A stretch of 53,694 bases of DNA from Actinomycetota bacterium. GTDB lineage: Bacteria; Actinomycetota; Acidimicrobiia; Acidimicrobiales; Microtrichaceae. The position numbers and the translations under genes were made by a program. Below are positions 1 through 53,694 of the stretch, piece after piece. The stretch covers positions 1 to 53,694 of the forward strand of contig VGBZ01000015.1 in assembly GCA_016870275.1 (NCBI GenBank), written 5' to 3'. The number at the start of each line of letters is the position of its first letter. The stretch's first letter is position 1. The notes below the pieces were generated by a model. The model ran no database searches and was not told the origin of the DNA. It was given only the letters and a program-made list of their open reading frames with translations.

Positions 1-930
1 ATCGACGGTCTCGGGCTGCAACGTCCGCACGCCGTCGGTCTCGACGACCAGCGACGAGTACATGCGGGCCAGCGACGTGGCGTTGGTGACCCCGTTGGCC
101 GCTGGGATCTGCGCTGCCCGAACGCGCGGTTCGTTCCACGCGTGCTCCTCGGCGAACGCGCCACCCGGTGCGGTGAGCGCCCGACCGATCATGTTGTCCG
201 GCCCGAGGAACTGCTCGAGCATGGCGATCAGGCTCAGCGGAGCATCGTCGGATGCGGGGTCCTCCTCAGCCAGCATCATCGGCTCAGGGATGCTGCTCAT
301 GGGGATGAGGGGCGCCACCCGGTGCTGTTCGGATTCCGGGAGACCGATCCAGAAGTCCAGACCGAGTGGTGCGGCGACCTCCTCGGCGAAGAACTCACCG
401 ATGCTCTTTCCGCTGATCCGCCGGATGATCTCGCCGACGAGGAACCCGTAGGTGATGGCGTGGTAGCCGTGCTGCGTTCCCGGTTCCCACAGCGGTGCTG
501 ACTCGGCGAGTGCCATGGTGACGCTGTCCCAGTCGAGTGCCTCGTCCAGACTCATCGTGCGGTCGACGTCGACCAGTCCTGACTTGTGGCTGAGGAGCCA
601 GTTCACCGGAACGTCGCCCTTCCCGGCGGCGCCGAATTCGGGCCAGTACTCGACGACCGGAGCGTCGAGGTCGAGCAGGCCCCGTTCAGCGAGCAGGTGG
701 GCGCAGATGGCCGTGGCGCCCTTTGTCGTGGAGAAGACCAGTTGGAGGGTGTCCTCGTCGTAGGGGCGGCCGTCGGCGTCGGCCACACCGCCGGTCAGGG
801 AGACCACCTCTTCGCCGTCGACGAAGAGCGAGAACCCTGCACCCACGTCGCCGTGCAGTTCGAAGTTGGACTCGAAGGCATCGCCCACCGCCTCGAAGCC
901 CTCTGCGACGTGCCCGCGGATCTCAGTCAT
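1..930 (-). CDS. Serine hydrolase of the beta-lactamase class C / esterase family (C-terminus outside window)
   Basis: The 310 residues visible belong to the penicillin-binding-like serine hydrolases (beta-lactamase superfamily, EstB-like esterases). The nucleophile motif S-T-T-K lies near residue 70 (within QLVFSTTKG), followed by a conserved WLLSHKSGL block and a Y-H-A triad of the YxN/YSx type in GYHAITYG. It starts at ATG 930 behind a GGGAGA ribosome site. No signal peptide is visible, so a cytoplasmic esterase or amidase is more likely than a resistance beta-lactamase. The protein runs off the left edge, so the last C-terminal motif cannot be checked. Substrate unknown. Confidence 0.88.
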   Translation of the reverse strand, partial: MTEIRGHVAEGFEAVGDAFESNFELHGDVGAGFSLFVDGEEVVSLTGGVADADGRPYDEDTLQLVFSTTKGATAICAHLLAERGLLDLDAPVVEYWPEFGAAGKGDVPVNWLLSHKSGLVDVDRTMSLDEALDWDSVTMALAESAPLWEPGTQHGYHAITYGFLVGEIIRRISGKSIGEFFAEEVAAPLGLDFWIGLPESEQHRVAPLIPMSSIPEPMMLAEEDPASDDAPLSLIAMLEQFLGPDNMIGRALTAPGGAFAEEHAWNEPRVRAAQIPAANGVTNATSLARMYSSLVVETDGVRTLQPETVD

Positions 931-995
931 GCTTCTCCCGTTGTCTCCGCACTCGGCGCAGCGCCGAGAACTACCGGGGGCGATGCTACCTGCAA

Positions 996-1583
996 TCAGG
1001 TGGTCGAGAAGCTGGCCCGTTGGTACTCGACGGTCCCGTCGTCGTTGTTCAACTCGACCAGCACGGTGCTTTCACCAGAGGGGAGGGCGTCGAGGTCGAG
1101 TGGGGCGACGCCGTCGTTGAGAGGCCCTGACACGAGGGTGAAGGGTGCGACCTGGTCGACCTGGTCCGGTGGTCCGCCACCGGTCGGATCGTTCAGCCAG
1201 AACCGGACGAACAGGACGTCGTTTCCAGAGACCAGGATCCAGGCCCGGGATCCGATCAGTTCGGAACCGTCGAGCGGAGCGAGTGCCTCGGTCGGGCCGA
1301 CGGCGGAGAACTTCAGATTCTCGGCTGGTTCGAGTCGGATGACCTGAGCGGGCGCTGTGAGTTGATCTGCGCTCAGCGTCGAACCGAGCACGGCTGTGGG
1401 AACGGTGTCGGTCGTGGTGTCTGTCACAGTCCGAGTGGCGCGGGCTTGGTAGCCCATCGGGATGGTGACAGCTGCGGTCACGGCGAGGGCGAGGGCCACT
1501 GCGCCGAGCACGCGCTGCCAGCCGGGTGCCCCGACGCGACCCGGCTGCGCCCCGATTCCCTCCGTGTCAGCCACGGCATCCAT
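996..1583 (-). CDS. Single-pass membrane-anchored hypothetical protein
   Basis: This is a 195-residue protein I do not recognise. After about 25 polar residues there is one hydrophobic helix (about 27-45, rich in Ala, Val and Leu). It is followed by a Thr/Asp-rich linker and a mostly beta-looking domain with no cysteines, probably outside the membrane. It lies just downstream of, and on the same strand as, the LuxR-type regulator, so it may belong to that two-component operon. The start at ATG 1583 is uncertain, because no good ribosome site precedes it. Confidence 0.7.
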   Translation of the reverse strand: MDAVADTEGIGAQPGRVGAPGWQRVLGAVALALAVTAAVTIPMGYQARATRTVTDTTTDTVPTAVLGSTLSADQLTAPAQVIRLEPAENLKFSAVGPTEALAPLDGSELIGSRAWILVSGNDVLFVRFWLNDPTGGGPPDQVDQVAPFTLVSGPLNDGVAPLDLDALPSGESTVLVELNNDDGTVEYQRASFSTT

Positions 1584-1640
1584 GGTGTCGTACCCGACCC
1601 CTCGTCGGTCCAGTCCTGCCGGTGGGTAAATCCCGCGTCG

Positions 1641-2291
1641 TCACGTCTCGTCCTCCGGGTCAGGCTCGGAGTAGAGGTCGATGATTCCCAGTCGAACAGC
1701 AGAGAGCACGGCGTGGGTCAGGCTCTGCGTGTCGAGTCGGCGATACGTGGCATTGAGGTGGTTGTGCACCGTCTTCTGGGTGATTCCCAACGCCCGTGCC
1801 GCCTGCTTGGTGGACTTGCCGTCGGCGATCATCTGCAGGATCTCGACCTGGCGTTCCGAGAGGAGTTCAGCCTTGGGAATTGAGTTGAGGTGCTCGAGCA
1901 TCGACGCCGCCAGTTTCGGGCTGAGGACCTCCTCGCCGGAGTCGACCAACGTGAGCGTGTCGAGCACCTCGGCGAACGACGTGCCCTTGGTGAGGTATGC
2001 CGAAGCTCCGGCCTGCAGGGCGGCCTTGGTGCGTTCTGGATCGTCGTGCATGGTCAGCACCACGATTCGGACGTCGGGGTTGTCCGCTCGGATGCGGGTC
2101 GTGGCCTGGACACCGTCCAGCACGGGCATGGACAGGTCCATGAGGACGATGTCCGGGCTGTTGGCAGCGGCGAGCGCAACCGCTTCCTCACCGTTCTCGG
2201 CCTCGCCGACGACCTCGACGCCAGCACCCTCGAGTCCTCGTCGGATTCCATCACGCAGGATCTGGTGGTCGTCTGCGAGCAGCACCTTCAT
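1641..2291 (-). CDS. NarL/LuxR-family response regulator
   Basis: This is a 216-residue two-domain response regulator. The receiver domain (about 1-120) has the acidic pair D7-D8, the phospho-acceptor D52 in LMDLSMP, and the conserved K102 in YLTKGTS. The C-terminal LuxR helix-turn-helix (about 145-205) begins LLSERQVEILQMIADGKS and has the usual T-x-K-T-V-x-N-H-L recognition region. Its ATG overlaps the stop of the upstream histidine kinase (ATGA), so the two are co-translated and almost certainly cognate partners. DNA target and stimulus are unknown. Confidence 0.95.
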   Translation of the reverse strand: MKVLLADDHQILRDGIRRGLEGAGVEVVGEAENGEEAVALAAANSPDIVLMDLSMPVLDGVQATTRIRADNPDVRIVVLTMHDDPERTKAALQAGASAYLTKGTSFAEVLDTLTLVDSGEEVLSPKLAASMLEHLNSIPKAELLSERQVEILQMIADGKSTKQAARALGITQKTVHNHLNATYRRLDTQSLTHAVLSAVRLGIIDLYSEPDPEDET

Positions 2292-4312
2292 GATGATCGC
2301 CCCCCGGGTGATTGTTGGTCTGGTTGGAGTGTCGAGTTGTCCCGGACGCCGGAGCTCACCGTGATGGTGGTTCCCGCACCGGTACGGCTCTCGAAGCGCA
2401 GTTGGGCTCCGATCACATCGGCCCGTTCCCGCATCCCGATCAGACCGTAGGCGGCGTCCCGGGTGCTGGCGGTGATGTCGAAACCGTGACCGTCGTCAGC
2501 GACCACGAGCTGGTACTCGCCCTGTCGGGTGCCCCAATCGACCCGAACCGATGATGCTCCGGCGTGGCGTTCGACGTTGCTCAACGCCTCCTGCAGGATC
2601 CGGAGCAACTCCATCTCCACAGGAACAGCGGCCCGGTTGTCACCGTCGAGAGCATTGAACCTCGCTGGGATCCCGGTTCGTTCGGCGAACCGATTCGTCA
2701 TCTCCGCACCGCGTACCGAGAGGGGGTGGGCGTCGTCCACGCCGGCACGCAGGTCCGAGAGGGTGTACCTCAGTTCGTTGATCGCTGTGTCGACGTCGGA
2801 GCGCAGTCTGGTCACCTGTTCGCTCGGTGTCTGATCGGCGATCTGCTCGAGCTCGAGTGAGATGTAGGTGAGCCACTGTCCGAGGCGATCGTGGAGCTCG
2901 CGAGCGATCCGGCTCCGCTCCTCCTCGGCCCCGAGAGTCCGTAGCCTGGAAAACCACCTGGCATTGTCGAGACTCAGGCCGAGAACGTCGGTGAGCCCGC
3001 CGAGGAGGAGGAGTCGTCGGTGGTCGAAGTGCTCGGCGTCCGGGTGCTCCACGCCGAGCAGTCCAACTGTCCGGCCCCGAGCAGTGAGCGGAACGTAGAC
3101 GGCGCTGGCTCGACCCTGTTGCAGCGGCGCCGGGTCGTCGCTCCCTTCGGGGCCATTCACGGTCACGGGCCGATCTGCCCGGAGTGCCGAAGCGAGCGCA
3201 TCGGGCAGTTCGGAAGTGGGGTAGGCGGCGGTCATGACGCACCCGTCGGCGATCCGGGTGGTCCACTCGTCGGTCGGTTCGTCGAGGGTGAGAAGGACCA
3301 CCGTGTCGACATCGAGATCCCGGCGGAGTTGTTGTCGCGCTTTCTCGACGGTGTCCCGCAGACTCAGTGATCCCGGGAGGGTGCGTGCGGCCTGGGTGAG
3401 CAGAACGAGCAGGTCGTTTGCCTCGCTCAGTCGTGTCACTTCGATCGAGAGCTCGCTCTGGCCCCGGTCGGCCTCCTCGAGTCGGCGACGCAGAAAGGCG
3501 GCCCCAGCGATCGCCAGGATGATCACCATGAGCGCTGCGAGATCCCGACGACTGTCGAACTGCCCGCCGACGTCGACACGACCCGCCGGTGTTGCCACGA
3601 TCAGGACGAGTACACCGATCGCCGCGGCGATCGCTCCCCGCCAACCACCCCAGCCGAGTGTGACGACGATGACCGCCGAGAGCAGCACGAAGAAGTAGGG
3701 GCTCTCCACCCCACCATCGACTCCGACGACGATCCCCACGGCCACCACGTCGAGGAAGGGTGTGACGACGCTTCGCCAGTCGGTGGCCCCGGGTCGGACG
3801 GGAATCATGGTCCGGTAGGTCGTGACGAACAGGCAGACCGCCGTGGCGACCACTGCGGTGTAGCTCCCTCGGAACGCTGCTGGGGCGGCGAAGAGCAGCC
3901 CGAACCCGACCGACCCCCAGCGCAGGGCCAGGATCGCCGGTCCGATGATCGTCTGGTAGGACGGCGCCGGGGAAGGCCCGGTACGGGCCGACGCCGTCAG
4001 CGTTTCCGAAGCGGTGATCGGCGAGGTGTCAGGGCCAGCAGCTTGGCTGGATCGGTGACTGTGGTCGGGTGCCCGGGGCGCGAGCCGCTGATCCTGGATC
4101 GGGCCCCAGCCATCCGCTGCTGCAGCGCCCCCCTGGTCGTCTGGTCCGCTCGGCGCTCCGGCGGTCGGCCGCTCGCTCGTCGACTCCGTGCGGGTGAGCC
4201 TACCGATGGAAGGCGGTCTCTGGTCACACTTCCTGGGTGGTGCGATGTCGGGGCCTAGTATTCGACGTCCGTCCGGAGGCTCGTACCCAGCCCGGTGGCG
4301 CTGTTCCTGCAC
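2288..4312 (-). CDS. Membrane sensor histidine kinase with GAF domain (HisKA_3 type)
   Basis: This is a NarX/DesK-like kinase. About 115 residues rich in Pro, Ser, Gly and Arg at the N-terminus are followed by several transmembrane helices (about 120-270), a GAF-like sensor domain (about 300-450), the dimerisation/phosphorylation motif RIARELHDRLGQ with its His near residue 472, and a HATPase domain with N-box EALSNVERHA and G-box DDGHGF. It phosphorylates the overlapping LuxR-type regulator. The start is doubtful: GTG 4312 has no ribosome site and the first 115 residues look disordered or non-coding, so the true protein may begin nearer the first helix. The kinase itself is certain. Confidence 0.92.
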   Translation of the reverse strand: MQEQRHRAGYEPPDGRRILGPDIAPPRKCDQRPPSIGRLTRTESTSERPTAGAPSGPDDQGGAAAADGWGPIQDQRLAPRAPDHSHRSSQAAGPDTSPITASETLTASARTGPSPAPSYQTIIGPAILALRWGSVGFGLLFAAPAAFRGSYTAVVATAVCLFVTTYRTMIPVRPGATDWRSVVTPFLDVVAVGIVVGVDGGVESPYFFVLLSAVIVVTLGWGGWRGAIAAAIGVLVLIVATPAGRVDVGGQFDSRRDLAALMVIILAIAGAAFLRRRLEEADRGQSELSIEVTRLSEANDLLVLLTQAARTLPGSLSLRDTVEKARQQLRRDLDVDTVVLLTLDEPTDEWTTRIADGCVMTAAYPTSELPDALASALRADRPVTVNGPEGSDDPAPLQQGRASAVYVPLTARGRTVGLLGVEHPDAEHFDHRRLLLLGGLTDVLGLSLDNARWFSRLRTLGAEEERSRIARELHDRLGQWLTYISLELEQIADQTPSEQVTRLRSDVDTAINELRYTLSDLRAGVDDAHPLSVRGAEMTNRFAERTGIPARFNALDGDNRAAVPVEMELLRILQEALSNVERHAGASSVRVDWGTRQGEYQLVVADDGHGFDITASTRDAAYGLIGMRERADVIGAQLRFESRTGAGTTITVSSGVRDNSTLQPDQQSPGGRSS

Positions 4313-4348
4313 AGGGAGGACACCGGCGGCGGCCGCGGGAGGTCACAC

Positions 4349-5278
4349 GTGAGTGAGGAGACCGGCAGCGAGACGGCGGATTCGGTGAAGTTTCCCGGTG
4401 CCCGTCGCCCCGATCGGCGACGGCGGGTGGAGCACGCCGGGGTGAGCCTCTCGGTGGCCGAGTGGGGTGACCCACAGGCTGATCCGGTGGTGGTCGCGCA
4501 CGGTGGGTTCGACTTCGCCGAGACCCTCAATGTCTTCGCGCCGATGATCGCCGATGCCGGCTGGCGGGTGGTGAGCTGGGACCAGCGGGGCCACGGCGAC
4601 TCGGACCGAACTGCGCTCTACAGCTGGGACGCCGATCTTCGTGATGCCGTGGCGGTGATCGACTCGGTGTCACCCGGGCCGCTGCCGCTCATCGGGCACT
4701 CCAAGGGCGGGTCGCTGCTGATGTACCTCGCCGGAGCCATGCCGAGTCGCGTCTCGGCGCTGGTCAACCTCGACGGTCTCCCGTCGTGGGGACGGATGTC
4801 GGATGTAGCGGACCGCGAACGGAGTCGTTCGTTGCGGCGAGAGCTCTCTTCTTGGTTGGAACACCGGCGGACGTTGGTCGGTAAGGAGCGCAAACCGGGG
4901 AGCATCGACGATCTCGCCCGCCGTCGTGGCCGGATGAATCCGAGACTCTCCCAGGAGTGGTTGCGGTACCTCGTGACCGTCGGTGCGGTTCACTCCGAGG
5001 ACGGTTGGCGCTGGAAGATCGATCCGACCATGCGTCTCGGTGGTTTCGGGCCGTTCCAACCGGAGTGGGCGCTGCAGCATCTCCCCGGACTCGCCGTTCC
5101 CTTCCTCGGTGTGCTCGGCCTGGAGGACGAGTTGATGGGTTGGGGAACCCGTCCAGAACACGTCGGTGGATTCCTGCCACCCGATCACCGCTTCGAGACG
5201 CTCGAGGGTGTGGGCCACTTCGTTCACATCGAACAGCCACGCCGAGTCGCTGACCTGGTGTGTGACTTCTTGTCATGA
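4349..5278 (+). CDS. Alpha/beta hydrolase
   Basis: This is a 309-residue alpha/beta-hydrolase-fold enzyme. The oxyanion region is VVVAHGGFDF, the nucleophile elbow is G-H-S-K-G, and the acid is probably the Asp in VLGLEDE. The catalytic His is in GVGHFVHIEQP near the C-terminus. I chose GTG 4349 because GGGAGG lies seven bases upstream; an in-frame ATG at 4295 would overlap the divergent kinase. The stop overlaps the start of a second hydrolase-fold gene (ATGA), so the two are translationally coupled. The substrate cannot be told; epoxide-hydrolase or lipase-like enzymes are both possible. Confidence 0.9.
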   Translation: MSEETGSETADSVKFPGARRPDRRRRVEHAGVSLSVAEWGDPQADPVVVAHGGFDFAETLNVFAPMIADAGWRVVSWDQRGHGDSDRTALYSWDADLRDAVAVIDSVSPGPLPLIGHSKGGSLLMYLAGAMPSRVSALVNLDGLPSWGRMSDVADRERSRSLRRELSSWLEHRRTLVGKERKPGSIDDLARRRGRMNPRLSQEWLRYLVTVGAVHSEDGWRWKIDPTMRLGGFGPFQPEWALQHLPGLAVPFLGVLGLEDELMGWGTRPEHVGGFLPPDHRFETLEGVGHFVHIEQPRRVADLVCDFLS

Positions 5279-5943
5279 GCGACCGACGGACGACATGGAT
5301 CCAACACAACCGTGTGCGGTTGGCGCTGCACGAACTCCAGCCCGGCGCTGCAGCGTCGTTCAGACCGTTGCTGTTGTTGCACGGTCTGGGTGAATCCACC
5401 CCGACGAGCCTGCCGACGGGCCTGTCCTGGCCGGGGCCGGTGCTCGGCCTCGATTTCACCGGCCACGGCGAGTCGACCGTTCCAACGGGCGGCGGCTACA
5501 CCGCCGAGATCCTCGTGGCTGATGCCGACGCAGTGATCTCACGGATCGGGAGCGTCACCATCGTCGGTCGCGGCCTCGGCGCCTACATCGGTCTGCTCGT
5601 GACGGGGGCCCGTCCGGAACTGGTTCGGGGCCTGGCGCTGAGTGACGGTGCGGGGTTGGTCGGAGGCGGAACCGAGCCCGGATCGGCGTCCATCGTCTAC
5701 CCGGAGCCCGGGCGTCACGCTTCGCCCGATCCGTACGCCCTCGTTGAGTTGTCCCGTGATCCCCGTCCTGAGTCCTACGTTCAGAACTTCATGGACTTCA
5801 TCCTCGACGGCAGCGACCTCGCCGAACCGGTCAACATCCACACGGCGCTGCACCCACCGTGGATCGAGGCGCTCCTCGGAGGACCCGGTGTGTCCCGGGA
5901 TCCTCTGCCAGTGGCACTCCAACGGTTCGCCGGGATCTCCTGA
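5275..5943 (+). CDS. Degenerate alpha/beta-hydrolase-fold protein
   Basis: This 222-residue protein follows the same fold as its upstream neighbour: LLLHGLGE oxyanion loop, then GLDFTGHGES. At the nucleophile elbow it reads G-R-G-L-G, so Leu stands where the catalytic Ser of GxSxG should be. It is about 70-80 residues shorter than usual and ends without a recognisable His motif. It is probably non-catalytic, perhaps a partner or pseudo-enzyme of the preceding hydrolase, to which it is coupled by a 4-base overlap. The reading frame is intact, so it is not an obvious pseudogene. Confidence 0.8.
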   Translation: MSDRRTTWIQHNRVRLALHELQPGAAASFRPLLLLHGLGESTPTSLPTGLSWPGPVLGLDFTGHGESTVPTGGGYTAEILVADADAVISRIGSVTIVGRGLGAYIGLLVTGARPELVRGLALSDGAGLVGGGTEPGSASIVYPEPGRHASPDPYALVELSRDPRPESYVQNFMDFILDGSDLAEPVNIHTALHPPWIEALLGGPGVSRDPLPVALQRFAGIS

Positions 5944-5991
5944 GTCGGATCGGTCACGTGGGGCCGACCGTCCGGGTTCGGCAGGACGGGT

Positions 5992-6603
5992 TCAGTTGGA
6001 CGGGGCCGTGGCGAGCCCGGCGAGGGTCGTGTCGACCACGTCGTCGAGGAGGTGTTCGAACTCCTTGGGGATGATCACCGTGCCGTCCCGGGCCCCGAGC
6101 AGCAGCACGGTGGCGCACCCGTGGTTGGTGGCCCAGAGCACCATCGCCACCTGAGCCGGATCCCGATCGCTGTGGATCAACCCTGCATCGATCGCTTCGG
6201 CGACGGCGGTTGCTGGAAGCGTGAATGCCTCGGTTGCGGCTGCGAGCGAGTTGTCGACCTGAGGAAGGTCGATCGAGTCCGGCCGGTACTGGAACATGAC
6301 CTCGAAGACGCTGGGGTCCGCCAGGGCCAGTTCGACGTACGCCCGTCCGTAGGCCCGCAGTCGCTCCAGGGGGTCGGGTTCCGTCACGGCTTCCATTCGC
6401 TCGACGAGGTCGCCGAAGCCAACCTCGGCGACGGCTCGCATCAGGTCGTCCTTGTCCTCGACGTGGGCGTACAGCGCCGGGGCCGTGACCCCGAGACGTC
6501 CGGCGAGTTTGCGCAACGAGATCCCGTCGAGGTCGGTCGAACGGAGCATCTCGCGGGTCGCAGCGACGATCGACTCCCGAGTGAGGACGTCACGACGAAC
6601 CAC
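5992..6603 (-). CDS. TetR/AcrR-family transcriptional regulator
   Basis: The N-terminal helix-turn-helix (about 8-55) is typical of TetR regulators: ESIVAATREML, then ISLRKLAGRLGVTAPALYAHVEDKDDL. The remaining 150 residues form the ligand-binding and dimerisation domain, including the LRAYGRAYVELALADPSVFEVMF region seen in TetR proteins with a WHG-type C-domain. GTG 6603 is preceded at six bases by TAGCCT, so the message is probably leaderless. It is convergent with the hydrolase pair; the regulated gene is not obvious. Confidence 0.92.
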   Translation of the reverse strand: MVRRDVLTRESIVAATREMLRSTDLDGISLRKLAGRLGVTAPALYAHVEDKDDLMRAVAEVGFGDLVERMEAVTEPDPLERLRAYGRAYVELALADPSVFEVMFQYRPDSIDLPQVDNSLAAATEAFTLPATAVAEAIDAGLIHSDRDPAQVAMVLWATNHGCATVLLLGARDGTVIIPKEFEHLLDDVVDTTLAGLATAPSN

Positions 6604-6609
6604 ACCGTG

Positions 6610-6615
6610 AGGCTA
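6610..6615 (-). promoter_or_regulatory. -10 element TAGCCT of the TetR gene (leaderless)
   Basis: TAGCCT on the minus strand lies six bases before the GTG start. There is no ribosome site between them, as expected when transcription begins at the start codon. Confidence 0.6.
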
Positions 6616-6689
6616 CCCCTGTCTCCAGCGGTCAAGTGGTTGCGTCCGACCGCTCGCCGCCGGGGTTCCCGACGGAGGCGGCTGAGTGG

Positions 6690-6917
6690 TCAGTCCTCGT
6701 CGAGCGCAGTGCGTTCGAGGACGTCCTCCACGGCGAAGCGAGCACGGTCGAGGCGGTCCCGGCAGATTCGCACGAGTTCGCTGGCCCGCTCAACGCGACC
6801 CGCAAGGTGGTCGACCTCCAGTTCGCTCGACTCGAGCTCGGCGACGATCGCCTCGAGCTCGGCGAGGGACTCGGCGAATCCCGGTCCGGTCGGTTCTTCG
6901 TCGTCGGTGGTGCTCAC
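6690..6917 (-). CDS. xseB: Exodeoxyribonuclease VII small subunit
   Basis: This 75-residue protein matches XseB: the core FAESLAELEAIVAELE is followed by an amphipathic second helix (LAGRVERASELVRICRDRL), forming the helical hairpin that binds XseA in several copies. The start codon GTG 6917 overlaps the xseA stop (GTGA), the usual arrangement. Exonuclease VII degrades single-stranded DNA to oligonucleotides in both directions and contributes to mismatch repair and damage repair. Confidence 0.95.
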   Translation of the reverse strand: MSTTDDEEPTGPGFAESLAELEAIVAELESSELEVDHLAGRVERASELVRICRDRLDRARFAVEDVLERTALDED

Positions 6918-8215
6918 GCGCTTCCTCTCGCTGGTGCTGTGCTGATCGTGGCTCTGACTGTCGACGTGATGGTCCCGGCGGCAACGGTCGTCGTCAGTTC
7001 GTCTCCGTCATCGAGGACCAACGGATCCCGGACCACTGAGCCGTCGGTGGTTCGGGTGATGCTCCAGCCCCGGGCCAACGCCACGGCCGGGTCGACAGCG
7101 TGTCGACGGGTCTCGAGGTTCCTGAGCCGTTCATCGGCTCGTTCGAGTCGCCGAAGCACCCCTTGGGTCACGCGCCGCCACGACTCGGCGGTTCGACCGT
7201 CCGCCACGGTGAGCACCCGTTCGCTGCAGACGGCGAGTCGTTGCGAGGCCCGGTGCAGCCGTCGGTCCGATACGTCGAGACGCTGTCGTGCCGTCTCGAC
7301 GATCGCCCCGGCCAGCTCGTCGAAGCGAGCCAGGGCGTCGCTGGCTCGTTCCCCGAGGAACGCCGCAGCGGCGGTCGGGGTCTTGCGGGCGGCGTGGGCA
7401 ACCTCGTCGGCGATGCTGTGGTCGATCTCGTGGCCGATGCCTGTCACCACCGGGACCGACAGTCCGGCGATGGTCCGGGCGAGTTGCTCGTCGTCGAACG
7501 CCGCGAGATCCGTGGCCGCACCGCCGCCGCGTACGAGCAGCACGACATCGACATCGAGGGTCTCCGCCGTCCGCAGCGCAGCGATCAGTTCCGCTGGGGC
7601 CACTTGGCCCTGGGTGCTCGAATGGAGCTGGAGCACAGTGAACGGAATCTGCCACCGTTCGAGCTCGTGCAGGGCATCGGCGTGGGCTGCGCTCCCGACG
7701 CTGGTGATGAGCGCCACCCGAAGCGGCAGGACGGCGAGTGGCACGCCGGCGTTGCGTTGGAGCAGCCCCTCCCGTGTGATCGCTTCGAGCACCCGGGCCC
7801 GTTCCTGGCCGAGCACGCCCAGCGTGAACGCCGGGTCGAGGTCCGTCATCTTGAGTTGCAGCTGGCTCCGCACGGCGTAGGAGCCGAGCGATCCTGCGAC
7901 CCGAACTCGCACGCCCTCGGCGAGTTCGACAGCGCCACCGGCCTCGCTGAGCCGACGTCGGATGTCGGCCATCTGGTACTTCCAGAGGGTGACCTCCAGG
8001 ATCGGACGCTGCCCGCCCGTTGCGTCCGGGTCCGACAGTGTGATGTAGGTGTGACCTGCGTTCGAGGTGAAGACCTTGGTGATCTCACCCTCGACCCAGA
8101 CCTCGGAGCCGAACACCTCAGCGAGCACGCCGCTGACGGCGGCATGCAGGTCCGCAACGCTCCAGGACCGGCCGAGCAGTTCGGTGTCGGGGTCGGTCCT
8201 CGGGTCGGTAGCCAC
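6914..8215 (-). CDS. xseA: Exodeoxyribonuclease VII large subunit
   Basis: This is a 433-residue XseA. The N-terminal OB-fold (about 15-115) opens with WSVADLHAAVSGVLAEVF and includes VWVEGEITKV. The central nuclease domain carries ALITSVGSAAHADALHEL, LLVRGGGAATDLAAFDDE and the conserved VVTGIGHEID block. The C-terminal coiled coil binds XseB. GTG 8215 lies ten bases after the usp stop, so usp, xseA and xseB appear to be one transcription unit. The coupling of a stress protein to a DNA-repair nuclease is plausible but not proven here. Confidence 0.95.
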   Translation of the reverse strand: MATDPRTDPDTELLGRSWSVADLHAAVSGVLAEVFGSEVWVEGEITKVFTSNAGHTYITLSDPDATGGQRPILEVTLWKYQMADIRRRLSEAGGAVELAEGVRVRVAGSLGSYAVRSQLQLKMTDLDPAFTLGVLGQERARVLEAITREGLLQRNAGVPLAVLPLRVALITSVGSAAHADALHELERWQIPFTVLQLHSSTQGQVAPAELIAALRTAETLDVDVVLLVRGGGAATDLAAFDDEQLARTIAGLSVPVVTGIGHEIDHSIADEVAHAARKTPTAAAAFLGERASDALARFDELAGAIVETARQRLDVSDRRLHRASQRLAVCSERVLTVADGRTAESWRRVTQGVLRRLERADERLRNLETRRHAVDPAVALARGWSITRTTDGSVVRDPLVLDDGDELTTTVAAGTITSTVRATISTAPARGSA

Positions 8216-8225
8216 CGGCCCGCCG

Positions 8226-8699
8226 TCAGCTCGGGTCGGGTGCGTCGGCGTGAGGCTCGGGCCGGATGACGAGCACCGGGATCAAGCTGTTGTGGATCAC
8301 GTACTCGCTGACCGAACCGATCACCACGCGCTTGAACCACCCCTTGCCGTGGGATCCGACGACGATCACGTCTGCGCCGACCTCGCCGGCGACGTGGACG
8401 ATCATCTGACCCGAGGCCCCCTCAACGAGTCGCTTGTCGACCGTGGACGGGTCCAGGCCGAGAGCGGCGATGGTGGCGTCGAGTTCGTCCCCGCCCTCGT
8501 CGAGGATCATGGTGCGAGCCTGCTCGGATTCCTCTGGCGTCATCAGGTTGCTCTCAAATCCCCCGGCGCCGGAGTCCTCGGCAACGGAGGTGTCAGCGAC
8601 GGTCAACAGGGTCACGTGGCCGGGAGAGAGCAACTCGACTCCCTTGCGTGCGGCGTCGAGCGACACTTCGGATCCGTCGGTGGCGATGAGCGCGTGCAC
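8226..8699 (-). CDS. Universal stress protein (UspA family)
   Basis: This is a 157-residue UspA-fold protein. It begins MHALIATDGSEVS (the acidic residue and Ser of the first strand) and ends with the nucleotide-binding signature G-S-H-G-K-G-x(8)-G-S-V-S, the GxxG-x(9)-G[S/T] motif of ATP-binding members. GTG 8699 has GGAGGTC upstream. It is first in an apparent operon with xseA-xseB. Confidence 0.93.
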   Translation of the reverse strand: MHALIATDGSEVSLDAARKGVELLSPGHVTLLTVADTSVAEDSGAGGFESNLMTPEESEQARTMILDEGGDELDATIAALGLDPSTVDKRLVEGASGQMIVHVAGEVGADVIVVGSHGKGWFKRVVIGSVSEYVIHNSLIPVLVIRPEPHADAPDPS

Positions 8700-8733
8700 G
8701 AGTGACCTCCAGGTGCGTCAGATGGCGACACGC

Positions 8734-8739
8734 ACCCTA
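8734..8739 (-). promoter_or_regulatory. Possible -10 element TAGGGT upstream of usp
   Basis: TAGGGT on the minus strand lies about 35 bases before the usp start and upstream of its GGAGG ribosome site. It would give a short 5' leader. No convincing -35 was seen. Confidence 0.35.
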
Positions 8740-8780
8740 GAGGAACCCAAGGACAGGTCGCTCCAGCACCTCGGGTCGGG

Positions 8781-8786
8781 CAGGAT
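8781..8786 (+). promoter_or_regulatory. -10 element CAGGAT of the SDR gene (leaderless)
   Basis: CAGGAT ends exactly six bases before GTG 8793, with no ribosome site between. Confidence 0.45.
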
Positions 8787-8792
8787 GATCGT

Positions 8793-9569
8793 GTGAACGA
8801 TCAGACTGAAGTCCTGCGGCCCAGTTTCGACCTTCCGGGCCGGGTGGCTGTCGTGACCGGAGGCAGCAGGGGTCTCGGCCGAGCGATCGCCCGTGGCTTC
8901 GCTGCCGCCGGAGCGAACGTGGTGGTGGCGAGCCGCAAGACCGACGCCTGCGATGCGGTGGTCTCCGAGATCCGCCACGCCGGCGGTGAGGCCTTCGCCG
9001 TGCCCACCCACGTGGGCCGGCCAGATCAACTCGACGCCCTCGTTACGGCGACCGTCGAGCACTACGGCGGGGTCGACATCGTGGTCAACAACGCCGCCAA
9101 CCCACTCGGCGGCCCGCTCGGCGAGATGACCCCGGAGGCGTTCGACGCCGGGTTCCGCGCCAACGTCCAGGGGCCGATCATGCTCGCTGTTGCCGCTCTG
9201 CCGCACCTGCAGGCGTCGCAGTCACCGTCGGTCATCAACGTCATCACCGCCGGGGCATTCGCCGGGGCCGAGTACCTCGGCCTCTACACCGGCGCCAAGG
9301 CCGCCATGTGGAACTTCACCCGGACGATGGCCAAGGAGTGGGCGCCGCACATCCGGGTCAACGCCATTGCGCCCGGGCCGTTTGACACCGACATGATGCG
9401 GGCCACTCTCGACGAACCGGAGTTCCACCAACGCATCGTCGACTCGACCCTGCTGAAGCGGGTTGCCGAACCGGCCGAGGTCGTCGGTGCGGCCCTGTTC
9501 CTGGCATCGGACGCATCGTCGTACGTGACCGGATCGTGCCTGACCGTCGACGGTGGCTTGTTGGCCTGA
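8793..9569 (+). CDS. Short-chain dehydrogenase/reductase (SDR)
   Basis: This is a 258-residue classical SDR with a Rossmann cofactor site T-G-G-S-R-G-L-G near residue 23, the NNAAN structural motif, the Y-x-x-x-K pair (Y-T-G-A-K), and a C-terminal A-S-D-A-S-S-Y-V-T-G-x-x-L-x-V-D-G-G block. The residue 13 positions before the Tyr is Thr rather than the usual catalytic Ser. The RxxD-free cofactor loop (SRKTDAC) favours NADP(H). It resembles 3-oxoacyl-ACP or acetoacetyl-CoA reductase-like SDRs, but the substrate is open. Start GTG 8793 is supported by its -10 hexamer. Confidence 0.92.
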   Translation: MNDQTEVLRPSFDLPGRVAVVTGGSRGLGRAIARGFAAAGANVVVASRKTDACDAVVSEIRHAGGEAFAVPTHVGRPDQLDALVTATVEHYGGVDIVVNNAANPLGGPLGEMTPEAFDAGFRANVQGPIMLAVAALPHLQASQSPSVINVITAGAFAGAEYLGLYTGAKAAMWNFTRTMAKEWAPHIRVNAIAPGPFDTDMMRATLDEPEFHQRIVDSTLLKRVAEPAEVVGAALFLASDASSYVTGSCLTVDGGLLA

Positions 9570-9614
9570 GCGCTGCAGTCGCATCGCCCACGAACACAGG
9601 GCCCTCCTGTGTGC

Positions 9615-11474
9615 TCAGACGGTCTCGGATCCGACGAGCACCCGGTACAGATCGGCGTACAGCCCACCCGAGTCCAGCAGTTCCCGGTGACGACCCTGCT
9701 GGACCACCCGGCCGCCGTCGAGGACGACGATCTGGTCGGCGCCCGTGATCGTTGACAGACGGTGGGCGATCACCACGGCGGTCCGCCCCTCCAGCGCGTC
9801 GGCGAGAGCCGCCTGGACGGCGGCCTCGTTCTCGGTGTCGAGTGACGAGGTCGCCTCGTCGAGGATGACGATCGCCGGGTCCTTCAGGACCATGCGGGCG
9901 ATCGCAAGCCGCTGTTGTTCGCCGCCGGACAGTCGGTAGCCGCGCTCGCCGACCATCGTGTCGAACCCTTGGGGTAGCGCATCGACCACATCGAGGATCC
10001 GGGCGTGGCGACACGCGTCGCGCAGTTCCTCGGCAGTGGCCTCGGGCCGGGCGTAACGCAGGTTGTCACCAACCGTGGCGTGGAACAGGTGCGGGTCCTG
10101 GGACACGACCCCGATGGCTGATCGGAGCGACCGCTGCGTCAGGCCCCTGACGTCGTGGCCGTCGACCCGAACGGCGCCGTCGGTCACGTCGTAGAGGCGA
10201 GGGATGAGCGAGACCAGCGTCGACTTGCCGGCGCCGGACGGCCCGACGAGTGCAACGGTGGTGCCGGGTTCGACCGTGATCGTGATGTCGTCGAGGACCA
10301 GCGGCATCTCGCCGTCCCCCTCGTGCGCACCCGCTTCGAGCGAGGCGATCGAGCCGACCCCACCTGCGGGGTAACGGAACGACACGTGGTCGATCTCGAC
10401 CAGGCCCCTGGGGCGGGTCAGCTCCTCTGCGTCGGGCGCGTCGCTGATCGGGTTGTGCGAGTCGAGCACCTCGAAGACCCTCTCGAAGCTCACGAACGCG
10501 CTCATGACGTCCACTCGGGCGTTCGTCAGGCTGGTGAGCGGGTCGTAGATGCGCACCACCAGCGCGGTGAGTGCCACGAGGGTGCCGATGGTGATCGCAC
10601 CCTCGATCACCTGCAGGCCGCCCAGCAGGTACACCGCGGCGGTGCCGATGGCGCCGACCAGACCCATCATCACCAGGAAGAACCTGGAGTACATGGCCGT
10701 CCGCACGCCGATGTCCCGGACGCCGCTCGCCCGTGATCCGAAGTCGTCCCGTTCGGTGTCGTGGTCGCCGAACAGCTTGACGAGTTGGGCGCCCGAGACG
10801 CCGAACCGCTCGGTCATCTGCGCGTTCATCTCAGCGTTGAGGCCCATGGCGTCCCGGGTCATGCCCTGCAGCTTCCGGCCCACGCGCTTGGACGGGATCA
10901 GGAACAGTGGCAGCAACAGGACCGCCACGATCGTCACCCGCCAGTCGAGCGCCACCATTGCGATCAGCACGGCGATCAGCGTGATGACGTTCGACACGAC
11001 GGTCCCGAGCGTTCCGGTCAGCGCTCGCTGGGCGCCGATGACGTCGTTGTTGAGGCGACTGACGAGCGCACCGGTCTGCGATCGCGTGAAGAACTGCAGC
11101 GGCATCCGCTGCACGTGGTCGAACAGGGCGAGTCGCAGGTCGTAGATGAGGCCCTCACCGATCCGGGCCGACCAGCGGCGTTCCAGCAACTGCACGACCG
11201 CACCGATCACGGCGGCGGCAACCACCACCAGACCGAGCAGCACGAGTTGGGAGCGGTCACCGGACGGGATGGTCTGGTCGATGATCGTCCGGAACAGCAG
11301 CGGCGGGACGAGTGCCAGACCGGCGCCGATGGTGATCATGGCCACGAACCCGATCAGCTGGGCCCGGTAGGGGCGCGCAAAGGTGCCGACCCGTCGCACC
11401 GTGGCCCGGTCGATCGTCGCTCCGGAAACGGAGTCGGGGTCTTGGTGCATCATCCGCATCGCGGCCATGGACAT
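9615..11474 (-). CDS. ABC exporter, fused permease-ATPase (MsbA/MDR type)
   Basis: This is a half-transporter of about 619 residues. The N-terminal membrane domain has six predicted helices (about residues 35-330). The ATPase domain has Walker A GPSGAGKST at about 411, the Q-loop VVSQDPHLFH, the signature LSGGEQQR and Walker B VILDEATSSLD. It probably homodimerises to export lipids or hydrophobic compounds. I chose ATG 11474 (TACCCT seven bases upstream); an in-frame codon at 11579 would overlap divergent uppP. A Gly/Glu-rich insert of about 15 residues lies between the first ATPase strands. Confidence 0.93.
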   Translation of the reverse strand: MSMAAMRMMHQDPDSVSGATIDRATVRRVGTFARPYRAQLIGFVAMITIGAGLALVPPLLFRTIIDQTIPSGDRSQLVLLGLVVVAAAVIGAVVQLLERRWSARIGEGLIYDLRLALFDHVQRMPLQFFTRSQTGALVSRLNNDVIGAQRALTGTLGTVVSNVITLIAVLIAMVALDWRVTIVAVLLLPLFLIPSKRVGRKLQGMTRDAMGLNAEMNAQMTERFGVSGAQLVKLFGDHDTERDDFGSRASGVRDIGVRTAMYSRFFLVMMGLVGAIGTAAVYLLGGLQVIEGAITIGTLVALTALVVRIYDPLTSLTNARVDVMSAFVSFERVFEVLDSHNPISDAPDAEELTRPRGLVEIDHVSFRYPAGGVGSIASLEAGAHEGDGEMPLVLDDITITVEPGTTVALVGPSGAGKSTLVSLIPRLYDVTDGAVRVDGHDVRGLTQRSLRSAIGVVSQDPHLFHATVGDNLRYARPEATAEELRDACRHARILDVVDALPQGFDTMVGERGYRLSGGEQQRLAIARMVLKDPAIVILDEATSSLDTENEAAVQAALADALEGRTAVVIAHRLSTITGADQIVVLDGGRVVQQGRHRELLDSGGLYADLYRVLVGSETV

Positions 11475-11481
11475 TGGGCGC

Positions 11482-11487
11482 AGGGTA
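11482..11487 (-). promoter_or_regulatory. -10 element TACCCT of the ABC exporter gene (leaderless)
   Basis: TACCCT on the minus strand is separated by seven bases from ATG 11474. It lies in the short divergent intergenic region shared with uppP. Confidence 0.5.
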
Positions 11488-11515
11488 CCCACGACCTGCG
11501 GCTGGAGGTGCGAGA

Positions 11516-12634
11516 GTGTCGGCAGTGGGGAACCGGTCGAACGCCGTTGGCAGGGCCTCACCCCGCTGTCGGATGCCACTCATGGCGCCGCCCGTGGGAC
11601 CGCTCGGTGCGCCACGGCTCGGCGTCGCCGGGGCGGTCTCCGTTCTGTTCGCATCCGTCGTGGCCGTGGTCCTCACCGATCCGGCGGGTGCGCTCGCCGC
11701 TGCGTCGGGTGCTCCGGGGGTGAGCCTGTCGTGGTGGCAGGCGGCGATCCTCGGTGTGGTCGAGGGTGTCACCGAGTACCTGCCCATCTCCTCCACCGGG
11801 CACCTGCTGATCGCCTCCCGCTTGCTCGGGCTCCCGGACGAGCAGGGCAGTCCCGGACTCGAGGCGGTCAACACCTATGCGATCGCCATCCAATTCGGGG
11901 CGATCCTGGCGGTGGCGGGCCTCTTCTGGCGCCGGTTCCGCGACATGGTGCTCGGACTGTTCGGTCGCTCGGAGGCTGGCCGTCACCTCCTCGTCGTTCT
12001 GGTGATCGCGTTCGTGCCCTCGGCCCTGCTCGGATTCCTGTTCGACGATGCGATCGAGTCGGCACTCTTCGGCCCCTGGCCGATCGTGGCGGCCTGGGTG
12101 ATCGGCGGTGTGGTGATCCTGGTGCTCGAGCGCACCGGGCGGATCCCGAGCCGACGGCCAGCCGCCGGTGGACCCGCAGACGACGCGACGACCGGTCGAT
12201 CGGGTGACGGACCCGGCGACGACGCCCCGGGACGGGACCCGCTCCTGTCGATCACCCACCAGCAGGCACTCGTGGTGGGTCTCGCCCAGTGTCTGGCGCT
12301 GTGGCCCGGGACGAGCCGCAGCCTGGCGACCATCCTGGGCGCGCTGCTGGTCGGGGTGTCGGTCGTGGCTGCGGTGGAGTTCAGCTTCCTCCTGGGGTTC
12401 GCAACCCTCACCGCGGCCTCGGGCTACAAGTTGCTCACCGACGGCGGCACCCTCGTCGAGCAGTTCGGTGTGGTGACACCGCTCGCCGGCGCTCTGTTCG
12501 CCCTCGTCTCGGCCGTCCTGGCGATCAAGTGGCTGGTTGCCTATCTGGAGCGGCACGACCTGACGATCTTCGCCTGGTACCGCTTCGTCGTTGCGGGACT
12601 GGCTGTCGCGTTGTTGCTGACCGGCGTGCTCTAG
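11516..12634 (+). CDS. uppP: Undecaprenyl-diphosphatase (BacA/UppP family)
   Basis: This integral membrane enzyme dephosphorylates undecaprenyl pyrophosphate to recycle the lipid carrier of peptidoglycan synthesis, and its over-activity gives bacitracin resistance. Both active-site repeats are present: E-G-V-T-E-Y-L-P-I-S-S-T-G-H-L and, later, P-G-T-S-R-S-L-A-T-I. GTG 11516 is chosen for a perfect GGAGG seven bases upstream. The protein (372 residues) carries an extra hydrophobic N-terminal segment before the usual first helix and a Gly/Asp-rich loop (about 215-245) not found in short homologues. Confidence 0.93.
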   Translation: MSAVGNRSNAVGRASPRCRMPLMAPPVGPLGAPRLGVAGAVSVLFASVVAVVLTDPAGALAAASGAPGVSLSWWQAAILGVVEGVTEYLPISSTGHLLIASRLLGLPDEQGSPGLEAVNTYAIAIQFGAILAVAGLFWRRFRDMVLGLFGRSEAGRHLLVVLVIAFVPSALLGFLFDDAIESALFGPWPIVAAWVIGGVVILVLERTGRIPSRRPAAGGPADDATTGRSGDGPGDDAPGRDPLLSITHQQALVVGLAQCLALWPGTSRSLATILGALLVGVSVVAAVEFSFLLGFATLTAASGYKLLTDGGTLVEQFGVVTPLAGALFALVSAVLAIKWLVAYLERHDLTIFAWYRFVVAGLAVALLLTGVL

Positions 12635-12679
12635 GCGGTCGCGGGCTCGGCGCCGGACCTTCTGGTCCCGGACGCAGCG

Positions 12680-12705
12680 CTGCCCCCGAACGACGTCGGG
12701 GGCAG
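12680..12705. terminator. Hairpin between uppP and tRNA-Ser (bidirectional terminator-like)
   Basis: A perfect 10-bp GC-rich stem (CTGCCCCCGA / TCGGGGGCAG) encloses a 6-base loop. It lies after the uppP stop and after the 3' end of the convergent tRNA. There is no T-run, so this is termination by hairpin alone or processing. Confidence 0.6.
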
Positions 12706-12717
12706 CTGCAACTGAGC

Positions 12718-12803
12718 GGAGAGTGAGGGATTCGAACCCTCGGAGGCCTTGCGACCTCAACGGTTTTCGAGACCGTCCCATTCGTCCGCTCTGGCAACTC
12801 TCC
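12718..12803 (-). tRNA. tRNA-Ser(CGA)
   Basis: This 86-base class II tRNA reads GGAGAGT at the 5' end pairing with ACTCTCC at the 3' end. The anticodon arm ACGGT-CTCGAAA-ACCGT gives anticodon CGA, reading UCG. There is a long variable arm, and the T arm GAGGGTTCGAATCCCTC is canonical. No CCA is encoded. A second tRNA-Ser with a different anticodon lies 1.7 kb downstream on the same strand. Confidence 0.96.
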
Positions 12804-12810
12804 GTCTGCG

Positions 12811-12816
12811 ACGTTA
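12811..12816 (-). promoter_or_regulatory. -10 element TAACGT of tRNA-Ser(CGA)
   Basis: TAACGT on the minus strand ends seven bases before the first base of the mature tRNA, so the primary transcript would have almost no 5' extension. Confidence 0.5.
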
Positions 12817-12850
12817 GCCGTGGCGAAAGGTTCGTCCCACCTCGAGACGA

Positions 12851-12949
12851 CCCTCCCGCCGCCCCTCTTCCCCCGGCTTTGTGGTGCGAGCTACATGGAT
12901 ATCCATGTAGCTCGCACCACAAAGCGGGGAGGGGGGGGAGGGGGGGAGG
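12851..12949. repeat. Long inverted repeat: 25-bp perfect palindromic arms flanked by C-rich/G-rich arms
   Basis: From 12876 to 12925 the sequence is a perfect palindrome with no loop: arm GCTTTGTGGTGCGAGCTACATGGAT meets its reverse complement at 12900/12901 (the arm is given here in two parts: GCTTTGTGGTGCG then AGCTACATGGAT). Outside it, the C-rich arm at 12851-12874 can pair with the G-rich arm at 12926-12949 at about 20 of 24 positions, counting G-U pairs, after one bulged base. It lies between the TAA of the sugar-lactonase gene and tRNA-Ser(CGA). It could be a terminator, a cruciform or a mobile palindromic unit. Confidence 0.9.
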
Positions 12950-12950
12950 G

Positions 12951-13835
12951 TTACGGGGAGCCGGCGCCGGGCACCGAGACAGTGGCGACCTCGATCCTCG
13001 CCGTCCGTTCGGCAGTGCAGACGTCGGCGGTGGAGGTCTCAGCGGTGCACACGAAGAGCGTGGTGCCGTCCTCCCCACCGAGGTTGCACGCAAACGCCCG
13101 CTGACCGGTGGTGACACGGTCGGTGATCTCGCCGCCCTCGAGCACGCGGACGCACTCGGCACCCAAAGCGTTCGCCACCCATACCGCCCCCTCGGCGTCC
13201 AGGCAGATCCCGTCGGGCGGGATCAGGTGCGCCGAGAGGTCGGCCCACACGCGACGGTTGGACAGCCGGCCGTCGTCGTCGATGTCGAATGCGGTGAGCC
13301 GTAGGGCCAGGGTCTCGGCGACGATCAGGGTGCGACCGTCGGGTGTCACCACCGTGCCGTTCGGGAATCGCATCTCGTCGGCTGCGACCTCCACGGTGCC
13401 GTCCGGCTGCACCAGGATCACGTGCGACAAGGTCGGGGCGTCGGGCGACATGAGCGCGTCGGCGCCGTGTTCGGCGACGTAGGCGTCGAGGTCCAGACCG
13501 AAGTGTCCGACGTAGGCGCGCCCGTGGGTGTCGACGAGCATGTCGTTGCACCAGTAGGTGGCGATGTGGGACAGATCGGCGTGGAGGACGAGCGACCCGT
13601 CGGGCTCCAGTCGCCGCACCTGCCTGCTGGTCATGGCCACCACGAGCAGCCGGCCATCGGGCAGCCACCCGAGTCCCGAGGGCTGGTCGTCGAGCTCGAG
13701 CTCGATCCGGTCGTCGCCGTCGGGCCCCACCGAGTGGACAGCGTGTCCGTAGAAGTCGCTGTACCAGAGGCGACCGTCGTGCCATCGGGGGTCCTCGGTG
13801 AAGTGGCGGCCATCGACGAGCACGGTGGTGTCCAT
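12951..13835 (-). CDS. SMP-30/gluconolactonase/LRE-family protein
   Basis: This is a six-bladed beta-propeller lactonase of about 294 residues. Hallmarks are GRHFTEDPRWHDGRLWYSD near the N-terminus (metal-binding Glu), SGLGWLPDGRLLVV, CNDMLVD (Asn/Asp metal ligands), FPNGTVVTPDGRTLIVAET, and PDGICLDAEGAVWVAN (catalytic Asp). The usual substrates are sugar-acid lactones. ATG 13835 gives a family-like N-terminus; a GTG at 13886 directly after the tadA stop would add 17 arginine-rich residues. The TAA stop abuts the G-rich end of the long inverted repeat. Confidence 0.92.
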   Translation of the reverse strand: MDTTVLVDGRHFTEDPRWHDGRLWYSDFYGHAVHSVGPDGDDRIELELDDQPSGLGWLPDGRLLVVAMTSRQVRRLEPDGSLVLHADLSHIATYWCNDMLVDTHGRAYVGHFGLDLDAYVAEHGADALMSPDAPTLSHVILVQPDGTVEVAADEMRFPNGTVVTPDGRTLIVAETLALRLTAFDIDDDGRLSNRRVWADLSAHLIPPDGICLDAEGAVWVANALGAECVRVLEGGEITDRVTTGQRAFACNLGGEDGTTLFVCTAETSTADVCTAERTARIEVATVSVPGAGSP

Positions 13836-13886
13836 GGAGACCACTCTTTCAGAGCTGACCGGCTCTCGTCTTCGGGAACCGCTCAC

Positions 13887-14372
13887 TCAGCGGCGATCGG
13901 TGAAGAACTCCCTGAGCAGACCGGCCGACTCCTCGGCCAGCACCCCGTGTCGCACGGGGAACTCGTGGTTGAGCCGCGGGTCCTGGCCCAGGTGGTAGAG
14001 GCTCCCGAGGGCGCCGGCGTCCATGTTCACTGCAGCGAAGACGACACCCCCGATCCGGGCCGACCACGCCGCTCCGGCGCACATCGGGCAGGGTTCCAGC
14101 GTCACCACCAGCAGGCAGTCCTCGAGCCGCCACCGGCCCAGATGTGCAGCAGCGTCGCGGAGGGCGAGCACCTCTGCGTGCGCCGTCGGGTCGGACGTGG
14201 CCTCCCGCTCGTTGTGGCGCGACGCAATGATGCGCGGCCCCTCCGGGTCCTCGAGGTGGACCACGACTGCGCCGATCGGCACCTCGCCCTCGAGCGCGGC
14301 GCCGGCAGCCTCCGCGAGCGCCGCCCGCATCCAGACCTCGTGGCGGTCGTCCGGTTCGATCGAGTGCGGCAC
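13887..14372 (-). CDS. tadA: tRNA-specific adenosine deaminase
   Basis: This 161-residue zinc deaminase converts the wobble adenosine of tRNA-Arg(ACG) to inosine. The zinc/proton-shuttle motif H65-A-E67 and the C95-P-M-C98 pair are present, with the typical LEPCPMCAGA context. GTG 14372 is preceded at seven bases by TACGGT; longer frames run into the adjacent tRNA gene and are not credible. The HxE context AHAEVLALRDAA favours TadA over cytosine deaminase. It lies immediately downstream of tRNA-Ser(GGA). Confidence 0.93.
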   Translation of the reverse strand: MPHSIEPDDRHEVWMRAALAEAAGAALEGEVPIGAVVVHLEDPEGPRIIASRHNEREATSDPTAHAEVLALRDAAAHLGRWRLEDCLLVVTLEPCPMCAGAAWSARIGGVVFAAVNMDAGALGSLYHLGQDPRLNHEFPVRHGVLAEESAGLLREFFTDRR

Positions 14373-14379
14373 GCGTCCG

Positions 14380-14385
14380 ACCGTA
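14380..14385 (-). promoter_or_regulatory. -10 element TACGGT of tadA (leaderless)
   Basis: TACGGT on the minus strand is seven bases before GTG 14372 and lies between the tRNA hairpin and the gene. Confidence 0.5.
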
Positions 14386-14418
14386 GCGGGGAGCGTCGCA
14401 GGGCCCCGGACGCGGGCC

Positions 14419-14440
14419 GACCCGCCGGGATCGGCGGGTC
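14419..14440 (-). terminator. Hairpin downstream of tRNA-Ser(GGA)
   Basis: A perfect 8-bp stem GACCCGCC/GGCGGGTC with a 6-base loop sits nine bases past the 3' end of the tRNA on its strand. It lacks a clear T-run. Confidence 0.5.
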
Positions 14441-14444
14441 GAGA

Positions 14445-14534
<90 letters not shown>

Positions 14535-14588
14535 AGGTGACCGCAGCGTCCCCGTGAACAGGCCCGTGCGGCGTGAGCGACGTCAGGG

Positions 14589-14594
14589 TAGCCT
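14589..14594 (+). promoter_or_regulatory. -10 element TAGCCT of the SRP RNA gene
   Basis: TAGCCT lies 12 bases before the first base of the predicted SRP RNA stem. The same hexamer precedes the TetR gene at 6610. Confidence 0.45.
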
Positions 14595-14606
14595 GCTCTC
14601 TGGCGT

Positions 14607-14732
14607 GTGTCCTCGGGCGGCGGCCGGGTCCTGTGCGACCGTGGCCCGTGAATCGAGTCAGGGCCGGGAGGCAGCAGCTCTCAGCGGAACCTGCGGTGTG
14701 CCGCAGATCGCCTGGCCGCCACCTGAGGACAC
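14607..14732 (+). ncRNA. ffs: Signal recognition particle RNA (4.5S-type)
   Basis: The conserved apical domain is clear: GTCAGGGCCGGGAGGCAGCAG followed by CTCTCAGCGGAACC carries the asymmetric loop and the GGAA-type Ffh-binding core (here shown in two parts). The ends pair as one long rod: GTGTCCTC at 14607 with GAGGACAC at 14725, then GGGCGGCGGCC with GGCCGCCACC allowing one wobble and one mismatch. About 126 nt suits a bacterial small SRP RNA lacking the Alu domain. It binds Ffh to target nascent membrane proteins. Position between tRNA-Ser and dnaX is typical. The exact ends are estimates. Confidence 0.9.
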
Positions 14733-14797
14733 AGGCCGACCGTGATGGGAACGACGACGAGTACCGGGGCACCGGCCTCGGCGTCGGAGTGCAGAAG

Positions 14798-14803
14798 TAG
14801 GAT
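14798..14803 (+). promoter_or_regulatory. -10 element TAGGAT of dnaX (leaderless)
   Basis: TAGGAT ends six bases before GTG 14810, and no ribosome site is present. This is the clearest leaderless arrangement in the window. Confidence 0.65.
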
Positions 14804-14809
14804 CTGCCC

Positions 14810-16930
14810 GTGTCCGCTCCCTCCCTCTACCGCCGATATCGACCGGCGAGGTTCGAACAGGTGCGGGGCCAGGACCACGTCGTCGGACCCATCCGCAACG
14901 CGGTGAGGACCGAGACCGAGTCGCACGCCTACCTGTTCTCGGGACCACGAGGAACCGGCAAGACGTCGACCGCCCGCATCCTCGCCAAAGCGCTCAACTG
15001 CCACGACCTGCGCGACGGCGAGCCGTGCGGAGTGTGTGACTCGTGCGTGGCGATCGACGCCGGATCCAGCATGGACCTCTTCGAGCTCGACGCAGCGTCC
15101 AACAACAAGGTCGACGACATGCGGAGCCTGATCGGCGGGACGGTCGTCGCCTCGCCCGGTCGGACCAAGGTCTACATCCTCGACGAGGTCCACATGCTCA
15201 GCACTGGAGCCTCCAATGCGCTCCTCAAGACGCTCGAGGAACCCCCGAACGGCGTGTGTTTCGTGCTGGCCACCACCGATCCGAACAAGGTGTTGCCCAC
15301 CATTCGGAGCCGAACGCAACACTTCGAGTTCCGTCTTCTGTCCGCCGACGAGCTCGAGGCGTACGTCCGGTGGATCGCTCAGGACGCCGATCTCGACCTG
15401 TCCGACGAGGCGGTCGCCCACGTCGTCCGGGTGGGGCGGGGCTCGGCGCGCGACACGCTCTCGGCGCTCGATTTGGTCGTTGCGGCGGGCGGTGTGGTCA
15501 TTCGGGACGAACCGGTCGAAGTCCTGCTCGATGCCCTCGCCGCCGCAGACACCGGTGCTGCGGTCGGCGCAGTCGCCGATGCGCTGACCCACGGCCATGA
15601 CCCGCGGGTGCTCGCCGAGCACACTCTGGCGGCGCTGCGTCACGCATTCTTGGCATCGGTGGGTGCCGAGTTGCCCACGCTGTTGCCCGGCGACCGTGAA
15701 CTCGCTGAGCGTTGGGCGGCGGAACTCGGCACCCGTCGCCTCACTCGGGCCCTCGAGCGGATCGGGTTGGCGATCGTGGAGATGCGCCAGGCCGCCGACG
15801 CCCGGGTGCCGCTCGAGGTCGCACTGGTGACGCTGACAGCAGAAGAGGACCAACTCGCCCGGCTCGAGGCACGGGTGGCGGCGCTCGAGTCGACCAGAGG
15901 GGACTCACCGACTCAGCCGGTCCGGCCGGAACCGAGTACTGCACCGGGTCTCGCTCCTCGTGCAGCGGAGCCTCCCGAGAGCAGAGCGGTGCCGGTTGCA
16001 CCAGGTGCTCCGTCCGGTCCTGCATCGGGTGCCGGCTCCGGTGGAGCAGCACAGGCTCGGGCTGCGCTGAACCGATCGACTGGCCGCCGCGGCGCGTCCG
16101 GGCCGTCCGCCTCGGCTCCGAGAGGCTCCGCGGCCTCGGCCCGTCCGGCACCGGCTCGCCCGGCACCGGCTCGCCCCGCACCTGTTCACCCGGCACCTGC
16201 TCACCCGGTTCGGTCTGGTCCAGCTGAGCCCGACACGGCTCCGCCCGACCCGGCTCAGCCCGGTTCGACCCGGCCGGCACCGGCGTCTGCTGGGGCTGTC
16301 GCCGGCGAAGCGCCTGCCCCCGCCTCGGCGGGTCCCGGCGGCATTGCCGGTGGACCACCGCTCGAGATCACCTCGGTCAACGCAGCGCTCACCGACGTGG
16401 TGCTCCCGGCACTCAAGGGAAAGGCGAAGGCCCTGCTGAGTCGAGTGGAGGTCAGCTCCGTCCAAGGTTCCACGGTGGCGCTCGGGGTCGAGAACGAGGC
16501 GACAATGAGTCGGGTCGAGGAGTTCATTCCGGCGCTGAGCGACGCCTTGAGCTCAGCGCTCGGTGCACCGCTCGAGGTGGCGCTCGTCATCGCCGGTGCC
16601 ACGCCTGCTGGATCCAGCCGGGCGGTATCGCCGGTACCGGCTCCGGCTCCAGCGCCGCCAGCTCAGGTTCCAGCGCCGCCAGCTCCGGCAACAGTGGAAC
16701 CGGAAACACCTCCTCTCAGCTCGGAACCCAGCCCCCTCACCGATGGGTACTCCCGTGCGGGTGACGTCGCTGTCGATGCCGATACCGATACCGCCGACGA
16801 CGACCTGTTCGATCTCGACGACCTCACCGACGCCAGTGATGTCGCCACGACCGGAGTGGCGCGTCTGACTCAGGCGTTTCCCGGGGCTGTCGTCGTCGAC
16901 GCCGAGGACTGCCGAGGACCGATCCAGTGA
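14810..16930 (+). CDS. dnaX: DNA polymerase III subunit gamma/tau
   Basis: This 706-residue clamp-loader ATPase has Walker A GPRGTGKTS at 45-53, zinc ligands C64, C73, C76 and C79, Walker B plus DEVH in YILDEVHMLS, and sensor/arginine-finger motif GSARDTLS. Domain III ends near 365. A long Ala/Pro linker (about 370-510) with tandem R-P-A-P-A units follows, then a C-terminal domain (about 515-600) and an acidic Pro-rich tail that would contact the polymerase alpha subunit and helicase. I saw no slippery sequence for a frameshifted gamma form. The stop overlaps ybaB (GTGA). Confidence 0.95.
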   Translation: MSAPSLYRRYRPARFEQVRGQDHVVGPIRNAVRTETESHAYLFSGPRGTGKTSTARILAKALNCHDLRDGEPCGVCDSCVAIDAGSSMDLFELDAASNNKVDDMRSLIGGTVVASPGRTKVYILDEVHMLSTGASNALLKTLEEPPNGVCFVLATTDPNKVLPTIRSRTQHFEFRLLSADELEAYVRWIAQDADLDLSDEAVAHVVRVGRGSARDTLSALDLVVAAGGVVIRDEPVEVLLDALAAADTGAAVGAVADALTHGHDPRVLAEHTLAALRHAFLASVGAELPTLLPGDRELAERWAAELGTRRLTRALERIGLAIVEMRQAADARVPLEVALVTLTAEEDQLARLEARVAALESTRGDSPTQPVRPEPSTAPGLAPRAAEPPESRAVPVAPGAPSGPASGAGSGGAAQARAALNRSTGRRGASGPSASAPRGSAASARPAPARPAPARPAPVHPAPAHPVRSGPAEPDTAPPDPAQPGSTRPAPASAGAVAGEAPAPASAGPGGIAGGPPLEITSVNAALTDVVLPALKGKAKALLSRVEVSSVQGSTVALGVENEATMSRVEEFIPALSDALSSALGAPLEVALVIAGATPAGSSRAVSPVPAPAPAPPAQVPAPPAPATVEPETPPLSSEPSPLTDGYSRAGDVAVDADTDTADDDLFDLDDLTDASDVATTGVARLTQAFPGAVVVDAEDCRGPIQ

Positions 16931-17385
16931 CCGTCCAGCCTGAACATGAGCAGCCTGCTCACGACCACCCTGAGCAGACCGATGCCGCCGTCCCTGAGTT
17001 CATCCAGTCCGGTGAGGCGTCGATCGACCTCCCCGAAGGCAACGGGTTCGCCCTGCCCGGCCTCGATCTCGGAGGTCTGCTCGCTGCAGCCAACCAAGCT
17101 GCTGAGCAACTTGCTGCAGCTCAGGAGTCACTGCTCTCAGCGCGGGTCCAGGGTTCAGCCGGTGGCGGTGTCGTCCGAGTCGTGGTCAACGGGCACCTCC
17201 ATCTGCTCGAGGTCGCGATCGGCCCGGAGGCGGTCGACCCGGACGACCCGTCGATGATCGGCGACCTCGTCGTGGCGGCGTTCGCCGACGCTCAACAACA
17301 GGTCGCCGAACTGCAACGCCAACAGGATCCGATGAGCGGGCTCGGCGGGCTCGGCGACCTCGGCGGCCTGTTGGGAGGAGGGTGA
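16927..17385 (+). CDS. Nucleoid-associated protein, YbaB/EbfC family
   Basis: This is a 152-residue member of the small DNA-binding dimer family. The core (about 60-145) has [38 protein letters not shown], the family's glycine-rich turn and beta hairpin, then [17 protein letters not shown] (shown here only as landmarks; each under family length). An acidic N-terminal extension of about 50 residues and a Gly/Leu-rich tail ([15 protein letters not shown]) flank it. The order dnaX-ybaB-recR with overlaps is conserved across bacteria. Start GTG 16927. Confidence 0.93.
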
Positions 17386-17386
17386 G

Positions 17387-18004
17387 GTGGCGTTCGCCGC
17401 TCCTGTCCAGGACCTGATCGATGCGCTCGGCCGACTTCCGGGTGTGGGACCCAAGTCGGCGCAACGTATTGCGTTCCACCTCCTGAAGGCCGATCCGGAG
17501 GAGTCCAGCCGACTGGCCGCTGCTGTCCTCGCCGCCAAGGAACGCATCGGTTTCTGCTCCGTCTGTTTCAACCTCTCCGAGGAGCCGGAGTGTGAGATCT
17601 GCCGGGACGATCGTCGAGATGACCACGTCGTCTGCGTCGTCGAGGAGCCACGCGATGTCGTGGCCATCGAGCGGACCCGAGAGTTCCGTGGCCGCTACCA
17701 CGTGCTGCAGGGGGCGATCGACCATCTACAGGGTGTCGGGCCGGAACAGCTCAAGGTTCGGGAACTGCTCGGCCGGGTCAGCGAAGGTCAGATCACCGAG
17801 GTGATCATCTGCACCAACCCCAACCTCGAGGGTGAGGCCACTGCCCTCTACCTGACCAAGCTGCTCGACGTGCCCGGGCTGGTGGTGTCGAGGATCGCCA
17901 ACGGGCTGCCGGTCGGCGGGGATCTCGAGTACGCCGACGAGCTGACGGTCGGACGGGCGCTTGAGGGTCGGCGTGTCGTCGCCGGTCCCAGTCGGACCGA
18001 CTGA
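17387..18004 (+). CDS. recR: Recombination protein RecR
   Basis: This 205-residue protein forms the RecFOR mediator ring that loads RecA at gaps. It has the N-terminal helix-hairpin-helix ([18 protein letters not shown]), a four-cysteine zinc finger C57/C60/C69/C72 (CSVC...CEIC), and a Toprim domain with [12 protein letters not shown] and [14 protein letters not shown], ending with the Walker-B-like [22 protein letters not shown] 17387 is one base after the ybaB stop. Confidence 0.96.
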
Positions 18005-18693
18005 TGGCCGCCGAGCAGGTCGCCTGGCGTGGCCCGGGTCGGGAGCCCTACTGGCCGGTCTTCCTGTTCATTCTCCTGGCTGCGTTCCTGCAGCTCGTCA
18101 CCCCCTCGGTCATGGACGTGTGGGTCGACTCGACGTTGTTCATCCTGCTGGTACTGGTGCTGGTGGTGCTGATGGTCAGTAGCCGGGAGGAGGGAACGAT
18201 CGTCGGTCGGCACATTCACACGCACTCACCGGGTGTCCGGCGACTCAGCCAGGGACTGATCGTGCTGCTGTCGCTGGGCAACTTCGGCACCGGAACCGTC
18301 CTGACGGTGGAGATTCTCGGTCGTGCGTCCGATTTCGATGCGTTCGATCTCCTGATCAACACCGGCGCGGTGTGGCTGACCAATGTGATCGTGTTCGCGC
18401 TCTGGTACTGGGAGTACGACCGACATGGGCCGGGTCGTCGCGCCGACGGCACCGGTGAGGAGCCACCGACGTTCATCTTCCCGCAGATGACTGATCCGAC
18501 GCTCGGGTCGCCTGATTGGCGACCGATGTTCTTCGACTACCTGTATCTCTCGTTCACGAATGCAGCCTCGTTCGCATCGGCCGACGCGATGCCGGCCCGA
18601 CGGTGGGCCAAGGCGACGATGATGGTCCAGGCGTCGTTGTCGGTGTCGTTGCTGCTGCTCGTCCTGTCCCGTGTGACCGGGCTCCTCTCCTGA
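18004..18693 (+). CDS. Four-helix membrane protein, DUF1345-like
   Basis: This 229-residue integral membrane protein has hydrophobic segments near 17-33, 41-57, 82-105 and 115-135, plus a final one near 205-225. Motifs WYWEYDRHGPG and FFDYLYLSFTNAASFASADAMPARRWAK recall the DUF1345 group of unknown function. Its ATG overlaps the last base of recR (TGATG), so it is read from the dnaX operon. I know no function. Confidence 0.8.
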   Translation: MAAEQVAWRGPGREPYWPVFLFILLAAFLQLVTPSVMDVWVDSTLFILLVLVLVVLMVSSREEGTIVGRHIHTHSPGVRRLSQGLIVLLSLGNFGTGTVLTVEILGRASDFDAFDLLINTGAVWLTNVIVFALWYWEYDRHGPGRRADGTGEEPPTFIFPQMTDPTLGSPDWRPMFFDYLYLSFTNAASFASADAMPARRWAKATMMVQASLSVSLLLLVLSRVTGLLS

Positions 18694-18719
18694 GCAGATC
18701 GGCGACGTTCGACCGTGGG

Positions 18720-19901
18720 TCAGATGGTCTCGACGATGATGGCGTCGCCCTGCCCGCCGCCACCGCAGAGGGCGGCCGCACCCGTGCCGCCGCCGCGGCG
18801 ACGGAGTTCGTTGAGCAGGTGCAGCACGATGCGGGTGCCGGACATTCCGATCGGGTGGCCCAGCGCAATGGCCCCGCCGTTGACGTTGGTCACCTCGTCG
18901 GTGATGCCCAGGTCGGCCATCGAGGCCACGCCCACGGCGGCGAACGCCTCGTTGAGTTCGAACAGGTCGACGTCGCTCACCGACTTCCCGGCATGTTCGA
19001 GTGCTGCGAGGATCGCCCGTGAGGGCTGGGTGAGCAGCGACGCATCCGGGCCGGAGACCTGTCCGTAGGCGACGACCCGGCCGAGCGGGTTGCCCCCGAT
19101 GCGCTCGGCGGCGGCGGGCGACGCCACGATCACTGCAGCTCCGCCGTCGGAGATCTGCGATGCATTCCCGGCGGTGATGTTTCCGGCTTTGTCGAACGCC
19201 GGCCGCAGGGATCCGAGGGATTCGAGCGTCGTCTCGCCACGCACGCCCTCGTCGCTGGTGAACACCACGGGATCACCCTTGCGTTGCGGGATGCTCACCG
19301 GGACGATCTCGTCGTCGAAGAGTCCGTCCTTCTGGGCCTTGGCGGCCCGCTCGTGCGAAGCGGCGGCTGCGGCATCCTGCTCGTCACGTCCGAGGCCGGC
19401 CGAGGCGGCGTACTTCTCGGTCCCGGCACCCATGGCGCACTGATCGAAGGCACAGAACAGGCCGTCGTACATGAGCGAGTCGATGACGGACTTGTCGCCC
19501 ATCCGCATGCCGGCCCGGGCGTCGGGAAGCAGGTACGGCGCATTGGTCATGGACTCCTGGCCGCCGGCGACGACCACATCGGCGAGGCCTGCGCCGATGA
19601 GGAGATCAGCGAGCAGGATCGAGTTGATCCCAGACAGGCAGACCTTGTTGACGGTGGTGGCCGGAACGGTCATGGGGATCCCCGCAGCGACTGCTGCTTG
19701 GCGGGCCGGGATCTGCCCGGCCCCGGCGAGCAGGACCTGACCCATGAAGACGTAGTCCACGTCCTCGGGTGCCACGCCTGCCCGCTCGAGAGCAGCGGCG
19801 ATGGCGAAGCCACCCAGGTCCGAACCCTTGAATCCGGCGAGGGAGCCGGACAACTTGCCGATCGGGGTTCGCGCCCCTTGCAGAATCACCGAACCTGGCA
19901 T
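18720..19901 (-). CDS. Acetyl-CoA C-acetyltransferase (thiolase)
   Basis: This 393-residue biosynthetic-type thiolase condenses or cleaves acetoacetyl-CoA. The acyl-enzyme Cys is in NKVCLSGINS near residue 88, followed by GGQESMTNAPYL. The C-terminal active-site motifs are NEAFAAVGVA, NVNGGAIALGHPIGMSGTRI (His) and CGGGGQGDAI (Cys), shown as separate landmarks. ATG 19901 has GGGGAGG upstream. Acetoacetyl-CoA formation is the first step of the ethylmalonyl-CoA route whose later genes lie at 22.5-41 kb, but fatty-acid degradation is equally possible. Confidence 0.95.
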   Translation of the reverse strand: MPGSVILQGARTPIGKLSGSLAGFKGSDLGGFAIAAALERAGVAPEDVDYVFMGQVLLAGAGQIPARQAAVAAGIPMTVPATTVNKVCLSGINSILLADLLIGAGLADVVVAGGQESMTNAPYLLPDARAGMRMGDKSVIDSLMYDGLFCAFDQCAMGAGTEKYAASAGLGRDEQDAAAAASHERAAKAQKDGLFDDEIVPVSIPQRKGDPVVFTSDEGVRGETTLESLGSLRPAFDKAGNITAGNASQISDGGAAVIVASPAAAERIGGNPLGRVVAYGQVSGPDASLLTQPSRAILAALEHAGKSVSDVDLFELNEAFAAVGVASMADLGITDEVTNVNGGAIALGHPIGMSGTRIVLHLLNELRRRGGGTGAAALCGGGGQGDAIIVETI

Positions 19902-19961
19902 GCCTGTACCTCCCCGGGCACGACCGGCGGTCGGTGCGAGCCCTTGATGAACAACTGGCGC

Positions 19962-19967
19962 AGGCTA
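19962..19967 (-). promoter_or_regulatory. Possible -10 element TAGCCT of the thiolase gene
   Basis: TAGCCT on the minus strand lies about 60 bases before the start and upstream of the ribosome site, giving a leader of about 55 bases. Confidence 0.4.
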
Positions 19968-20022
19968 GGCCACTGCTCCGAGGCGCGTCGAAGTGATCCG
20001 ACTCGTGTATCGGTATCGGAGC

Positions 20023-20685
20023 TCACTGCGGTTCCGAGGCGACCGACGACTGCTCCCATGCCGCCCGGTCGATCGACCAGACCTGATGTCGACGTAGTTC
20101 CTTGCCCCAGGCGGGCTCCCAGCGAGGGTGGTCGAAGTCCCGTTCCGGTGTGCGCCGAAGTCCAACTCGTTTCATGACCGCCTGCGAGCGGAGGTTGTCG
20201 ACGACGGTGAAGCTGACCACCTCCACCAGCCCGAATCGCTCGAACGCCGCAGCGAGGACTGCGGTCGCTGCCTCCGTGGCGTATCTGTGGCCCCATGCCC
20301 ACCGGGACAGTCGCCAGCCGATCTCGACGGTTCCGGCGTCGATGCGGCCCGGAACGACGAACGGGGGTCGGATGATCCCGGTGAATCCGGCGAAACCGGT
20401 CCTCCCTGTGAATCCCGGGCCGCTGTCCTCCGGTCCGTGGCGTCTCGGTCCGGGGCCTGCGACCTCGACGGCCCACAGGCTGAAGCCGCTGGCGACGGCC
20501 TGGTGTCGGATGTGTTCGACCAGGTCGTCGGACTCGGCCCGGGTGAGGGTCGACGGGAAGTGCTCCATCACCGCTGTGTCTGCGTTGAGTTCGGCGAACG
20601 GGTCAAGATCCGCGTCGCTCCAGTTGCGCAGGACGAGTCGTTCGGTGCGCAGTGTCGGCAGGACGGCTTGCGAACCGTGGCGCAC
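20023..20685 (-). CDS. GNAT-family N-acetyltransferase (RimJ/RimL type)
   Basis: This protein of about 220 residues starts in the RimJ/RimL style, LPTLRTERLVLRNWSDADLDPFAELNAD, and has the conserved EIGWRLSRWAWGHRYATEA acetyl-CoA region and FTVVDNLRSQAVMKRVGL (landmark motifs). It probably acetylates a protein N-terminus, an amino group of a metabolite, or an antibiotic. GTG 20685 is chosen because TACGTT lies six bases upstream. An in-frame ATG at 20727 is possible; longer frames reach into the divergent antiporter gene. Confidence 0.88.
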   Translation of the reverse strand: MRHGSQAVLPTLRTERLVLRNWSDADLDPFAELNADTAVMEHFPSTLTRAESDDLVEHIRHQAVASGFSLWAVEVAGPGPRRHGPEDSGPGFTGRTGFAGFTGIIRPPFVVPGRIDAGTVEIGWRLSRWAWGHRYATEAATAVLAAAFERFGLVEVVSFTVVDNLRSQAVMKRVGLRRTPERDFDHPRWEPAWGKELRRHQVWSIDRAAWEQSSVASEPQ

Positions 20686-20691
20686 CTCCGG

Positions 20692-20697
20692 AACGTA
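20692..20697 (-). promoter_or_regulatory. -10 element TACGTT of the GNAT gene (leaderless)
   Basis: TACGTT on the minus strand is six bases before GTG 20685 and decides that start. Confidence 0.5.
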
Positions 20698-20761
20698 GCG
20701 TGGATCCGACCGGACCTGCGGACGCATAGAGTCCGCGGGTGAAGTGGTGAGGAGCCTGGCC

Positions 20762-21244
20762 GTGGCGGACATCGAGGAGACCGAACTACCGGGCGTGGGA
20801 GTCCGACGGGAGTTCACCACGCAGGCCGGCATGCGACTCGGGGTGATTGAGACACGCACCGGGCGCCGTGACCTGCTCCTGTACGACGCCGATGACCCGG
20901 ATGCCTGCCGCTCGCTGGTACCGCTCGATGAGCATGACAGCGACGTTCTGATCGACCTCCTCGGCGGTGATCGGGTCGTCAATGAGGCCACCTCGACGCT
21001 GCTGCAGATCGATGATCTGGCCATCGATTGGGTTGCGGTGGGTCTCTCCTCACCGTCTGCAGGCCGCACGATCGGTGACCTGTCTGTGCGAACCGCCACA
21101 GGGGCCAGCATCGCTGCGGTGATGATCGGCGACGATGCCGTCCCTGGTCCCGGACCGGAGGTGGTCCTGCCGGGCGGGGCAATGGTTGTCGCGGTCGGCA
21201 CGGTCGACGCGGTCGCTCGCCTTCGGACACTGCTCGGGCCGTGA
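20762..21244 (+). CDS. RCK_C-domain regulator of K+/H+ antiporter (KhtT-like)
   Basis: This 160-residue soluble protein has an N-terminal DUF-like segment (ETELPGVGVRREFTTQAGMRLGVIETRTGRRDLLLYDADDP, landmark only) resembling KhtT, then a TrkA-C/RCK_C domain (DLAIDWVAVGLSSPSAGRTIGDLSVRTATGASIAAV, landmark only) that in relatives binds c-di-AMP or other ligands. GTG 20762 follows GAGGAG by seven bases. Its stop overlaps the antiporter start (GTGA), so the two proteins are made together and form a regulator-channel pair. Confidence 0.85.
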   Translation: MADIEETELPGVGVRREFTTQAGMRLGVIETRTGRRDLLLYDADDPDACRSLVPLDEHDSDVLIDLLGGDRVVNEATSTLLQIDDLAIDWVAVGLSSPSAGRTIGDLSVRTATGASIAAVMIGDDAVPGPGPEVVLPGGAMVVAVGTVDAVARLRTLLGP

Positions 21245-22464
21245 TCCTCGCTGCCTCGGGTGCCGAGGCCGCCGTGGTGTTCACGCAGTTGGGTGTGCTC
21301 GTCGTCCTGCTCGCCCTGCTCGGTCGGGTGGCGCTGCGGTTCCGGATGTCACCGATTCCCTTCTACCTGTTGCTCGGACTGGTCGTCACTCTGCTCGGCG
21401 CTGACGCAGAGACCGCAGCTTCGGACTTCGTCGATGTCGCCGCCGACATCGGCGTCCTCCTGCTCTTGTTCATGCTCGGCCTGGAGTTCACCCCTCGGGA
21501 ACTCACCGATGAGTTGAAGCGCAGTGGAAGGGCCGGGGTGTTGGATCTGGTGTTGAACGCCACGCCTGGGGTCGTGCTCGCAGCCGTGCTCGGTTGGTCG
21601 CCGGTGGCGTGTGCGGTGCTCGGCGGCGTCACCTACATCTCGTCCTCCGGGGTTGTCTCCAAGTTGCTCGACGATCTGGGTCGCCGAGGTAACCGGGAGA
21701 CCTCCTTGGTCCTCGGAGTACTCGTGCTCGAGGACCTGGCGATGATCGTGATTCTTCCACTGCTCGGCGTGGCCCTGGCGGGGATCGGTCTGGTTGCGGG
21801 GCTTCTCGACGTTGCGATTGCCGGGCTGATCGTCGTGGTCGTGATCCTCGTCGCCCACGTCCACGGCGAACGCATCAGCCGGCTGCTGTGGTCCGGATCC
21901 GACGAGGTGCTGTTGTTGAGCATCATCGGACTGGTCCTGCTGGTCTCCGGCCTGGTCGAACAGGCCGATGTCTCAGCGGCAGTCGGTGCCTTCCTCGTGG
22001 GCGTCGGTCTGTCGGGCCCGGTGCAGCGCCGGGCATCGGAGCTCGTTGGTCCGTTGCGTGATCTCTTCGCTGCTCTGTTCTTCTTCCTGTTCGCTCTCGA
22101 AGTCGATCTGGCCTACGTTCCCGGGGTTCTGCTCCCCGCGGTCGTCCTGGCGGTCGTGGGTATCGGGTCGAAGCTGCTGACCGCTGAGATCGCTGGTCGG
22201 TGGGCGGGCCGGGGGCTGCCGGGTCGCTGGCGGGCGGGGACTGCACTCGTGGCCCGGGGCGAGTTCTCAGTGGTCATCGCCGGGCTCGGTGTTACAGCCG
22301 GCGTCGAACAGGATCTCGGTCCCCTCGCAGCTGCTTACGTGCTGCTGGTCGCCACGACCGCTTCGATTCTGGTCCGATGGGATCGGCCACCATCCTGGTG
22401 GCCCGGCAATCGGCGTCCGCAGCCAGTCGGATCGAATGAACAGAAGCTAATAACCGGAAACTGA
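21241..22464 (+). CDS. Cation:proton antiporter, CPA2 family (KhtU/KefB-like membrane subunit)
   Basis: This 407-residue protein has about 12 hydrophobic helices from residue 15 to 380. The core segments LGLEFTPREL, ISSSGVVSKLL and VLVLEDLAMIVIL (acidic pair in the mid-membrane helix) mark the monovalent cation:proton antiporter-2 family, as does VARGEFSVVIAGLG late in the protein. It has no attached RCK domain; that part is the upstream gene. It likely exports K+ in exchange for H+. Confidence 0.92.
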   Translation: MILAASGAEAAVVFTQLGVLVVLLALLGRVALRFRMSPIPFYLLLGLVVTLLGADAETAASDFVDVAADIGVLLLLFMLGLEFTPRELTDELKRSGRAGVLDLVLNATPGVVLAAVLGWSPVACAVLGGVTYISSSGVVSKLLDDLGRRGNRETSLVLGVLVLEDLAMIVILPLLGVALAGIGLVAGLLDVAIAGLIVVVVILVAHVHGERISRLLWSGSDEVLLLSIIGLVLLVSGLVEQADVSAAVGAFLVGVGLSGPVQRRASELVGPLRDLFAALFFFLFALEVDLAYVPGVLLPAVVLAVVGIGSKLLTAEIAGRWAGRGLPGRWRAGTALVARGEFSVVIAGLGVTAGVEQDLGPLAAAYVLLVATTASILVRWDRPPSWWPGNRRPQPVGSNEQKLITGN

Positions 22465-22501
22465 AATCTTCTGTCGTTGGCTCCCTCAGCCGGACGGCCA
22501 C

Positions 22502-22507
22502 TAGCTT
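22502..22507 (+). promoter_or_regulatory. -10 element TAGCTT of ccr (leaderless)
   Basis: TAGCTT ends seven bases before ATG 22515. A -35-like TTGGCT lies about 19 bases upstream. Transcription starting at the ATG is expected. Confidence 0.55.
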
Positions 22508-22514
22508 GCTCGCC

Positions 22515-23864
22515 ATGCAGGAGTTCCTCGACGCCATCTTGACCAACGCCACCGGTGAGGAGATCGCTGCGATCCCGATCCCGGAGTCCTACCGCGCTGC
22601 GCACGTGCTGCGTTCTGAACAGGACATGTGGGAGGGGGTCGCCTCGGAGGACAAGGACCCTCGTCAGTCGCTCCACGTCGGGGAGATCCAGACTCCGGAG
22701 ATCGCCCCGGACGAGGTGTACGTCGCCATGATGGCGAGCGCCATCAACTTCAACACCGTGTGGACGTCGATCTTCGAGCCGGTGTCCACGTTCGCCTTCC
22801 TGGATCGGCTCGGCCGGGAGTCCGTGTGGGGAGCACGGCACGCTCAGGACTACCACGTCGTCGGTTCCGACGGCTCTGGTGTGGTGTTGCGTGTCGGGTC
22901 CGCCGTGCGCAACTGGAAGCCCGGCGATCGGGTCACGATCCACTGCAACCATGTTGACGACCAGGACCCGTCGGCACACAACGACTCGATGCTCGCTGCG
23001 AACCAGCGCATCTGGGGGTTCGAGACCAACTTCGGTGGGCTCGCCGATCTCGCTGTCGTCAAGGCCAACCAGCTCATGCCCAAGCCCACGCACCTGACCT
23101 GGGAGGAGGCCGCAGTCAACGCACTCTGCGCCTCGACGAGTTACCGGATGCTCGTCGGCAACCACGCCGCCCGCATGAAGCAGGGCGATGTCGTGTTCAT
23201 CTGGGGTGCCACCGGAGGGATCGGTGCCTACGCAACGCAGCTGGTCCTCAACGGGGGCGGGATTCCCGTGGGCGTCGTCAGTTCCGAGAGTCGGGTCAAG
23301 CTGCTGCAGTCCATGGGGTGCGACGCCGTCATCGACCGTCGTGCGGAGGGCTACCAGTTCTGGTCCGACGAGCACACCCAGGACGAGTCGGAGTGGCGCC
23401 GTCTGGGCAAGAAGGTCCGCGAGCTCGTGGGTGAGGACCCGGACATCGTCTTTGAGCATCCGGGCCGCTCGACCATGGGAGCGTCGGTGTTCATTGCCAA
23501 GAAGGGCGGCAAGGTCGTGACCTGCGCAGCCACGTCGGGCTACATGATCGAGTACGACAACCGGCACCTCTGGATGAAGCTCAAGAGCATCATCTCGAGC
23601 CACTTCGCCAACTATCAGGAGGCATGGGAGATGAATCGGCTGATCGACCGTGGGGTCATCCAGCCGGTGATGAGCGAGGTCTTCACGCTCGAACAGACCG
23701 GCGAGGCCGCTCTCAAGACCCACAAGAACCAGGGCGAGGGCAAGCTCGGCGTGTTGTGTCTGGCACCCGAAGCCGGCCTGGGGATCACCGATTTGGAGAA
23801 GCGGGCTCGAGTCGGTATCGACAACATCACCCTGTACGAACGTCACGCCCGCGGCGAACTCTGA
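22515..23864 (+). CDS. ccr: Crotonyl-CoA carboxylase/reductase
   Basis: This 449-residue medium-chain dehydrogenase converts crotonyl-CoA, CO2 and NADPH to ethylmalonyl-CoA. Diagnostic blocks are VAMMASAINFNTVW, GARHAQDYHVVGSDGSG, IHCNHVDDQDP, RIWGFETNFGG, the nucleotide site WGATGGIGAYATQ, and HFANYQEAWEMNRLID. The Asn, Phe-Glu and His blocks correspond to regions implicated in CO2 binding in characterised enzymes. The length matches Ccr. The gene precedes an epimerase by 49 bases, and the mutase and carboxylase of the same route lie downstream. Without the rest of the genome a role in polyketide extender supply cannot be excluded. Confidence 0.93.
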   Translation: MQEFLDAILTNATGEEIAAIPIPESYRAAHVLRSEQDMWEGVASEDKDPRQSLHVGEIQTPEIAPDEVYVAMMASAINFNTVWTSIFEPVSTFAFLDRLGRESVWGARHAQDYHVVGSDGSGVVLRVGSAVRNWKPGDRVTIHCNHVDDQDPSAHNDSMLAANQRIWGFETNFGGLADLAVVKANQLMPKPTHLTWEEAAVNALCASTSYRMLVGNHAARMKQGDVVFIWGATGGIGAYATQLVLNGGGIPVGVVSSESRVKLLQSMGCDAVIDRRAEGYQFWSDEHTQDESEWRRLGKKVRELVGEDPDIVFEHPGRSTMGASVFIAKKGGKVVTCAATSGYMIEYDNRHLWMKLKSIISSHFANYQEAWEMNRLIDRGVIQPVMSEVFTLEQTGEAALKTHKNQGEGKLGVLCLAPEAGLGITDLEKRARVGIDNITLYERHARGEL

Positions 23865-23913
23865 GTCCCGACCCCGAACGCACCACCCTGACGCACCACT
23901 CCGAGGAGCAACT

Positions 23914-24342
23914 GTGAGCGACCACGACGACGCCACATCCGGACTGTTGACCGAGATCGACCACATCGCCATCGCCGTGCGCGATCTCGATGCGGCTGTC
24001 GACTTCTACCAACGTGCCTTCGGTGCGACGGTCGCCCACCGCGAGACCGTCGAATCCGATGGTGTCGAGGAGGCCCTCGTCAAGGTGGCCGACTCCTACA
24101 TCCAACTCACCGCCGCCACCCGGCCGGACTCGCCGATCGCCAAGGCCATCGAGAAGCGTGGCGAGGGCCTGCACCATGTGGGCTACCGAGTCGACGACTG
24201 TCAGGCGGCTCTCGACGCCATGGTCGCTGCTGGGGCCACCCCGATCGACCAGGCACCGCGTCCGGGCAGCCGTGGCACCACTGTGGCCTTCGTCCACCCC
24301 AAAGGGGCGTTCGGCACGTTGATCGAACTCGTCGAGGAGTGA
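23914..24342 (+). CDS. mce: Methylmalonyl-CoA (ethylmalonyl-CoA) epimerase
   Basis: This 142-residue vicinal-oxygen-chelate protein has two half repeats. Metal ligands are the His of EIDHIAIAVRDLDAA, the His of GLHHVGYRVDD and the Glu of GTLIELVEE. It interconverts the (2S)/(2R) isomers of methylmalonyl-CoA, and in the ethylmalonyl-CoA route also ethylmalonyl-CoA, so that the mutase gets the (2R) form. GTG 23914 has GAGGAG five bases upstream. Its place behind ccr supports the dual role. Confidence 0.93.
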   Translation: MSDHDDATSGLLTEIDHIAIAVRDLDAAVDFYQRAFGATVAHRETVESDGVEEALVKVADSYIQLTAATRPDSPIAKAIEKRGEGLHHVGYRVDDCQAALDAMVAAGATPIDQAPRPGSRGTTVAFVHPKGAFGTLIELVEE

Positions 24343-24355
24343 CGCTCCGCCGGTC

Positions 24356-25924
24356 TCAGACCGGCGCTTCGAGCTCGAGTGCTGGGACTCGCTCCGGGGG
24401 CAGGCTGTCGTGCAGCTGCGCAATCAGGTCATCGCGAACAGAACGGACTGACGGATCGTCCCACCGGTTGTTCCGCTGGAGCGGGTCCTCGGCCAGGTCG
24501 TAGAGCTCGCCCTCGGTGCCGTCGTGGACGGCGCCCGGAAGGTAGGTGGTGCACACCCAGCCGTCGCGGGTGATGGTCCGCAGGTACACGCCCACTCCGA
24601 ACAGCTCCGAGTCCCACGAGGTGAGTTGCTGGTCGATCCCGCGTGCGTCGGCGTCGGCGTCGGTGGTGGGAAGAGCCTGGCCCTGCATCCACTCGGCGGC
24701 GTCGAGACCGGCGATGGAAGCGAACGTCGGTGCCAGGTCGACCAGGCCGACGGGCGCAGTCACCACGTTCGCCTCGATGCCTGCCGACGGTGCCGGTCGC
24801 CAGATCATCGGGAGCCGCATGAGCCCGTCGACGTGGTACGGACCCTTGAACAGCAGACCGAAGTCGCCCTGCAGCTCGCCGTGATCGGTGGTGAACACCA
24901 CGTCGAGTGAATCGGTCCAGCCGCGACGGTCCACCTCAGCGAGCACCCGGCCGATCGCCTCGTCGATCAGTTCGACCTCGATGGCGTTCATGGCGTTGAC
25001 CTCTCGGACCTGCTCAGCAGTCATGCTCGCCGGGATCCAACGTGTCGGTGCTTCGTAGTTGGAGACCAGTTCGCCGTCGTACCAGAGCCGCCAGTGTCGC
25101 GGTTTCTCGTCGAGCAGGCGCTCGCGCTCGGCGGCGGACTCCGGGTAACCCGCAGGCAGGTCCACGTCACGCCACGGGACGCGATGGAGTTCGGAGACCG
25201 GTGGATCCCATGGGTGGTGTGGATCCGGGAAGCTCATCCAGCAGAACCAGTCGTCGTCTGCATCCAGGCCGGACAGCCACTCGATCGTGCGCTCGGCCAC
25301 CCAGTCGGTGTGGTACCACTCGCGAGGGATGGCGTTGTGCTTCACCTGTGGTGCGCCGGTGTCGCCGAAGCCGTCGGCGTTCACCTCCAGGTCGGCATCG
25401 ACGACGGAGTAGTAGTCGCCCACGGCCTCTGGGTGTTCCGCACCGATCCACTTGGCGTAGTGCAGCCAGCCGGTGGCACCGTGCGTGGCGAACCGCAGGT
25501 GGTCGAAGCCCCGGTGCGGCCCGGTGCCACCACCGAACTGCGGAGCGTCGATGGTGTCGGTACCGAGTGACGCCACACGGTTCTCGTTGAAGCGCTCGAA
25601 GGGATCCATGAACGGCTCAAAGTGCGCCTTCCCGATCAGTGCCGTCCGGTAGTCGGCGCTGCGGAGGAGAGCGGCCACCGACGGAGCGTCGACAGGAAGC
25701 GGGACACCGTTCATCCACACGCCGTGGGTGGCCTGGTGCTGGCCGGTGAGCATGGTCGAACGAGATGGCATGCACACGACTGACTGTGGAACGGCACGTT
25801 CGTAGCGAACACCCTCAGCCGCCAGCTGGTCGATCACCGGTGTCCGACCGATGACGCCACCGTTGCAGCCGAGCGTGTCGTAGCGCTGCTGGTCGGTGGT
25901 GATGAAGAGGATGCGTCGTCCCAT
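24356..25924 (-). CDS. Sulfatase (type I, arylsulfatase family)
   Basis: This 522-residue sulfatase opens with ILFITTDQQRYDTLG (metal-binding Asp pair) and has the formylglycine motif C51-M-P-S-R, so Cys51 would be converted to the catalytic aldehyde. FTTDHGE supplies further metal ligands, and KGPYHVDGLMRLPMIW is the usual mid-protein block. There is no signal peptide, so it acts in the cytoplasm. It hydrolyses a sulfate ester, possibly of an alkyl or aryl alcohol. Its ATG overlaps the stop of an SRPBCC gene (ATGA). No formylglycine-generating enzyme is in the window. Confidence 0.93.
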   Translation of the reverse strand: MGRRILFITTDQQRYDTLGCNGGVIGRTPVIDQLAAEGVRYERAVPQSVVCMPSRSTMLTGQHQATHGVWMNGVPLPVDAPSVAALLRSADYRTALIGKAHFEPFMDPFERFNENRVASLGTDTIDAPQFGGGTGPHRGFDHLRFATHGATGWLHYAKWIGAEHPEAVGDYYSVVDADLEVNADGFGDTGAPQVKHNAIPREWYHTDWVAERTIEWLSGLDADDDWFCWMSFPDPHHPWDPPVSELHRVPWRDVDLPAGYPESAAERERLLDEKPRHWRLWYDGELVSNYEAPTRWIPASMTAEQVREVNAMNAIEVELIDEAIGRVLAEVDRRGWTDSLDVVFTTDHGELQGDFGLLFKGPYHVDGLMRLPMIWRPAPSAGIEANVVTAPVGLVDLAPTFASIAGLDAAEWMQGQALPTTDADADARGIDQQLTSWDSELFGVGVYLRTITRDGWVCTTYLPGAVHDGTEGELYDLAEDPLQRNNRWDDPSVRSVRDDLIAQLHDSLPPERVPALELEAPV

Positions 25925-26352
25925 CAGGTGTTTCCTTCGATCAGTTGTGTGGCGCCGGACGTCGAGTCGTGCTCGAGGAGGGCCTTGACGTTACGGAGAC
26001 CGGCGCCGGCGGCTCCACCGATGACGAGCGCCATCACGTCGGGTTCGGCGTCGGTGGCGTAGGACACCAGCGTCGTGCCGTCGCCGAGATCGAACACGTC
26101 GATGGTGCCCCGGTGGTGTCGGAGGAGACCACCGGTGATCGAGTAGGCGAAGCGTCGGCTGATCGGATCGCACGTGACGATCTCCTCGGTGAGGGGGATG
26201 CCCGACCCGAGTGTCACGGTTCGGATCGTGCCCTCGACGGTGACGTCGGAGAGACCGGGGAACCATTCCGCTAGCCGACCGGCGTCGCCGACGAGTGCCC
26301 AGACGTCGTCAGCCTGAGCTGCAATGTGTTGTGAACGACGAATCGATGCCAC
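25924..26352 (-). CDS. SRPBCC-family (START/Bet v1-like) protein
   Basis: This 142-residue helix-grip protein has the pattern of polyketide cyclase/dehydrase family 2: RSQHIAAQADDVWALVGDAGRLAEWFPGLSDVTVEG at the start, a central RRFAYSITGG strand, and a long C-terminal helix. It binds a small hydrophobic ligand. It heads a two-gene unit with the sulfatase through a 4-base overlap, so the ligand may be the sulfatase substrate or product. GTG 26352 has CAGGAT six bases upstream. Confidence 0.85.
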   Translation of the reverse strand: MASIRRSQHIAAQADDVWALVGDAGRLAEWFPGLSDVTVEGTIRTVTLGSGIPLTEEIVTCDPISRRFAYSITGGLLRHHRGTIDVFDLGDGTTLVSYATDAEPDVMALVIGGAAGAGLRNVKALLEHDSTSGATQLIEGNT

Positions 26353-26358
26353 GGGCCG

Positions 26359-26364
26359 ATCCTG
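26359..26364 (-). promoter_or_regulatory. -10 element CAGGAT of the SRPBCC-sulfatase unit (leaderless)
   Basis: CAGGAT on the minus strand is six bases from GTG 26352, identical in sequence and spacing to the SDR gene promoter at 8781. Confidence 0.45.
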
Positions 26365-26416
26365 TCAGCCGGACGGGGTGAGCGGCGACATGATGTTGGC
26401 GTGTGGTGATTCCGGT

Positions 26417-27003
26417 CTACGGAAGGCCACAGGCTGCTGCGCCACCGGCCTCGAACGTCGTCGTGGGGCAGCGGACCGTCACGGGGGCGTACGGGCCCAT
26501 GGCCGATGTTGCCGGAGCGCCGGGAGCCACGTCGAACACGCTCTGGTTGAATCCGCTCGCCGGGAGCATGTTGCGAGCGATCATCACCATGTTCTGTGCG
26601 GTCGACCCCCAGTCGAGCCAGGCCACGCCGTCGGCGCTGGTGGCGTTGGACGGTCGGTCGCCGGCGGTGGAGGTCACGATCGTGTAGCGGCCGCTGGCGT
26701 CGAGCGGAACCTGGTTGTCGTACACGCACTCGGTCACCGGATAGGGCTTGCGGTACTCGTTGGTGCACATCGACCAGTAGCGCAGCTGCTGACCCGGATC
26801 TGCTGGTGAGATCCCGGCCTCGGTGTCCGGCGTCGTGGGCGCCTGGCCACGGACGACCACGACGGTCCCGGGTTGGTACGCAGCGACGGCACCCACGTAG
26901 GCGTTGTCCGGATTGGCGTAGAGGCCACCGGGTCTGGCTCGTTGTTCGTCTCGGTGGTTCGAGCGCCGAGGAGTTGGTGCCGCTCGGATTGAACCGACCC
27001 CGG
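26417..27003 (-). pseudogene. 3' remnant of a secreted-protein gene, frameshifted near its 5' end
   Basis: From about 26929 to the TAG at 26417 the minus strand encodes a convincing domain: GGLYANPDNAYVGAVAAYQ, VVVVRGQAPTTPDT, LRYWSMCTNEYRKPYPV and GRYTIVTS, ending with a Cys pair. This recalls actinobacterial exported proteins that are normally longer. Upstream the frame has no start codon before it enters the next gene. A coding-like stretch, RFNPSGTNSSALEP, at about 26948-26993 is in a different frame behind a stop. I read this as a truncated, frameshifted remnant; translation from GTG 26896 (159 residues) cannot be ruled out. Confidence 0.6.
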
Positions 27004-27026
27004 CGGAGTCACTGAGGAGCAGCGGA

Positions 27027-28061
27027 TCAGTCGGTGAGGTGCTCGAGGAGGAACGCTTCAGCGGCGTCGCCCTGCCATTCGTGTCCTCCGGCGAAGACCT
27101 CGTGAACCACGTCGGCCGGATCGGCGCCGAGTGATCGGTAGAGGCTGCGGGTACGTTCCACCGATGCGGTGGCGGCGTCGACCGGAAAGAGTGTGTCGTC
27201 CCGTCCGCTCTCGATGAACAAGGGCCTCGGTGCGATCAGCGCAGCGATGTCTGTGTGTTCGAGCGTCCCGATCAGCCCGGGCAGCACCTGACGGCCGCAG
27301 AGGTTCCACGGGGTGCGGTGGGCGGCTCGCCAGGACGAGAAGTAGCCGGACACCACAGTGGCCGAGATCCGTTCATCGAGCGCCGCAAGCAGGAGAGCCA
27401 GCGTTCCGCCGTAGGACCACCCGGCCGTTCCGATGGAACCGACCGGGGTGCCCGGGAGCTGGCCGAGCACGTCCACGCATCGGCGCAGGTCCCAGAGGTT
27501 GAGGGTCAGCGGCGTGGTCCCGGTGAGGGTGGCACACACCAGGTCCCAGCCGCAGTCGGCCTGGTGGCGGACGATGTTCTCGACGAGGTCGTCGGTGGGC
27601 TCGGCGAGCAGCATCCCGTCTGCTCGCTCACCGAAACCTCGGAGGTCCGGCGCCAGAACGGTCAGGCCGGCAGCAGCGAGTTGGCGGCCGTAGTCGAGAC
27701 CAGGGTCCGGGGGTTCCACGACGCCACAGACCCGGTCCTTGTCGAGCCCGTGTCCGTGGACCACCACGACCGCAGGCCGGCCGGGGCGTGGCTCGGTCGG
27801 CTCCAGCAACCAGGCTGGCACCGACATGTGTTGTTCGGTGTCGAACACGACTCGTCGCCGATGGCCGTATGGCTCCTGCACGGCGTCGCCGACCTCGAGC
27901 CGAGGGTCGACAGGTTCGGGCCACGTTCCGAGCGCATCGGTGAGGTTCACGCGGACCGAGGTCCGCCACGTCTCGTCCACACCGTCCGGGGGCAGTGACG
28001 GTTCAGGTGTCAGGTCGTGACGGAGGCGCCAGTACGCCCACTGGGAGAAGTTCCGCTCCAC
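27027..28061 (-). CDS. Dienelactone-hydrolase/acetyl-xylan-esterase-like alpha/beta hydrolase
   Basis: This enzyme of about 344 residues has VVVVHGHGLDKD (oxyanion loop), the nucleophile elbow G-W-S-Y-G, acid Asp in ESGRDDTLFP, and His in FAGGHEWQG. The long N-terminal region with DPRLEVGDAVQEPYGHRRRVVFDTE is typical of the abhydrolase_7 and acetyl-xylan-esterase groups. GTG 28061 is preceded at six bases by CAGACT; the upstream in-frame extension is arginine-rich and not family-like. The substrate is unknown. Confidence 0.88.
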   Translation of the reverse strand: MERNFSQWAYWRLRHDLTPEPSLPPDGVDETWRTSVRVNLTDALGTWPEPVDPRLEVGDAVQEPYGHRRRVVFDTEQHMSVPAWLLEPTEPRPGRPAVVVVHGHGLDKDRVCGVVEPPDPGLDYGRQLAAAGLTVLAPDLRGFGERADGMLLAEPTDDLVENIVRHQADCGWDLVCATLTGTTPLTLNLWDLRRCVDVLGQLPGTPVGSIGTAGWSYGGTLALLLAALDERISATVVSGYFSSWRAAHRTPWNLCGRQVLPGLIGTLEHTDIAALIAPRPLFIESGRDDTLFPVDAATASVERTRSLYRSLGADPADVVHEVFAGGHEWQGDAAEAFLLEHLTD

Positions 28062-28067
28062 GGGGAG

Positions 28068-28073
28068 AGTCTG
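28068..28073 (-). promoter_or_regulatory. -10 element CAGACT of the 27027-28061 hydrolase gene (leaderless)
   Basis: CAGACT on the minus strand is six bases from GTG 28061 and supports that start over longer frames. Confidence 0.4.
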
Positions 28074-28254
28074 CCTCGTGCTGATGTCGGCGGGCTGTGT
28101 CGCACGGGTCTGACCTCCACTGCGTTGCCACGACGTGCGGACTCCTCGAGGCCCGCAGCGGGCTCTGTGGTCCAGCTGTGTGTCCCGATTCGTGCCCGGC
28201 TGGTGCCCAAGGCCCCCTGAGTCGGCCCCGGAGGCGCCGTATCCCTTGCCATGA

Positions 28255-28260
28255 CAGGCT
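28255..28260 (+). promoter_or_regulatory. -10 element CAGGCT of the 5'-3' exonuclease gene (leaderless)
   Basis: CAGGCT ends six bases before ATG 28267. Confidence 0.4.
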
Positions 28261-28266
28261 GCTCGC

Positions 28267-29148
28267 ATGCAGGTCCACCTGGTCGACGGCACCTACGAGC
28301 TGTTCCGCTACTTCTACTCACCCCGTGGTGGCCACACGAACGGCGCCGGCGACGAAGTCGGCGCCACCCGGGGGGTACTGCGCTCGGTGGCAGCGATGCT
28401 CCGCGATGGGGCGACACACCTCGGGGTGGCGACCGACCACACCGTCGAGTCGTTCCGCAACGACCTGTGGGACGGCTACAAGACCGGCGACGGAATCGAC
28501 CCGGAGCTCTTCGCTCAGTTCCCATGGGTCGAGCAGGCACTCTCTGCACTCGGTGTGACCGTGTGGCCCATGGTCGACGTCGAGGCTGACGACGCACTCG
28601 GCGCGGCTGCTGCGGTGGCCGCGGCCGACGAGCGGGTGCAGCGTGTGCTGATCTGCACCCCCGACAAGGATCTGGCGCAGTGCGTTGTGGGTGATCGTGT
28701 CGTCCAACTCGACCGACGCCGGGAGGAGCTCCGGGACGCCGACGGGGTGCTCGAGAAGTACGGCGTGCCGCCCGAGTCCATCCCGGACTGGTTGGCGCTC
28801 GTCGGTGACACCGCTGATGGATTCCCCGGTCTGCCGGGCTGGGGTGCGAAGTCGGCGGCATCGGTCCTTCGTGTCTACCGGCACCTTGATGCGATCCCAG
28901 ATGCTCCCGGACAGTGGGACGTCCCGGGTCTGCGTGGTGCGGCCAAGCTCGCCGGCACCCTCAATGAGCATCGAGCGGATGCCGAGTTGTTCAGAACGCT
29001 CGCCACGCTGGTCACCGACGTCGAGGTCGGCACGGTCGATGAGTGGCGGTGGGGCGGTCCCTCCGAGGAACTCGACGAATGGTGCGAGCGGCTCGATGCT
29101 CCCGACGTCCTGCGCACCGTCGGTCGCGCCCTTACGGACCGGGCCTGA
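28267..29148 (+). CDS. 5'-3' exonuclease (FEN family, stand-alone PolI N-domain)
   Basis: This 293-residue protein resembles the N-terminal domain of DNA polymerase I. Metal-binding acids are in HLVDGTYELFR, VDVEADDALGAAA and CTPDKDLAQCV. The helix-three-turn-helix DNA grip is VGDTADGFPGLPGWGAKSAASVL. The HTDHTVESFRNDLWDGYKTGDG-like block (GVATDHTVESFRND...) is the family helical arch. No polymerase domain follows. It would process flaps or RNA primers at Okazaki fragments or repair sites. Confidence 0.93.
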   Translation: MQVHLVDGTYELFRYFYSPRGGHTNGAGDEVGATRGVLRSVAAMLRDGATHLGVATDHTVESFRNDLWDGYKTGDGIDPELFAQFPWVEQALSALGVTVWPMVDVEADDALGAAAAVAAADERVQRVLICTPDKDLAQCVVGDRVVQLDRRREELRDADGVLEKYGVPPESIPDWLALVGDTADGFPGLPGWGAKSAASVLRVYRHLDAIPDAPGQWDVPGLRGAAKLAGTLNEHRADAELFRTLATLVTDVEVGTVDEWRWGGPSEELDEWCERLDAPDVLRTVGRALTDRA

Positions 29149-29329
29149 GTCGCGTCGCTGCAACTGCGTCGAGCGAAGGAATCGGAGGCACGCTGTCACT
29201 CGCCAGTCCTACGTTCATGGCTGGTTCATCCAGAGGATCTGAGGGACCTGGCCCTGTGACGATCCGCCAACCGACCGACTCCTCGGAGCGGAACGGTGGC
29301 ACTGCCAGGTGCGATGATGAGGAGACACC

Positions 29330-29638
29330 GTGTGGGAAGTTGAGCGGTGTGCCAACTGTGGGTGTGCAGATACCGATCACGAGCCAGTGAGGGTGGACCG
29401 CTGATCGTCATGACTGTGACGCCGAGGACCGCGTAACCGAGGTCTGGAAGGCCAAGGACTGGGACCCCGAGGACTGGGACGCTTTGGCCGGCAGGCCGAT
29501 CTGGCGGGTCTGGCCGAGTTCTCTCCTGAGGGTCCCGGGGTCGAGTGTCCTTGCGGAAACTGCTTCGTCCTCCACGAGTTCGGAACGGCAGGTGAGCGGG
29601 CGATGGCGATGTACGAGGCGCGTCAGGCTCACAAGTGA
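29330..29638 (+). pseudogene. Small Cys-rich (zinc-ribbon-like) gene broken by two compensating frame changes
   Basis: GTG 29330, behind GAGGAG, opens a reading of MWEVERCANCGCADTDHEP that stops at TGA 29402. Two more in-frame TGAs (29411, 29417) follow. In the next frame, about 29398-29485 reads smoothly as TADRHDCDAEDRVTEVWKA and on to WDPEDWDALAG. The original frame then resumes as RQADLAGLAEF, GVECPCGNCFVLHEF and a C-terminal AMAMYEARQAHK, with TGA at 29636. Joined, this would be a protein of about 100 residues with CxxCxC and CxCxxC clusters. It is a pseudogene, a sequencing problem, or recoded. The flanks 29149-29329 and 29639-29680 hold nothing else I can identify. Confidence 0.45.
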
Positions 29639-29680
29639 GGAGATCCCCCGGTCCGGTGTGACTGCGTGCCGTGGGTGGTC

Positions 29681-31612
29681 TCAGGTGGTTGCCGGAACCG
29701 TGTGCGGTCGCCCACGGGGCCGGAGCCGGTTCCACGCCGCTCTCACCAGACCCGTGATGCCGTCGGGGTAGAGCACCGTGACGAGCACGAGGAGGATCCC
29801 GGAGATGGCGAACTGGTATGGCGACGGCTTGCCCACGTCCTGACCGACGGCGATGGCGAGGAGCCCGACGGGAGCGAGTAGCCCGGCGACGAGCCCACCG
29901 GACATCACAGCGATGCCGGCGAGGAAGGTGAGGGCGAGCAGCGACAGCGAGTTGAACACCCCGAAGCTGTCGGCGCCGATCGTGGTTCGTTGGTAGGCCA
30001 ACAGCGTGCCGGCCGCCCCGGCGAGCGTCGCAGAGACCGAGAAAGCCGTCAGTTTGGCCCACGCCACGTCGATGCCGGCGGCCGCAGCCGCCTGCTCGTT
30101 GGCCCGCACTGCGAGCCACCGGAGCCCGGTCCGACTCCGCCGGAGGTTGGCGATGGCCAGGCCTGACACCATCAGCACGACGACGCACATGAGCCCGAAT
30201 GCCGCCCGGGGGTAGCCGTCACCGGGAGCGCTGATGCCCAGGTCCAGCGGGCCGACACTCGGTTCCGGAACCTCTGTCGCCGTGATCGAGCCGACGAACC
30301 ACTCCCACTTGAACAGGAGCTCGCCGATCGCCACCGCCGCTCCCAGTGTCACGATCGCCAGGTTGAGGCCTCGCACCTTGACCGCTGGGATCCCGACCAG
30401 CACACCGAGGCCGCAGGTGACGGCGACCGCCAGACCGGGAGCAACGGGAAAGGGCACACCGGCGTTGGTGAACTTGACCATCGCAAAGGCGGCCACGCCG
30501 GCGAATGCGTAGCTCGCCAGCGAGATCTGGCCGACGAACCCGGTGAGCACCACGACGGACAGGGCGAACAGGGCGAAGATCGATGACGTGATGACGGCCG
30601 CACGCCAGTCGGAGCTTCCCCAGAGGAGGACCGCAACTGCGGCTGCGGTCAGTCCGACGGTGACGGGAAGAACTGCTCTCGGCTCGGGAGCCGTTGGGAA
30701 TCGGCCCTCACGCAGCGCTCCTCGTGTGGGAAGGGACTCTCCACGCAGCACCATGACGACCACGATGATCAGGAACGGAACTCCCTGCTGCAGGCCGATG
30801 TCGGGCAGCCAGTCCACGTCGGCCTGAAGGCTCAACAGCAGTGACTGCAGCATGCCGATACCCAGCCCGGCCACAGCCACCAGCGGGTACGACCGGAATC
30901 CTCCGATCAGCGCCGCTGCGACCGCCGGGACGATCAGCAGCGAGTTGTTGAGCGGGTCGAGCGAGATGATCTGGGCTGCGAGGATCATCACCAGACCCGC
31001 CGACGTCGTCGCAATCATCCAGTTGTATGCCGCCAAGCGTGCGGGGTTGATGCCGAGGAGCATCGCTCCCTTGCGGTTCTCCGCTGCAGCGGTGGTCGAC
31101 GTACCAAAGCGCGTCCGAGTGCTGATCAGCCACAGCAGCGCCGTCGCAAGCACGACGATGCCGGCGAGAGCCAGCCGGTCGACTCCGACGAGGCGGTCCA
31201 GCACGGTCACGTTGTTTCGGGGGAGCAGCGGGCGGATGTCCGGTGCGACGGGCCACGTCAGGCCGATGACCGAAAAGGTGTAGAGGAACAGTCCGATCGA
31301 TGCGACCACTCGCGCCAGCGATGGTGCGCGTTGCAGACGGCGGAACACGAGGGTGTGCAGGAGCAGACCGAGTAGAGCCCCGTAGAGGATGATCACGATG
31401 AGGGCTGTGAGGACCGTCGGGCGGGGCACCAGTGGGATCCGGTTGTTGAATCCTACGAGGGGGAGGACCAGGTCACCGGTCTCCCTGAACTCATAGAACG
31501 TAAACGCCAGGAACGACCCGACTGCAGCGTGGGCCAGATTGACCACCCCGTCGCTGCGATAGGTAACAACGACACCCAGTCCGAGCGCGGCGATGACGGC
31601 ACCACCTCCCAC
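29681..31612 (-). CDS. Branched-chain amino acid-type ABC permease, LivH-LivM fusion
   Basis: This single 643-residue protein joins two permease domains usually encoded separately. The first (about 1-290) is LivH-like, with RSDGVVNLAHAAVG, and ends in LLSLQADVDWLPDIGLQ. The second (about 320-620) is LivM-like, with GFVGQISLASYAFAG and RRSRTGLRWLAVRANEQAAAAAGI, the EAA-type loop contacting the ATPase. GTG 31612 truncates the first helix: 11 more hydrophobic codons lie upstream in frame, and the real start may be a rare ATC at 31645 behind GGGAG. It follows its binding-protein gene by about 30-60 bases. Confidence 0.9.
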   Translation of the reverse strand: MGGGAVIAALGLGVVVTYRSDGVVNLAHAAVGSFLAFTFYEFRETGDLVLPLVGFNNRIPLVPRPTVLTALIVIILYGALLGLLLHTLVFRRLQRAPSLARVVASIGLFLYTFSVIGLTWPVAPDIRPLLPRNNVTVLDRLVGVDRLALAGIVVLATALLWLISTRTRFGTSTTAAAENRKGAMLLGINPARLAAYNWMIATTSAGLVMILAAQIISLDPLNNSLLIVPAVAAALIGGFRSYPLVAVAGLGIGMLQSLLLSLQADVDWLPDIGLQQGVPFLIIVVVMVLRGESLPTRGALREGRFPTAPEPRAVLPVTVGLTAAAVAVLLWGSSDWRAAVITSSIFALFALSVVVLTGFVGQISLASYAFAGVAAFAMVKFTNAGVPFPVAPGLAVAVTCGLGVLVGIPAVKVRGLNLAIVTLGAAVAIGELLFKWEWFVGSITATEVPEPSVGPLDLGISAPGDGYPRAAFGLMCVVVLMVSGLAIANLRRSRTGLRWLAVRANEQAAAAAGIDVAWAKLTAFSVSATLAGAAGTLLAYQRTTIGADSFGVFNSLSLLALTFLAGIAVMSGGLVAGLLAPVGLLAIAVGQDVGKPSPYQFAISGILLVLVTVLYPDGITGLVRAAWNRLRPRGRPHTVPATT

Positions 31613-31672
31613 GCCGAGGATCAGGTACGCAATCGCAGAGGTGATGACTCGCTCCCGTCAGCCGTCGCAGGC

Positions 31673-33106
31673 TCAGCCGGGCGGCTGGGCGGCGATGTTG
31701 AGTCGTTGCAGCACCGCTGGAACATCGATCCAGCCTTCCGAGGCCTCCTCGAACTGCGACGGTCCACGGAGTTCAGCAATGACCTCCTGTGGCGCGCACA
31801 TCGCCGGCAGCGCCGGGATGAGTGTTCCGCCGCACGAGTACGGATGACCATCGAAGCTGGGAGCGTTGCGCGCTGAAGCGAACGCTTCGATCACCTTCTC
31901 GCTGGTGGCATCCGGGCCCAGACGGTTCAGGACGGCCCAGAGGTTCATGGCCGAGCGGAACCCGACGGTCGCTGCGGAGCGACTGTTGGTTCCCGGTGCG
32001 TACTTCTCCATGGCCAGCGTGTAGAGCTCGGTGTCGGCGAGCTTGTCGCTCTGATCGATCCGACCCTCGACGTTGAAGCGGTAGCCGACCACATTGTCGA
32101 CACCCACCTTGTCGATCTGCTTGGCATCTGCGCATGCTCCGACCATGTACACCTGTGCGGTCGTCTTGAGGTCGGACAGCGCCTGCATGATCGGGGCGCA
32201 CGCCAGATCGGCCGCCCCGACGAAGATGGCGTCAGGGTTGGATTCGGCGGCCTTCTGTGCGGCGGCGCTGTAGTCCTGACTCACCATCGGGAAGGGAACT
32301 TCGACGACCTCGGCGCCGAGTTTCTCGGCGACAGCGGCTCCGTAGTTGAGCGCAGCGTCCTGGATCGCTGGGTACTCGGCGAAGAGGACGGCGATCTTCT
32401 TGGCACCCTGACGCTCGACTGCATCCTGGGCAAAGGCCACGAACGCGCCCGGACTTCCGCCGGAGAACTGGAACGACAGCGGGTTGGTCATCTCGGGACT
32501 GTTGAGCGGGATCCCGCCGATGAACGGGATCCCGTTCTGCTCGAGGACGTCGATCAGGGCGCCGTTGGACAACCCGATCCCGCCGAGTACCGCCACCACG
32601 TCTGCAGCAGCGAACTGCCGACCGCACGCCTGGGCTTCATCGGCGGAGAGCGGGTTGGACAGGATGCACGGAACGAGTTCGATCGGTCGACCGCCCACCC
32701 CGCCGAGCTCGGTGTTGATCAGGGCGACAGCGGCATCGGCTGCAGCGTGCAACTCCGGCAGCGCCCCGATCGGACCCGAGTCGACGTTGGTGAATCCGAT
32801 CTTCACCGGTGCTGCTGAGGCATCGGCGGCTCTGGGTTCCGGGACGGTTCCATCGAACCACGGCGCTCCTGTGAACCGGGATGTCACGGTCACACCGTCG
32901 CCGACACCCGGTTCGACCGAGTCGTTCGACGTGGGCAGGGCGGTGGTGGTCGACGCCGAGGTGGACTCCGGTTCGCTGCACGATGCGCTCACGCCGAGGA
33001 CCATTGCCATGGCCAGTGCCACTGCGCCCCGAGCCGCCCACCGACCCGTTCCGTGTCGTCGATGTCGCACGGACTCAGTCGATGGTGCTGTGCGTCGTGA
33101 TCCCAT
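31673..33106 (-). CDS. ABC transporter substrate-binding lipoprotein (Leu/Ile/Val family)
   Basis: This 477-residue periplasmic-binding-protein type 1 fold has an arginine-rich N-region, a hydrophobic core and the lipobox V-S-A-S-C43, so it is a lipoprotein on the outer face of the membrane. KIGFTNVDSGPIGALPELHAA opens the ligand domain, and FIGGIPLNSPEMTNP and KKIAVLFAEYPAIQDAALNYG are characteristic. It delivers an amino acid, urea or acyl compound to the LivHM fusion encoded next. ATG 33106 has a GGGGGG ribosome site. The 163 bases upstream to the ligase gene hold no gene I can see. Confidence 0.92.
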   Translation of the reverse strand: MGSRRTAPSTESVRHRRHGTGRWAARGAVALAMAMVLGVSASCSEPESTSASTTTALPTSNDSVEPGVGDGVTVTSRFTGAPWFDGTVPEPRAADASAAPVKIGFTNVDSGPIGALPELHAAADAAVALINTELGGVGGRPIELVPCILSNPLSADEAQACGRQFAAADVVAVLGGIGLSNGALIDVLEQNGIPFIGGIPLNSPEMTNPLSFQFSGGSPGAFVAFAQDAVERQGAKKIAVLFAEYPAIQDAALNYGAAVAEKLGAEVVEVPFPMVSQDYSAAAQKAAESNPDAIFVGAADLACAPIMQALSDLKTTAQVYMVGACADAKQIDKVGVDNVVGYRFNVEGRIDQSDKLADTELYTLAMEKYAPGTNSRSAATVGFRSAMNLWAVLNRLGPDATSEKVIEAFASARNAPSFDGHPYSCGGTLIPALPAMCAPQEVIAELRGPSQFEEASEGWIDVPAVLQRLNIAAQPPG

Positions 33107-33269
33107 GTCCCCCCGTTCATCTGTTCACGTTCAGATCCGTGACTCTGTCGACGGAGATCCGTGCTGACGTTGCCCCGCCCGTCACTCGGTCCCGATCGGT
33201 GAACGGTGATCATCATGCCACTCCGAGTCGACTTCCGTCCGTCAGAACCTCGCAGTCGACGTGCGGGGC

Positions 33270-34283
33270 TCAGGAGTCGCTCTGACCGAACACCTCGGTG
33301 AATTCGCTCGGAGCGGCGGCACCGAGCTGGGCCAGATCGCATGAACCGGGTTCACGATCCGGTCGCCAGCGCACGAAGCGGGCCGGGTGACGGAGTCGGC
33401 CGTGGTCGGCGTTCTCGCAGGTGACCTCGACCACGAGCGAGCCGTCGAGCGGCATCCATTCGTCCTGGTCGACACCGGGGTTGGTGGACCAAGGATGTGC
33501 CTCCCTGTCGATCATGTGCGCAGCGAGCTCTGCTGCCATGGTTCGACGCTTGGCGGCCGAGAAGGCGCTGCACGCTCCGATCAGCTGCAGTGGTCCGTCG
33601 ACTCCGGCGTGCAGGCCGAGGAGGAGTGATCCGACACCGCCTTCCTTGTGGGGTTCGTAACCCCCGACGACACACTCGATCGTTCGATGGTGCTTGACCT
33701 TGAACTGCACTCGCTTGTCGGCGACGTAGGTTCCGCTGAGCGGCTTCGCAACGACACCGTCGAAGCCGGCCCCCACGAACCGGTTGAACCACGCCTGCGC
33801 CACATCGACATCTTCCGTCACCGGCGTCAGGTGCACCGGCGGCCGGGCGTCTGCGAGCAGTTCCACGAGGGCGGCCCGTCGCTCCCGAAGTGGTTCGTCG
33901 CGTAGGTCCTCGTCGAGCGCCAGGACGTCGAACGCCACGAAGCTCGCCGGGGCGACACCCGCCAGCACGGCGATCCGTTTGGTTGCCGGGTCGATCCGAT
34001 CCGAGAGGAGCCCGAAGTCCAGGCCGTGCGGACCGACCACGACGAGTTCCCCGTCGAGGACGCAACGCTTCGGAAGATGCTCGAGGAGCGGATCGATGAG
34101 TTCGGGAAAGTACCGAGTGAGAGGTCGTCCGTTTCGGCTCTGCAGTGCAACTTCGTCGTGGTCCCGGAACACGAGACACCGGAAGCCGTCCCACTTGGGT
34201 TCGTAGAGCAGGTCGCCTCGGGGGAGCTCGCGTTCGGCCCGAGCCAGCATCGGCTTGAGGGGCATGGTCACCGGGAGGTCCAC
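33270..34283 (-). CDS. ATP-dependent DNA ligase (LigC-like)
   Basis: This 337-residue ligase has the adenylated lysine K30 in YEPKWDGFR (KxDG motif I), motif III SFVAFDVLALD, motif IV GVVAKPLSGTY and motif V VQFKVKHH. A C-terminal OB-fold carries the motif VI-like RHPARFVRWRPDR. It seals nicks with ATP. It stands alone, with no Ku, primase or nuclease gene beside it, as is common for LigC enzymes linked to short-patch excision repair. GTG 34283 is supported by CACGAT six bases upstream. Confidence 0.93.
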   Translation of the reverse strand: MDLPVTMPLKPMLARAERELPRGDLLYEPKWDGFRCLVFRDHDEVALQSRNGRPLTRYFPELIDPLLEHLPKRCVLDGELVVVGPHGLDFGLLSDRIDPATKRIAVLAGVAPASFVAFDVLALDEDLRDEPLRERRAALVELLADARPPVHLTPVTEDVDVAQAWFNRFVGAGFDGVVAKPLSGTYVADKRVQFKVKHHRTIECVVGGYEPHKEGGVGSLLLGLHAGVDGPLQLIGACSAFSAAKRRTMAAELAAHMIDREAHPWSTNPGVDQDEWMPLDGSLVVEVTCENADHGRLRHPARFVRWRPDREPGSCDLAQLGAAAPSEFTEVFGQSDS

Positions 34284-34289
34284 AACCCC

Positions 34290-34295
34290 ATCGTG
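34290..34295 (-). promoter_or_regulatory. -10 element CACGAT of the ligase gene (leaderless)
   Basis: CACGAT on the minus strand is six bases from GTG 34283, the same hexamer and spacing as for the CoA-transferase gene at 37302. Confidence 0.4.
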
Positions 34296-34382
34296 ACACC
34301 GTTGGCCGCAGGCAGTGGGTTCACACGCCGACGGTGCCGACTGATCGGATTGGTCCCTTTGGGCCCACTTCAGGACCGCCGC

Positions 34383-34388
34383 TACCGT
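34383..34388 (+). promoter_or_regulatory. -10 element TACCGT of the carboxylase beta gene (leaderless)
   Basis: TACCGT ends eight bases before ATG 34397. The same hexamer precedes genes at 45488 and 48808. Confidence 0.5.
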
Positions 34389-34396
34389 GTGGCGCC

Positions 34397-35947
34397 ATGG
34401 ACCGACCGATTCGTGGACTCGTCGAGGATCTCGTCGAGCGGCAGGGAGCAGCGCTGTCGCCGGGATCGCAACGCTCGATCGATCGACAACACGAACGCGG
34501 CAAGCTCCTCGCCCGGGAGCGCATCGAGTACCTCCTCGACGAGGGGTCGTTCCACGAACTCGACATGCTCGCCCGTCACCGGGCCGGTGATGCGCTCGAC
34601 GAACGCCCCTACGGCGACGGAGTGGTGACCGGATGGGGCACCATCGACGGCCGCAAGGTGTTCGTCTTCGCTCAGGACTTCACTGTCTTCGGCGGTGCCC
34701 TCGGTGAGGTGTTCGCTGCGAAGCTGCACAAGCTCATGGATCTGGCGCTCAAGGTGGGGGCTCCCGTCATCGGGTTGAACGATGGCGCCGGCGCCCGCAT
34801 CCAGGAAGGCGTCGTGTCACTCGCCAGCTATGGCGGGATCTTCTACCGGAATGTGCTGGCGTCGGGAGTGACGCCTCAGATCAGCGTGATCATGGGTCCG
34901 TGTGCCGGTGGAGCCGTCTACAGCCCGGTCATGACGGACTTCGTGTTCATGGTCGACGAGACGTCGTACATGTTCATCACGGGTCCCGATGTGGTGAAGC
35001 AGGTCACCGGCGAGGAGGTGAGCCAGCAGCAACTCGGTGGCGCCCGGATCCACACGGGCACTTCCGGAGTGGCGCAGTTCATCTCCGGTGATGACAAGGC
35101 CTGTCTGGATGACGTCCGCTACCTCCTGTCGTTCCTTCCCTCGAACAACATGGAGGAACCACCGCAGGAAATGACCGATGATCCCCACGAGCGTCGCTGC
35201 GACGAGCTCTACGACCTGCTCCCCGCATCCGTCAATCAGCCCTATGACATGCGCGATGTGATCCGATCGGTAGCCGACGACGGTGACTTCCTCGAGTACG
35301 CCACATCGTGGGCTCCTTCGATCACCTGCGGGTTCGTCCGCTTGGGTGGTCATGCGGTCGGCGTGGTCGGCAACCAGCCCGCCGTCTACGCCGGGGTGCT
35401 CGACATCGAGTCATCGTCGAAGGCTGCTCGGTTCGTTCGCACCTGTGATGCCTTCAACATCCCGCTGTTGACCTTCGTCGACGTGCCCGGGTTCCTCCCC
35501 GGGGTCGATCAGGAACACGGCGGAATCATCCGCCACGGCGCCAAGCTGCTCTACGCCTACTGCGAGGCAACGGTTCCCCGTATCTCGGTGATCACCCGCA
35601 AGGCCTACGGCGGGGCGTACGTGGTGATGGACTCCAAGTCGATCGGGTCCGACCTCACCTTCGTCTGGCCGTCGGCCGAACTCGCCGTGATGGGTGCCGC
35701 TGGCGCTGTCGAGATCGTCAATCGCCGGGACCTGGCCGCAGCTGATGACCCCGAGGCGCGTCGGGTCGAACTCGTCGAGGCGTACGAGCAGAACTACCTG
35801 AACCCGTGGGAGGCCGCCGACCGGGGCTACGTCGATGCCGTGATCGATCCGGCCGACACCCGGGCGGAGGTCATCGCCGCATTCGAGGTGCTCCGCACCA
35901 AGCGTGAGGAACTGCCCCGCCGAAAGCACGGGAACATCCCGCTGTGA
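34397..35947 (+). CDS. pccB: Acyl-CoA carboxylase carboxyltransferase (beta) subunit, propionyl-CoA type
   Basis: This 516-residue carboxyltransferase has N- and C-domains of the crotonase fold. Hallmarks are HERGKLLARERIEYLLDEGSFHE, GAGARIQEGVVSLASYGGIF, MGPCAGGAVYSPVMTDF, VDVPGFLPGVDQEHGGIIRHGAKLLYAY and ITRKAYGGAYVVM, ending in KHGNIPL (separate landmarks). It transfers carboxyl from biotin to propionyl-CoA, making (2S)-methylmalonyl-CoA. The Asp in the specificity position cannot be fixed by eye, so acetyl-CoA use is possible. The biotin-carrying alpha subunit is not in the window. It overlaps the epsilon subunit gene (GTGA). Confidence 0.93.
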   Translation: MDRPIRGLVEDLVERQGAALSPGSQRSIDRQHERGKLLARERIEYLLDEGSFHELDMLARHRAGDALDERPYGDGVVTGWGTIDGRKVFVFAQDFTVFGGALGEVFAAKLHKLMDLALKVGAPVIGLNDGAGARIQEGVVSLASYGGIFYRNVLASGVTPQISVIMGPCAGGAVYSPVMTDFVFMVDETSYMFITGPDVVKQVTGEEVSQQQLGGARIHTGTSGVAQFISGDDKACLDDVRYLLSFLPSNNMEEPPQEMTDDPHERRCDELYDLLPASVNQPYDMRDVIRSVADDGDFLEYATSWAPSITCGFVRLGGHAVGVVGNQPAVYAGVLDIESSSKAARFVRTCDAFNIPLLTFVDVPGFLPGVDQEHGGIIRHGAKLLYAYCEATVPRISVITRKAYGGAYVVMDSKSIGSDLTFVWPSAELAVMGAAGAVEIVNRRDLAAADDPEARRVELVEAYEQNYLNPWEAADRGYVDAVIDPADTRAEVIAAFEVLRTKREELPRRKHGNIPL

Positions 35948-36129
35948 CCGGGACGGTCGCCGCTTCGCCGGAGCCCACCGAGGGGGAGGCGGCCGCCATC
36001 GCTGCGGCCGTCGAGATCGTGCTCGCCACACGCGTGGGGATCCACGCCGCTGCGACGCCGTCACGCTGGCGGTGGTCAGGGCGTTGGTGGTCGCGTCCGG
36101 TTCCGGCGCGTCGCGACCGACCCGTCTGA
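35944..36129 (+). CDS. Acyl-CoA carboxylase epsilon subunit
   Basis: This 61-residue protein, coupled by a 4-base overlap to the beta subunit, has the shape of actinobacterial epsilon subunits: a short acidic segment S-P-E-P-T-E-G-E-A-A-A-I-A-A-A-V, then a basic tryptophan-rich tail SRWRWSGRWWSRP. Such peptides stabilise or activate the alpha-beta carboxylase complex. Identification is by context and composition, since the family is poorly conserved. Confidence 0.75.
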   Translation: MTGTVAASPEPTEGEAAAIAAAVEIVLATRVGIHAAATPSRWRWSGRWWSRPVPARRDRPV

Positions 36130-36186
36130 GTCGTCGCCTCCGACCAGTGTCGACGCACCGCAGTCGTGACCGCCGACGGCGGGCCG

Positions 36187-36192
36187 TAACCT
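36187..36192 (+). promoter_or_regulatory. -10 element TAACCT of the phosphoesterase gene (leaderless)
   Basis: TAACCT ends seven bases before GTG 36200. Confidence 0.5.
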
Positions 36193-36199
36193 TCGCGCT

Positions 36200-37219
36200 G
36201 TGGATGTGAAGCCCGAGTTGTTCACGTTGGCCGACGACGAAGCGATCGTCTGGCGTGGTTCCCAAGCCCGTTGCTTCGAGTCGCTCCAGCCCGACAGCGA
36301 TGTCGATCTCGACGGCCACGTCGTTCGAACGCTCCCCCGTCGTGGGGAACTCCTCGCTCGGGTGGCCACTGTGAACGACGTCCACTTCGGTGAGACGGTG
36401 TGCGGCCACGTCGGCGGTCAGGACTGGCCGACGTTCTCAGTCGAACCGGGCGAGACGCCGTATCCCGAGGTGATGAACGCTGGCGCCGTTGCCGACATCT
36501 CCTCGGTTGATCCGGACGTGGTCGTGGTCAAGGGTGACCTCACCGCCGAGGGCACCCGGGAGGAGTACGACCGCTTTCTCGACGTCTACGGCGGGGCGTT
36601 CGGTGAACGCCTCGTCCACGTCCGGGGCAACCACGAGAGCTACAACCTCCTCGACGTGGCGTCGTGGCCCACCCAGGAGCGTGTCCTCGACGGGGTGATC
36701 GTGGCGGTGATCGACACCTCCCGACCGGCGACGATCAATGGGCGCGTGTCGGACGAGCAACTGGACTGGCTCGATGAGTTGGGGGAGCGGGCGGACCGCC
36801 CGGTACTCGTGTTCGGTCATCATCCAGTGTGGAACCCGGCAGCGGAGCCCCGGACCGACGACTGTGTCGGAATCGTCCCGGCCCAGTCCGAGGCGCTCGC
36901 AGAGGTGTTCGGTCGCCGCCCGCGACTCGCCGGCTACTTCGCCGGACACACCCACCGCAACGCCAGGGTCGACCTGCCGCAGGCCCCAGGGGTTCCGTTC
37001 GCCGAGGTGGCGTGCGTCAAGGACTTCCCGGGATCGTGGGCCGAGTATCGAATCTACGAGGACCTCGTCCTGCAGGTGCACCGCCGGATCACGGACCCGA
37101 CGGCGCTCGCCTGGTCCGAGCGAACCCGAGGGATGTTCGCCGGTACGTACCCGGCCTATGCCTCGGGCCGTTCCGCAGATCGGTGTTTCGCCATCGATAT
37201 TGCCGCTCGTCTGAGGTGA
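36200..37219 (+). CDS. Metallophosphoesterase (calcineurin-like)
   Basis: This 339-residue protein has all five metal motifs of the family: D60-x-H62 in VNDVHFGE, GD in VVKGDLTAEG, GNHE in RGNHESYN, GHHP and GHTHRN. It is therefore a two-metal phosphodiesterase or phosphatase. An N-terminal beta-rich segment of about 55 residues precedes the catalytic domain, as in Icc-like enzymes. The substrate (cyclic nucleotide, nucleotide or phospholipid) is unknown. No signal peptide was seen. Confidence 0.92.
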   Translation: MDVKPELFTLADDEAIVWRGSQARCFESLQPDSDVDLDGHVVRTLPRRGELLARVATVNDVHFGETVCGHVGGQDWPTFSVEPGETPYPEVMNAGAVADISSVDPDVVVVKGDLTAEGTREEYDRFLDVYGGAFGERLVHVRGNHESYNLLDVASWPTQERVLDGVIVAVIDTSRPATINGRVSDEQLDWLDELGERADRPVLVFGHHPVWNPAAEPRTDDCVGIVPAQSEALAEVFGRRPRLAGYFAGHTHRNARVDLPQAPGVPFAEVACVKDFPGSWAEYRIYEDLVLQVHRRITDPTALAWSERTRGMFAGTYPAYASGRSADRCFAIDIAARLR

Positions 37220-37301
37220 ATCGACAACGCTGATCGATCGACTCGGCCCGGCTCCCATCGTTCGGCTTGGACCGGGTTGGCACCGATTCGTTGCCACCGG
37301 G

Positions 37302-37307
37302 CACGAT
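37302..37307 (+). promoter_or_regulatory. -10 element CACGAT of the CoA-transferase gene (leaderless)
   Basis: CACGAT ends six bases before GTG 37314. Confidence 0.4.
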
Positions 37308-37313
37308 GAACCG

Positions 37314-38456
37314 GTGGACGCCCCGGACCCCGCTGGCGACGGCGCTGTTTCACCCGGTCCGCTCGCAGACGTTCGCGTGGTCGACTGCTCCACTGTGATC
37401 GCCGGTCCGAACTGCACCCGATACCTTGCGGACTTCGGTGCCGACGTGGTCAAGGTCGAGCGCCCTGACGGCGGTGACAGCCTCCGGCGGCTCGGTTGGG
37501 AGGACTCCTCCGCTCCCGGCCAGGGGATCTCCATGTGGTGGCGGCTCGTCAGCCGGAACAAGCGCTCGGTCGTGCTCGACTTCAAAGATCCCGACGACCT
37601 CGCCCGGATGCAGGAACTCTGCAGCGACGCCGACGTACTCGTCGAGAACTTCCGGCCGGGGACGCTCGAGCGTCTCGGCCTCGATCCGGTGTCGCTGATC
37701 GAACGCAATCCCCGCTTGGTGGTCACTCGTGTCACCGGGTTCGGTCAGAGCGGCCCCTACCGGGACCGACCCGGCTTCGCAACGCAGGCCGAGGCGCTGT
37801 CCGGCTTTGCGTCGCTCAACGGACAGGCGGCGGGGCCACCACTGCTGCCGCCCATAGCCCTCACCGACGAGGTGACCGCCCTCGCTGCGGCGTTCGCCAC
37901 GATGGTGGCGTTGCACTCGGGTGTGGGCCAAGTCGTCGACGTCAATCTGGTCGAGACGATGCTGCAACTCATGGGTCCGCTCCTGACTCGTTACGGCCTC
38001 GACGGCGAGGTGCAGGAACGTCTCGGGGGTGGGATCTTCTGCACGGTTCCGAGAAACACCTATCGGACAGCCGATGGCGAGTGGATCGCCGTGTCGAGCA
38101 GTTCCGATTCGGTGGCAGCCCGCGTCCTCGATCTCGTCGGGCTCGACGGAGATCAGCGGTTTGCGTCCTTTACCGATCGTTTGGAGCATCGAGAGGAGAT
38201 CGACCAGCACGTCGCCGCATGGATCGCCGAACGCACGGCGGAGGACGTCTTGGCTGCATTCGAGGGGGCTGGAGCTGCGGCGGCACACGTCCACGACATC
38301 GCCGACATCTTCGCTGACCCGCACTTCACCGAGCGGCAGTCGATCGCAGTGCTCGACGGTGTGCCGATGCCGGGATTGATCGCCGGACTGTCAGCCACAC
38401 CGGGGCGTCTCCGGTGGGTTGGTGAGCCGCTCCCGGACGCCGATCCCGCTGGTTGA
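37314..38456 (+). CDS. CoA transferase, class III (CaiB/BaiF family)
   Basis: This 380-residue family III CoA transferase moves CoA between carboxylic acids. Conserved blocks are VRVVDCSTVIAGPNCTRYLADFGADVVKVE (start of fold), the adenine-binding WWRLVSRNKRSVVLDFK, LVENFRPGTLERLGLD (the catalytic Asp is normally a little downstream, near TGFGQSGPYRDRPGFA), and FCTVPRNTYRTADGEWIAVS. Its CoA donor and acid are unknown. Neighbouring acyl-CoA genes suggest a succinate, mesaconate or branched-chain acid. Confidence 0.92.
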   Translation: MDAPDPAGDGAVSPGPLADVRVVDCSTVIAGPNCTRYLADFGADVVKVERPDGGDSLRRLGWEDSSAPGQGISMWWRLVSRNKRSVVLDFKDPDDLARMQELCSDADVLVENFRPGTLERLGLDPVSLIERNPRLVVTRVTGFGQSGPYRDRPGFATQAEALSGFASLNGQAAGPPLLPPIALTDEVTALAAAFATMVALHSGVGQVVDVNLVETMLQLMGPLLTRYGLDGEVQERLGGGIFCTVPRNTYRTADGEWIAVSSSSDSVAARVLDLVGLDGDQRFASFTDRLEHREEIDQHVAAWIAERTAEDVLAAFEGAGAAAAHVHDIADIFADPHFTERQSIAVLDGVPMPGLIAGLSATPGRLRWVGEPLPDADPAG

Positions 38457-38462
38457 TCCGGG

Positions 38463-39338
38463 TCAGTCGCTCAGTGCAACTTCGATGCGGTCCTGGCGCC
38501 AGTCCTGCGCCGCGGTGAGCGCCTGGGTCGCCTGGCGGTACAGGTCGTCGCTCGCAAAGGCGTGTGCCGGGTAGCAGGCGATCCCAGCCCACAGGGTGTG
38601 GGTGCCGTGACGGCTCACCAGGTTGCGGCGGATGCGTTCGGTGGTCCACACCGCTCCGTTCTCGGGGGTGTCCTCGAGGACGACGGCGAACGTCCCGTCG
38701 TCGAGTCGACACGCAATGTCGGCCTCTCGGATGGTCTCACGGATCGCCTCGGCGAGCCGGTTGGGCGGGGGAGCGACGACGGTGTCGCCGGGCGGCCCCT
38801 CCACGGAACGCATGAGCGTGACCGCCACGGGACGGAGGTGCCGGCGTGCGGCTGCGAGTCTGGACTCGAGTGCCACGTGGAAGTACGTCTCAGTGAAGAG
38901 CCCCGATGGCCCATCGGTGAGCGTCGGTGCTGTGCGGTCGTCCCGTGGGTTCGGGAGCGTGGCGGCGTCGCTCAGCGCCGTCACTTCTGCTTCGAGGTCG
39001 GTGATCCTCCGGTGGGCAGGGTCGAGATCGACGGGGATGGCCACCACTGCTCCGAGTCCCAGGTCGCTCGCATCGTCAGCGACCGGCGGCGAGGGTGATG
39101 TGGTTGGCGCAACGGGGGGCCGGATGACAGCGAGGATGCCGAGGACCAGTGCTGCGAGTCCGGCTGCAGCACCGAGCCACACAGATTCCAGAGCGACGGC
39201 GGACGCACCGAGGACTGCACCGGTGATCCCGATGGCGAGTGAGATGTAACGATGTGGCAACGTCAAACCCCCGACCCTCTCGTCCAACTCTGCCGCCCGT
39301 AGCGTCGGATCGCAACCCGGCTGCTGATTCGATGACAC
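38463..39338 (-). CDS. Membrane protein with degenerate GGDEF domain
   Basis: Two hydrophobic helices (about 30-50 and 53-72) are followed by a Pro/Ser linker, a short coiled segment (DLEAEVTALSDAA), and a diguanylate-cyclase-like fold with GLFTETYFHVALESRLAAARR and GIACYPAHAFASDDLYRQATQALTAAQ. Where GGDEF should stand it reads L-D-D-G-T-F in CRLDDGTFAVVLEDT, so cyclic-di-GMP synthesis is unlikely and a sensor or binding role is more probable. GTG 39338 lies six bases after the mutase stop, so it is expressed with the mutase. Confidence 0.82.
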   Translation of the reverse strand: MSSNQQPGCDPTLRAAELDERVGGLTLPHRYISLAIGITGAVLGASAVALESVWLGAAAGLAALVLGILAVIRPPVAPTTSPSPPVADDASDLGLGAVVAIPVDLDPAHRRITDLEAEVTALSDAATLPNPRDDRTAPTLTDGPSGLFTETYFHVALESRLAAARRHLRPVAVTLMRSVEGPPGDTVVAPPPNRLAEAIRETIREADIACRLDDGTFAVVLEDTPENGAVWTTERIRRNLVSRHGTHTLWAGIACYPAHAFASDDLYRQATQALTAAQDWRQDRIEVALSD

Positions 39339-39344
39339 CGCCGA

Positions 39345-41366
39345 TCAGGCGGTGGTTCGGGTGGCCAGATCGGCGATCTCGGTCATGATCCGGCTGATCT
39401 CGAAGTCCTTCGGGGTAAACACTGCGGCCACTCCGAGTTCGAGGAGAGCCGGACGGTCCTCCTCCGGGATGATCCCGCCGGCCACCACGGGAGCGTCGAC
39501 CCCGGCGTCCCGGAGCAGACGGACCACCTCCGGGATGAGTTCCATGTGGGAGCCCGACAGGATCGAGATGCCGACGAGGTCCACATCCTCGTCACGGGCG
39601 GCGGCGGCGATCTGCTCAGGGGTGAGCCGGATCCCCTGGTAGATCACCTCCATTCCGGCGTCACGGGCGGCGACTGCGATCTGCTCGGCACCATTGGAGT
39701 GGCCGTCGAGGCCGGGTTTGGCGACGAGGATCCGCGGGGGACCGCCGGGGAGGCTCCGCATCCGATCGGCGATCACCCGGAGCTGCTCGGAGGTTCCGCC
39801 GATGGTGGCGGAACCCACGCCCGTCGGTGCCCGGTACTCGCCGAAGATGCTTCGTAGCGTCCCGGCCCACTCGCCGGTCGTTCCGCCGACCCGGGCCAGC
39901 TCGATCGTCGCCGGCATGATGTTCTCGTCGGTGCGGGCCACCCGGGCGAGCTCTTCGATCGCACGATCCACTGCGGACTGGTCGCGCTCGTCCCTCCAGG
40001 CCCGGACGTCGTCGACCATCTGGGTCTGCACCGCAGGATCCACGACGAGGATGTTGTCCTGACCTCCCAGCGGTGACGGAGCGGACTCGGTGAAGGAGTT
40101 GAGCCCCACGACCACCTGATCGCCCGATTCGATACGTCGGACGCGTTCGGTGTGGGACATCACGAGCCGCCGCTTCAGTTCGTCGATGGCCTCGAACGCT
40201 CCACCGAGGGCGAGCACCTCGTCGAGTTCGGCCTGGGCCGCCGAGTCGATCTCGTCGGTGAGCCGTTCGACGACGACGGAGCCCTCGAACAGGTCGGGGT
40301 ATTCCAGCAGATCCGTTTCGTTGGCGAGCACCTGTTGGATCCGCAGTGACCACTGCTGGTCCCATGGTCGGGGCAGGCCGAGCGCCTCGTTCCACGCCGG
40401 GAGTTGGATCGATCGCGCTCTGGCGTCACGGGAGAGCGTCACGCCGAGCGTCTCGAGGACGATCCGCGGCACGTTGTTCTCGGGTTGGGCTTCAGTGAGG
40501 CCGAGGGAGTTGACCTGCACCCCGTAGCGGAACCGCCGGGCCTTGGGGTCGGTGACCCCGTAGCGCTCAGCGGTGATCCGGTCCCACATTCGGGTGAATG
40601 CCCGCATCTTGGCGGTCTCTTCGACGAACCGCATGCCGGCGTTGACGAAGAAGCTGACCGACGCCACAACCGATGACATGGCGTCGGGTTCCACCTGATT
40701 CGACTCACGAACGGCGTCGAGGACTCCAATGGCACACGCCAGCGAGTACGCCACCTCCTGCACGGGGGTCGCTCCCGCCTCCTGGAGGTGGTAGGAGCAG
40801 ACGTTCATCGGGTTCCACTTGGGGATGTGGGCGTTGCAGTAGGCGAACATGTCGACGATCAGTCGGCGACTCGGACCCGGCGGGAAGATGTAGGTCCCCC
40901 GTGACAGGTACTCCTTGACGATGTCGTTCTGCGTCGTGCCGCGGAGGTCCTCGGTGGGGACTCCCTGCTCGGTGGCGTTGGCGACGTACAGGCCGAGCAG
41001 CCACGCCGCAGTGGCGTTGATCGTCATCGAGGTGTTCATGGTCCCGGGAGGGATGCCTTCGAGCAGGGTCCGCATGTGGCCGAGATGAGCCACCGGTACG
41101 CCGACCTTTCCAACCTCGCCCCGGGCGAGCGGATCGTCGGGGTCGTAGCCGGTCTGGGTGGGCAGATCGAACGCTATCGACAGCCCGGTCTGTCCCTTGG
41201 AGAGATTCGTCCGGTACAACTCGTTCGAGGCCGCGGCAGTCGAGTGGCCGGAGTAGGTCCGCATCATCCACGGGCGATCGGCAGCGGCGAGACGGACATC
41301 GTCGTGTTCAATTCCAGGGCCGTCACTCACCGGCACATTCTCGGGGGTGGACGGCGTCTGTGTCAC
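39345..41366 (-). CDS. ecm: Ethylmalonyl-CoA mutase-type B12-dependent acyl-CoA mutase (MeaA/Ecm)
   Basis: This is a 673-residue adenosylcobalamin mutase. The TIM-barrel part has RPWMMRTYSGHST, ELYRTNLSKGQTGLS and FDLPTQTGYDPD. The L-P-T-Q-T-G-Y-D form is that of ethylmalonyl-CoA mutases, whereas methylmalonyl-CoA mutases read L-A-T-H-R-G-Y. The C-terminal B12 domain has the DxHxxG motif D-G-H-S-N-G (His near 556) and GSHMELIPEV. It isomerises (2R)-ethylmalonyl-CoA to methylsuccinyl-CoA. GTG 41366 has GAGG six bases upstream. A membrane GGDEF-like gene is co-transcribed. Confidence 0.9.
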   Translation of the reverse strand: MTQTPSTPENVPVSDGPGIEHDDVRLAAADRPWMMRTYSGHSTAAASNELYRTNLSKGQTGLSIAFDLPTQTGYDPDDPLARGEVGKVGVPVAHLGHMRTLLEGIPPGTMNTSMTINATAAWLLGLYVANATEQGVPTEDLRGTTQNDIVKEYLSRGTYIFPPGPSRRLIVDMFAYCNAHIPKWNPMNVCSYHLQEAGATPVQEVAYSLACAIGVLDAVRESNQVEPDAMSSVVASVSFFVNAGMRFVEETAKMRAFTRMWDRITAERYGVTDPKARRFRYGVQVNSLGLTEAQPENNVPRIVLETLGVTLSRDARARSIQLPAWNEALGLPRPWDQQWSLRIQQVLANETDLLEYPDLFEGSVVVERLTDEIDSAAQAELDEVLALGGAFEAIDELKRRLVMSHTERVRRIESGDQVVVGLNSFTESAPSPLGGQDNILVVDPAVQTQMVDDVRAWRDERDQSAVDRAIEELARVARTDENIMPATIELARVGGTTGEWAGTLRSIFGEYRAPTGVGSATIGGTSEQLRVIADRMRSLPGGPPRILVAKPGLDGHSNGAEQIAVAARDAGMEVIYQGIRLTPEQIAAAARDEDVDLVGISILSGSHMELIPEVVRLLRDAGVDAPVVAGGIIPEEDRPALLELGVAAVFTPKDFEISRIMTEIADLATRTTA

Positions 41367-41555
41367 GTTCGGCCTCGTTGTGGACCAAAACCTGAAGCGA
41401 CCGAGCCTGCTGGCTCGGTCGCAGATCCCACAGCGTCGGGGCGGAGCGAGGGCCACTGGCGCCAGCACCCGAAAGCGCTGGTTGGCGATGCGTTGGAGGG
41501 AGATGTGTGCCCCCCGCCCCATTGCCCCGGCTGTGATGTCAGTGGGGGCGAATCC
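41367..41555 (-). promoter_or_regulatory. Structured 5' leader of the mutase gene (candidate cis-regulatory RNA)
   Basis: Between a good promoter and the mutase start lie about 190 bases with no gene. On the minus strand they can form GTCGGTGG/CCACTGAC (8 bp with one G-U), CCAGC/GCTGG, and, 31 bases before the start codon, a perfect 11-bp stem with a tetraloop at 41397-41422 followed by T-rich TTCAGGTTTT. The last looks like an attenuator terminator or a block to the ribosome site. I could not recognise the cobalamin riboswitch box. Confidence 0.4.
41397..41422 (-). terminator. Perfect 11-bp hairpin before the mutase start (attenuator-like)
   Basis: GCGACCGAGCC pairs with GGCTCGGTCGC around a 4-base loop. 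On the mutase strand it is followed by TTCAGGTTTTGG, a weak T-tract. Confidence 0.55.
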
Positions 41556-41561
41556 ACCGAC

Positions 41562-41590
41562 ACGGTTAGTATCGTCACGCCGGGTGGTCG
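41562..41590 (-). promoter_or_regulatory. Sigma-70-type promoter of the mutase leader
   Basis: On the minus strand TTTACT and GATACT are separated by 17 bases, a good match in spacing and fair match in sequence to TTGACA and TATAAT. On the plus strand the same place reads TTAGTAT, another possible -10 for the small membrane-protein gene. Confidence 0.45.
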
Positions 41591-41657
41591 AGTAAAGCCC
41601 CAGCGCAGTTTTCCTGAGAATAATCTTCGGCTCCGGCCACTTTCGCACTCCGCGTGG

Positions 41658-41663
41658 CAGGTT
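41658..41663 (+). promoter_or_regulatory. -10 element CAGGTT before the small membrane-protein gene (leaderless)
   Basis: CAGGTT ends six bases before ATG 41670. Confidence 0.35.
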
Positions 41664-41669
41664 GTGTTC

Positions 41670-41957
41670 ATGAACTCACACGGCGTGGTCATTGCGTGGC
41701 TTCATTCTGTTCGCCCGGGGTTCTTCGGACCGCTTCCCGGACACCTCCTCGGACAGGATGGCGGCACGCTGCTCCTAGGTGAGGACTTCTTCCCGTGGAT
41801 CATTCTGGCGTTCGGTGCGGCCATGGTCGTCGGCAATGGCCTGGCGCTGATCCGGTCGTCCCGGGACGGGACCATCATCCCAGTCGGTCGTGCGCTGGCC
41901 TTCATGGCCTTCGGGTTGCTCGCTGCTGTCTGGGGACTCGCCAGTCTCCTGCGCTGA
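41670..41957 (+). CDS. Small membrane protein of unknown function
   Basis: This 95-residue protein has two clear hydrophobic helices (about 42-60 and 73-92) separated by a short basic loop RSSRDGTIIPVGR, and a His/Gly-rich N-terminus. I do not recognise it. It lies divergent from the mutase leader and 66 bases upstream of the LivG gene on the same strand. The start is ATG 41670; longer frames run through the leader and are not credible. Confidence 0.7.
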   Translation: MNSHGVVIAWLHSVRPGFFGPLPGHLLGQDGGTLLLGEDFFPWIILAFGAAMVVGNGLALIRSSRDGTIIPVGRALAFMAFGLLAAVWGLASLLR

Positions 41958-42011
41958 CGATCCCCGCTGCGCCCGGTGAGCGCAGCCCGGCGAGGTCCGG
42001 GGACCGATCGC

Positions 42012-42017
42012 TAGTGT
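42012..42017 (+). promoter_or_regulatory. -10 element TAGTGT of livG (leaderless)
   Basis: TAGTGT ends six bases before GTG 42024. Confidence 0.55.
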
Positions 42018-42023
42018 TCGGAC

Positions 42024-42929
42024 GTGGTGGACCCTGCTGGACTGGCTAGTGGCAGTAGCCAACCCCCTCCGCTCGATGGTGTCGTGCTCGAGGTGGACGG
42101 CCTCGGTGTCAGCTACGGGGGTGTCGTTGCTCTTAGCGATGTGTCGTTCACGTTGTGCGCCGGGGAGATCCTCGGGCTGATCGGACCCAACGGTGCCGGA
42201 AAGACCACGACGATCGACGCCCTCACTGGGTTCGTCGTTCATCGTGGGACCGTTCAGGTGAACGGCGTCGACATCAGCCGCCGATCTCCTCACGAACGAG
42301 TGGGGGCGGGGCTCGTCCGGACCTGGCAGGCGGTGGAACTCTTCGAGGACCTCACCGTTGCGGAGCACCTCGCTGTCGCCGCACCCTCGGCGGGCGTCCG
42401 AGATGTCTTCTCCGACATTCTCAACCCTCGGCGCCGCACGTCAGTGCAGTTCGACCGAGCGGGACACTCAGACGCCGAGATCCTCGAGCGGCTCGATCTG
42501 TCCGACGTGGCGGGATCGATCGTGGGTGATCTGTCGCAGGGAACCCAGAAGCTCGTCGGAGTCGCTCGGGCACTCGCGAGCCGGCCGGAGGTCCTCCTGC
42601 TCGACGAGCCGGCCGCCGGTCTCGACGCTGAGGAGAGCCGGGCCTTCGGCGACCGGCTCCGTTCACTGGTAGACGAAGGGCTCTCGATCGTTCTGGTCGA
42701 CCACGACGTGGAGTTGGTGATGGCGATCTGCGACAGCGTGGTGGTCCTCGACTTCGGCTCGGTCATCGCTGCGGGTTCACCGGCTGTGATCCGCAATGAC
42801 CTCCGCGTTCAAGAGGCGTATCTCGGGGTCGCTGCGGAACCGGTGCGCAACCAGCCCGACGCCGCACCCGAGGACGCCGTCGATGCCGGACACGCTGACA
42901 GTGAGCCAACCACCGGGGGAACGCCATGA
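42024..42929 (+). CDS. livG: ABC transporter ATPase, LivG type
   Basis: This 301-residue ATPase has Walker A GPNGAGKTTT near 54, a Q-loop variant in GLVRTWQAVELFEDLTV, the signature D-L-S-Q-G-T-Q-K (less usual than LSGGQ), Walker B LLLDEPAAGLD and the switch His in LVDHDVELV. The long insertion after the Q-loop (PSAGVRDVFSDILNPRR) is a LivG trait. A Pro/Asp-rich tail of about 35 residues ends it. Together with LivF it would energise a branched-chain amino-acid-type permease; the only such permease in the window is the fusion at 29.7-31.6 kb. Confidence 0.92.
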   Translation: MVDPAGLASGSSQPPPLDGVVLEVDGLGVSYGGVVALSDVSFTLCAGEILGLIGPNGAGKTTTIDALTGFVVHRGTVQVNGVDISRRSPHERVGAGLVRTWQAVELFEDLTVAEHLAVAAPSAGVRDVFSDILNPRRRTSVQFDRAGHSDAEILERLDLSDVAGSIVGDLSQGTQKLVGVARALASRPEVLLLDEPAAGLDAEESRAFGDRLRSLVDEGLSIVLVDHDVELVMAICDSVVVLDFGSVIAAGSPAVIRNDLRVQEAYLGVAAEPVRNQPDAAPEDAVDAGHADSEPTTGGTP

Positions 42930-43639
42930 GTGCCCGCCTCGAACTCGACGGTCTCGATGCGGGATACGGCAACTCCGCTGTGGTCCGTGGGTTGTCACTC
43001 AGGGTCGAAGCAGGCGAGGTCGTCGCCCTCCTCGGTCCCAACGGGTCCGGCAAGACCACCACCCTGTTGACAGTCTCCGGGCTCCTCCGGCCTCTCGCCG
43101 GTGATGTTCGACTCTCCGGTCGGTCAGTCCTCGGCCGGACACCCGACCGACTCGCCCGAGACGGACTGTGCCACGTCCCTGACGACCGGGGCCTGTTCCC
43201 CGGGTTGACGGTGGCCGAGCACCTCGATCTCGTGCGTGCGGGTCGCAGCGAGCGCGCAGAGGTCGATCGGTGGTTCCCTGTCCTCGCCCCGCTCGGCTCC
43301 CGACGCAGTGGCCTGCTCTCAGGTGGCGAGCAGCAAATGCTGGCGCTGGCGCTGGCGCTCGTCCGGCATCCGTCGGTCCTGCTGATCGACGAGATGACCA
43401 TGGGGTTGGCTCCGATCGTCGCTGCGTCGCTCACGCCGGTGATCCGACGACTCGCCGACGAGGAAGGTTGTGCGGTCCTCGTTGTCGAACAGCATGCAGA
43501 TCTGGTCCTGACGGTGGCCGATCGAGCTGTGTTGCTCGTTCACGGTGAAGTGGCCCTCGAGGGAACCGCAGATGAGTTCCGGCGCGACCACGACGCAGTG
43601 GTCTCGGGGTACCTCGGCAGCGCAGCCCAGCCCGGCTGA
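42926..43639 (+). CDS. livF: ABC transporter ATPase, LivF type
   Basis: This 237-residue ATPase has Walker A GPNGSGKTTT near 36, GLCHVPDDRGLFPGLTV (LivF Q-loop block), signature LSGGEQQ, Walker B VLLIDEMTMGLAP and switch His in VEQHADLVL. LIDEMTMGLAP and VEQ are LivF hallmarks. ATG 42926 overlaps the livG stop (ATGA), so the two ATPases are made in equal amount for a heterodimer. Confidence 0.94.
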   Translation: MSARLELDGLDAGYGNSAVVRGLSLRVEAGEVVALLGPNGSGKTTTLLTVSGLLRPLAGDVRLSGRSVLGRTPDRLARDGLCHVPDDRGLFPGLTVAEHLDLVRAGRSERAEVDRWFPVLAPLGSRRSGLLSGGEQQMLALALALVRHPSVLLIDEMTMGLAPIVAASLTPVIRRLADEEGCAVLVVEQHADLVLTVADRAVLLVHGEVALEGTADEFRRDHDAVVSGYLGSAAQPG

Positions 43640-43685
43640 CGCTGCGTTGCGCGACTGCTCCGCCACCGGTCAGTGGCCGAGCCGG

Positions 43686-45488
43686 TCAGTTGCGAGGCTC
43701 GGTGGTGGCGCACGCCAAGGTCTGGGCGGTGGCGAGCTTGGTGAGAGCGTCGACGTCGTTTTCCAGAATGATCCGCTCGAACTCGTCCTCCCCGACCTCC
43801 TCGACGATCTTCCCAACGATGCACTCGGCGAGCGTGCGCGGGATCCCGCCGGCAGCGAGTTGCTCGATGACTGTCTCGCCCAGGCCGGCGAAGGGGTCGG
43901 CTCCGGCCGCAGCAGGGCAACGGGAGCCGACCGGTGGGACCGTGAGATCGACGAGGTACTTCGTGACCGCCTCGGTGATGCACGGACCGGCGGTCAGGAA
44001 CGCCGTGTGACCGTCCCCCTCGTAGGTGAGGAGTTCGGCGGACCCGAGCGCCTCGACCATGCGCTGTGACCACTCGTAGGGCGTCGCTGGGTCTCCGACG
44101 GTGCCGACGACGAGCACCGTCGGGCTCTCTGGGGCGGCGATACTCGGAATCGGTTTGGTCGGCTCTGGCCATGCGCTGCAGTCGTCGAGCCCGGTCCCGA
44201 GCAGCGGACCGAACCGGGGTGCCGCCGCCACGATCCGATCCTCAGCGGCGGCCGCTGCCTCGGCATCGAGTCGATCGACGTCATCGGAGCAGTTGACCAT
44301 GATCTGGGCGTCCGAGGAGTTGTCGTAGGTGCCGTCGGAGTTGCGACCGACCTGTCGATCGACGAGTGCGAGCAGCTTTGCGGCACCACCGCTGCGGAGG
44401 TCGACGACGGCTTGAGCGGTGGACTGCCACAGCGAGGTGTCGTAGAGGGCAGTGGCCAGGCCGAAGTCGAACAGGTCGGGGCCGAGGGTACGGGTGATTC
44501 CGTTCGCATCGACCTCCACGGGTTGTGCGTCGAGCGAGGCGCGAGCTTCCTCGATCTTCGCTCGTGCGCCCGGAGCGAGCGGGCAACTCGTCGATGCGTC
44601 GCACGCAGCGACGAACCGGTCGAGTGCTCGTTCGAACCCGGTGGCCTGCGTCAGCGCCTGTTCCTCAGCCGATGCGTTCGGATCGGTGGAGCCGTCCAAC
44701 ACGACCGCCCGAACCCGTTCGGGGAACAAGGTTGCGTAGACCGCTCCGATCGACGAGCCGTAGGAGAACCCGAGATACGAGAGCTTCTCGTCGCCGACTG
44801 CGGATCGGATTCGGTCCACGTCGGCGGCGACGTCAGCGGTGCTCATGTGGGTCGACAACTCGGGGTTGCGCTGTTCGCACTCGATGCGGACCCGGTCAGC
44901 GAGTCGGTCGACCTCGGCCTGTTCCTCTGCTGTGTCAGGCGTCAGGTCGACGCTGAGTTCCTCATCCTTCTCCGTGTCGTCGAGGCACCGGACCGGATCC
45001 GATGCGCCGACGCCTCTCGGGTCGAACGAGACCAGGTCGAAGCGATCGGTGAGCTCACTCGGGAACGCGGGAGCGGCTGAACCGAGGAACTCGACGCCGG
45101 ATCCACCCGGCCCGCCCGGATTGATGATCAGTGAACCGATCCTCTCCTCGGCGGTTCCCGTCGACCGGACCCGAGCCAGCGCGAGACTCGTCCTGTCACC
45201 GTCGGGTTCGTTCGGGTCCAGCGGGACCTCCAACTCGCCGCACTCCAGACCCGACAGGGCGTTCACCGAATCGTCGCAGTCGGTCCAGTCGATCTTCGTT
45301 TCCCGCTGCTGATCCGGGGCGGGGGAACCCTCGGACGCGTCCTTCAAGGTCGTCGGCGACTGACCTGCGGAACGATCATCGAACGTCGCCGAGCAACCAC
45401 TCAGTGCCAGCAGTGCGGCCACGAGGACCGCGGTCGCAGACAGTGGAGATGTGAGAGGCCTGGACGAGACCATCGGTCGGCGGTGCAC
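43686..45488 (-). CDS. Secreted tripeptidyl-aminopeptidase-like alpha/beta hydrolase (TAP family lipoprotein)
   Basis: This protein of about 600 residues has a lipobox L-A-L-S-G-C after a hydrophobic stretch. An oxyanion block NPGGPGGSG, DPRGVGASDPV, nucleophile elbow G-F-S-Y-G, and a TAP-like C-terminal domain follow, with acid VVGTVGDPATPY and His in YEGDGHTAF. A further 60-residue C-terminal helical part with two cysteines is present. Such enzymes release di- or tripeptides from peptides outside the cell. GTG 45488 is supported by TACCGT six bases upstream. Confidence 0.92.
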   Translation of the reverse strand: MHRRPMVSSRPLTSPLSATAVLVAALLALSGCSATFDDRSAGQSPTTLKDASEGSPAPDQQRETKIDWTDCDDSVNALSGLECGELEVPLDPNEPDGDRTSLALARVRSTGTAEERIGSLIINPGGPGGSGVEFLGSAAPAFPSELTDRFDLVSFDPRGVGASDPVRCLDDTEKDEELSVDLTPDTAEEQAEVDRLADRVRIECEQRNPELSTHMSTADVAADVDRIRSAVGDEKLSYLGFSYGSSIGAVYATLFPERVRAVVLDGSTDPNASAEEQALTQATGFERALDRFVAACDASTSCPLAPGARAKIEEARASLDAQPVEVDANGITRTLGPDLFDFGLATALYDTSLWQSTAQAVVDLRSGGAAKLLALVDRQVGRNSDGTYDNSSDAQIMVNCSDDVDRLDAEAAAAAEDRIVAAAPRFGPLLGTGLDDCSAWPEPTKPIPSIAAPESPTVLVVGTVGDPATPYEWSQRMVEALGSAELLTYEGDGHTAFLTAGPCITEAVTKYLVDLTVPPVGSRCPAAAGADPFAGLGETVIEQLAAGGIPRTLAECIVGKIVEEVGEDEFERIILENDVDALTKLATAQTLACATTEPRN

Positions 45489-45494
45489 GGGAGC

Positions 45495-45500
45495 ACGGTA
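45495..45500 (-). promoter_or_regulatory. -10 element TACCGT of the TAP-like hydrolase gene (leaderless)
   Basis: TACCGT on the minus strand is six bases from GTG 45488. Confidence 0.5.
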
Positions 45501-45567
45501 GCGATCAACCAGCGAGTTCACCGGCCACGGTTGCGTCGGCCGGAGGGGTCTCTCAGGGGAGGCTCAC

Positions 45568-46047
45568 TCAGAGTTCGATGCGACAGGACACGCCGGCGCC
45601 GAAGATCTGGGTCATCCGACCGAGGCCGAGCCAACTCGCACAGCACACCCCGAGTTCGAACAACTCGGGGTCGGTGAACTCCGCACGGGCCCGCAGCCAG
45701 AAGTCGTCGTCGAGGTTCAGGTGGTCAGTGGTGAAGCGCTCGGCGAACTCCACGGCGATCCGTTCCCGCGGTGAGAACGTGGCGATGTCTCGCCAGTCGG
45801 CGATCTGCACGTACTCCTCTTCGGTGAGGCCGTCGGGGTCAGAGGTGGATCGGGTGTCGAGGCACACGGGGCAGGCGTTCAACTCGGCGATCCGGATCCT
45901 CGCTGCCTCCCTGACCCTGGTGGGTAGGGACGTGTCGCCGTAGACCGCCGCAGTGAAGTTGCCGGCTGCGGCACCCATGGCGGGTGAGAGGCCGTAGAGG
46001 CGCAGGAGTTCATCATCGTCCCCGTCGGGCAGGTCCACTCGTGCCAT
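45568..46047 (-). CDS. Carboxymuconolactone decarboxylase/AhpD-family protein
   Basis: This 159-residue all-helical protein has the AhpD-type redox pair C59-P-V-C62 in IAELNACPVCLDTRS, preceded by LPTRVREAARIRIAE. It may act as a peroxidase-linked thiol reductase. A second cysteine pair, GVCCAS, and a third near the end (GVSCRIEL) are unusual. ATG 46047 has GAGGAG five bases upstream. The 216 bases between this gene and the next (46048-46263) contain two divergent starts and nothing else recognisable. Confidence 0.88.
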   Translation of the reverse strand: MARVDLPDGDDDELLRLYGLSPAMGAAAGNFTAAVYGDTSLPTRVREAARIRIAELNACPVCLDTRSTSDPDGLTEEEYVQIADWRDIATFSPRERIAVEFAERFTTDHLNLDDDFWLRARAEFTDPELFELGVCCASWLGLGRMTQIFGAGVSCRIEL

Positions 46048-46263
46048 CTGGACTCCTCGGTCGTGTTCTCTCAGCGAGAGAATAGGTCCCGGCGCGCAAA
46101 CGGCGGTGCGGGTCGAGGCCTGCCCCGGCGTCGAGCACCATGGGAACCGGCCGTCGCCGCTGGGCTCGAAACTGCACTAACTTACCGGAGCCGTCTAGCT
46201 CCGGGAAGAGTGACCGGGGCGAGTTGCAGGCCGCAGAGACACATCAACGAGGAGAATTGCAAC

Positions 46264-46752
46264 ATGCCAGACCTGATTGCCATCGGATACGACGACACCA
46301 CCACGGCGCTGGAGGCCATGGACGAGGTCGGCCGCCTCGCTCAGGACCTCGTGATCCAACCCGATGCCGTGGCCGCAATCGTTCGGGACGAGAACGGGAA
46401 GTTCCGGACGATCACGAACCAGCACGAGGTGGGCGCCGGTGCCACCTGGGGCATGTTCTGGGGTCTGTTGTTCGGGATCCTCTTCTTCCTGCCGATCTTC
46501 GGAATGGCGATCGGTGCGGCATTCGGCGCCCTTGGTGGCAAGCTCGCCAAGGACTCGATCGGCAAGGACTTCCAAGAGCAGGTTCGCAGCAAACTGCAGC
46601 CGGGGACGTCGGCACTCTTCATGATCGTGCAGCAGATGACGACCGACAAGGCCCTGGACAGCCTCGCCAAGTTCGGCGGGGACGTCATCAAGACCTCCCT
46701 GTCGGACGAGGACGAGGCGGAGATCCAGGCTCACCTGCACGGCGAAGCCTGA
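46264..46752 (+). CDS. DUF1269-family membrane protein
   Basis: This 162-residue protein matches the DUF1269 group: MPDLIAIGYDDTTTALEAMDEV (start), ITNQHEVGAGATWGMFWGLLFG, a glycine-rich hydrophobic hairpin (about 60-90), then a soluble C-terminal half with LQPGTSALFMIV. Members are small membrane-associated proteins of unknown, possibly stress-related, role. ATG 46264 follows a good GAGGAG at ten bases. Confidence 0.88.
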   Translation: MPDLIAIGYDDTTTALEAMDEVGRLAQDLVIQPDAVAAIVRDENGKFRTITNQHEVGAGATWGMFWGLLFGILFFLPIFGMAIGAAFGALGGKLAKDSIGKDFQEQVRSKLQPGTSALFMIVQQMTTDKALDSLAKFGGDVIKTSLSDEDEAEIQAHLHGEA

Positions 46753-46789
46753 ACCTGCGTTGCCTTCCCGTCGTCGCTGGGGTTCGCCA

Positions 46790-47224
46790 GTGCGACGCGT
46801 GCTGCTCGGCCTCGACGTCCTCGTCGTGGTCCTGATCCTCGTACAAGCGGTACTCGCTGGTCAGTCACTCTTCGAGGGGTCGTCGATCAGCGTCCACGGT
46901 TACGTGGGGAACGGCACGTTCGCTGTTGCGGTGATCGCTGCGTTCGTGGCGCTTGCTGCCAGAGTGCCGGTGTGGGTGCTGTCGACCAACGCCCTGCTGG
47001 CGTTGTTGTTGTTCTTCCAGACGGGTCTCGGCTACGTGGGCCGTGACAGTGCGCTCGCTGCGTCGTGGCACATCCCGCTCGGCGTGAGCGCATTCGGTCT
47101 GGCCGCAGCAGCCTTGGTCGGCGGTGCCCTGGTGGTGTCGTCTTCTGGTGCTGCCCCGGGGGGAGCAGTCGCTCAGTCCTCAGCGGGTCTGACGGAGCGG
47201 ACCCCGTCGACCAGGAACGACTGA
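46790..47224 (+). CDS. Four-helix membrane protein of unknown function
   Basis: This protein of about 144 residues has hydrophobic segments near 6-24, 42-58, 62-80 and 95-118 and a Ser/Gly/Ala-rich tail. I do not recognise it, although the arrangement recalls small quinol-oxidase or DoxX-like helix bundles. GTG 46790 is chosen because a TTG at 46760 would add a purely basic stretch. Its last 52 bases overlap the 3' end of the convergent ADP-ribosylglycohydrolase gene. Confidence 0.7.
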   Translation: MRRVLLGLDVLVVVLILVQAVLAGQSLFEGSSISVHGYVGNGTFAVAVIAAFVALAARVPVWVLSTNALLALLLFFQTGLGYVGRDSALAASWHIPLGVSAFGLAAAALVGGALVVSSSGAAPGGAVAQSSAGLTERTPSTRND

Positions 47225-48660
47225 GGCGGGTTGAGACCCCGGCCCGCAACGGCCAAGGCGTTGTCGGCGTCGTATCCGTGGTGGCGGATAAGCCACGCCG
47301 CAGCGACGCTCGGGGTGCGGTTCTCCGCTGCCACGCAGTGCACGTAGGTGCTGCGGCCTGACAGGTGGGCGTCCTGGATGTGGTCGGCGACATCTTCGAG
47401 CAGGAGTGTCAGGTTGGGGTTGTCGGAGTGGCCGGTGTCGTGGAGGCCGACGACGTGGTGCTCGACGTGTGACGGAACGTCGTCGGTCCCCATGCGGCAC
47501 AAGGAGACAACGGTCTGGGCTCCGTCGGCGATGGCCGCGTCGAGCGTGACTGTGTCACCGAAGCGGACGCCGTGGAACTCGGCGTCCCGGCCTTGTGGTG
47601 GTCTCGGCAACTGGCGGTAGTGGTCGACCATGGAGGGCCGCCCGGGCCAGCCGTTTGGATCGGGTCGACCCCCGTTGGCCGCCAGCCTCGCCTGGGAGTC
47701 GAGGTCGATGGCGGTCAGCACCGGCGTGGGGTCGGCGGCGTGACCGTGGAGGATCCGCTGCCACGCCGCCGGTACAGCAGTGGCGCCCCAACGCGAACCG
47801 AGGAGCGCCCCGGTGATGGCCGCTACGGTGTCGGTGTCGCCGCCGGCCCGAACGGCGTGCTCGAGCGTCAGTTGCAGGTGACGACCTGCGTCGGGCCCGG
47901 GCGGAACCGGCGTGCTGGTCGCTGCGGCGAGCGCCGCTTGGAAGGCATGAACGACCCAGCCGTTCTTGGGGAACTCACGAGGAGAGGCTCCATCGGCCCG
48001 GTGGATCAGCACGGCCCACTCGTCTCGTCGATCCGCAGGCAGGTACTCGAGGCCGACCCGGACAGCGTCGGCGAATGACCACGGCTGATCGCTGCGTGGG
48101 GCGTGGTGCACCTGGTGGTCGATGGCCACGCTCCAGAGCACGCAGGCGTCCTGACACGAGAGATCGGCGTGGGTCAGCGCCGAGATCTCGGCGGCGAGCT
48201 GGGCGATGACGTCGGGTTGACCGGGAGCGGCGAGCGCAACGGGAGCGGTCCGCATGAGGGAGCCGTTGCCCGCCGAGTGGGACGGGTGCGCCCGGGCGTG
48301 TTCGGCGGCGATGCTCCGTAGGTCACCGGCCTGCGACAACACGGTGCTGGTCTGGATACCGACATCGGCCGGTCCGTGCTGATACCACGTCCGGAAGTTC
48401 GCAGCGATGCTGTCGATGTCGGTGCTGCCGTCGGCGAGTACCGACAGGATGCAGGCCGCCATCTGGGTGTCGTCGGTCCACTCGCCCGGAGCCCAGTTGA
48501 ACGATCCACCCCCACGCGGGTGCACGGGCTCGTCGGCCGGTAGTGGTGGCCCGAATTCGTAACCGGCACCGAGGGCATCGCCCGCAGCAGCGGCGAGGAC
48601 GGCGCCGACGTGGCGGTCGGACACGACCCGATCCGAGATGGTTGGGTTGACGTCGCTCAC
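47173..48660 (-). CDS. ADP-ribosylglycohydrolase fused to a protein-tyrosine/dual-specificity phosphatase domain
   Basis: The 495-residue protein has two enzyme domains. Residues 1-330 are a DraG/ARH domain: GAVLAAAAGDALGAGYEF, the metal motif W-T-D63-D64-T65, GNGSLMRTAPVAL and GGDTDTVAAITGALLG. It would remove ADP-ribose from proteins or nucleic acids. Residues about 350-490 are phosphatase-like, with VVSLCRMG, a possible acid Asp in GLHDTGHSD, and the C(X)5R loop H-C442-V-A-A-E-N-R-T. GTG 48660 has GAGGAG upstream. It is divergent from a TetR gene. An ADP-ribosyl-phosphate or phosphorylated ADP-ribosylated target could link the two activities; this is inference. Confidence 0.9.
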   Translation of the reverse strand: MSDVNPTISDRVVSDRHVGAVLAAAAGDALGAGYEFGPPLPADEPVHPRGGGSFNWAPGEWTDDTQMAACILSVLADGSTDIDSIAANFRTWYQHGPADVGIQTSTVLSQAGDLRSIAAEHARAHPSHSAGNGSLMRTAPVALAAPGQPDVIAQLAAEISALTHADLSCQDACVLWSVAIDHQVHHAPRSDQPWSFADAVRVGLEYLPADRRDEWAVLIHRADGASPREFPKNGWVVHAFQAALAAATSTPVPPGPDAGRHLQLTLEHAVRAGGDTDTVAAITGALLGSRWGATAVPAAWQRILHGHAADPTPVLTAIDLDSQARLAANGGRPDPNGWPGRPSMVDHYRQLPRPPQGRDAEFHGVRFGDTVTLDAAIADGAQTVVSLCRMGTDDVPSHVEHHVVGLHDTGHSDNPNLTLLLEDVADHIQDAHLSGRSTYVHCVAAENRTPSVAAAWLIRHHGYDADNALAVAGRGLNPPQSFLVDGVRSVRPAED

Positions 48661-48666
48661 CTTCGC

Positions 48667-48719
48667 TCCTCGTGCCGATCTGCTGGTCCTCGTGCCGACC
48701 TGCTGGTCCTCGTGCCGAG
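48667..48719. repeat. 20-bp direct repeats upstream of the ADP-ribosylglycohydrolase gene
   Basis: The unit TCCTCGTGCCGATCTGCTGG occurs at 48667-48686, again with one change at 48687-48706, and its first 13 bases a third time at 48707-48719. The 20-base period is about two DNA turns, so bound proteins would face the same side. It lies in the divergent control region between this gene and the TetR gene. Confidence 0.9.
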
Positions 48720-48795
48720 GGCCCTTCCACCTAGCCTCGCACGTCCCTGTGACAGCACGGACCGGTTCGACGGTGCGAACCCGGTCACCGGGCGG

Positions 48796-48801
48796 TACCG
48801 T
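48796..48801 (+). promoter_or_regulatory. -10 element TACCGT of the second TetR gene (leaderless)
   Basis: TACCGT ends six bases before GTG 48808 and decides that start. Confidence 0.55.
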
Positions 48802-48807
48802 CTCGTC

Positions 48808-49458
48808 GTGTCGGGCACCGAACTGGGAAACACCCTTCCGGCGTCGGCCTCACCTGACCCTGTGAGCACTCGGTCCAAGGGCGAGCGGACCCGTGCGGCA
48901 ACGGTGGCGGCGGCCGTCGACCTGTTCGGATCGACCGGTTACGCCGGAGCGTCGGTCGCTGCGGTCGCTCGACGGATCGGAGTCACGCCGTCCGCAGTCT
49001 TCGCCCACTTCCGCTCCAAGGAGGAGCTCTACGACGCAGCGGTCGCCAACGATCTCGGAGCCGCGTTCCGCGCAGCACTCGTCGGCGCCGACCGCACGGC
49101 GACCGTGACCGACGTCGTCACCTCGGTGCTGGTCTCGCTTCCTGCGGCGTTCGCCGACCACCCGCTCGCTGCCCGGGCGCTCCGTGATCCCCGACCTGGA
49201 TCCACGCCTGCGCTGGTGGCCTCGGCAGAGGTGCGACACCTGGTCGATCAGCTGAGGAGCGACCTGCGACGGGACGTCACCCGGTCGTTGGTGCTCGTCG
49301 ATGACGAGGATCGTGCGGTGGCTGGCATCGAGTCGCTGATCCTGCTGGCATCGCTCGCTGTCGCCACTGGTACTGCGACGTCTGCAGATCCCCGGTGGGT
49401 CGATGGTCTGGTGTGGATGGTGGCGTCGGCGCTCGGCAGTAACCGGCAGGAGGCCTGA
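48808..49458 (+). CDS. TetR/AcrR-family transcriptional regulator
   Basis: This 216-residue protein has an N-terminal helix-turn-helix (about 22-70) with [53 protein letters not shown] (landmark only), typical of TetR. The ligand domain is Ala/Leu-rich with no assigned ligand. It is divergent from the ADP-ribosylglycohydrolase gene and four bases upstream of the interrupted MBL gene on the same strand, so it may control either. The direct repeats at 48667 are a candidate operator. Confidence 0.92.
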
Positions 49459-49462
49459 TTCC

Positions 49463-50314
49463 ATGGCGGTGGTCGATTGGTGCACGGTCGACGGCAACGC
49501 CCAGCGTCTGAACGGCGGCGCCATGTTCGGCAACGCCCCGAAGGCGCTCTGGGAGCGTTGGGTGGACGTCGACGAGGTGAACCGGATCCCGCTCACCACC
49601 CGCTCGGTGCTGATCCGCTAGGACTCGGGCCGCATCGTGCTCCTCGAGGCGGGGGTCGGCGCCTTCTTCCCTCCGGAGCAGCGGGAGCGGTTCGGGGTCA
49701 GCGAGGACCGCCACGTGCTGCTCGACGGGCTCGCCGCCGAGGGGGTCGGTCCGGGCGACGTGGACGTCGTGGTCCTGTCGCACCTGCACTTCGACCATGC
49801 CGGTGGGGTGCTGCGGGCGTGGGAGCCTGACCACCCTCCGGAACTGGTGTTCACCGACGCCGACTACGTCGTTGGTCGAACCGCATGGGACAGGGCGGCC
49901 GCTCCCACCCCGAGGGACCGGGCGTCGTTCATTGCGGAGTTGCCGGGGCTGCTGGAGGCGACCGGTCGGGTCGAACTGGTCGACGGTCCCACCTCGTCCA
50001 CGCTCGGTGACGGCTACCGGTTCCACACCTCCGACGGGCACACCCCGGGCCTGCTGCTCACGGAGTTCGACACCGGTGACGGGCCGGTCGTGTACGCCTC
50101 GGACCTGGTGCCGGGCGTGCCGTGGGTGCACGTGCCGATCACGATGGGATACGACCGGTTCTTCGAACTGGTGGTGCAGGAGAAGGCCGGGTTCCTGGCC
50201 GACGTGGCGGCCCGAGGCGTCACGGTCGTGTTCACCCACGATCCCGACGTCGCGGCCTCGACCATCCGACAGGACGACCGAGGCCGCTTCGTCGCCGAGT
50301 TCAGTCGACCGTGA
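49463..50314 (+). pseudogene. MBL-fold metallo-hydrolase gene interrupted by one in-frame amber codon
   Basis: ATG 49463, behind GGAGG, starts a frame that reads to LTTRSVLIR, meets TAG at 49619 (codon 53), and continues in the same frame as [16 protein letters not shown] to a natural TGA at 50314. The rest is a complete lactamase-fold enzyme: S-H-L-H-F-D-H, the SDGHTPG His, [12 protein letters not shown], and [12 protein letters not shown] single CAG-to-TAG change would explain it. Either this is a recent pseudogene or read-through occurs. Restart at GTG 49637 would lack the first strands. The stop overlaps the 3' end of the convergent lipoprotein gene. Confidence 0.8.
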
Positions 50315-51575
50315 TCCATCCGGGCCGGGACGCCTCGCACGCCGCCATGAACGCCGGTAGCGCGGCGGCGTTCTCCTCGTCCAGATCGACCTCGCACTCG
50401 AAGATGCGGGCTGCGGTGTCGTCCCAGCGCTGCACGAGCCCCGTGACACCACCGCTCGAGTCCTGAAGGGTGAGGACCCTGCCGTCGGAACCCTCGACGG
50501 AGCGCTCCTCCGTGACGGTGCGGCCCTGGAACCGCTCGGTGATGAGACCGAGTTCGGCCGCCCAGTCCTTGGGCTCACACCTGCCGTAAGGGCCGCACCC
50601 GGCGCGGAATGCCATCTCGTCGAACAGGCCGAACGGCTTCAGGGAGGCGTCAAAACCGCTCGTGGTGAACCCGCCGCTGAGCTCCCGGTCGTCCTTCCAG
50701 CCCTCCGGCGCAACGATCGAGGCCAGGTAGGTGTCGGGTTCGTCGGTCAGGGCCACCTCCTGGACCGCGAACGTCAGGTTCGTACCTCCGGCCACGGCTG
50801 CGTTCGCCGGTGTGGCATCTGCGGGGTCGGGTCGGTTGCCGGCCGTCGCCTCGCCGCCGCTTCCGGAGCTGCTGCCCGTGGCCTCGCCAGCGAACGCGCT
50901 CGCCAGGAACATCATGCCGAACGCCCCGTCGATGTCGCAGCGGGCCTCGGCGTACACGCCCAGGCCCAGCAGGGCACCCCGGTTCGCGCCGACGCCACCG
51001 GTGCCGGTCGACGATGCGAGCTGTTCGAGCGCCTCACGCTGCTCGGCGGGTGCCAGGTCGACGCTCGATTCGACTGCCGGCTCCTCGGACGGATCGGCGA
51101 ACTCGGTGCGCAGTGCGTCGCAGTAGGCCTGGTCGGCCGTGCCGCCGGCGAACACGGCGGCGGTTGCGATCCACTGCAGGACCTCGACCCCCTCGGTCGC
51201 CTCGCACTGCTCGACCGCCGCAGTGGCGAGCTGGTCGATCTGCTCGGCCACTCCGTCGGCACCCAGGGTGTCGGCGATCCCGGTTGCGTAGTCCGGGAAC
51301 GGCGAGCGGGGCGACATCGCCTCGCCGAACGTGACGATGGCAGCGGCGCCCTGGCGCAGTTCGGCGGGCGCAGTATCCGCCCAGTCGCTCGGAGGGTTCT
51401 CCTGGGCCAGCCCGGCGCAGAACTCCTCACTCAGTTGGACCTCGACGGTTCCGGATGCCGAGCCGGTGTCGCCGGCGGTCGTGGTCGGTGCGCTGGTCTC
51501 GTCGCCGCAGGCGCCGAGTGTGGCCAGGACGGCCATGGAGGCGGTGGCTCCGATGATGCGGAGTATGGGTCGCAT
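50301..51575 (-). CDS. Lipoprotein of unknown function
   Basis: This 424-residue protein has a lipobox L-A-T-L-G-A-C23 after a short basic N-terminus, then a Thr/Ser/Gly linker, so it is anchored outside the membrane. The mature part has several Cys residues ([35 protein letters not shown]) that could form disulfides, and a central Gly/Ser linker near 240. The signal peptide is nearly identical to that of the lipoprotein gene at 52570-53202. ATG 51575 has AAGGAG upstream. Confidence 0.88.
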
Positions 51576-51898
51576 GGTGGGTTCTCCTTCGGGATTGGGT
51601 CCGGTCGCCGGACCGGGCCGGTGGTTCCCGACCCATCCGACAGGAGTCGGAGCGTCTCGATCCTGACACTTTCCGGCCGGGCGTGACGGCGTGTTCGCGA
51701 TCGGCGGCGGCGGACGATCAGGGCAGGTTCGGCGCGCTGCGTGATCCGATGATCCGGTGTGTGGTGCGCATGGTGTTGTTCCTCTCAGGGAATGAGATCA
51801 TGTCCATCTCGACTCAGCTGTCGAGAGCGCGGGGGTCGGATTCCTGAACGTTTGTCGTTGCACGATTCCTCGTGATTGCTCCGACCGGATCACGCTGC
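51576..51898. other. Intergenic region with a decayed lipoprotein 5' copy
   Basis: This stretch of 323 bases holds the control region of the lipoprotein gene at 50301 (an inverted repeat CCGAC-AGGA-GTCGG near 51636) and a 17-codon minus-strand frame related to the lipoprotein start (annotated separately). The part nearest 51898 shows nothing I can name. Confidence 0.5.
51718..51771 (-). pseudogene. 17-codon remnant of a lipoprotein gene start
   Basis: The minus strand encodes MRTTHRIIGSRSAPNLP behind AGAGG. The first ten codons align with [10 protein letters not shown] and MNRTRRILGA of the neighbouring lipoproteins, including shared bases before the ATG (AACACC or ACCACC). The frame then diverges and stops. 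A leader peptide is an alternative. Confidence 0.4.
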
Positions 51899-52525
51899 TC
51901 ATCGGGTGGTGGCCAGCTGCTGGGCGAGTTGAAGTTCGGCGGCCCGGATCTGGTCGGCCGACTTCGAGTTGTCGTTGACATACACCTGGTATCCGGTGTC
52001 TCCGGCGACGAACGAGAGGGTGGCGTCCGCCGGGCTGGTCTCAGGAACCTGGTAGAACGCCGCCTCCGCAAGTCCGTCGACGGGTTCGATCAGGTAACCG
52101 TTGGCGTTTCCCACCTCGAGCGTCGTGGTGATGATCATGGGGGGAGACACCGTCAGCGTGACCCCGGTGCCTGCCGGTCCACTCGCGGATGACCACAGGC
52201 AACTGGTGGCGACTCCAGCGGAACTGGCCTCGCCGGGCAGCACCTCCTCGTCGAGCGCGGCGGCCGCCTGCTCGACGGTGATCAGCCCGCACGGATCGAC
52301 GTCGCTGGCGGCGGGGGTCTTCCCTGCTGTCGTCGTACTCGCCCCGGTGTCACGGGAGGACGGCGCGCCCGAGTCGGTCCCTGGATCAGATCCGCAGGAA
52401 GAGACGCCCACGATGGCGACCGCGAGCGCAACCACGGGGTGGAGCGCTCGGAGGCGCGTGGACCGGGTCGTGGCCGGTCGCTCGGATTGGCCGGCTCGGT
52501 CGACGCGGTGTCGTGTGAATCTCAT
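51899..52525 (-). CDS. DUF3558-like lipoprotein
   Basis: This 208-residue protein has a long basic N-region, a hydrophobic core and a lipobox V-G-V-S-S-C44. The mature part begins with a Thr/Ser linker, then DPCGLITVEQAAAALDEEV and TSCLWSS, the paired-cysteine pattern of DUF3558-type mycobacterial and streptomycete lipoproteins, and ends with a helix. ATG 52525 has GGGAGG seven bases upstream. The function is unknown. Confidence 0.87.
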   Translation of the reverse strand: MRFTRHRVDRAGQSERPATTRSTRLRALHPVVALAVAIVGVSSCGSDPGTDSGAPSSRDTGASTTTAGKTPAASDVDPCGLITVEQAAAALDEEVLPGEASSAGVATSCLWSSASGPAGTGVTLTVSPPMIITTTLEVGNANGYLIEPVDGLAEAAFYQVPETSPADATLSFVAGDTGYQVYVNDNSKSADQIRAAELQLAQQLATTR

Positions 52526-52569
52526 CACGGACCTCCCTGCTCGTCGTTGCGGATCGGTGGTCGGTGTGA

Positions 52570-53202
52570 TCAGCCGAGGGCCTGGGTGGCGATGGCCCGG
52601 AGCTGGTCGGTGACGCCGTCTCGGACGCCCTTCACCGAGAAGGTCGTCACGATGCCGTCCTTGAGGACGTACAGCGTGGATCCCTCGGTCCCGCCCTCCC
52701 CTTGCGAACTCCACCCGGAGACGGTGAATGCCTCGTCGCCGAGTCCTTCGACCGGTGTGAACTTGACGAGGCTGGCATCCTCGCCCCGCATGCTGTCGAT
52801 GACGAAACCCGCGATCTCGGTCGTCGACACGGTCACGGCGAACGCCTCGGGTCCGTCGCCTGCGTCGGTGACCTCCCACAAGCAGCCGCCAAAGGGGTCA
52901 GTTTCGAACGTCGCCGGGGCGCCCAGGAGGTCCTGCACGAGGGTCCCCTCGGTGCTGAGGGTTGAGCAGCTGGCGAATCCGATGTCCACGGCCTCCTTGA
53001 TGGACGGTCCGCCCGGCGTGGACGTGCTCGGGTCGGACGTCCCGGCGGCAGACGTGGACGTGCTGGGCCCACTGGCGGGTGCGCTGGACGGTGCGCTGGA
53101 CGGTGCGCTGACGGGCGCACTGGAGTCGTCGCCGCAGGCGCCGAGAGTGGCCAGGACGGCCATGGAGGCGGCGGCTCCGAGGATTCTGCGGGTGCGGTTC
53201 AT
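52570..53202 (-). CDS. DUF3558-like lipoprotein
   Basis: This 210-residue lipoprotein has the lipobox L-A-T-L-G-A-C23, a tandem S-A-P-S-S-A-P linker, then IGFASCSTLSTEG and GGCLWEVTDAG (two cysteines spaced as in DUF3558). The mature domain resembles that of the neighbour at 51899-52525, while its signal peptide is close to that of the 424-residue lipoprotein. This suggests domain shuffling within a local family. ATG 53202 has AGGAGG upstream. Confidence 0.87.
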   Translation of the reverse strand: MNRTRRILGAAASMAVLATLGACGDDSSAPVSAPSSAPSSAPASGPSTSTSAAGTSDPSTSTPGGPSIKEAVDIGFASCSTLSTEGTLVQDLLGAPATFETDPFGGCLWEVTDAGDGPEAFAVTVSTTEIAGFVIDSMRGEDASLVKFTPVEGLGDEAFTVSGWSSQGEGGTEGSTLYVLKDGIVTTFSVKGVRDGVTDQLRAIATQALG

Positions 53203-53414
53203 GGTGTTGGCCTCCTGTCGTGGCTGGGTGTTGGTCGTGCGGGACCAGTGGTTCCTGATCCGTCCTGCAGGAGTCGGTCCGGCGGATATCTGACACTTCT
53301 CAGTTCACACCGGCCCGTGAGCGAAACCGGCCTGAGCGGCGTTTGAGCAGTGCTGACCTGTCTGGCTTGCTACACGCTCGCGAGTCGATGCGTTGGTGGG
53401 GCTCTCGGCGCAAG

Positions 53415-53694
53415 TCAGTTGAAGCGGTCGGTGAAGAACTCCACTGCGAACGGCACCGACTTCTCCCCAGCGAGCGTGTGTGGCACACCCGGGAGGACCT
53501 GCTCGGTGACCGTCGACCCCGACGAACGCAACCGGGTTGCGAGTTGAGCGGTCGTCGAAGCAGGAATCACCTTGTCGCTCGTACCCTGGGTGACGAGCGT
53601 CGGCACCGGGATGGGTTCCGCGCCCGGGGAGTTCGTCTCGAGAATCGACCGCCAAGGATCTCCGTTGGTGAAGCCATCCACCCAGAGCGAGGGA
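53415..53694 (-). CDS. Alpha/beta hydrolase (secretory-lipase-like), C-terminal part only
   Basis: The last 92 residues of a hydrolase are visible; the gene enters from the right edge. PTLVTQGTSDKVIPASTTAQLATRL supplies the catalytic Asp and LPGVPHTLAG the His near the C-terminus, spaced as in secretory lipases and prolyl-oligopeptidase-like enzymes. The nucleophile lies outside the window. The 212 bases between this gene and the lipoprotein gene (53203-53414) contain the duplicated control segment described in the findings. Confidence 0.8.
   Translation of the reverse strand, partial: PSLWVDGFTNGDPWRSILETNSPGAEPIPVPTLVTQGTSDKVIPASTTAQLATRLRSSGSTVTEQVLPGVPHTLAGEKSVPFAVEFFTDRFN

Follow-up and report, generated by a model that had tools for sequence, protein, structure and literature searches.

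What does a perfect, loop-free palindrome do between a lactonase gene and a tRNA gene? The question was raised by the window, the whole stretch of 53,694 nucleotides analysed here, in which positions 12876..12925 equal their own reverse complement, with two 25-bp arms and a spacer of 0 (no strand assigned), exactly as the earlier note had described. On the minus strand, the SMP-30/gluconolactonase-like gene (12951..13886; start uncertain, 13844 by the gene caller used here; Pfam SGL, E 7.3e-44) reached its stop codon at 12951 and was followed after 26 nt by the element and then, farther 3' on this strand, by tRNA-Ser(CGA) (12716..12803). The BacA/UppP-type gene on the plus strand (11474..12634, start uncertain) approached both the tRNA and the element convergently from the other side and ended at 12634.

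A loop-free palindrome with imperfect outer arms

The perfect core was flanked by a C-rich outer arm (12850..12875) and a G-rich outer arm (12926..12951, up to the lactonase stop codon), neither assigned to a strand, which paired with each other at 18 of 26 positions. The earlier note had given about four mismatches in about 24 positions for this extension; the arms did pair, but more weakly, with 8 mismatches in 26, three of the eight being G-T on the plus strand. RNA folding of 12841-12959 gave z-scores of -12.3 for the plus strand and -11.7 for the minus strand, the fold that the earlier note had recommended, 0 of 200 shuffles equalling either score, and the plus strand as DNA also folded far better than its shuffles. 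Only two inverted repeats with arms of at least 20 bp were present in the window at a separation limit of 60, and the other one, at 50245-50294, was imperfect, with 23-nt arms that were 78% complementary and a 4-nt gap. Rfam returned nothing above gathering except the tRNA, the matches of the hairpin, mostly to miRNA families, all scoring below it, and a search of 12600-13100 for terminators with a T-run found 0.

Copies in the genome and at orthologous sites

A search of the genome and its relatives for the core, also proposed in the earlier note, showed that the element occurred at no fewer than 15 places in this genome (G000; 3.2 Mb, 137 contigs). Among the 61 genomes searched, its own included, exact copies were found only in G000 (15) and in two congeners, G005 (11) and G003 (3). 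All 15 own copies had the rigid form GTGGTGCGAGC-N18-GCTCGCACCAC. In the window, the 48-bp element in the family register CTTTGTG ... CACAAAG (12877..12924, no strand), aligned with the 14 other own copies, contained the invariant arm GTGGTGCGAGC at 12881..12891 on the plus strand, a variable interior of 18 bp and fixed length at 12892..12909 (no strand), and the inverted invariant arm at 12910..12920 on the minus strand, which reads GCTCGCACCAC on the plus strand. The 48-bp body started with CTTTGTG in 13 of the 15 copies and with CTCTGTG in two. No single half-sites were found in the own genome, only the paired copies and one 19-nt partial match.

A called gene 3' end lay 10-30 nt away in 14 of the 15 own copies, the fifteenth being at a contig edge; by rough gene calling, nine copies were in convergent gaps, five were between genes of the same direction and one was at the contig edge. 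The 30-nt flanks of 14 copies had a mean C content of 0.56 on the left and a mean G content of 0.59 on the right, compared with an average of 0.41 C in the 30 nt after 131 called stops, and some genes terminated within TTCTGTGA. The genes beside the other copies encoded DUF520, M48 peptidase, isocitrate dehydrogenase-type, nitronate monooxygenase, acyl-CoA dehydrogenase and other proteins with no common theme (20 of 23 neighbour proteins were scanned, 17 with a family and three without, plus the window lactonase separately; two were left out). A signal particular to the lactonase-tRNA pair, proposed earlier as joining the lactonase transcript to tRNA-Ser, was rejected, as the other copies adjoin unrelated genes. 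That the copies are ordinary intrinsic terminators, alike by chance, would fit strong hairpins near stop codons; this is very improbable in view of 15 dispersed copies with a common sequence, fixed spacing and no T-run, and the invariance of the arms is strongly against it.

The arms were also unchanged between genomes. In the 33 genomes of the family, a search that permitted up to 3 mismatches in 22, and that copies with more changes would escape, recovered 29 copies (G000, G005 and G003), all 29 without a mismatch in the arms. The spacing was 18 in each of the 29, although the search for exact copies had permitted 8-30. For no fewer than 13 of the 15 sites in the own genome, G003, G005 or both had an element, complete or halved, at the orthologous position, the other two being undecided with the loci compared; this retention contradicts the suggestion that the palindrome was recently inserted. 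Within the genus, three of six genomes (G001, G002 and G004) lacked the element at the window site, so that the earlier concern about relatives without the arms was correct for this site but not in its second part, as other copies exist. Seven pairs of complete orthologous elements, from six sites of which one was used twice, differed at 0 of 154 arm positions, compared with 38 of 126 interior positions, and the DNA flanking the orthologous elements was 74 to 91% identical. The probability of no arm change would be 5e-14 if positions were free at 82% identity, a figure that serves as a guide only, as the pairs are non-independent and the orthologues were found via exact arms. By this comparison of sequences, the arms look selected, frozen between species while the interior drifts, in agreement with one of the two alternatives in the earlier note, which held a structure of this length hard to maintain unless selected or recently inserted. 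Uniform homogenisation fails to explain the pattern because the interiors differ among copies within G005. Whether the outer base pair (CTTTGTG versus CTCTGTG) evolves in concert was also considered, and the idea was dropped, as G005 has mixed forms.

In a second genus, five of the six listed matches in G025 (12 in all), at four sites, coincided with a G015 element, and the sixth was unmatched in the loci compared. The G015 element at L259:3040 was missing in G025, where the empty site was not clean. In the congener G002, the isocitrate dehydrogenase-type gene that has the element behind it in G000 was followed by another 48-bp palindrome with TTCTGTG ends, whose body differed (L128 about 3260-3310, G002:C353). 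Sites seem to turn over between genera and to hold within a genus.

Contigs of the relatives often started or ended within the palindrome (L140, L132-L135, L300-L303 and L307-L309 in G003 and G005; L127 in G004). Half elements lay at contig ends, and G004, scored 0, has one half. Because contigs break in the palindrome, the copy counts in the G003, G005 and G004 assemblies are lower bounds; more generally, short-read assemblies of genomes like these will show too few copies, being interrupted at the palindromes. An assembly artefact at the palindrome centre, which the earlier note had raised, might be suspected from these breaks; it is very unlikely, given whole elements in other assemblies at six orthologous sites, in seven pairs, and, at the site in the window, the G003 contig C250, which starts at the exact centre of the palindrome.

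The explanation that we prefer, with a probability of about 0.45 and thus somewhat below even odds, is that the dispersed REP-like palindrome is a two-way hairpin at gene 3' ends whose arms are read by a putative factor. The hairpin, which either strand would form, would span about 23 bp and be extended in this copy by the C- and G-rich flanks; it would stop or block RNA polymerase, or protect or process the RNA end. Around tRNA-Ser, the transcript of the lactonase gene would thereby be kept apart from transcription arriving from the BacA side. The putative factor would read the arms sequence-specifically, and such reading would explain why the arms are frozen while the interior drifts.

Look-alikes in other genera and the pairing of their arms

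In G010, which belongs to another genus of the same family, 59 matches to GTGNTGCGAG-N20-CTCGCANCAC were found with at most 1 mismatch. The own genus and G010 both have GTGNTGCGAG; common descent of their elements is likely. Four of the five listed G010 copies paired at N in three states (A-T, T-A and C-G), the fifth being A-A, and of seven copies read with their flanks, four extended to TTCTGTG and three did not. In G007, two of four copies reached TTCTGTG and two read TTCCGTG.

Elements with TTCTGTG/CACAGAA ends and genus-specific interiors were found more widely. The loose pattern YTCTGTG-N24-54-CACAGAR had at least one match in 112 of 298 genomes of the order, mostly few and with the control often likewise; 14 of the 298, in seven families, had 5 or more matches and no more than 1 in the backward control. 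Leaving out G295, which had 8 matches at loose spacing and 0 at 45-49 bp, gives 13 genomes in six families. G218 (10 matches versus 4 in the control) was excluded from the 14. These ends were set by the search pattern and the length was not: the tight pattern (45-49 bp, exact TTCTGTG) retained 104 of the 111 loose-pattern matches (38-68 bp) in G006, G009, G015, G021, G025 and G035. Among the listed copies, the length was 47 bp in G035 (24 of 24) and 48 bp in G009 (17 of 17), G015 (28 of 28) and G025 (6 listed), the exceptions being G499, with listed copies of 47 and 49 bp, and G045, with one of 43 bp. The tight pattern gave 121 matches versus 0 in the control in 12 chosen genomes, and 49 matches in 10 of 396 genomes versus 1 in the control across the phylum. 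Multi-copy genomes in the phylum scan were G006 (17), G577 (14), G499 (8), G588 (3) and G735 (2), the five singleton genomes not being counted as members, and the pairing of the G006 and G499 interiors was only partial by eye. The own element and the TTCTGTG look-alikes were similar in length, placement and ends, the last being set by the search pattern, with no neighbour genes common between genera.

Several other matches were set aside. Exact-core matches in other organisms (10 of 23 stretches) measured 30 to 50 nt overall, none of them 40, and were treated as unrelated hairpins, and matches with 1-3 mismatches in G020, G026, G328, G338 and G409 equalled the backward-control level and were not counted. 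A metagenome-assembled genome labelled Gracilibacteria had three hairpins with the same arms (L066, L079 and L083), 38-39 nt overall and two of them with a similar flank, which are either a separate repeat family or a contaminant. In G285, two identical head-to-tail copies with a 60-bp period were observed at each of two loci (L261 3093 and 3153; L263 3075 and 3135).

Pairing was analysed in the G035 copies, where the outer 11 pairs were near-invariant (the first seven fixed by the search), the five middle pairs were often broken, and the pairs adjacent to the centre covaried. The fraction of paired cells was 90.7%, and the covariation was 0.201 compared with 0.111 after shuffling (0 of 500) and at most 0.112 after sliding, both measures exceeding every one of the 500 shuffles and every slid control. 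A weak measure was the number of pair types, which 82 of the 500 shuffles also reached. Such covariation may reflect either selection for pairing or the repair of palindromes by template switching. In one-way transcripts, the departures from pairing on the sense strand (20 G-T, 16 A-C and 59 other) gave no sign of RNA-specific wobble, and because this strand has no G-U excess, an RNA hairpin and a DNA hairpin are indistinguishable here.

These data bear on the alternative that the element is a site at which a dimeric protein, architectural or regulatory, binds double-stranded DNA; the palindrome would then serve two-fold binding and not a hairpin. Such a site would account for the invariant arms, the fixed 18-bp spacing, the variable interior, the near-constant total lengths given above and the lack of a G-U excess. 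The covarying pairs near the dyad in G035 and the three-state pairing in G010 argue instead for base pairing or for correction by template switching, and the depletion from divergent gaps described below would be odd for a transcription-factor site. We consider this alternative unlikely, though a serious rival to the two-way hairpin.

Short tandem repeats were observed near stop codons beside some elements (L014 about 3560-3800 and 4750-4850; L259 2870-3000), for example of TCAGG and GAGCAACGGGGTC. Their frequency at the flanks was 22 of 56 in G015 versus 5 of 74 at control stops, and 11 of 29 in G000 versus 7 of 108; they were absent in G035, G285 and G215 and few in G009 and G045. The repeats would fit slippage beside the longest perfect palindromes, and their presence by copies in two genomes is only a hint at cruciform formation.

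Placement at gene ends and comparison with known repeats

Placement was analysed with 100 copies from the loci of seven genomes, 11 of which were called inside an ORF by a rough caller. Among the 89 copies outside ORFs, 80 nt or less separated 68 from a called gene 3' end; the other 21, 15 of them in G015, had no such end in that range. Gaps with an element were convergent more often than gaps of at least 20 nt without one (37 of 83 versus 33 of 226, p 1.7e-7) and divergent less often (8 of 83 versus 73 of 226, p 3.4e-5). The convergent excess was uneven: it came from G000, G035, G015 and G215, with 0 of 5 in G285 and 3 of 12 in G009, where four further gaps were divergent. Among 22 cross-genus matches of neighbour genes, 0 pairs were adjacent to an element in both genera, in a test of low power. 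At L250 and L251 of G015, the element was observed soon after the stop of two genes whose translated ends read as EF-Tu-like C-termini.

The 21 of 89 copies with no called gene end within 80 nt, most of which (15) belong to G015, count somewhat against the two-way hairpin and in favour of a mobile origin. In the latter explanation the palindrome is a non-autonomous, MITE- or REP-like element whose ends are recognised by a putative transposase, and the place at gene ends reflects tolerated insertion. The copies are dispersed and genus-specific, vary in presence among congeners and share no neighbour gene between genera; G015 has 28 closely similar copies, 15 of 27 without a called gene end within 80 nt, and G285 has identical tandem pairs. 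The palindromic mobile unit suggested in the earlier note agrees with dispersal in 15 copies; movement itself would be deduced from sites without the element and from cross-genus neighbours that are not shared. Old mobile copies, however, should decay evenly, whereas here the interior drifts between frozen arms. Nor was a target duplication seen by eye in the flanks of 85 copies or at the inspected sites without the element, which were unclean.

Among the closest known systems are the REPs. REPs lie mostly between convergent or same-direction genes, the convergent ones mostly less than 20 bp from 3' ends, and their ends sometimes provide the stop codon (PMC3733652), a likeness that favours a mobile origin. 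The present element is likewise a short, dispersed palindrome at gene 3' ends (14 of 15 copies in the own genome; unevenly in the seven genomes), and TTCTGTGA supplies stop codons here as REP ends sometimes do (PMC3733652). It differs in being longer and symmetric and in its lower copy number, REPs usually exceeding 100 copies per genome (PMC2817692). An unpaired GTAG or CGTC motif at one end defines REPs (PMC3733652); on inspection no such end tag was found, the ends being symmetric and paired, and GTAG occurred within some own copies in a non-terminal position. Alternating-orientation pairs of the BIME/REPIN kind were not seen, only the head-to-tail pairs at the two G285 loci, and a palindrome has almost no orientation. 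The RAYT transposase (Y1_Tnp, PF01797) was found 0 times in G000 and in 0 of 17 other genomes, while 5 of 14 control genomes were positive, and RAYT as the mobiliser was rejected; the 18 genomes included four non-carriers of the family (G001, G008, G012 and G014), and the search covered Y1/RAYT only. The element thus behaves like a REP, with no RAYT link found. We know of no REPs whose arms are unchanged copy by copy. Taken with the evidence above, the mobile origin is doubtful, though a serious rival as well.

Other systems resembled the element in part. Like MITEs, it is a dispersed non-coding inverted repeat; unlike them, it measures only about 48 bp, and each copy keeps its arms while its interior diverges. 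The paired uptake-sequence terminators of Neisseria and Haemophilus form gene-end hairpins from inverted repeats of specific sequence, as the present element would. DNA uptake sequences also occur as many single half-sites, however, and those of the element occur in the own genome only in pairs, apart from the 19-nt partial match. The idea of uptake-sequence pairs as terminators is mentioned in PMC2267715. Integron attC boxes follow RYYYAAC ... GTTRRRY, and by inspection the element ends GTT... and ...AAC point the opposite way. Factor-independent bidirectional terminators have a hairpin after the stop codon that is readable both ways, and the present hairpin shares this position and two-way reading but lacks a T-run and has a frozen sequence and a fixed spacing. 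A search of the literature found nothing recognised as describing these elements, which is not proof of absence.

Several observations count against the two-way hairpin that we prefer: no T-run, no RNA-specific wobble, 21 of 89 copies without a gene end, an uneven convergent excess, a weak pair-type count, no cross-genus neighbours, and three of six congener genomes without the element at the window site. A terminator hairpin also requires neither a frozen sequence nor fixed spacing, and about 15 gene ends per genome are too few for a general terminator. A still wider proposal is that palindromes at gene ends are scattered through the Actinomycetota, nearly constant in length (mostly 47 or 48 bp), alike in their TTCTGTG ends and different in body from genus to genus. 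A putative co-evolving factor would read them and end or insulate transcription both ways, making them factor-dependent, sequence-specific bidirectional terminators distinct from Rho- or T-run-dependent termination and from RAYT-driven REPs; we put it forward as a speculative and rather improbable generalisation. If the reading holds, the RAYT enzyme, which accounts for many REPs elsewhere, would be missing from a REP-like system of some actinobacteria whose arms stay the same in every copy, and a defined sequence would be available for finding the binding factor.
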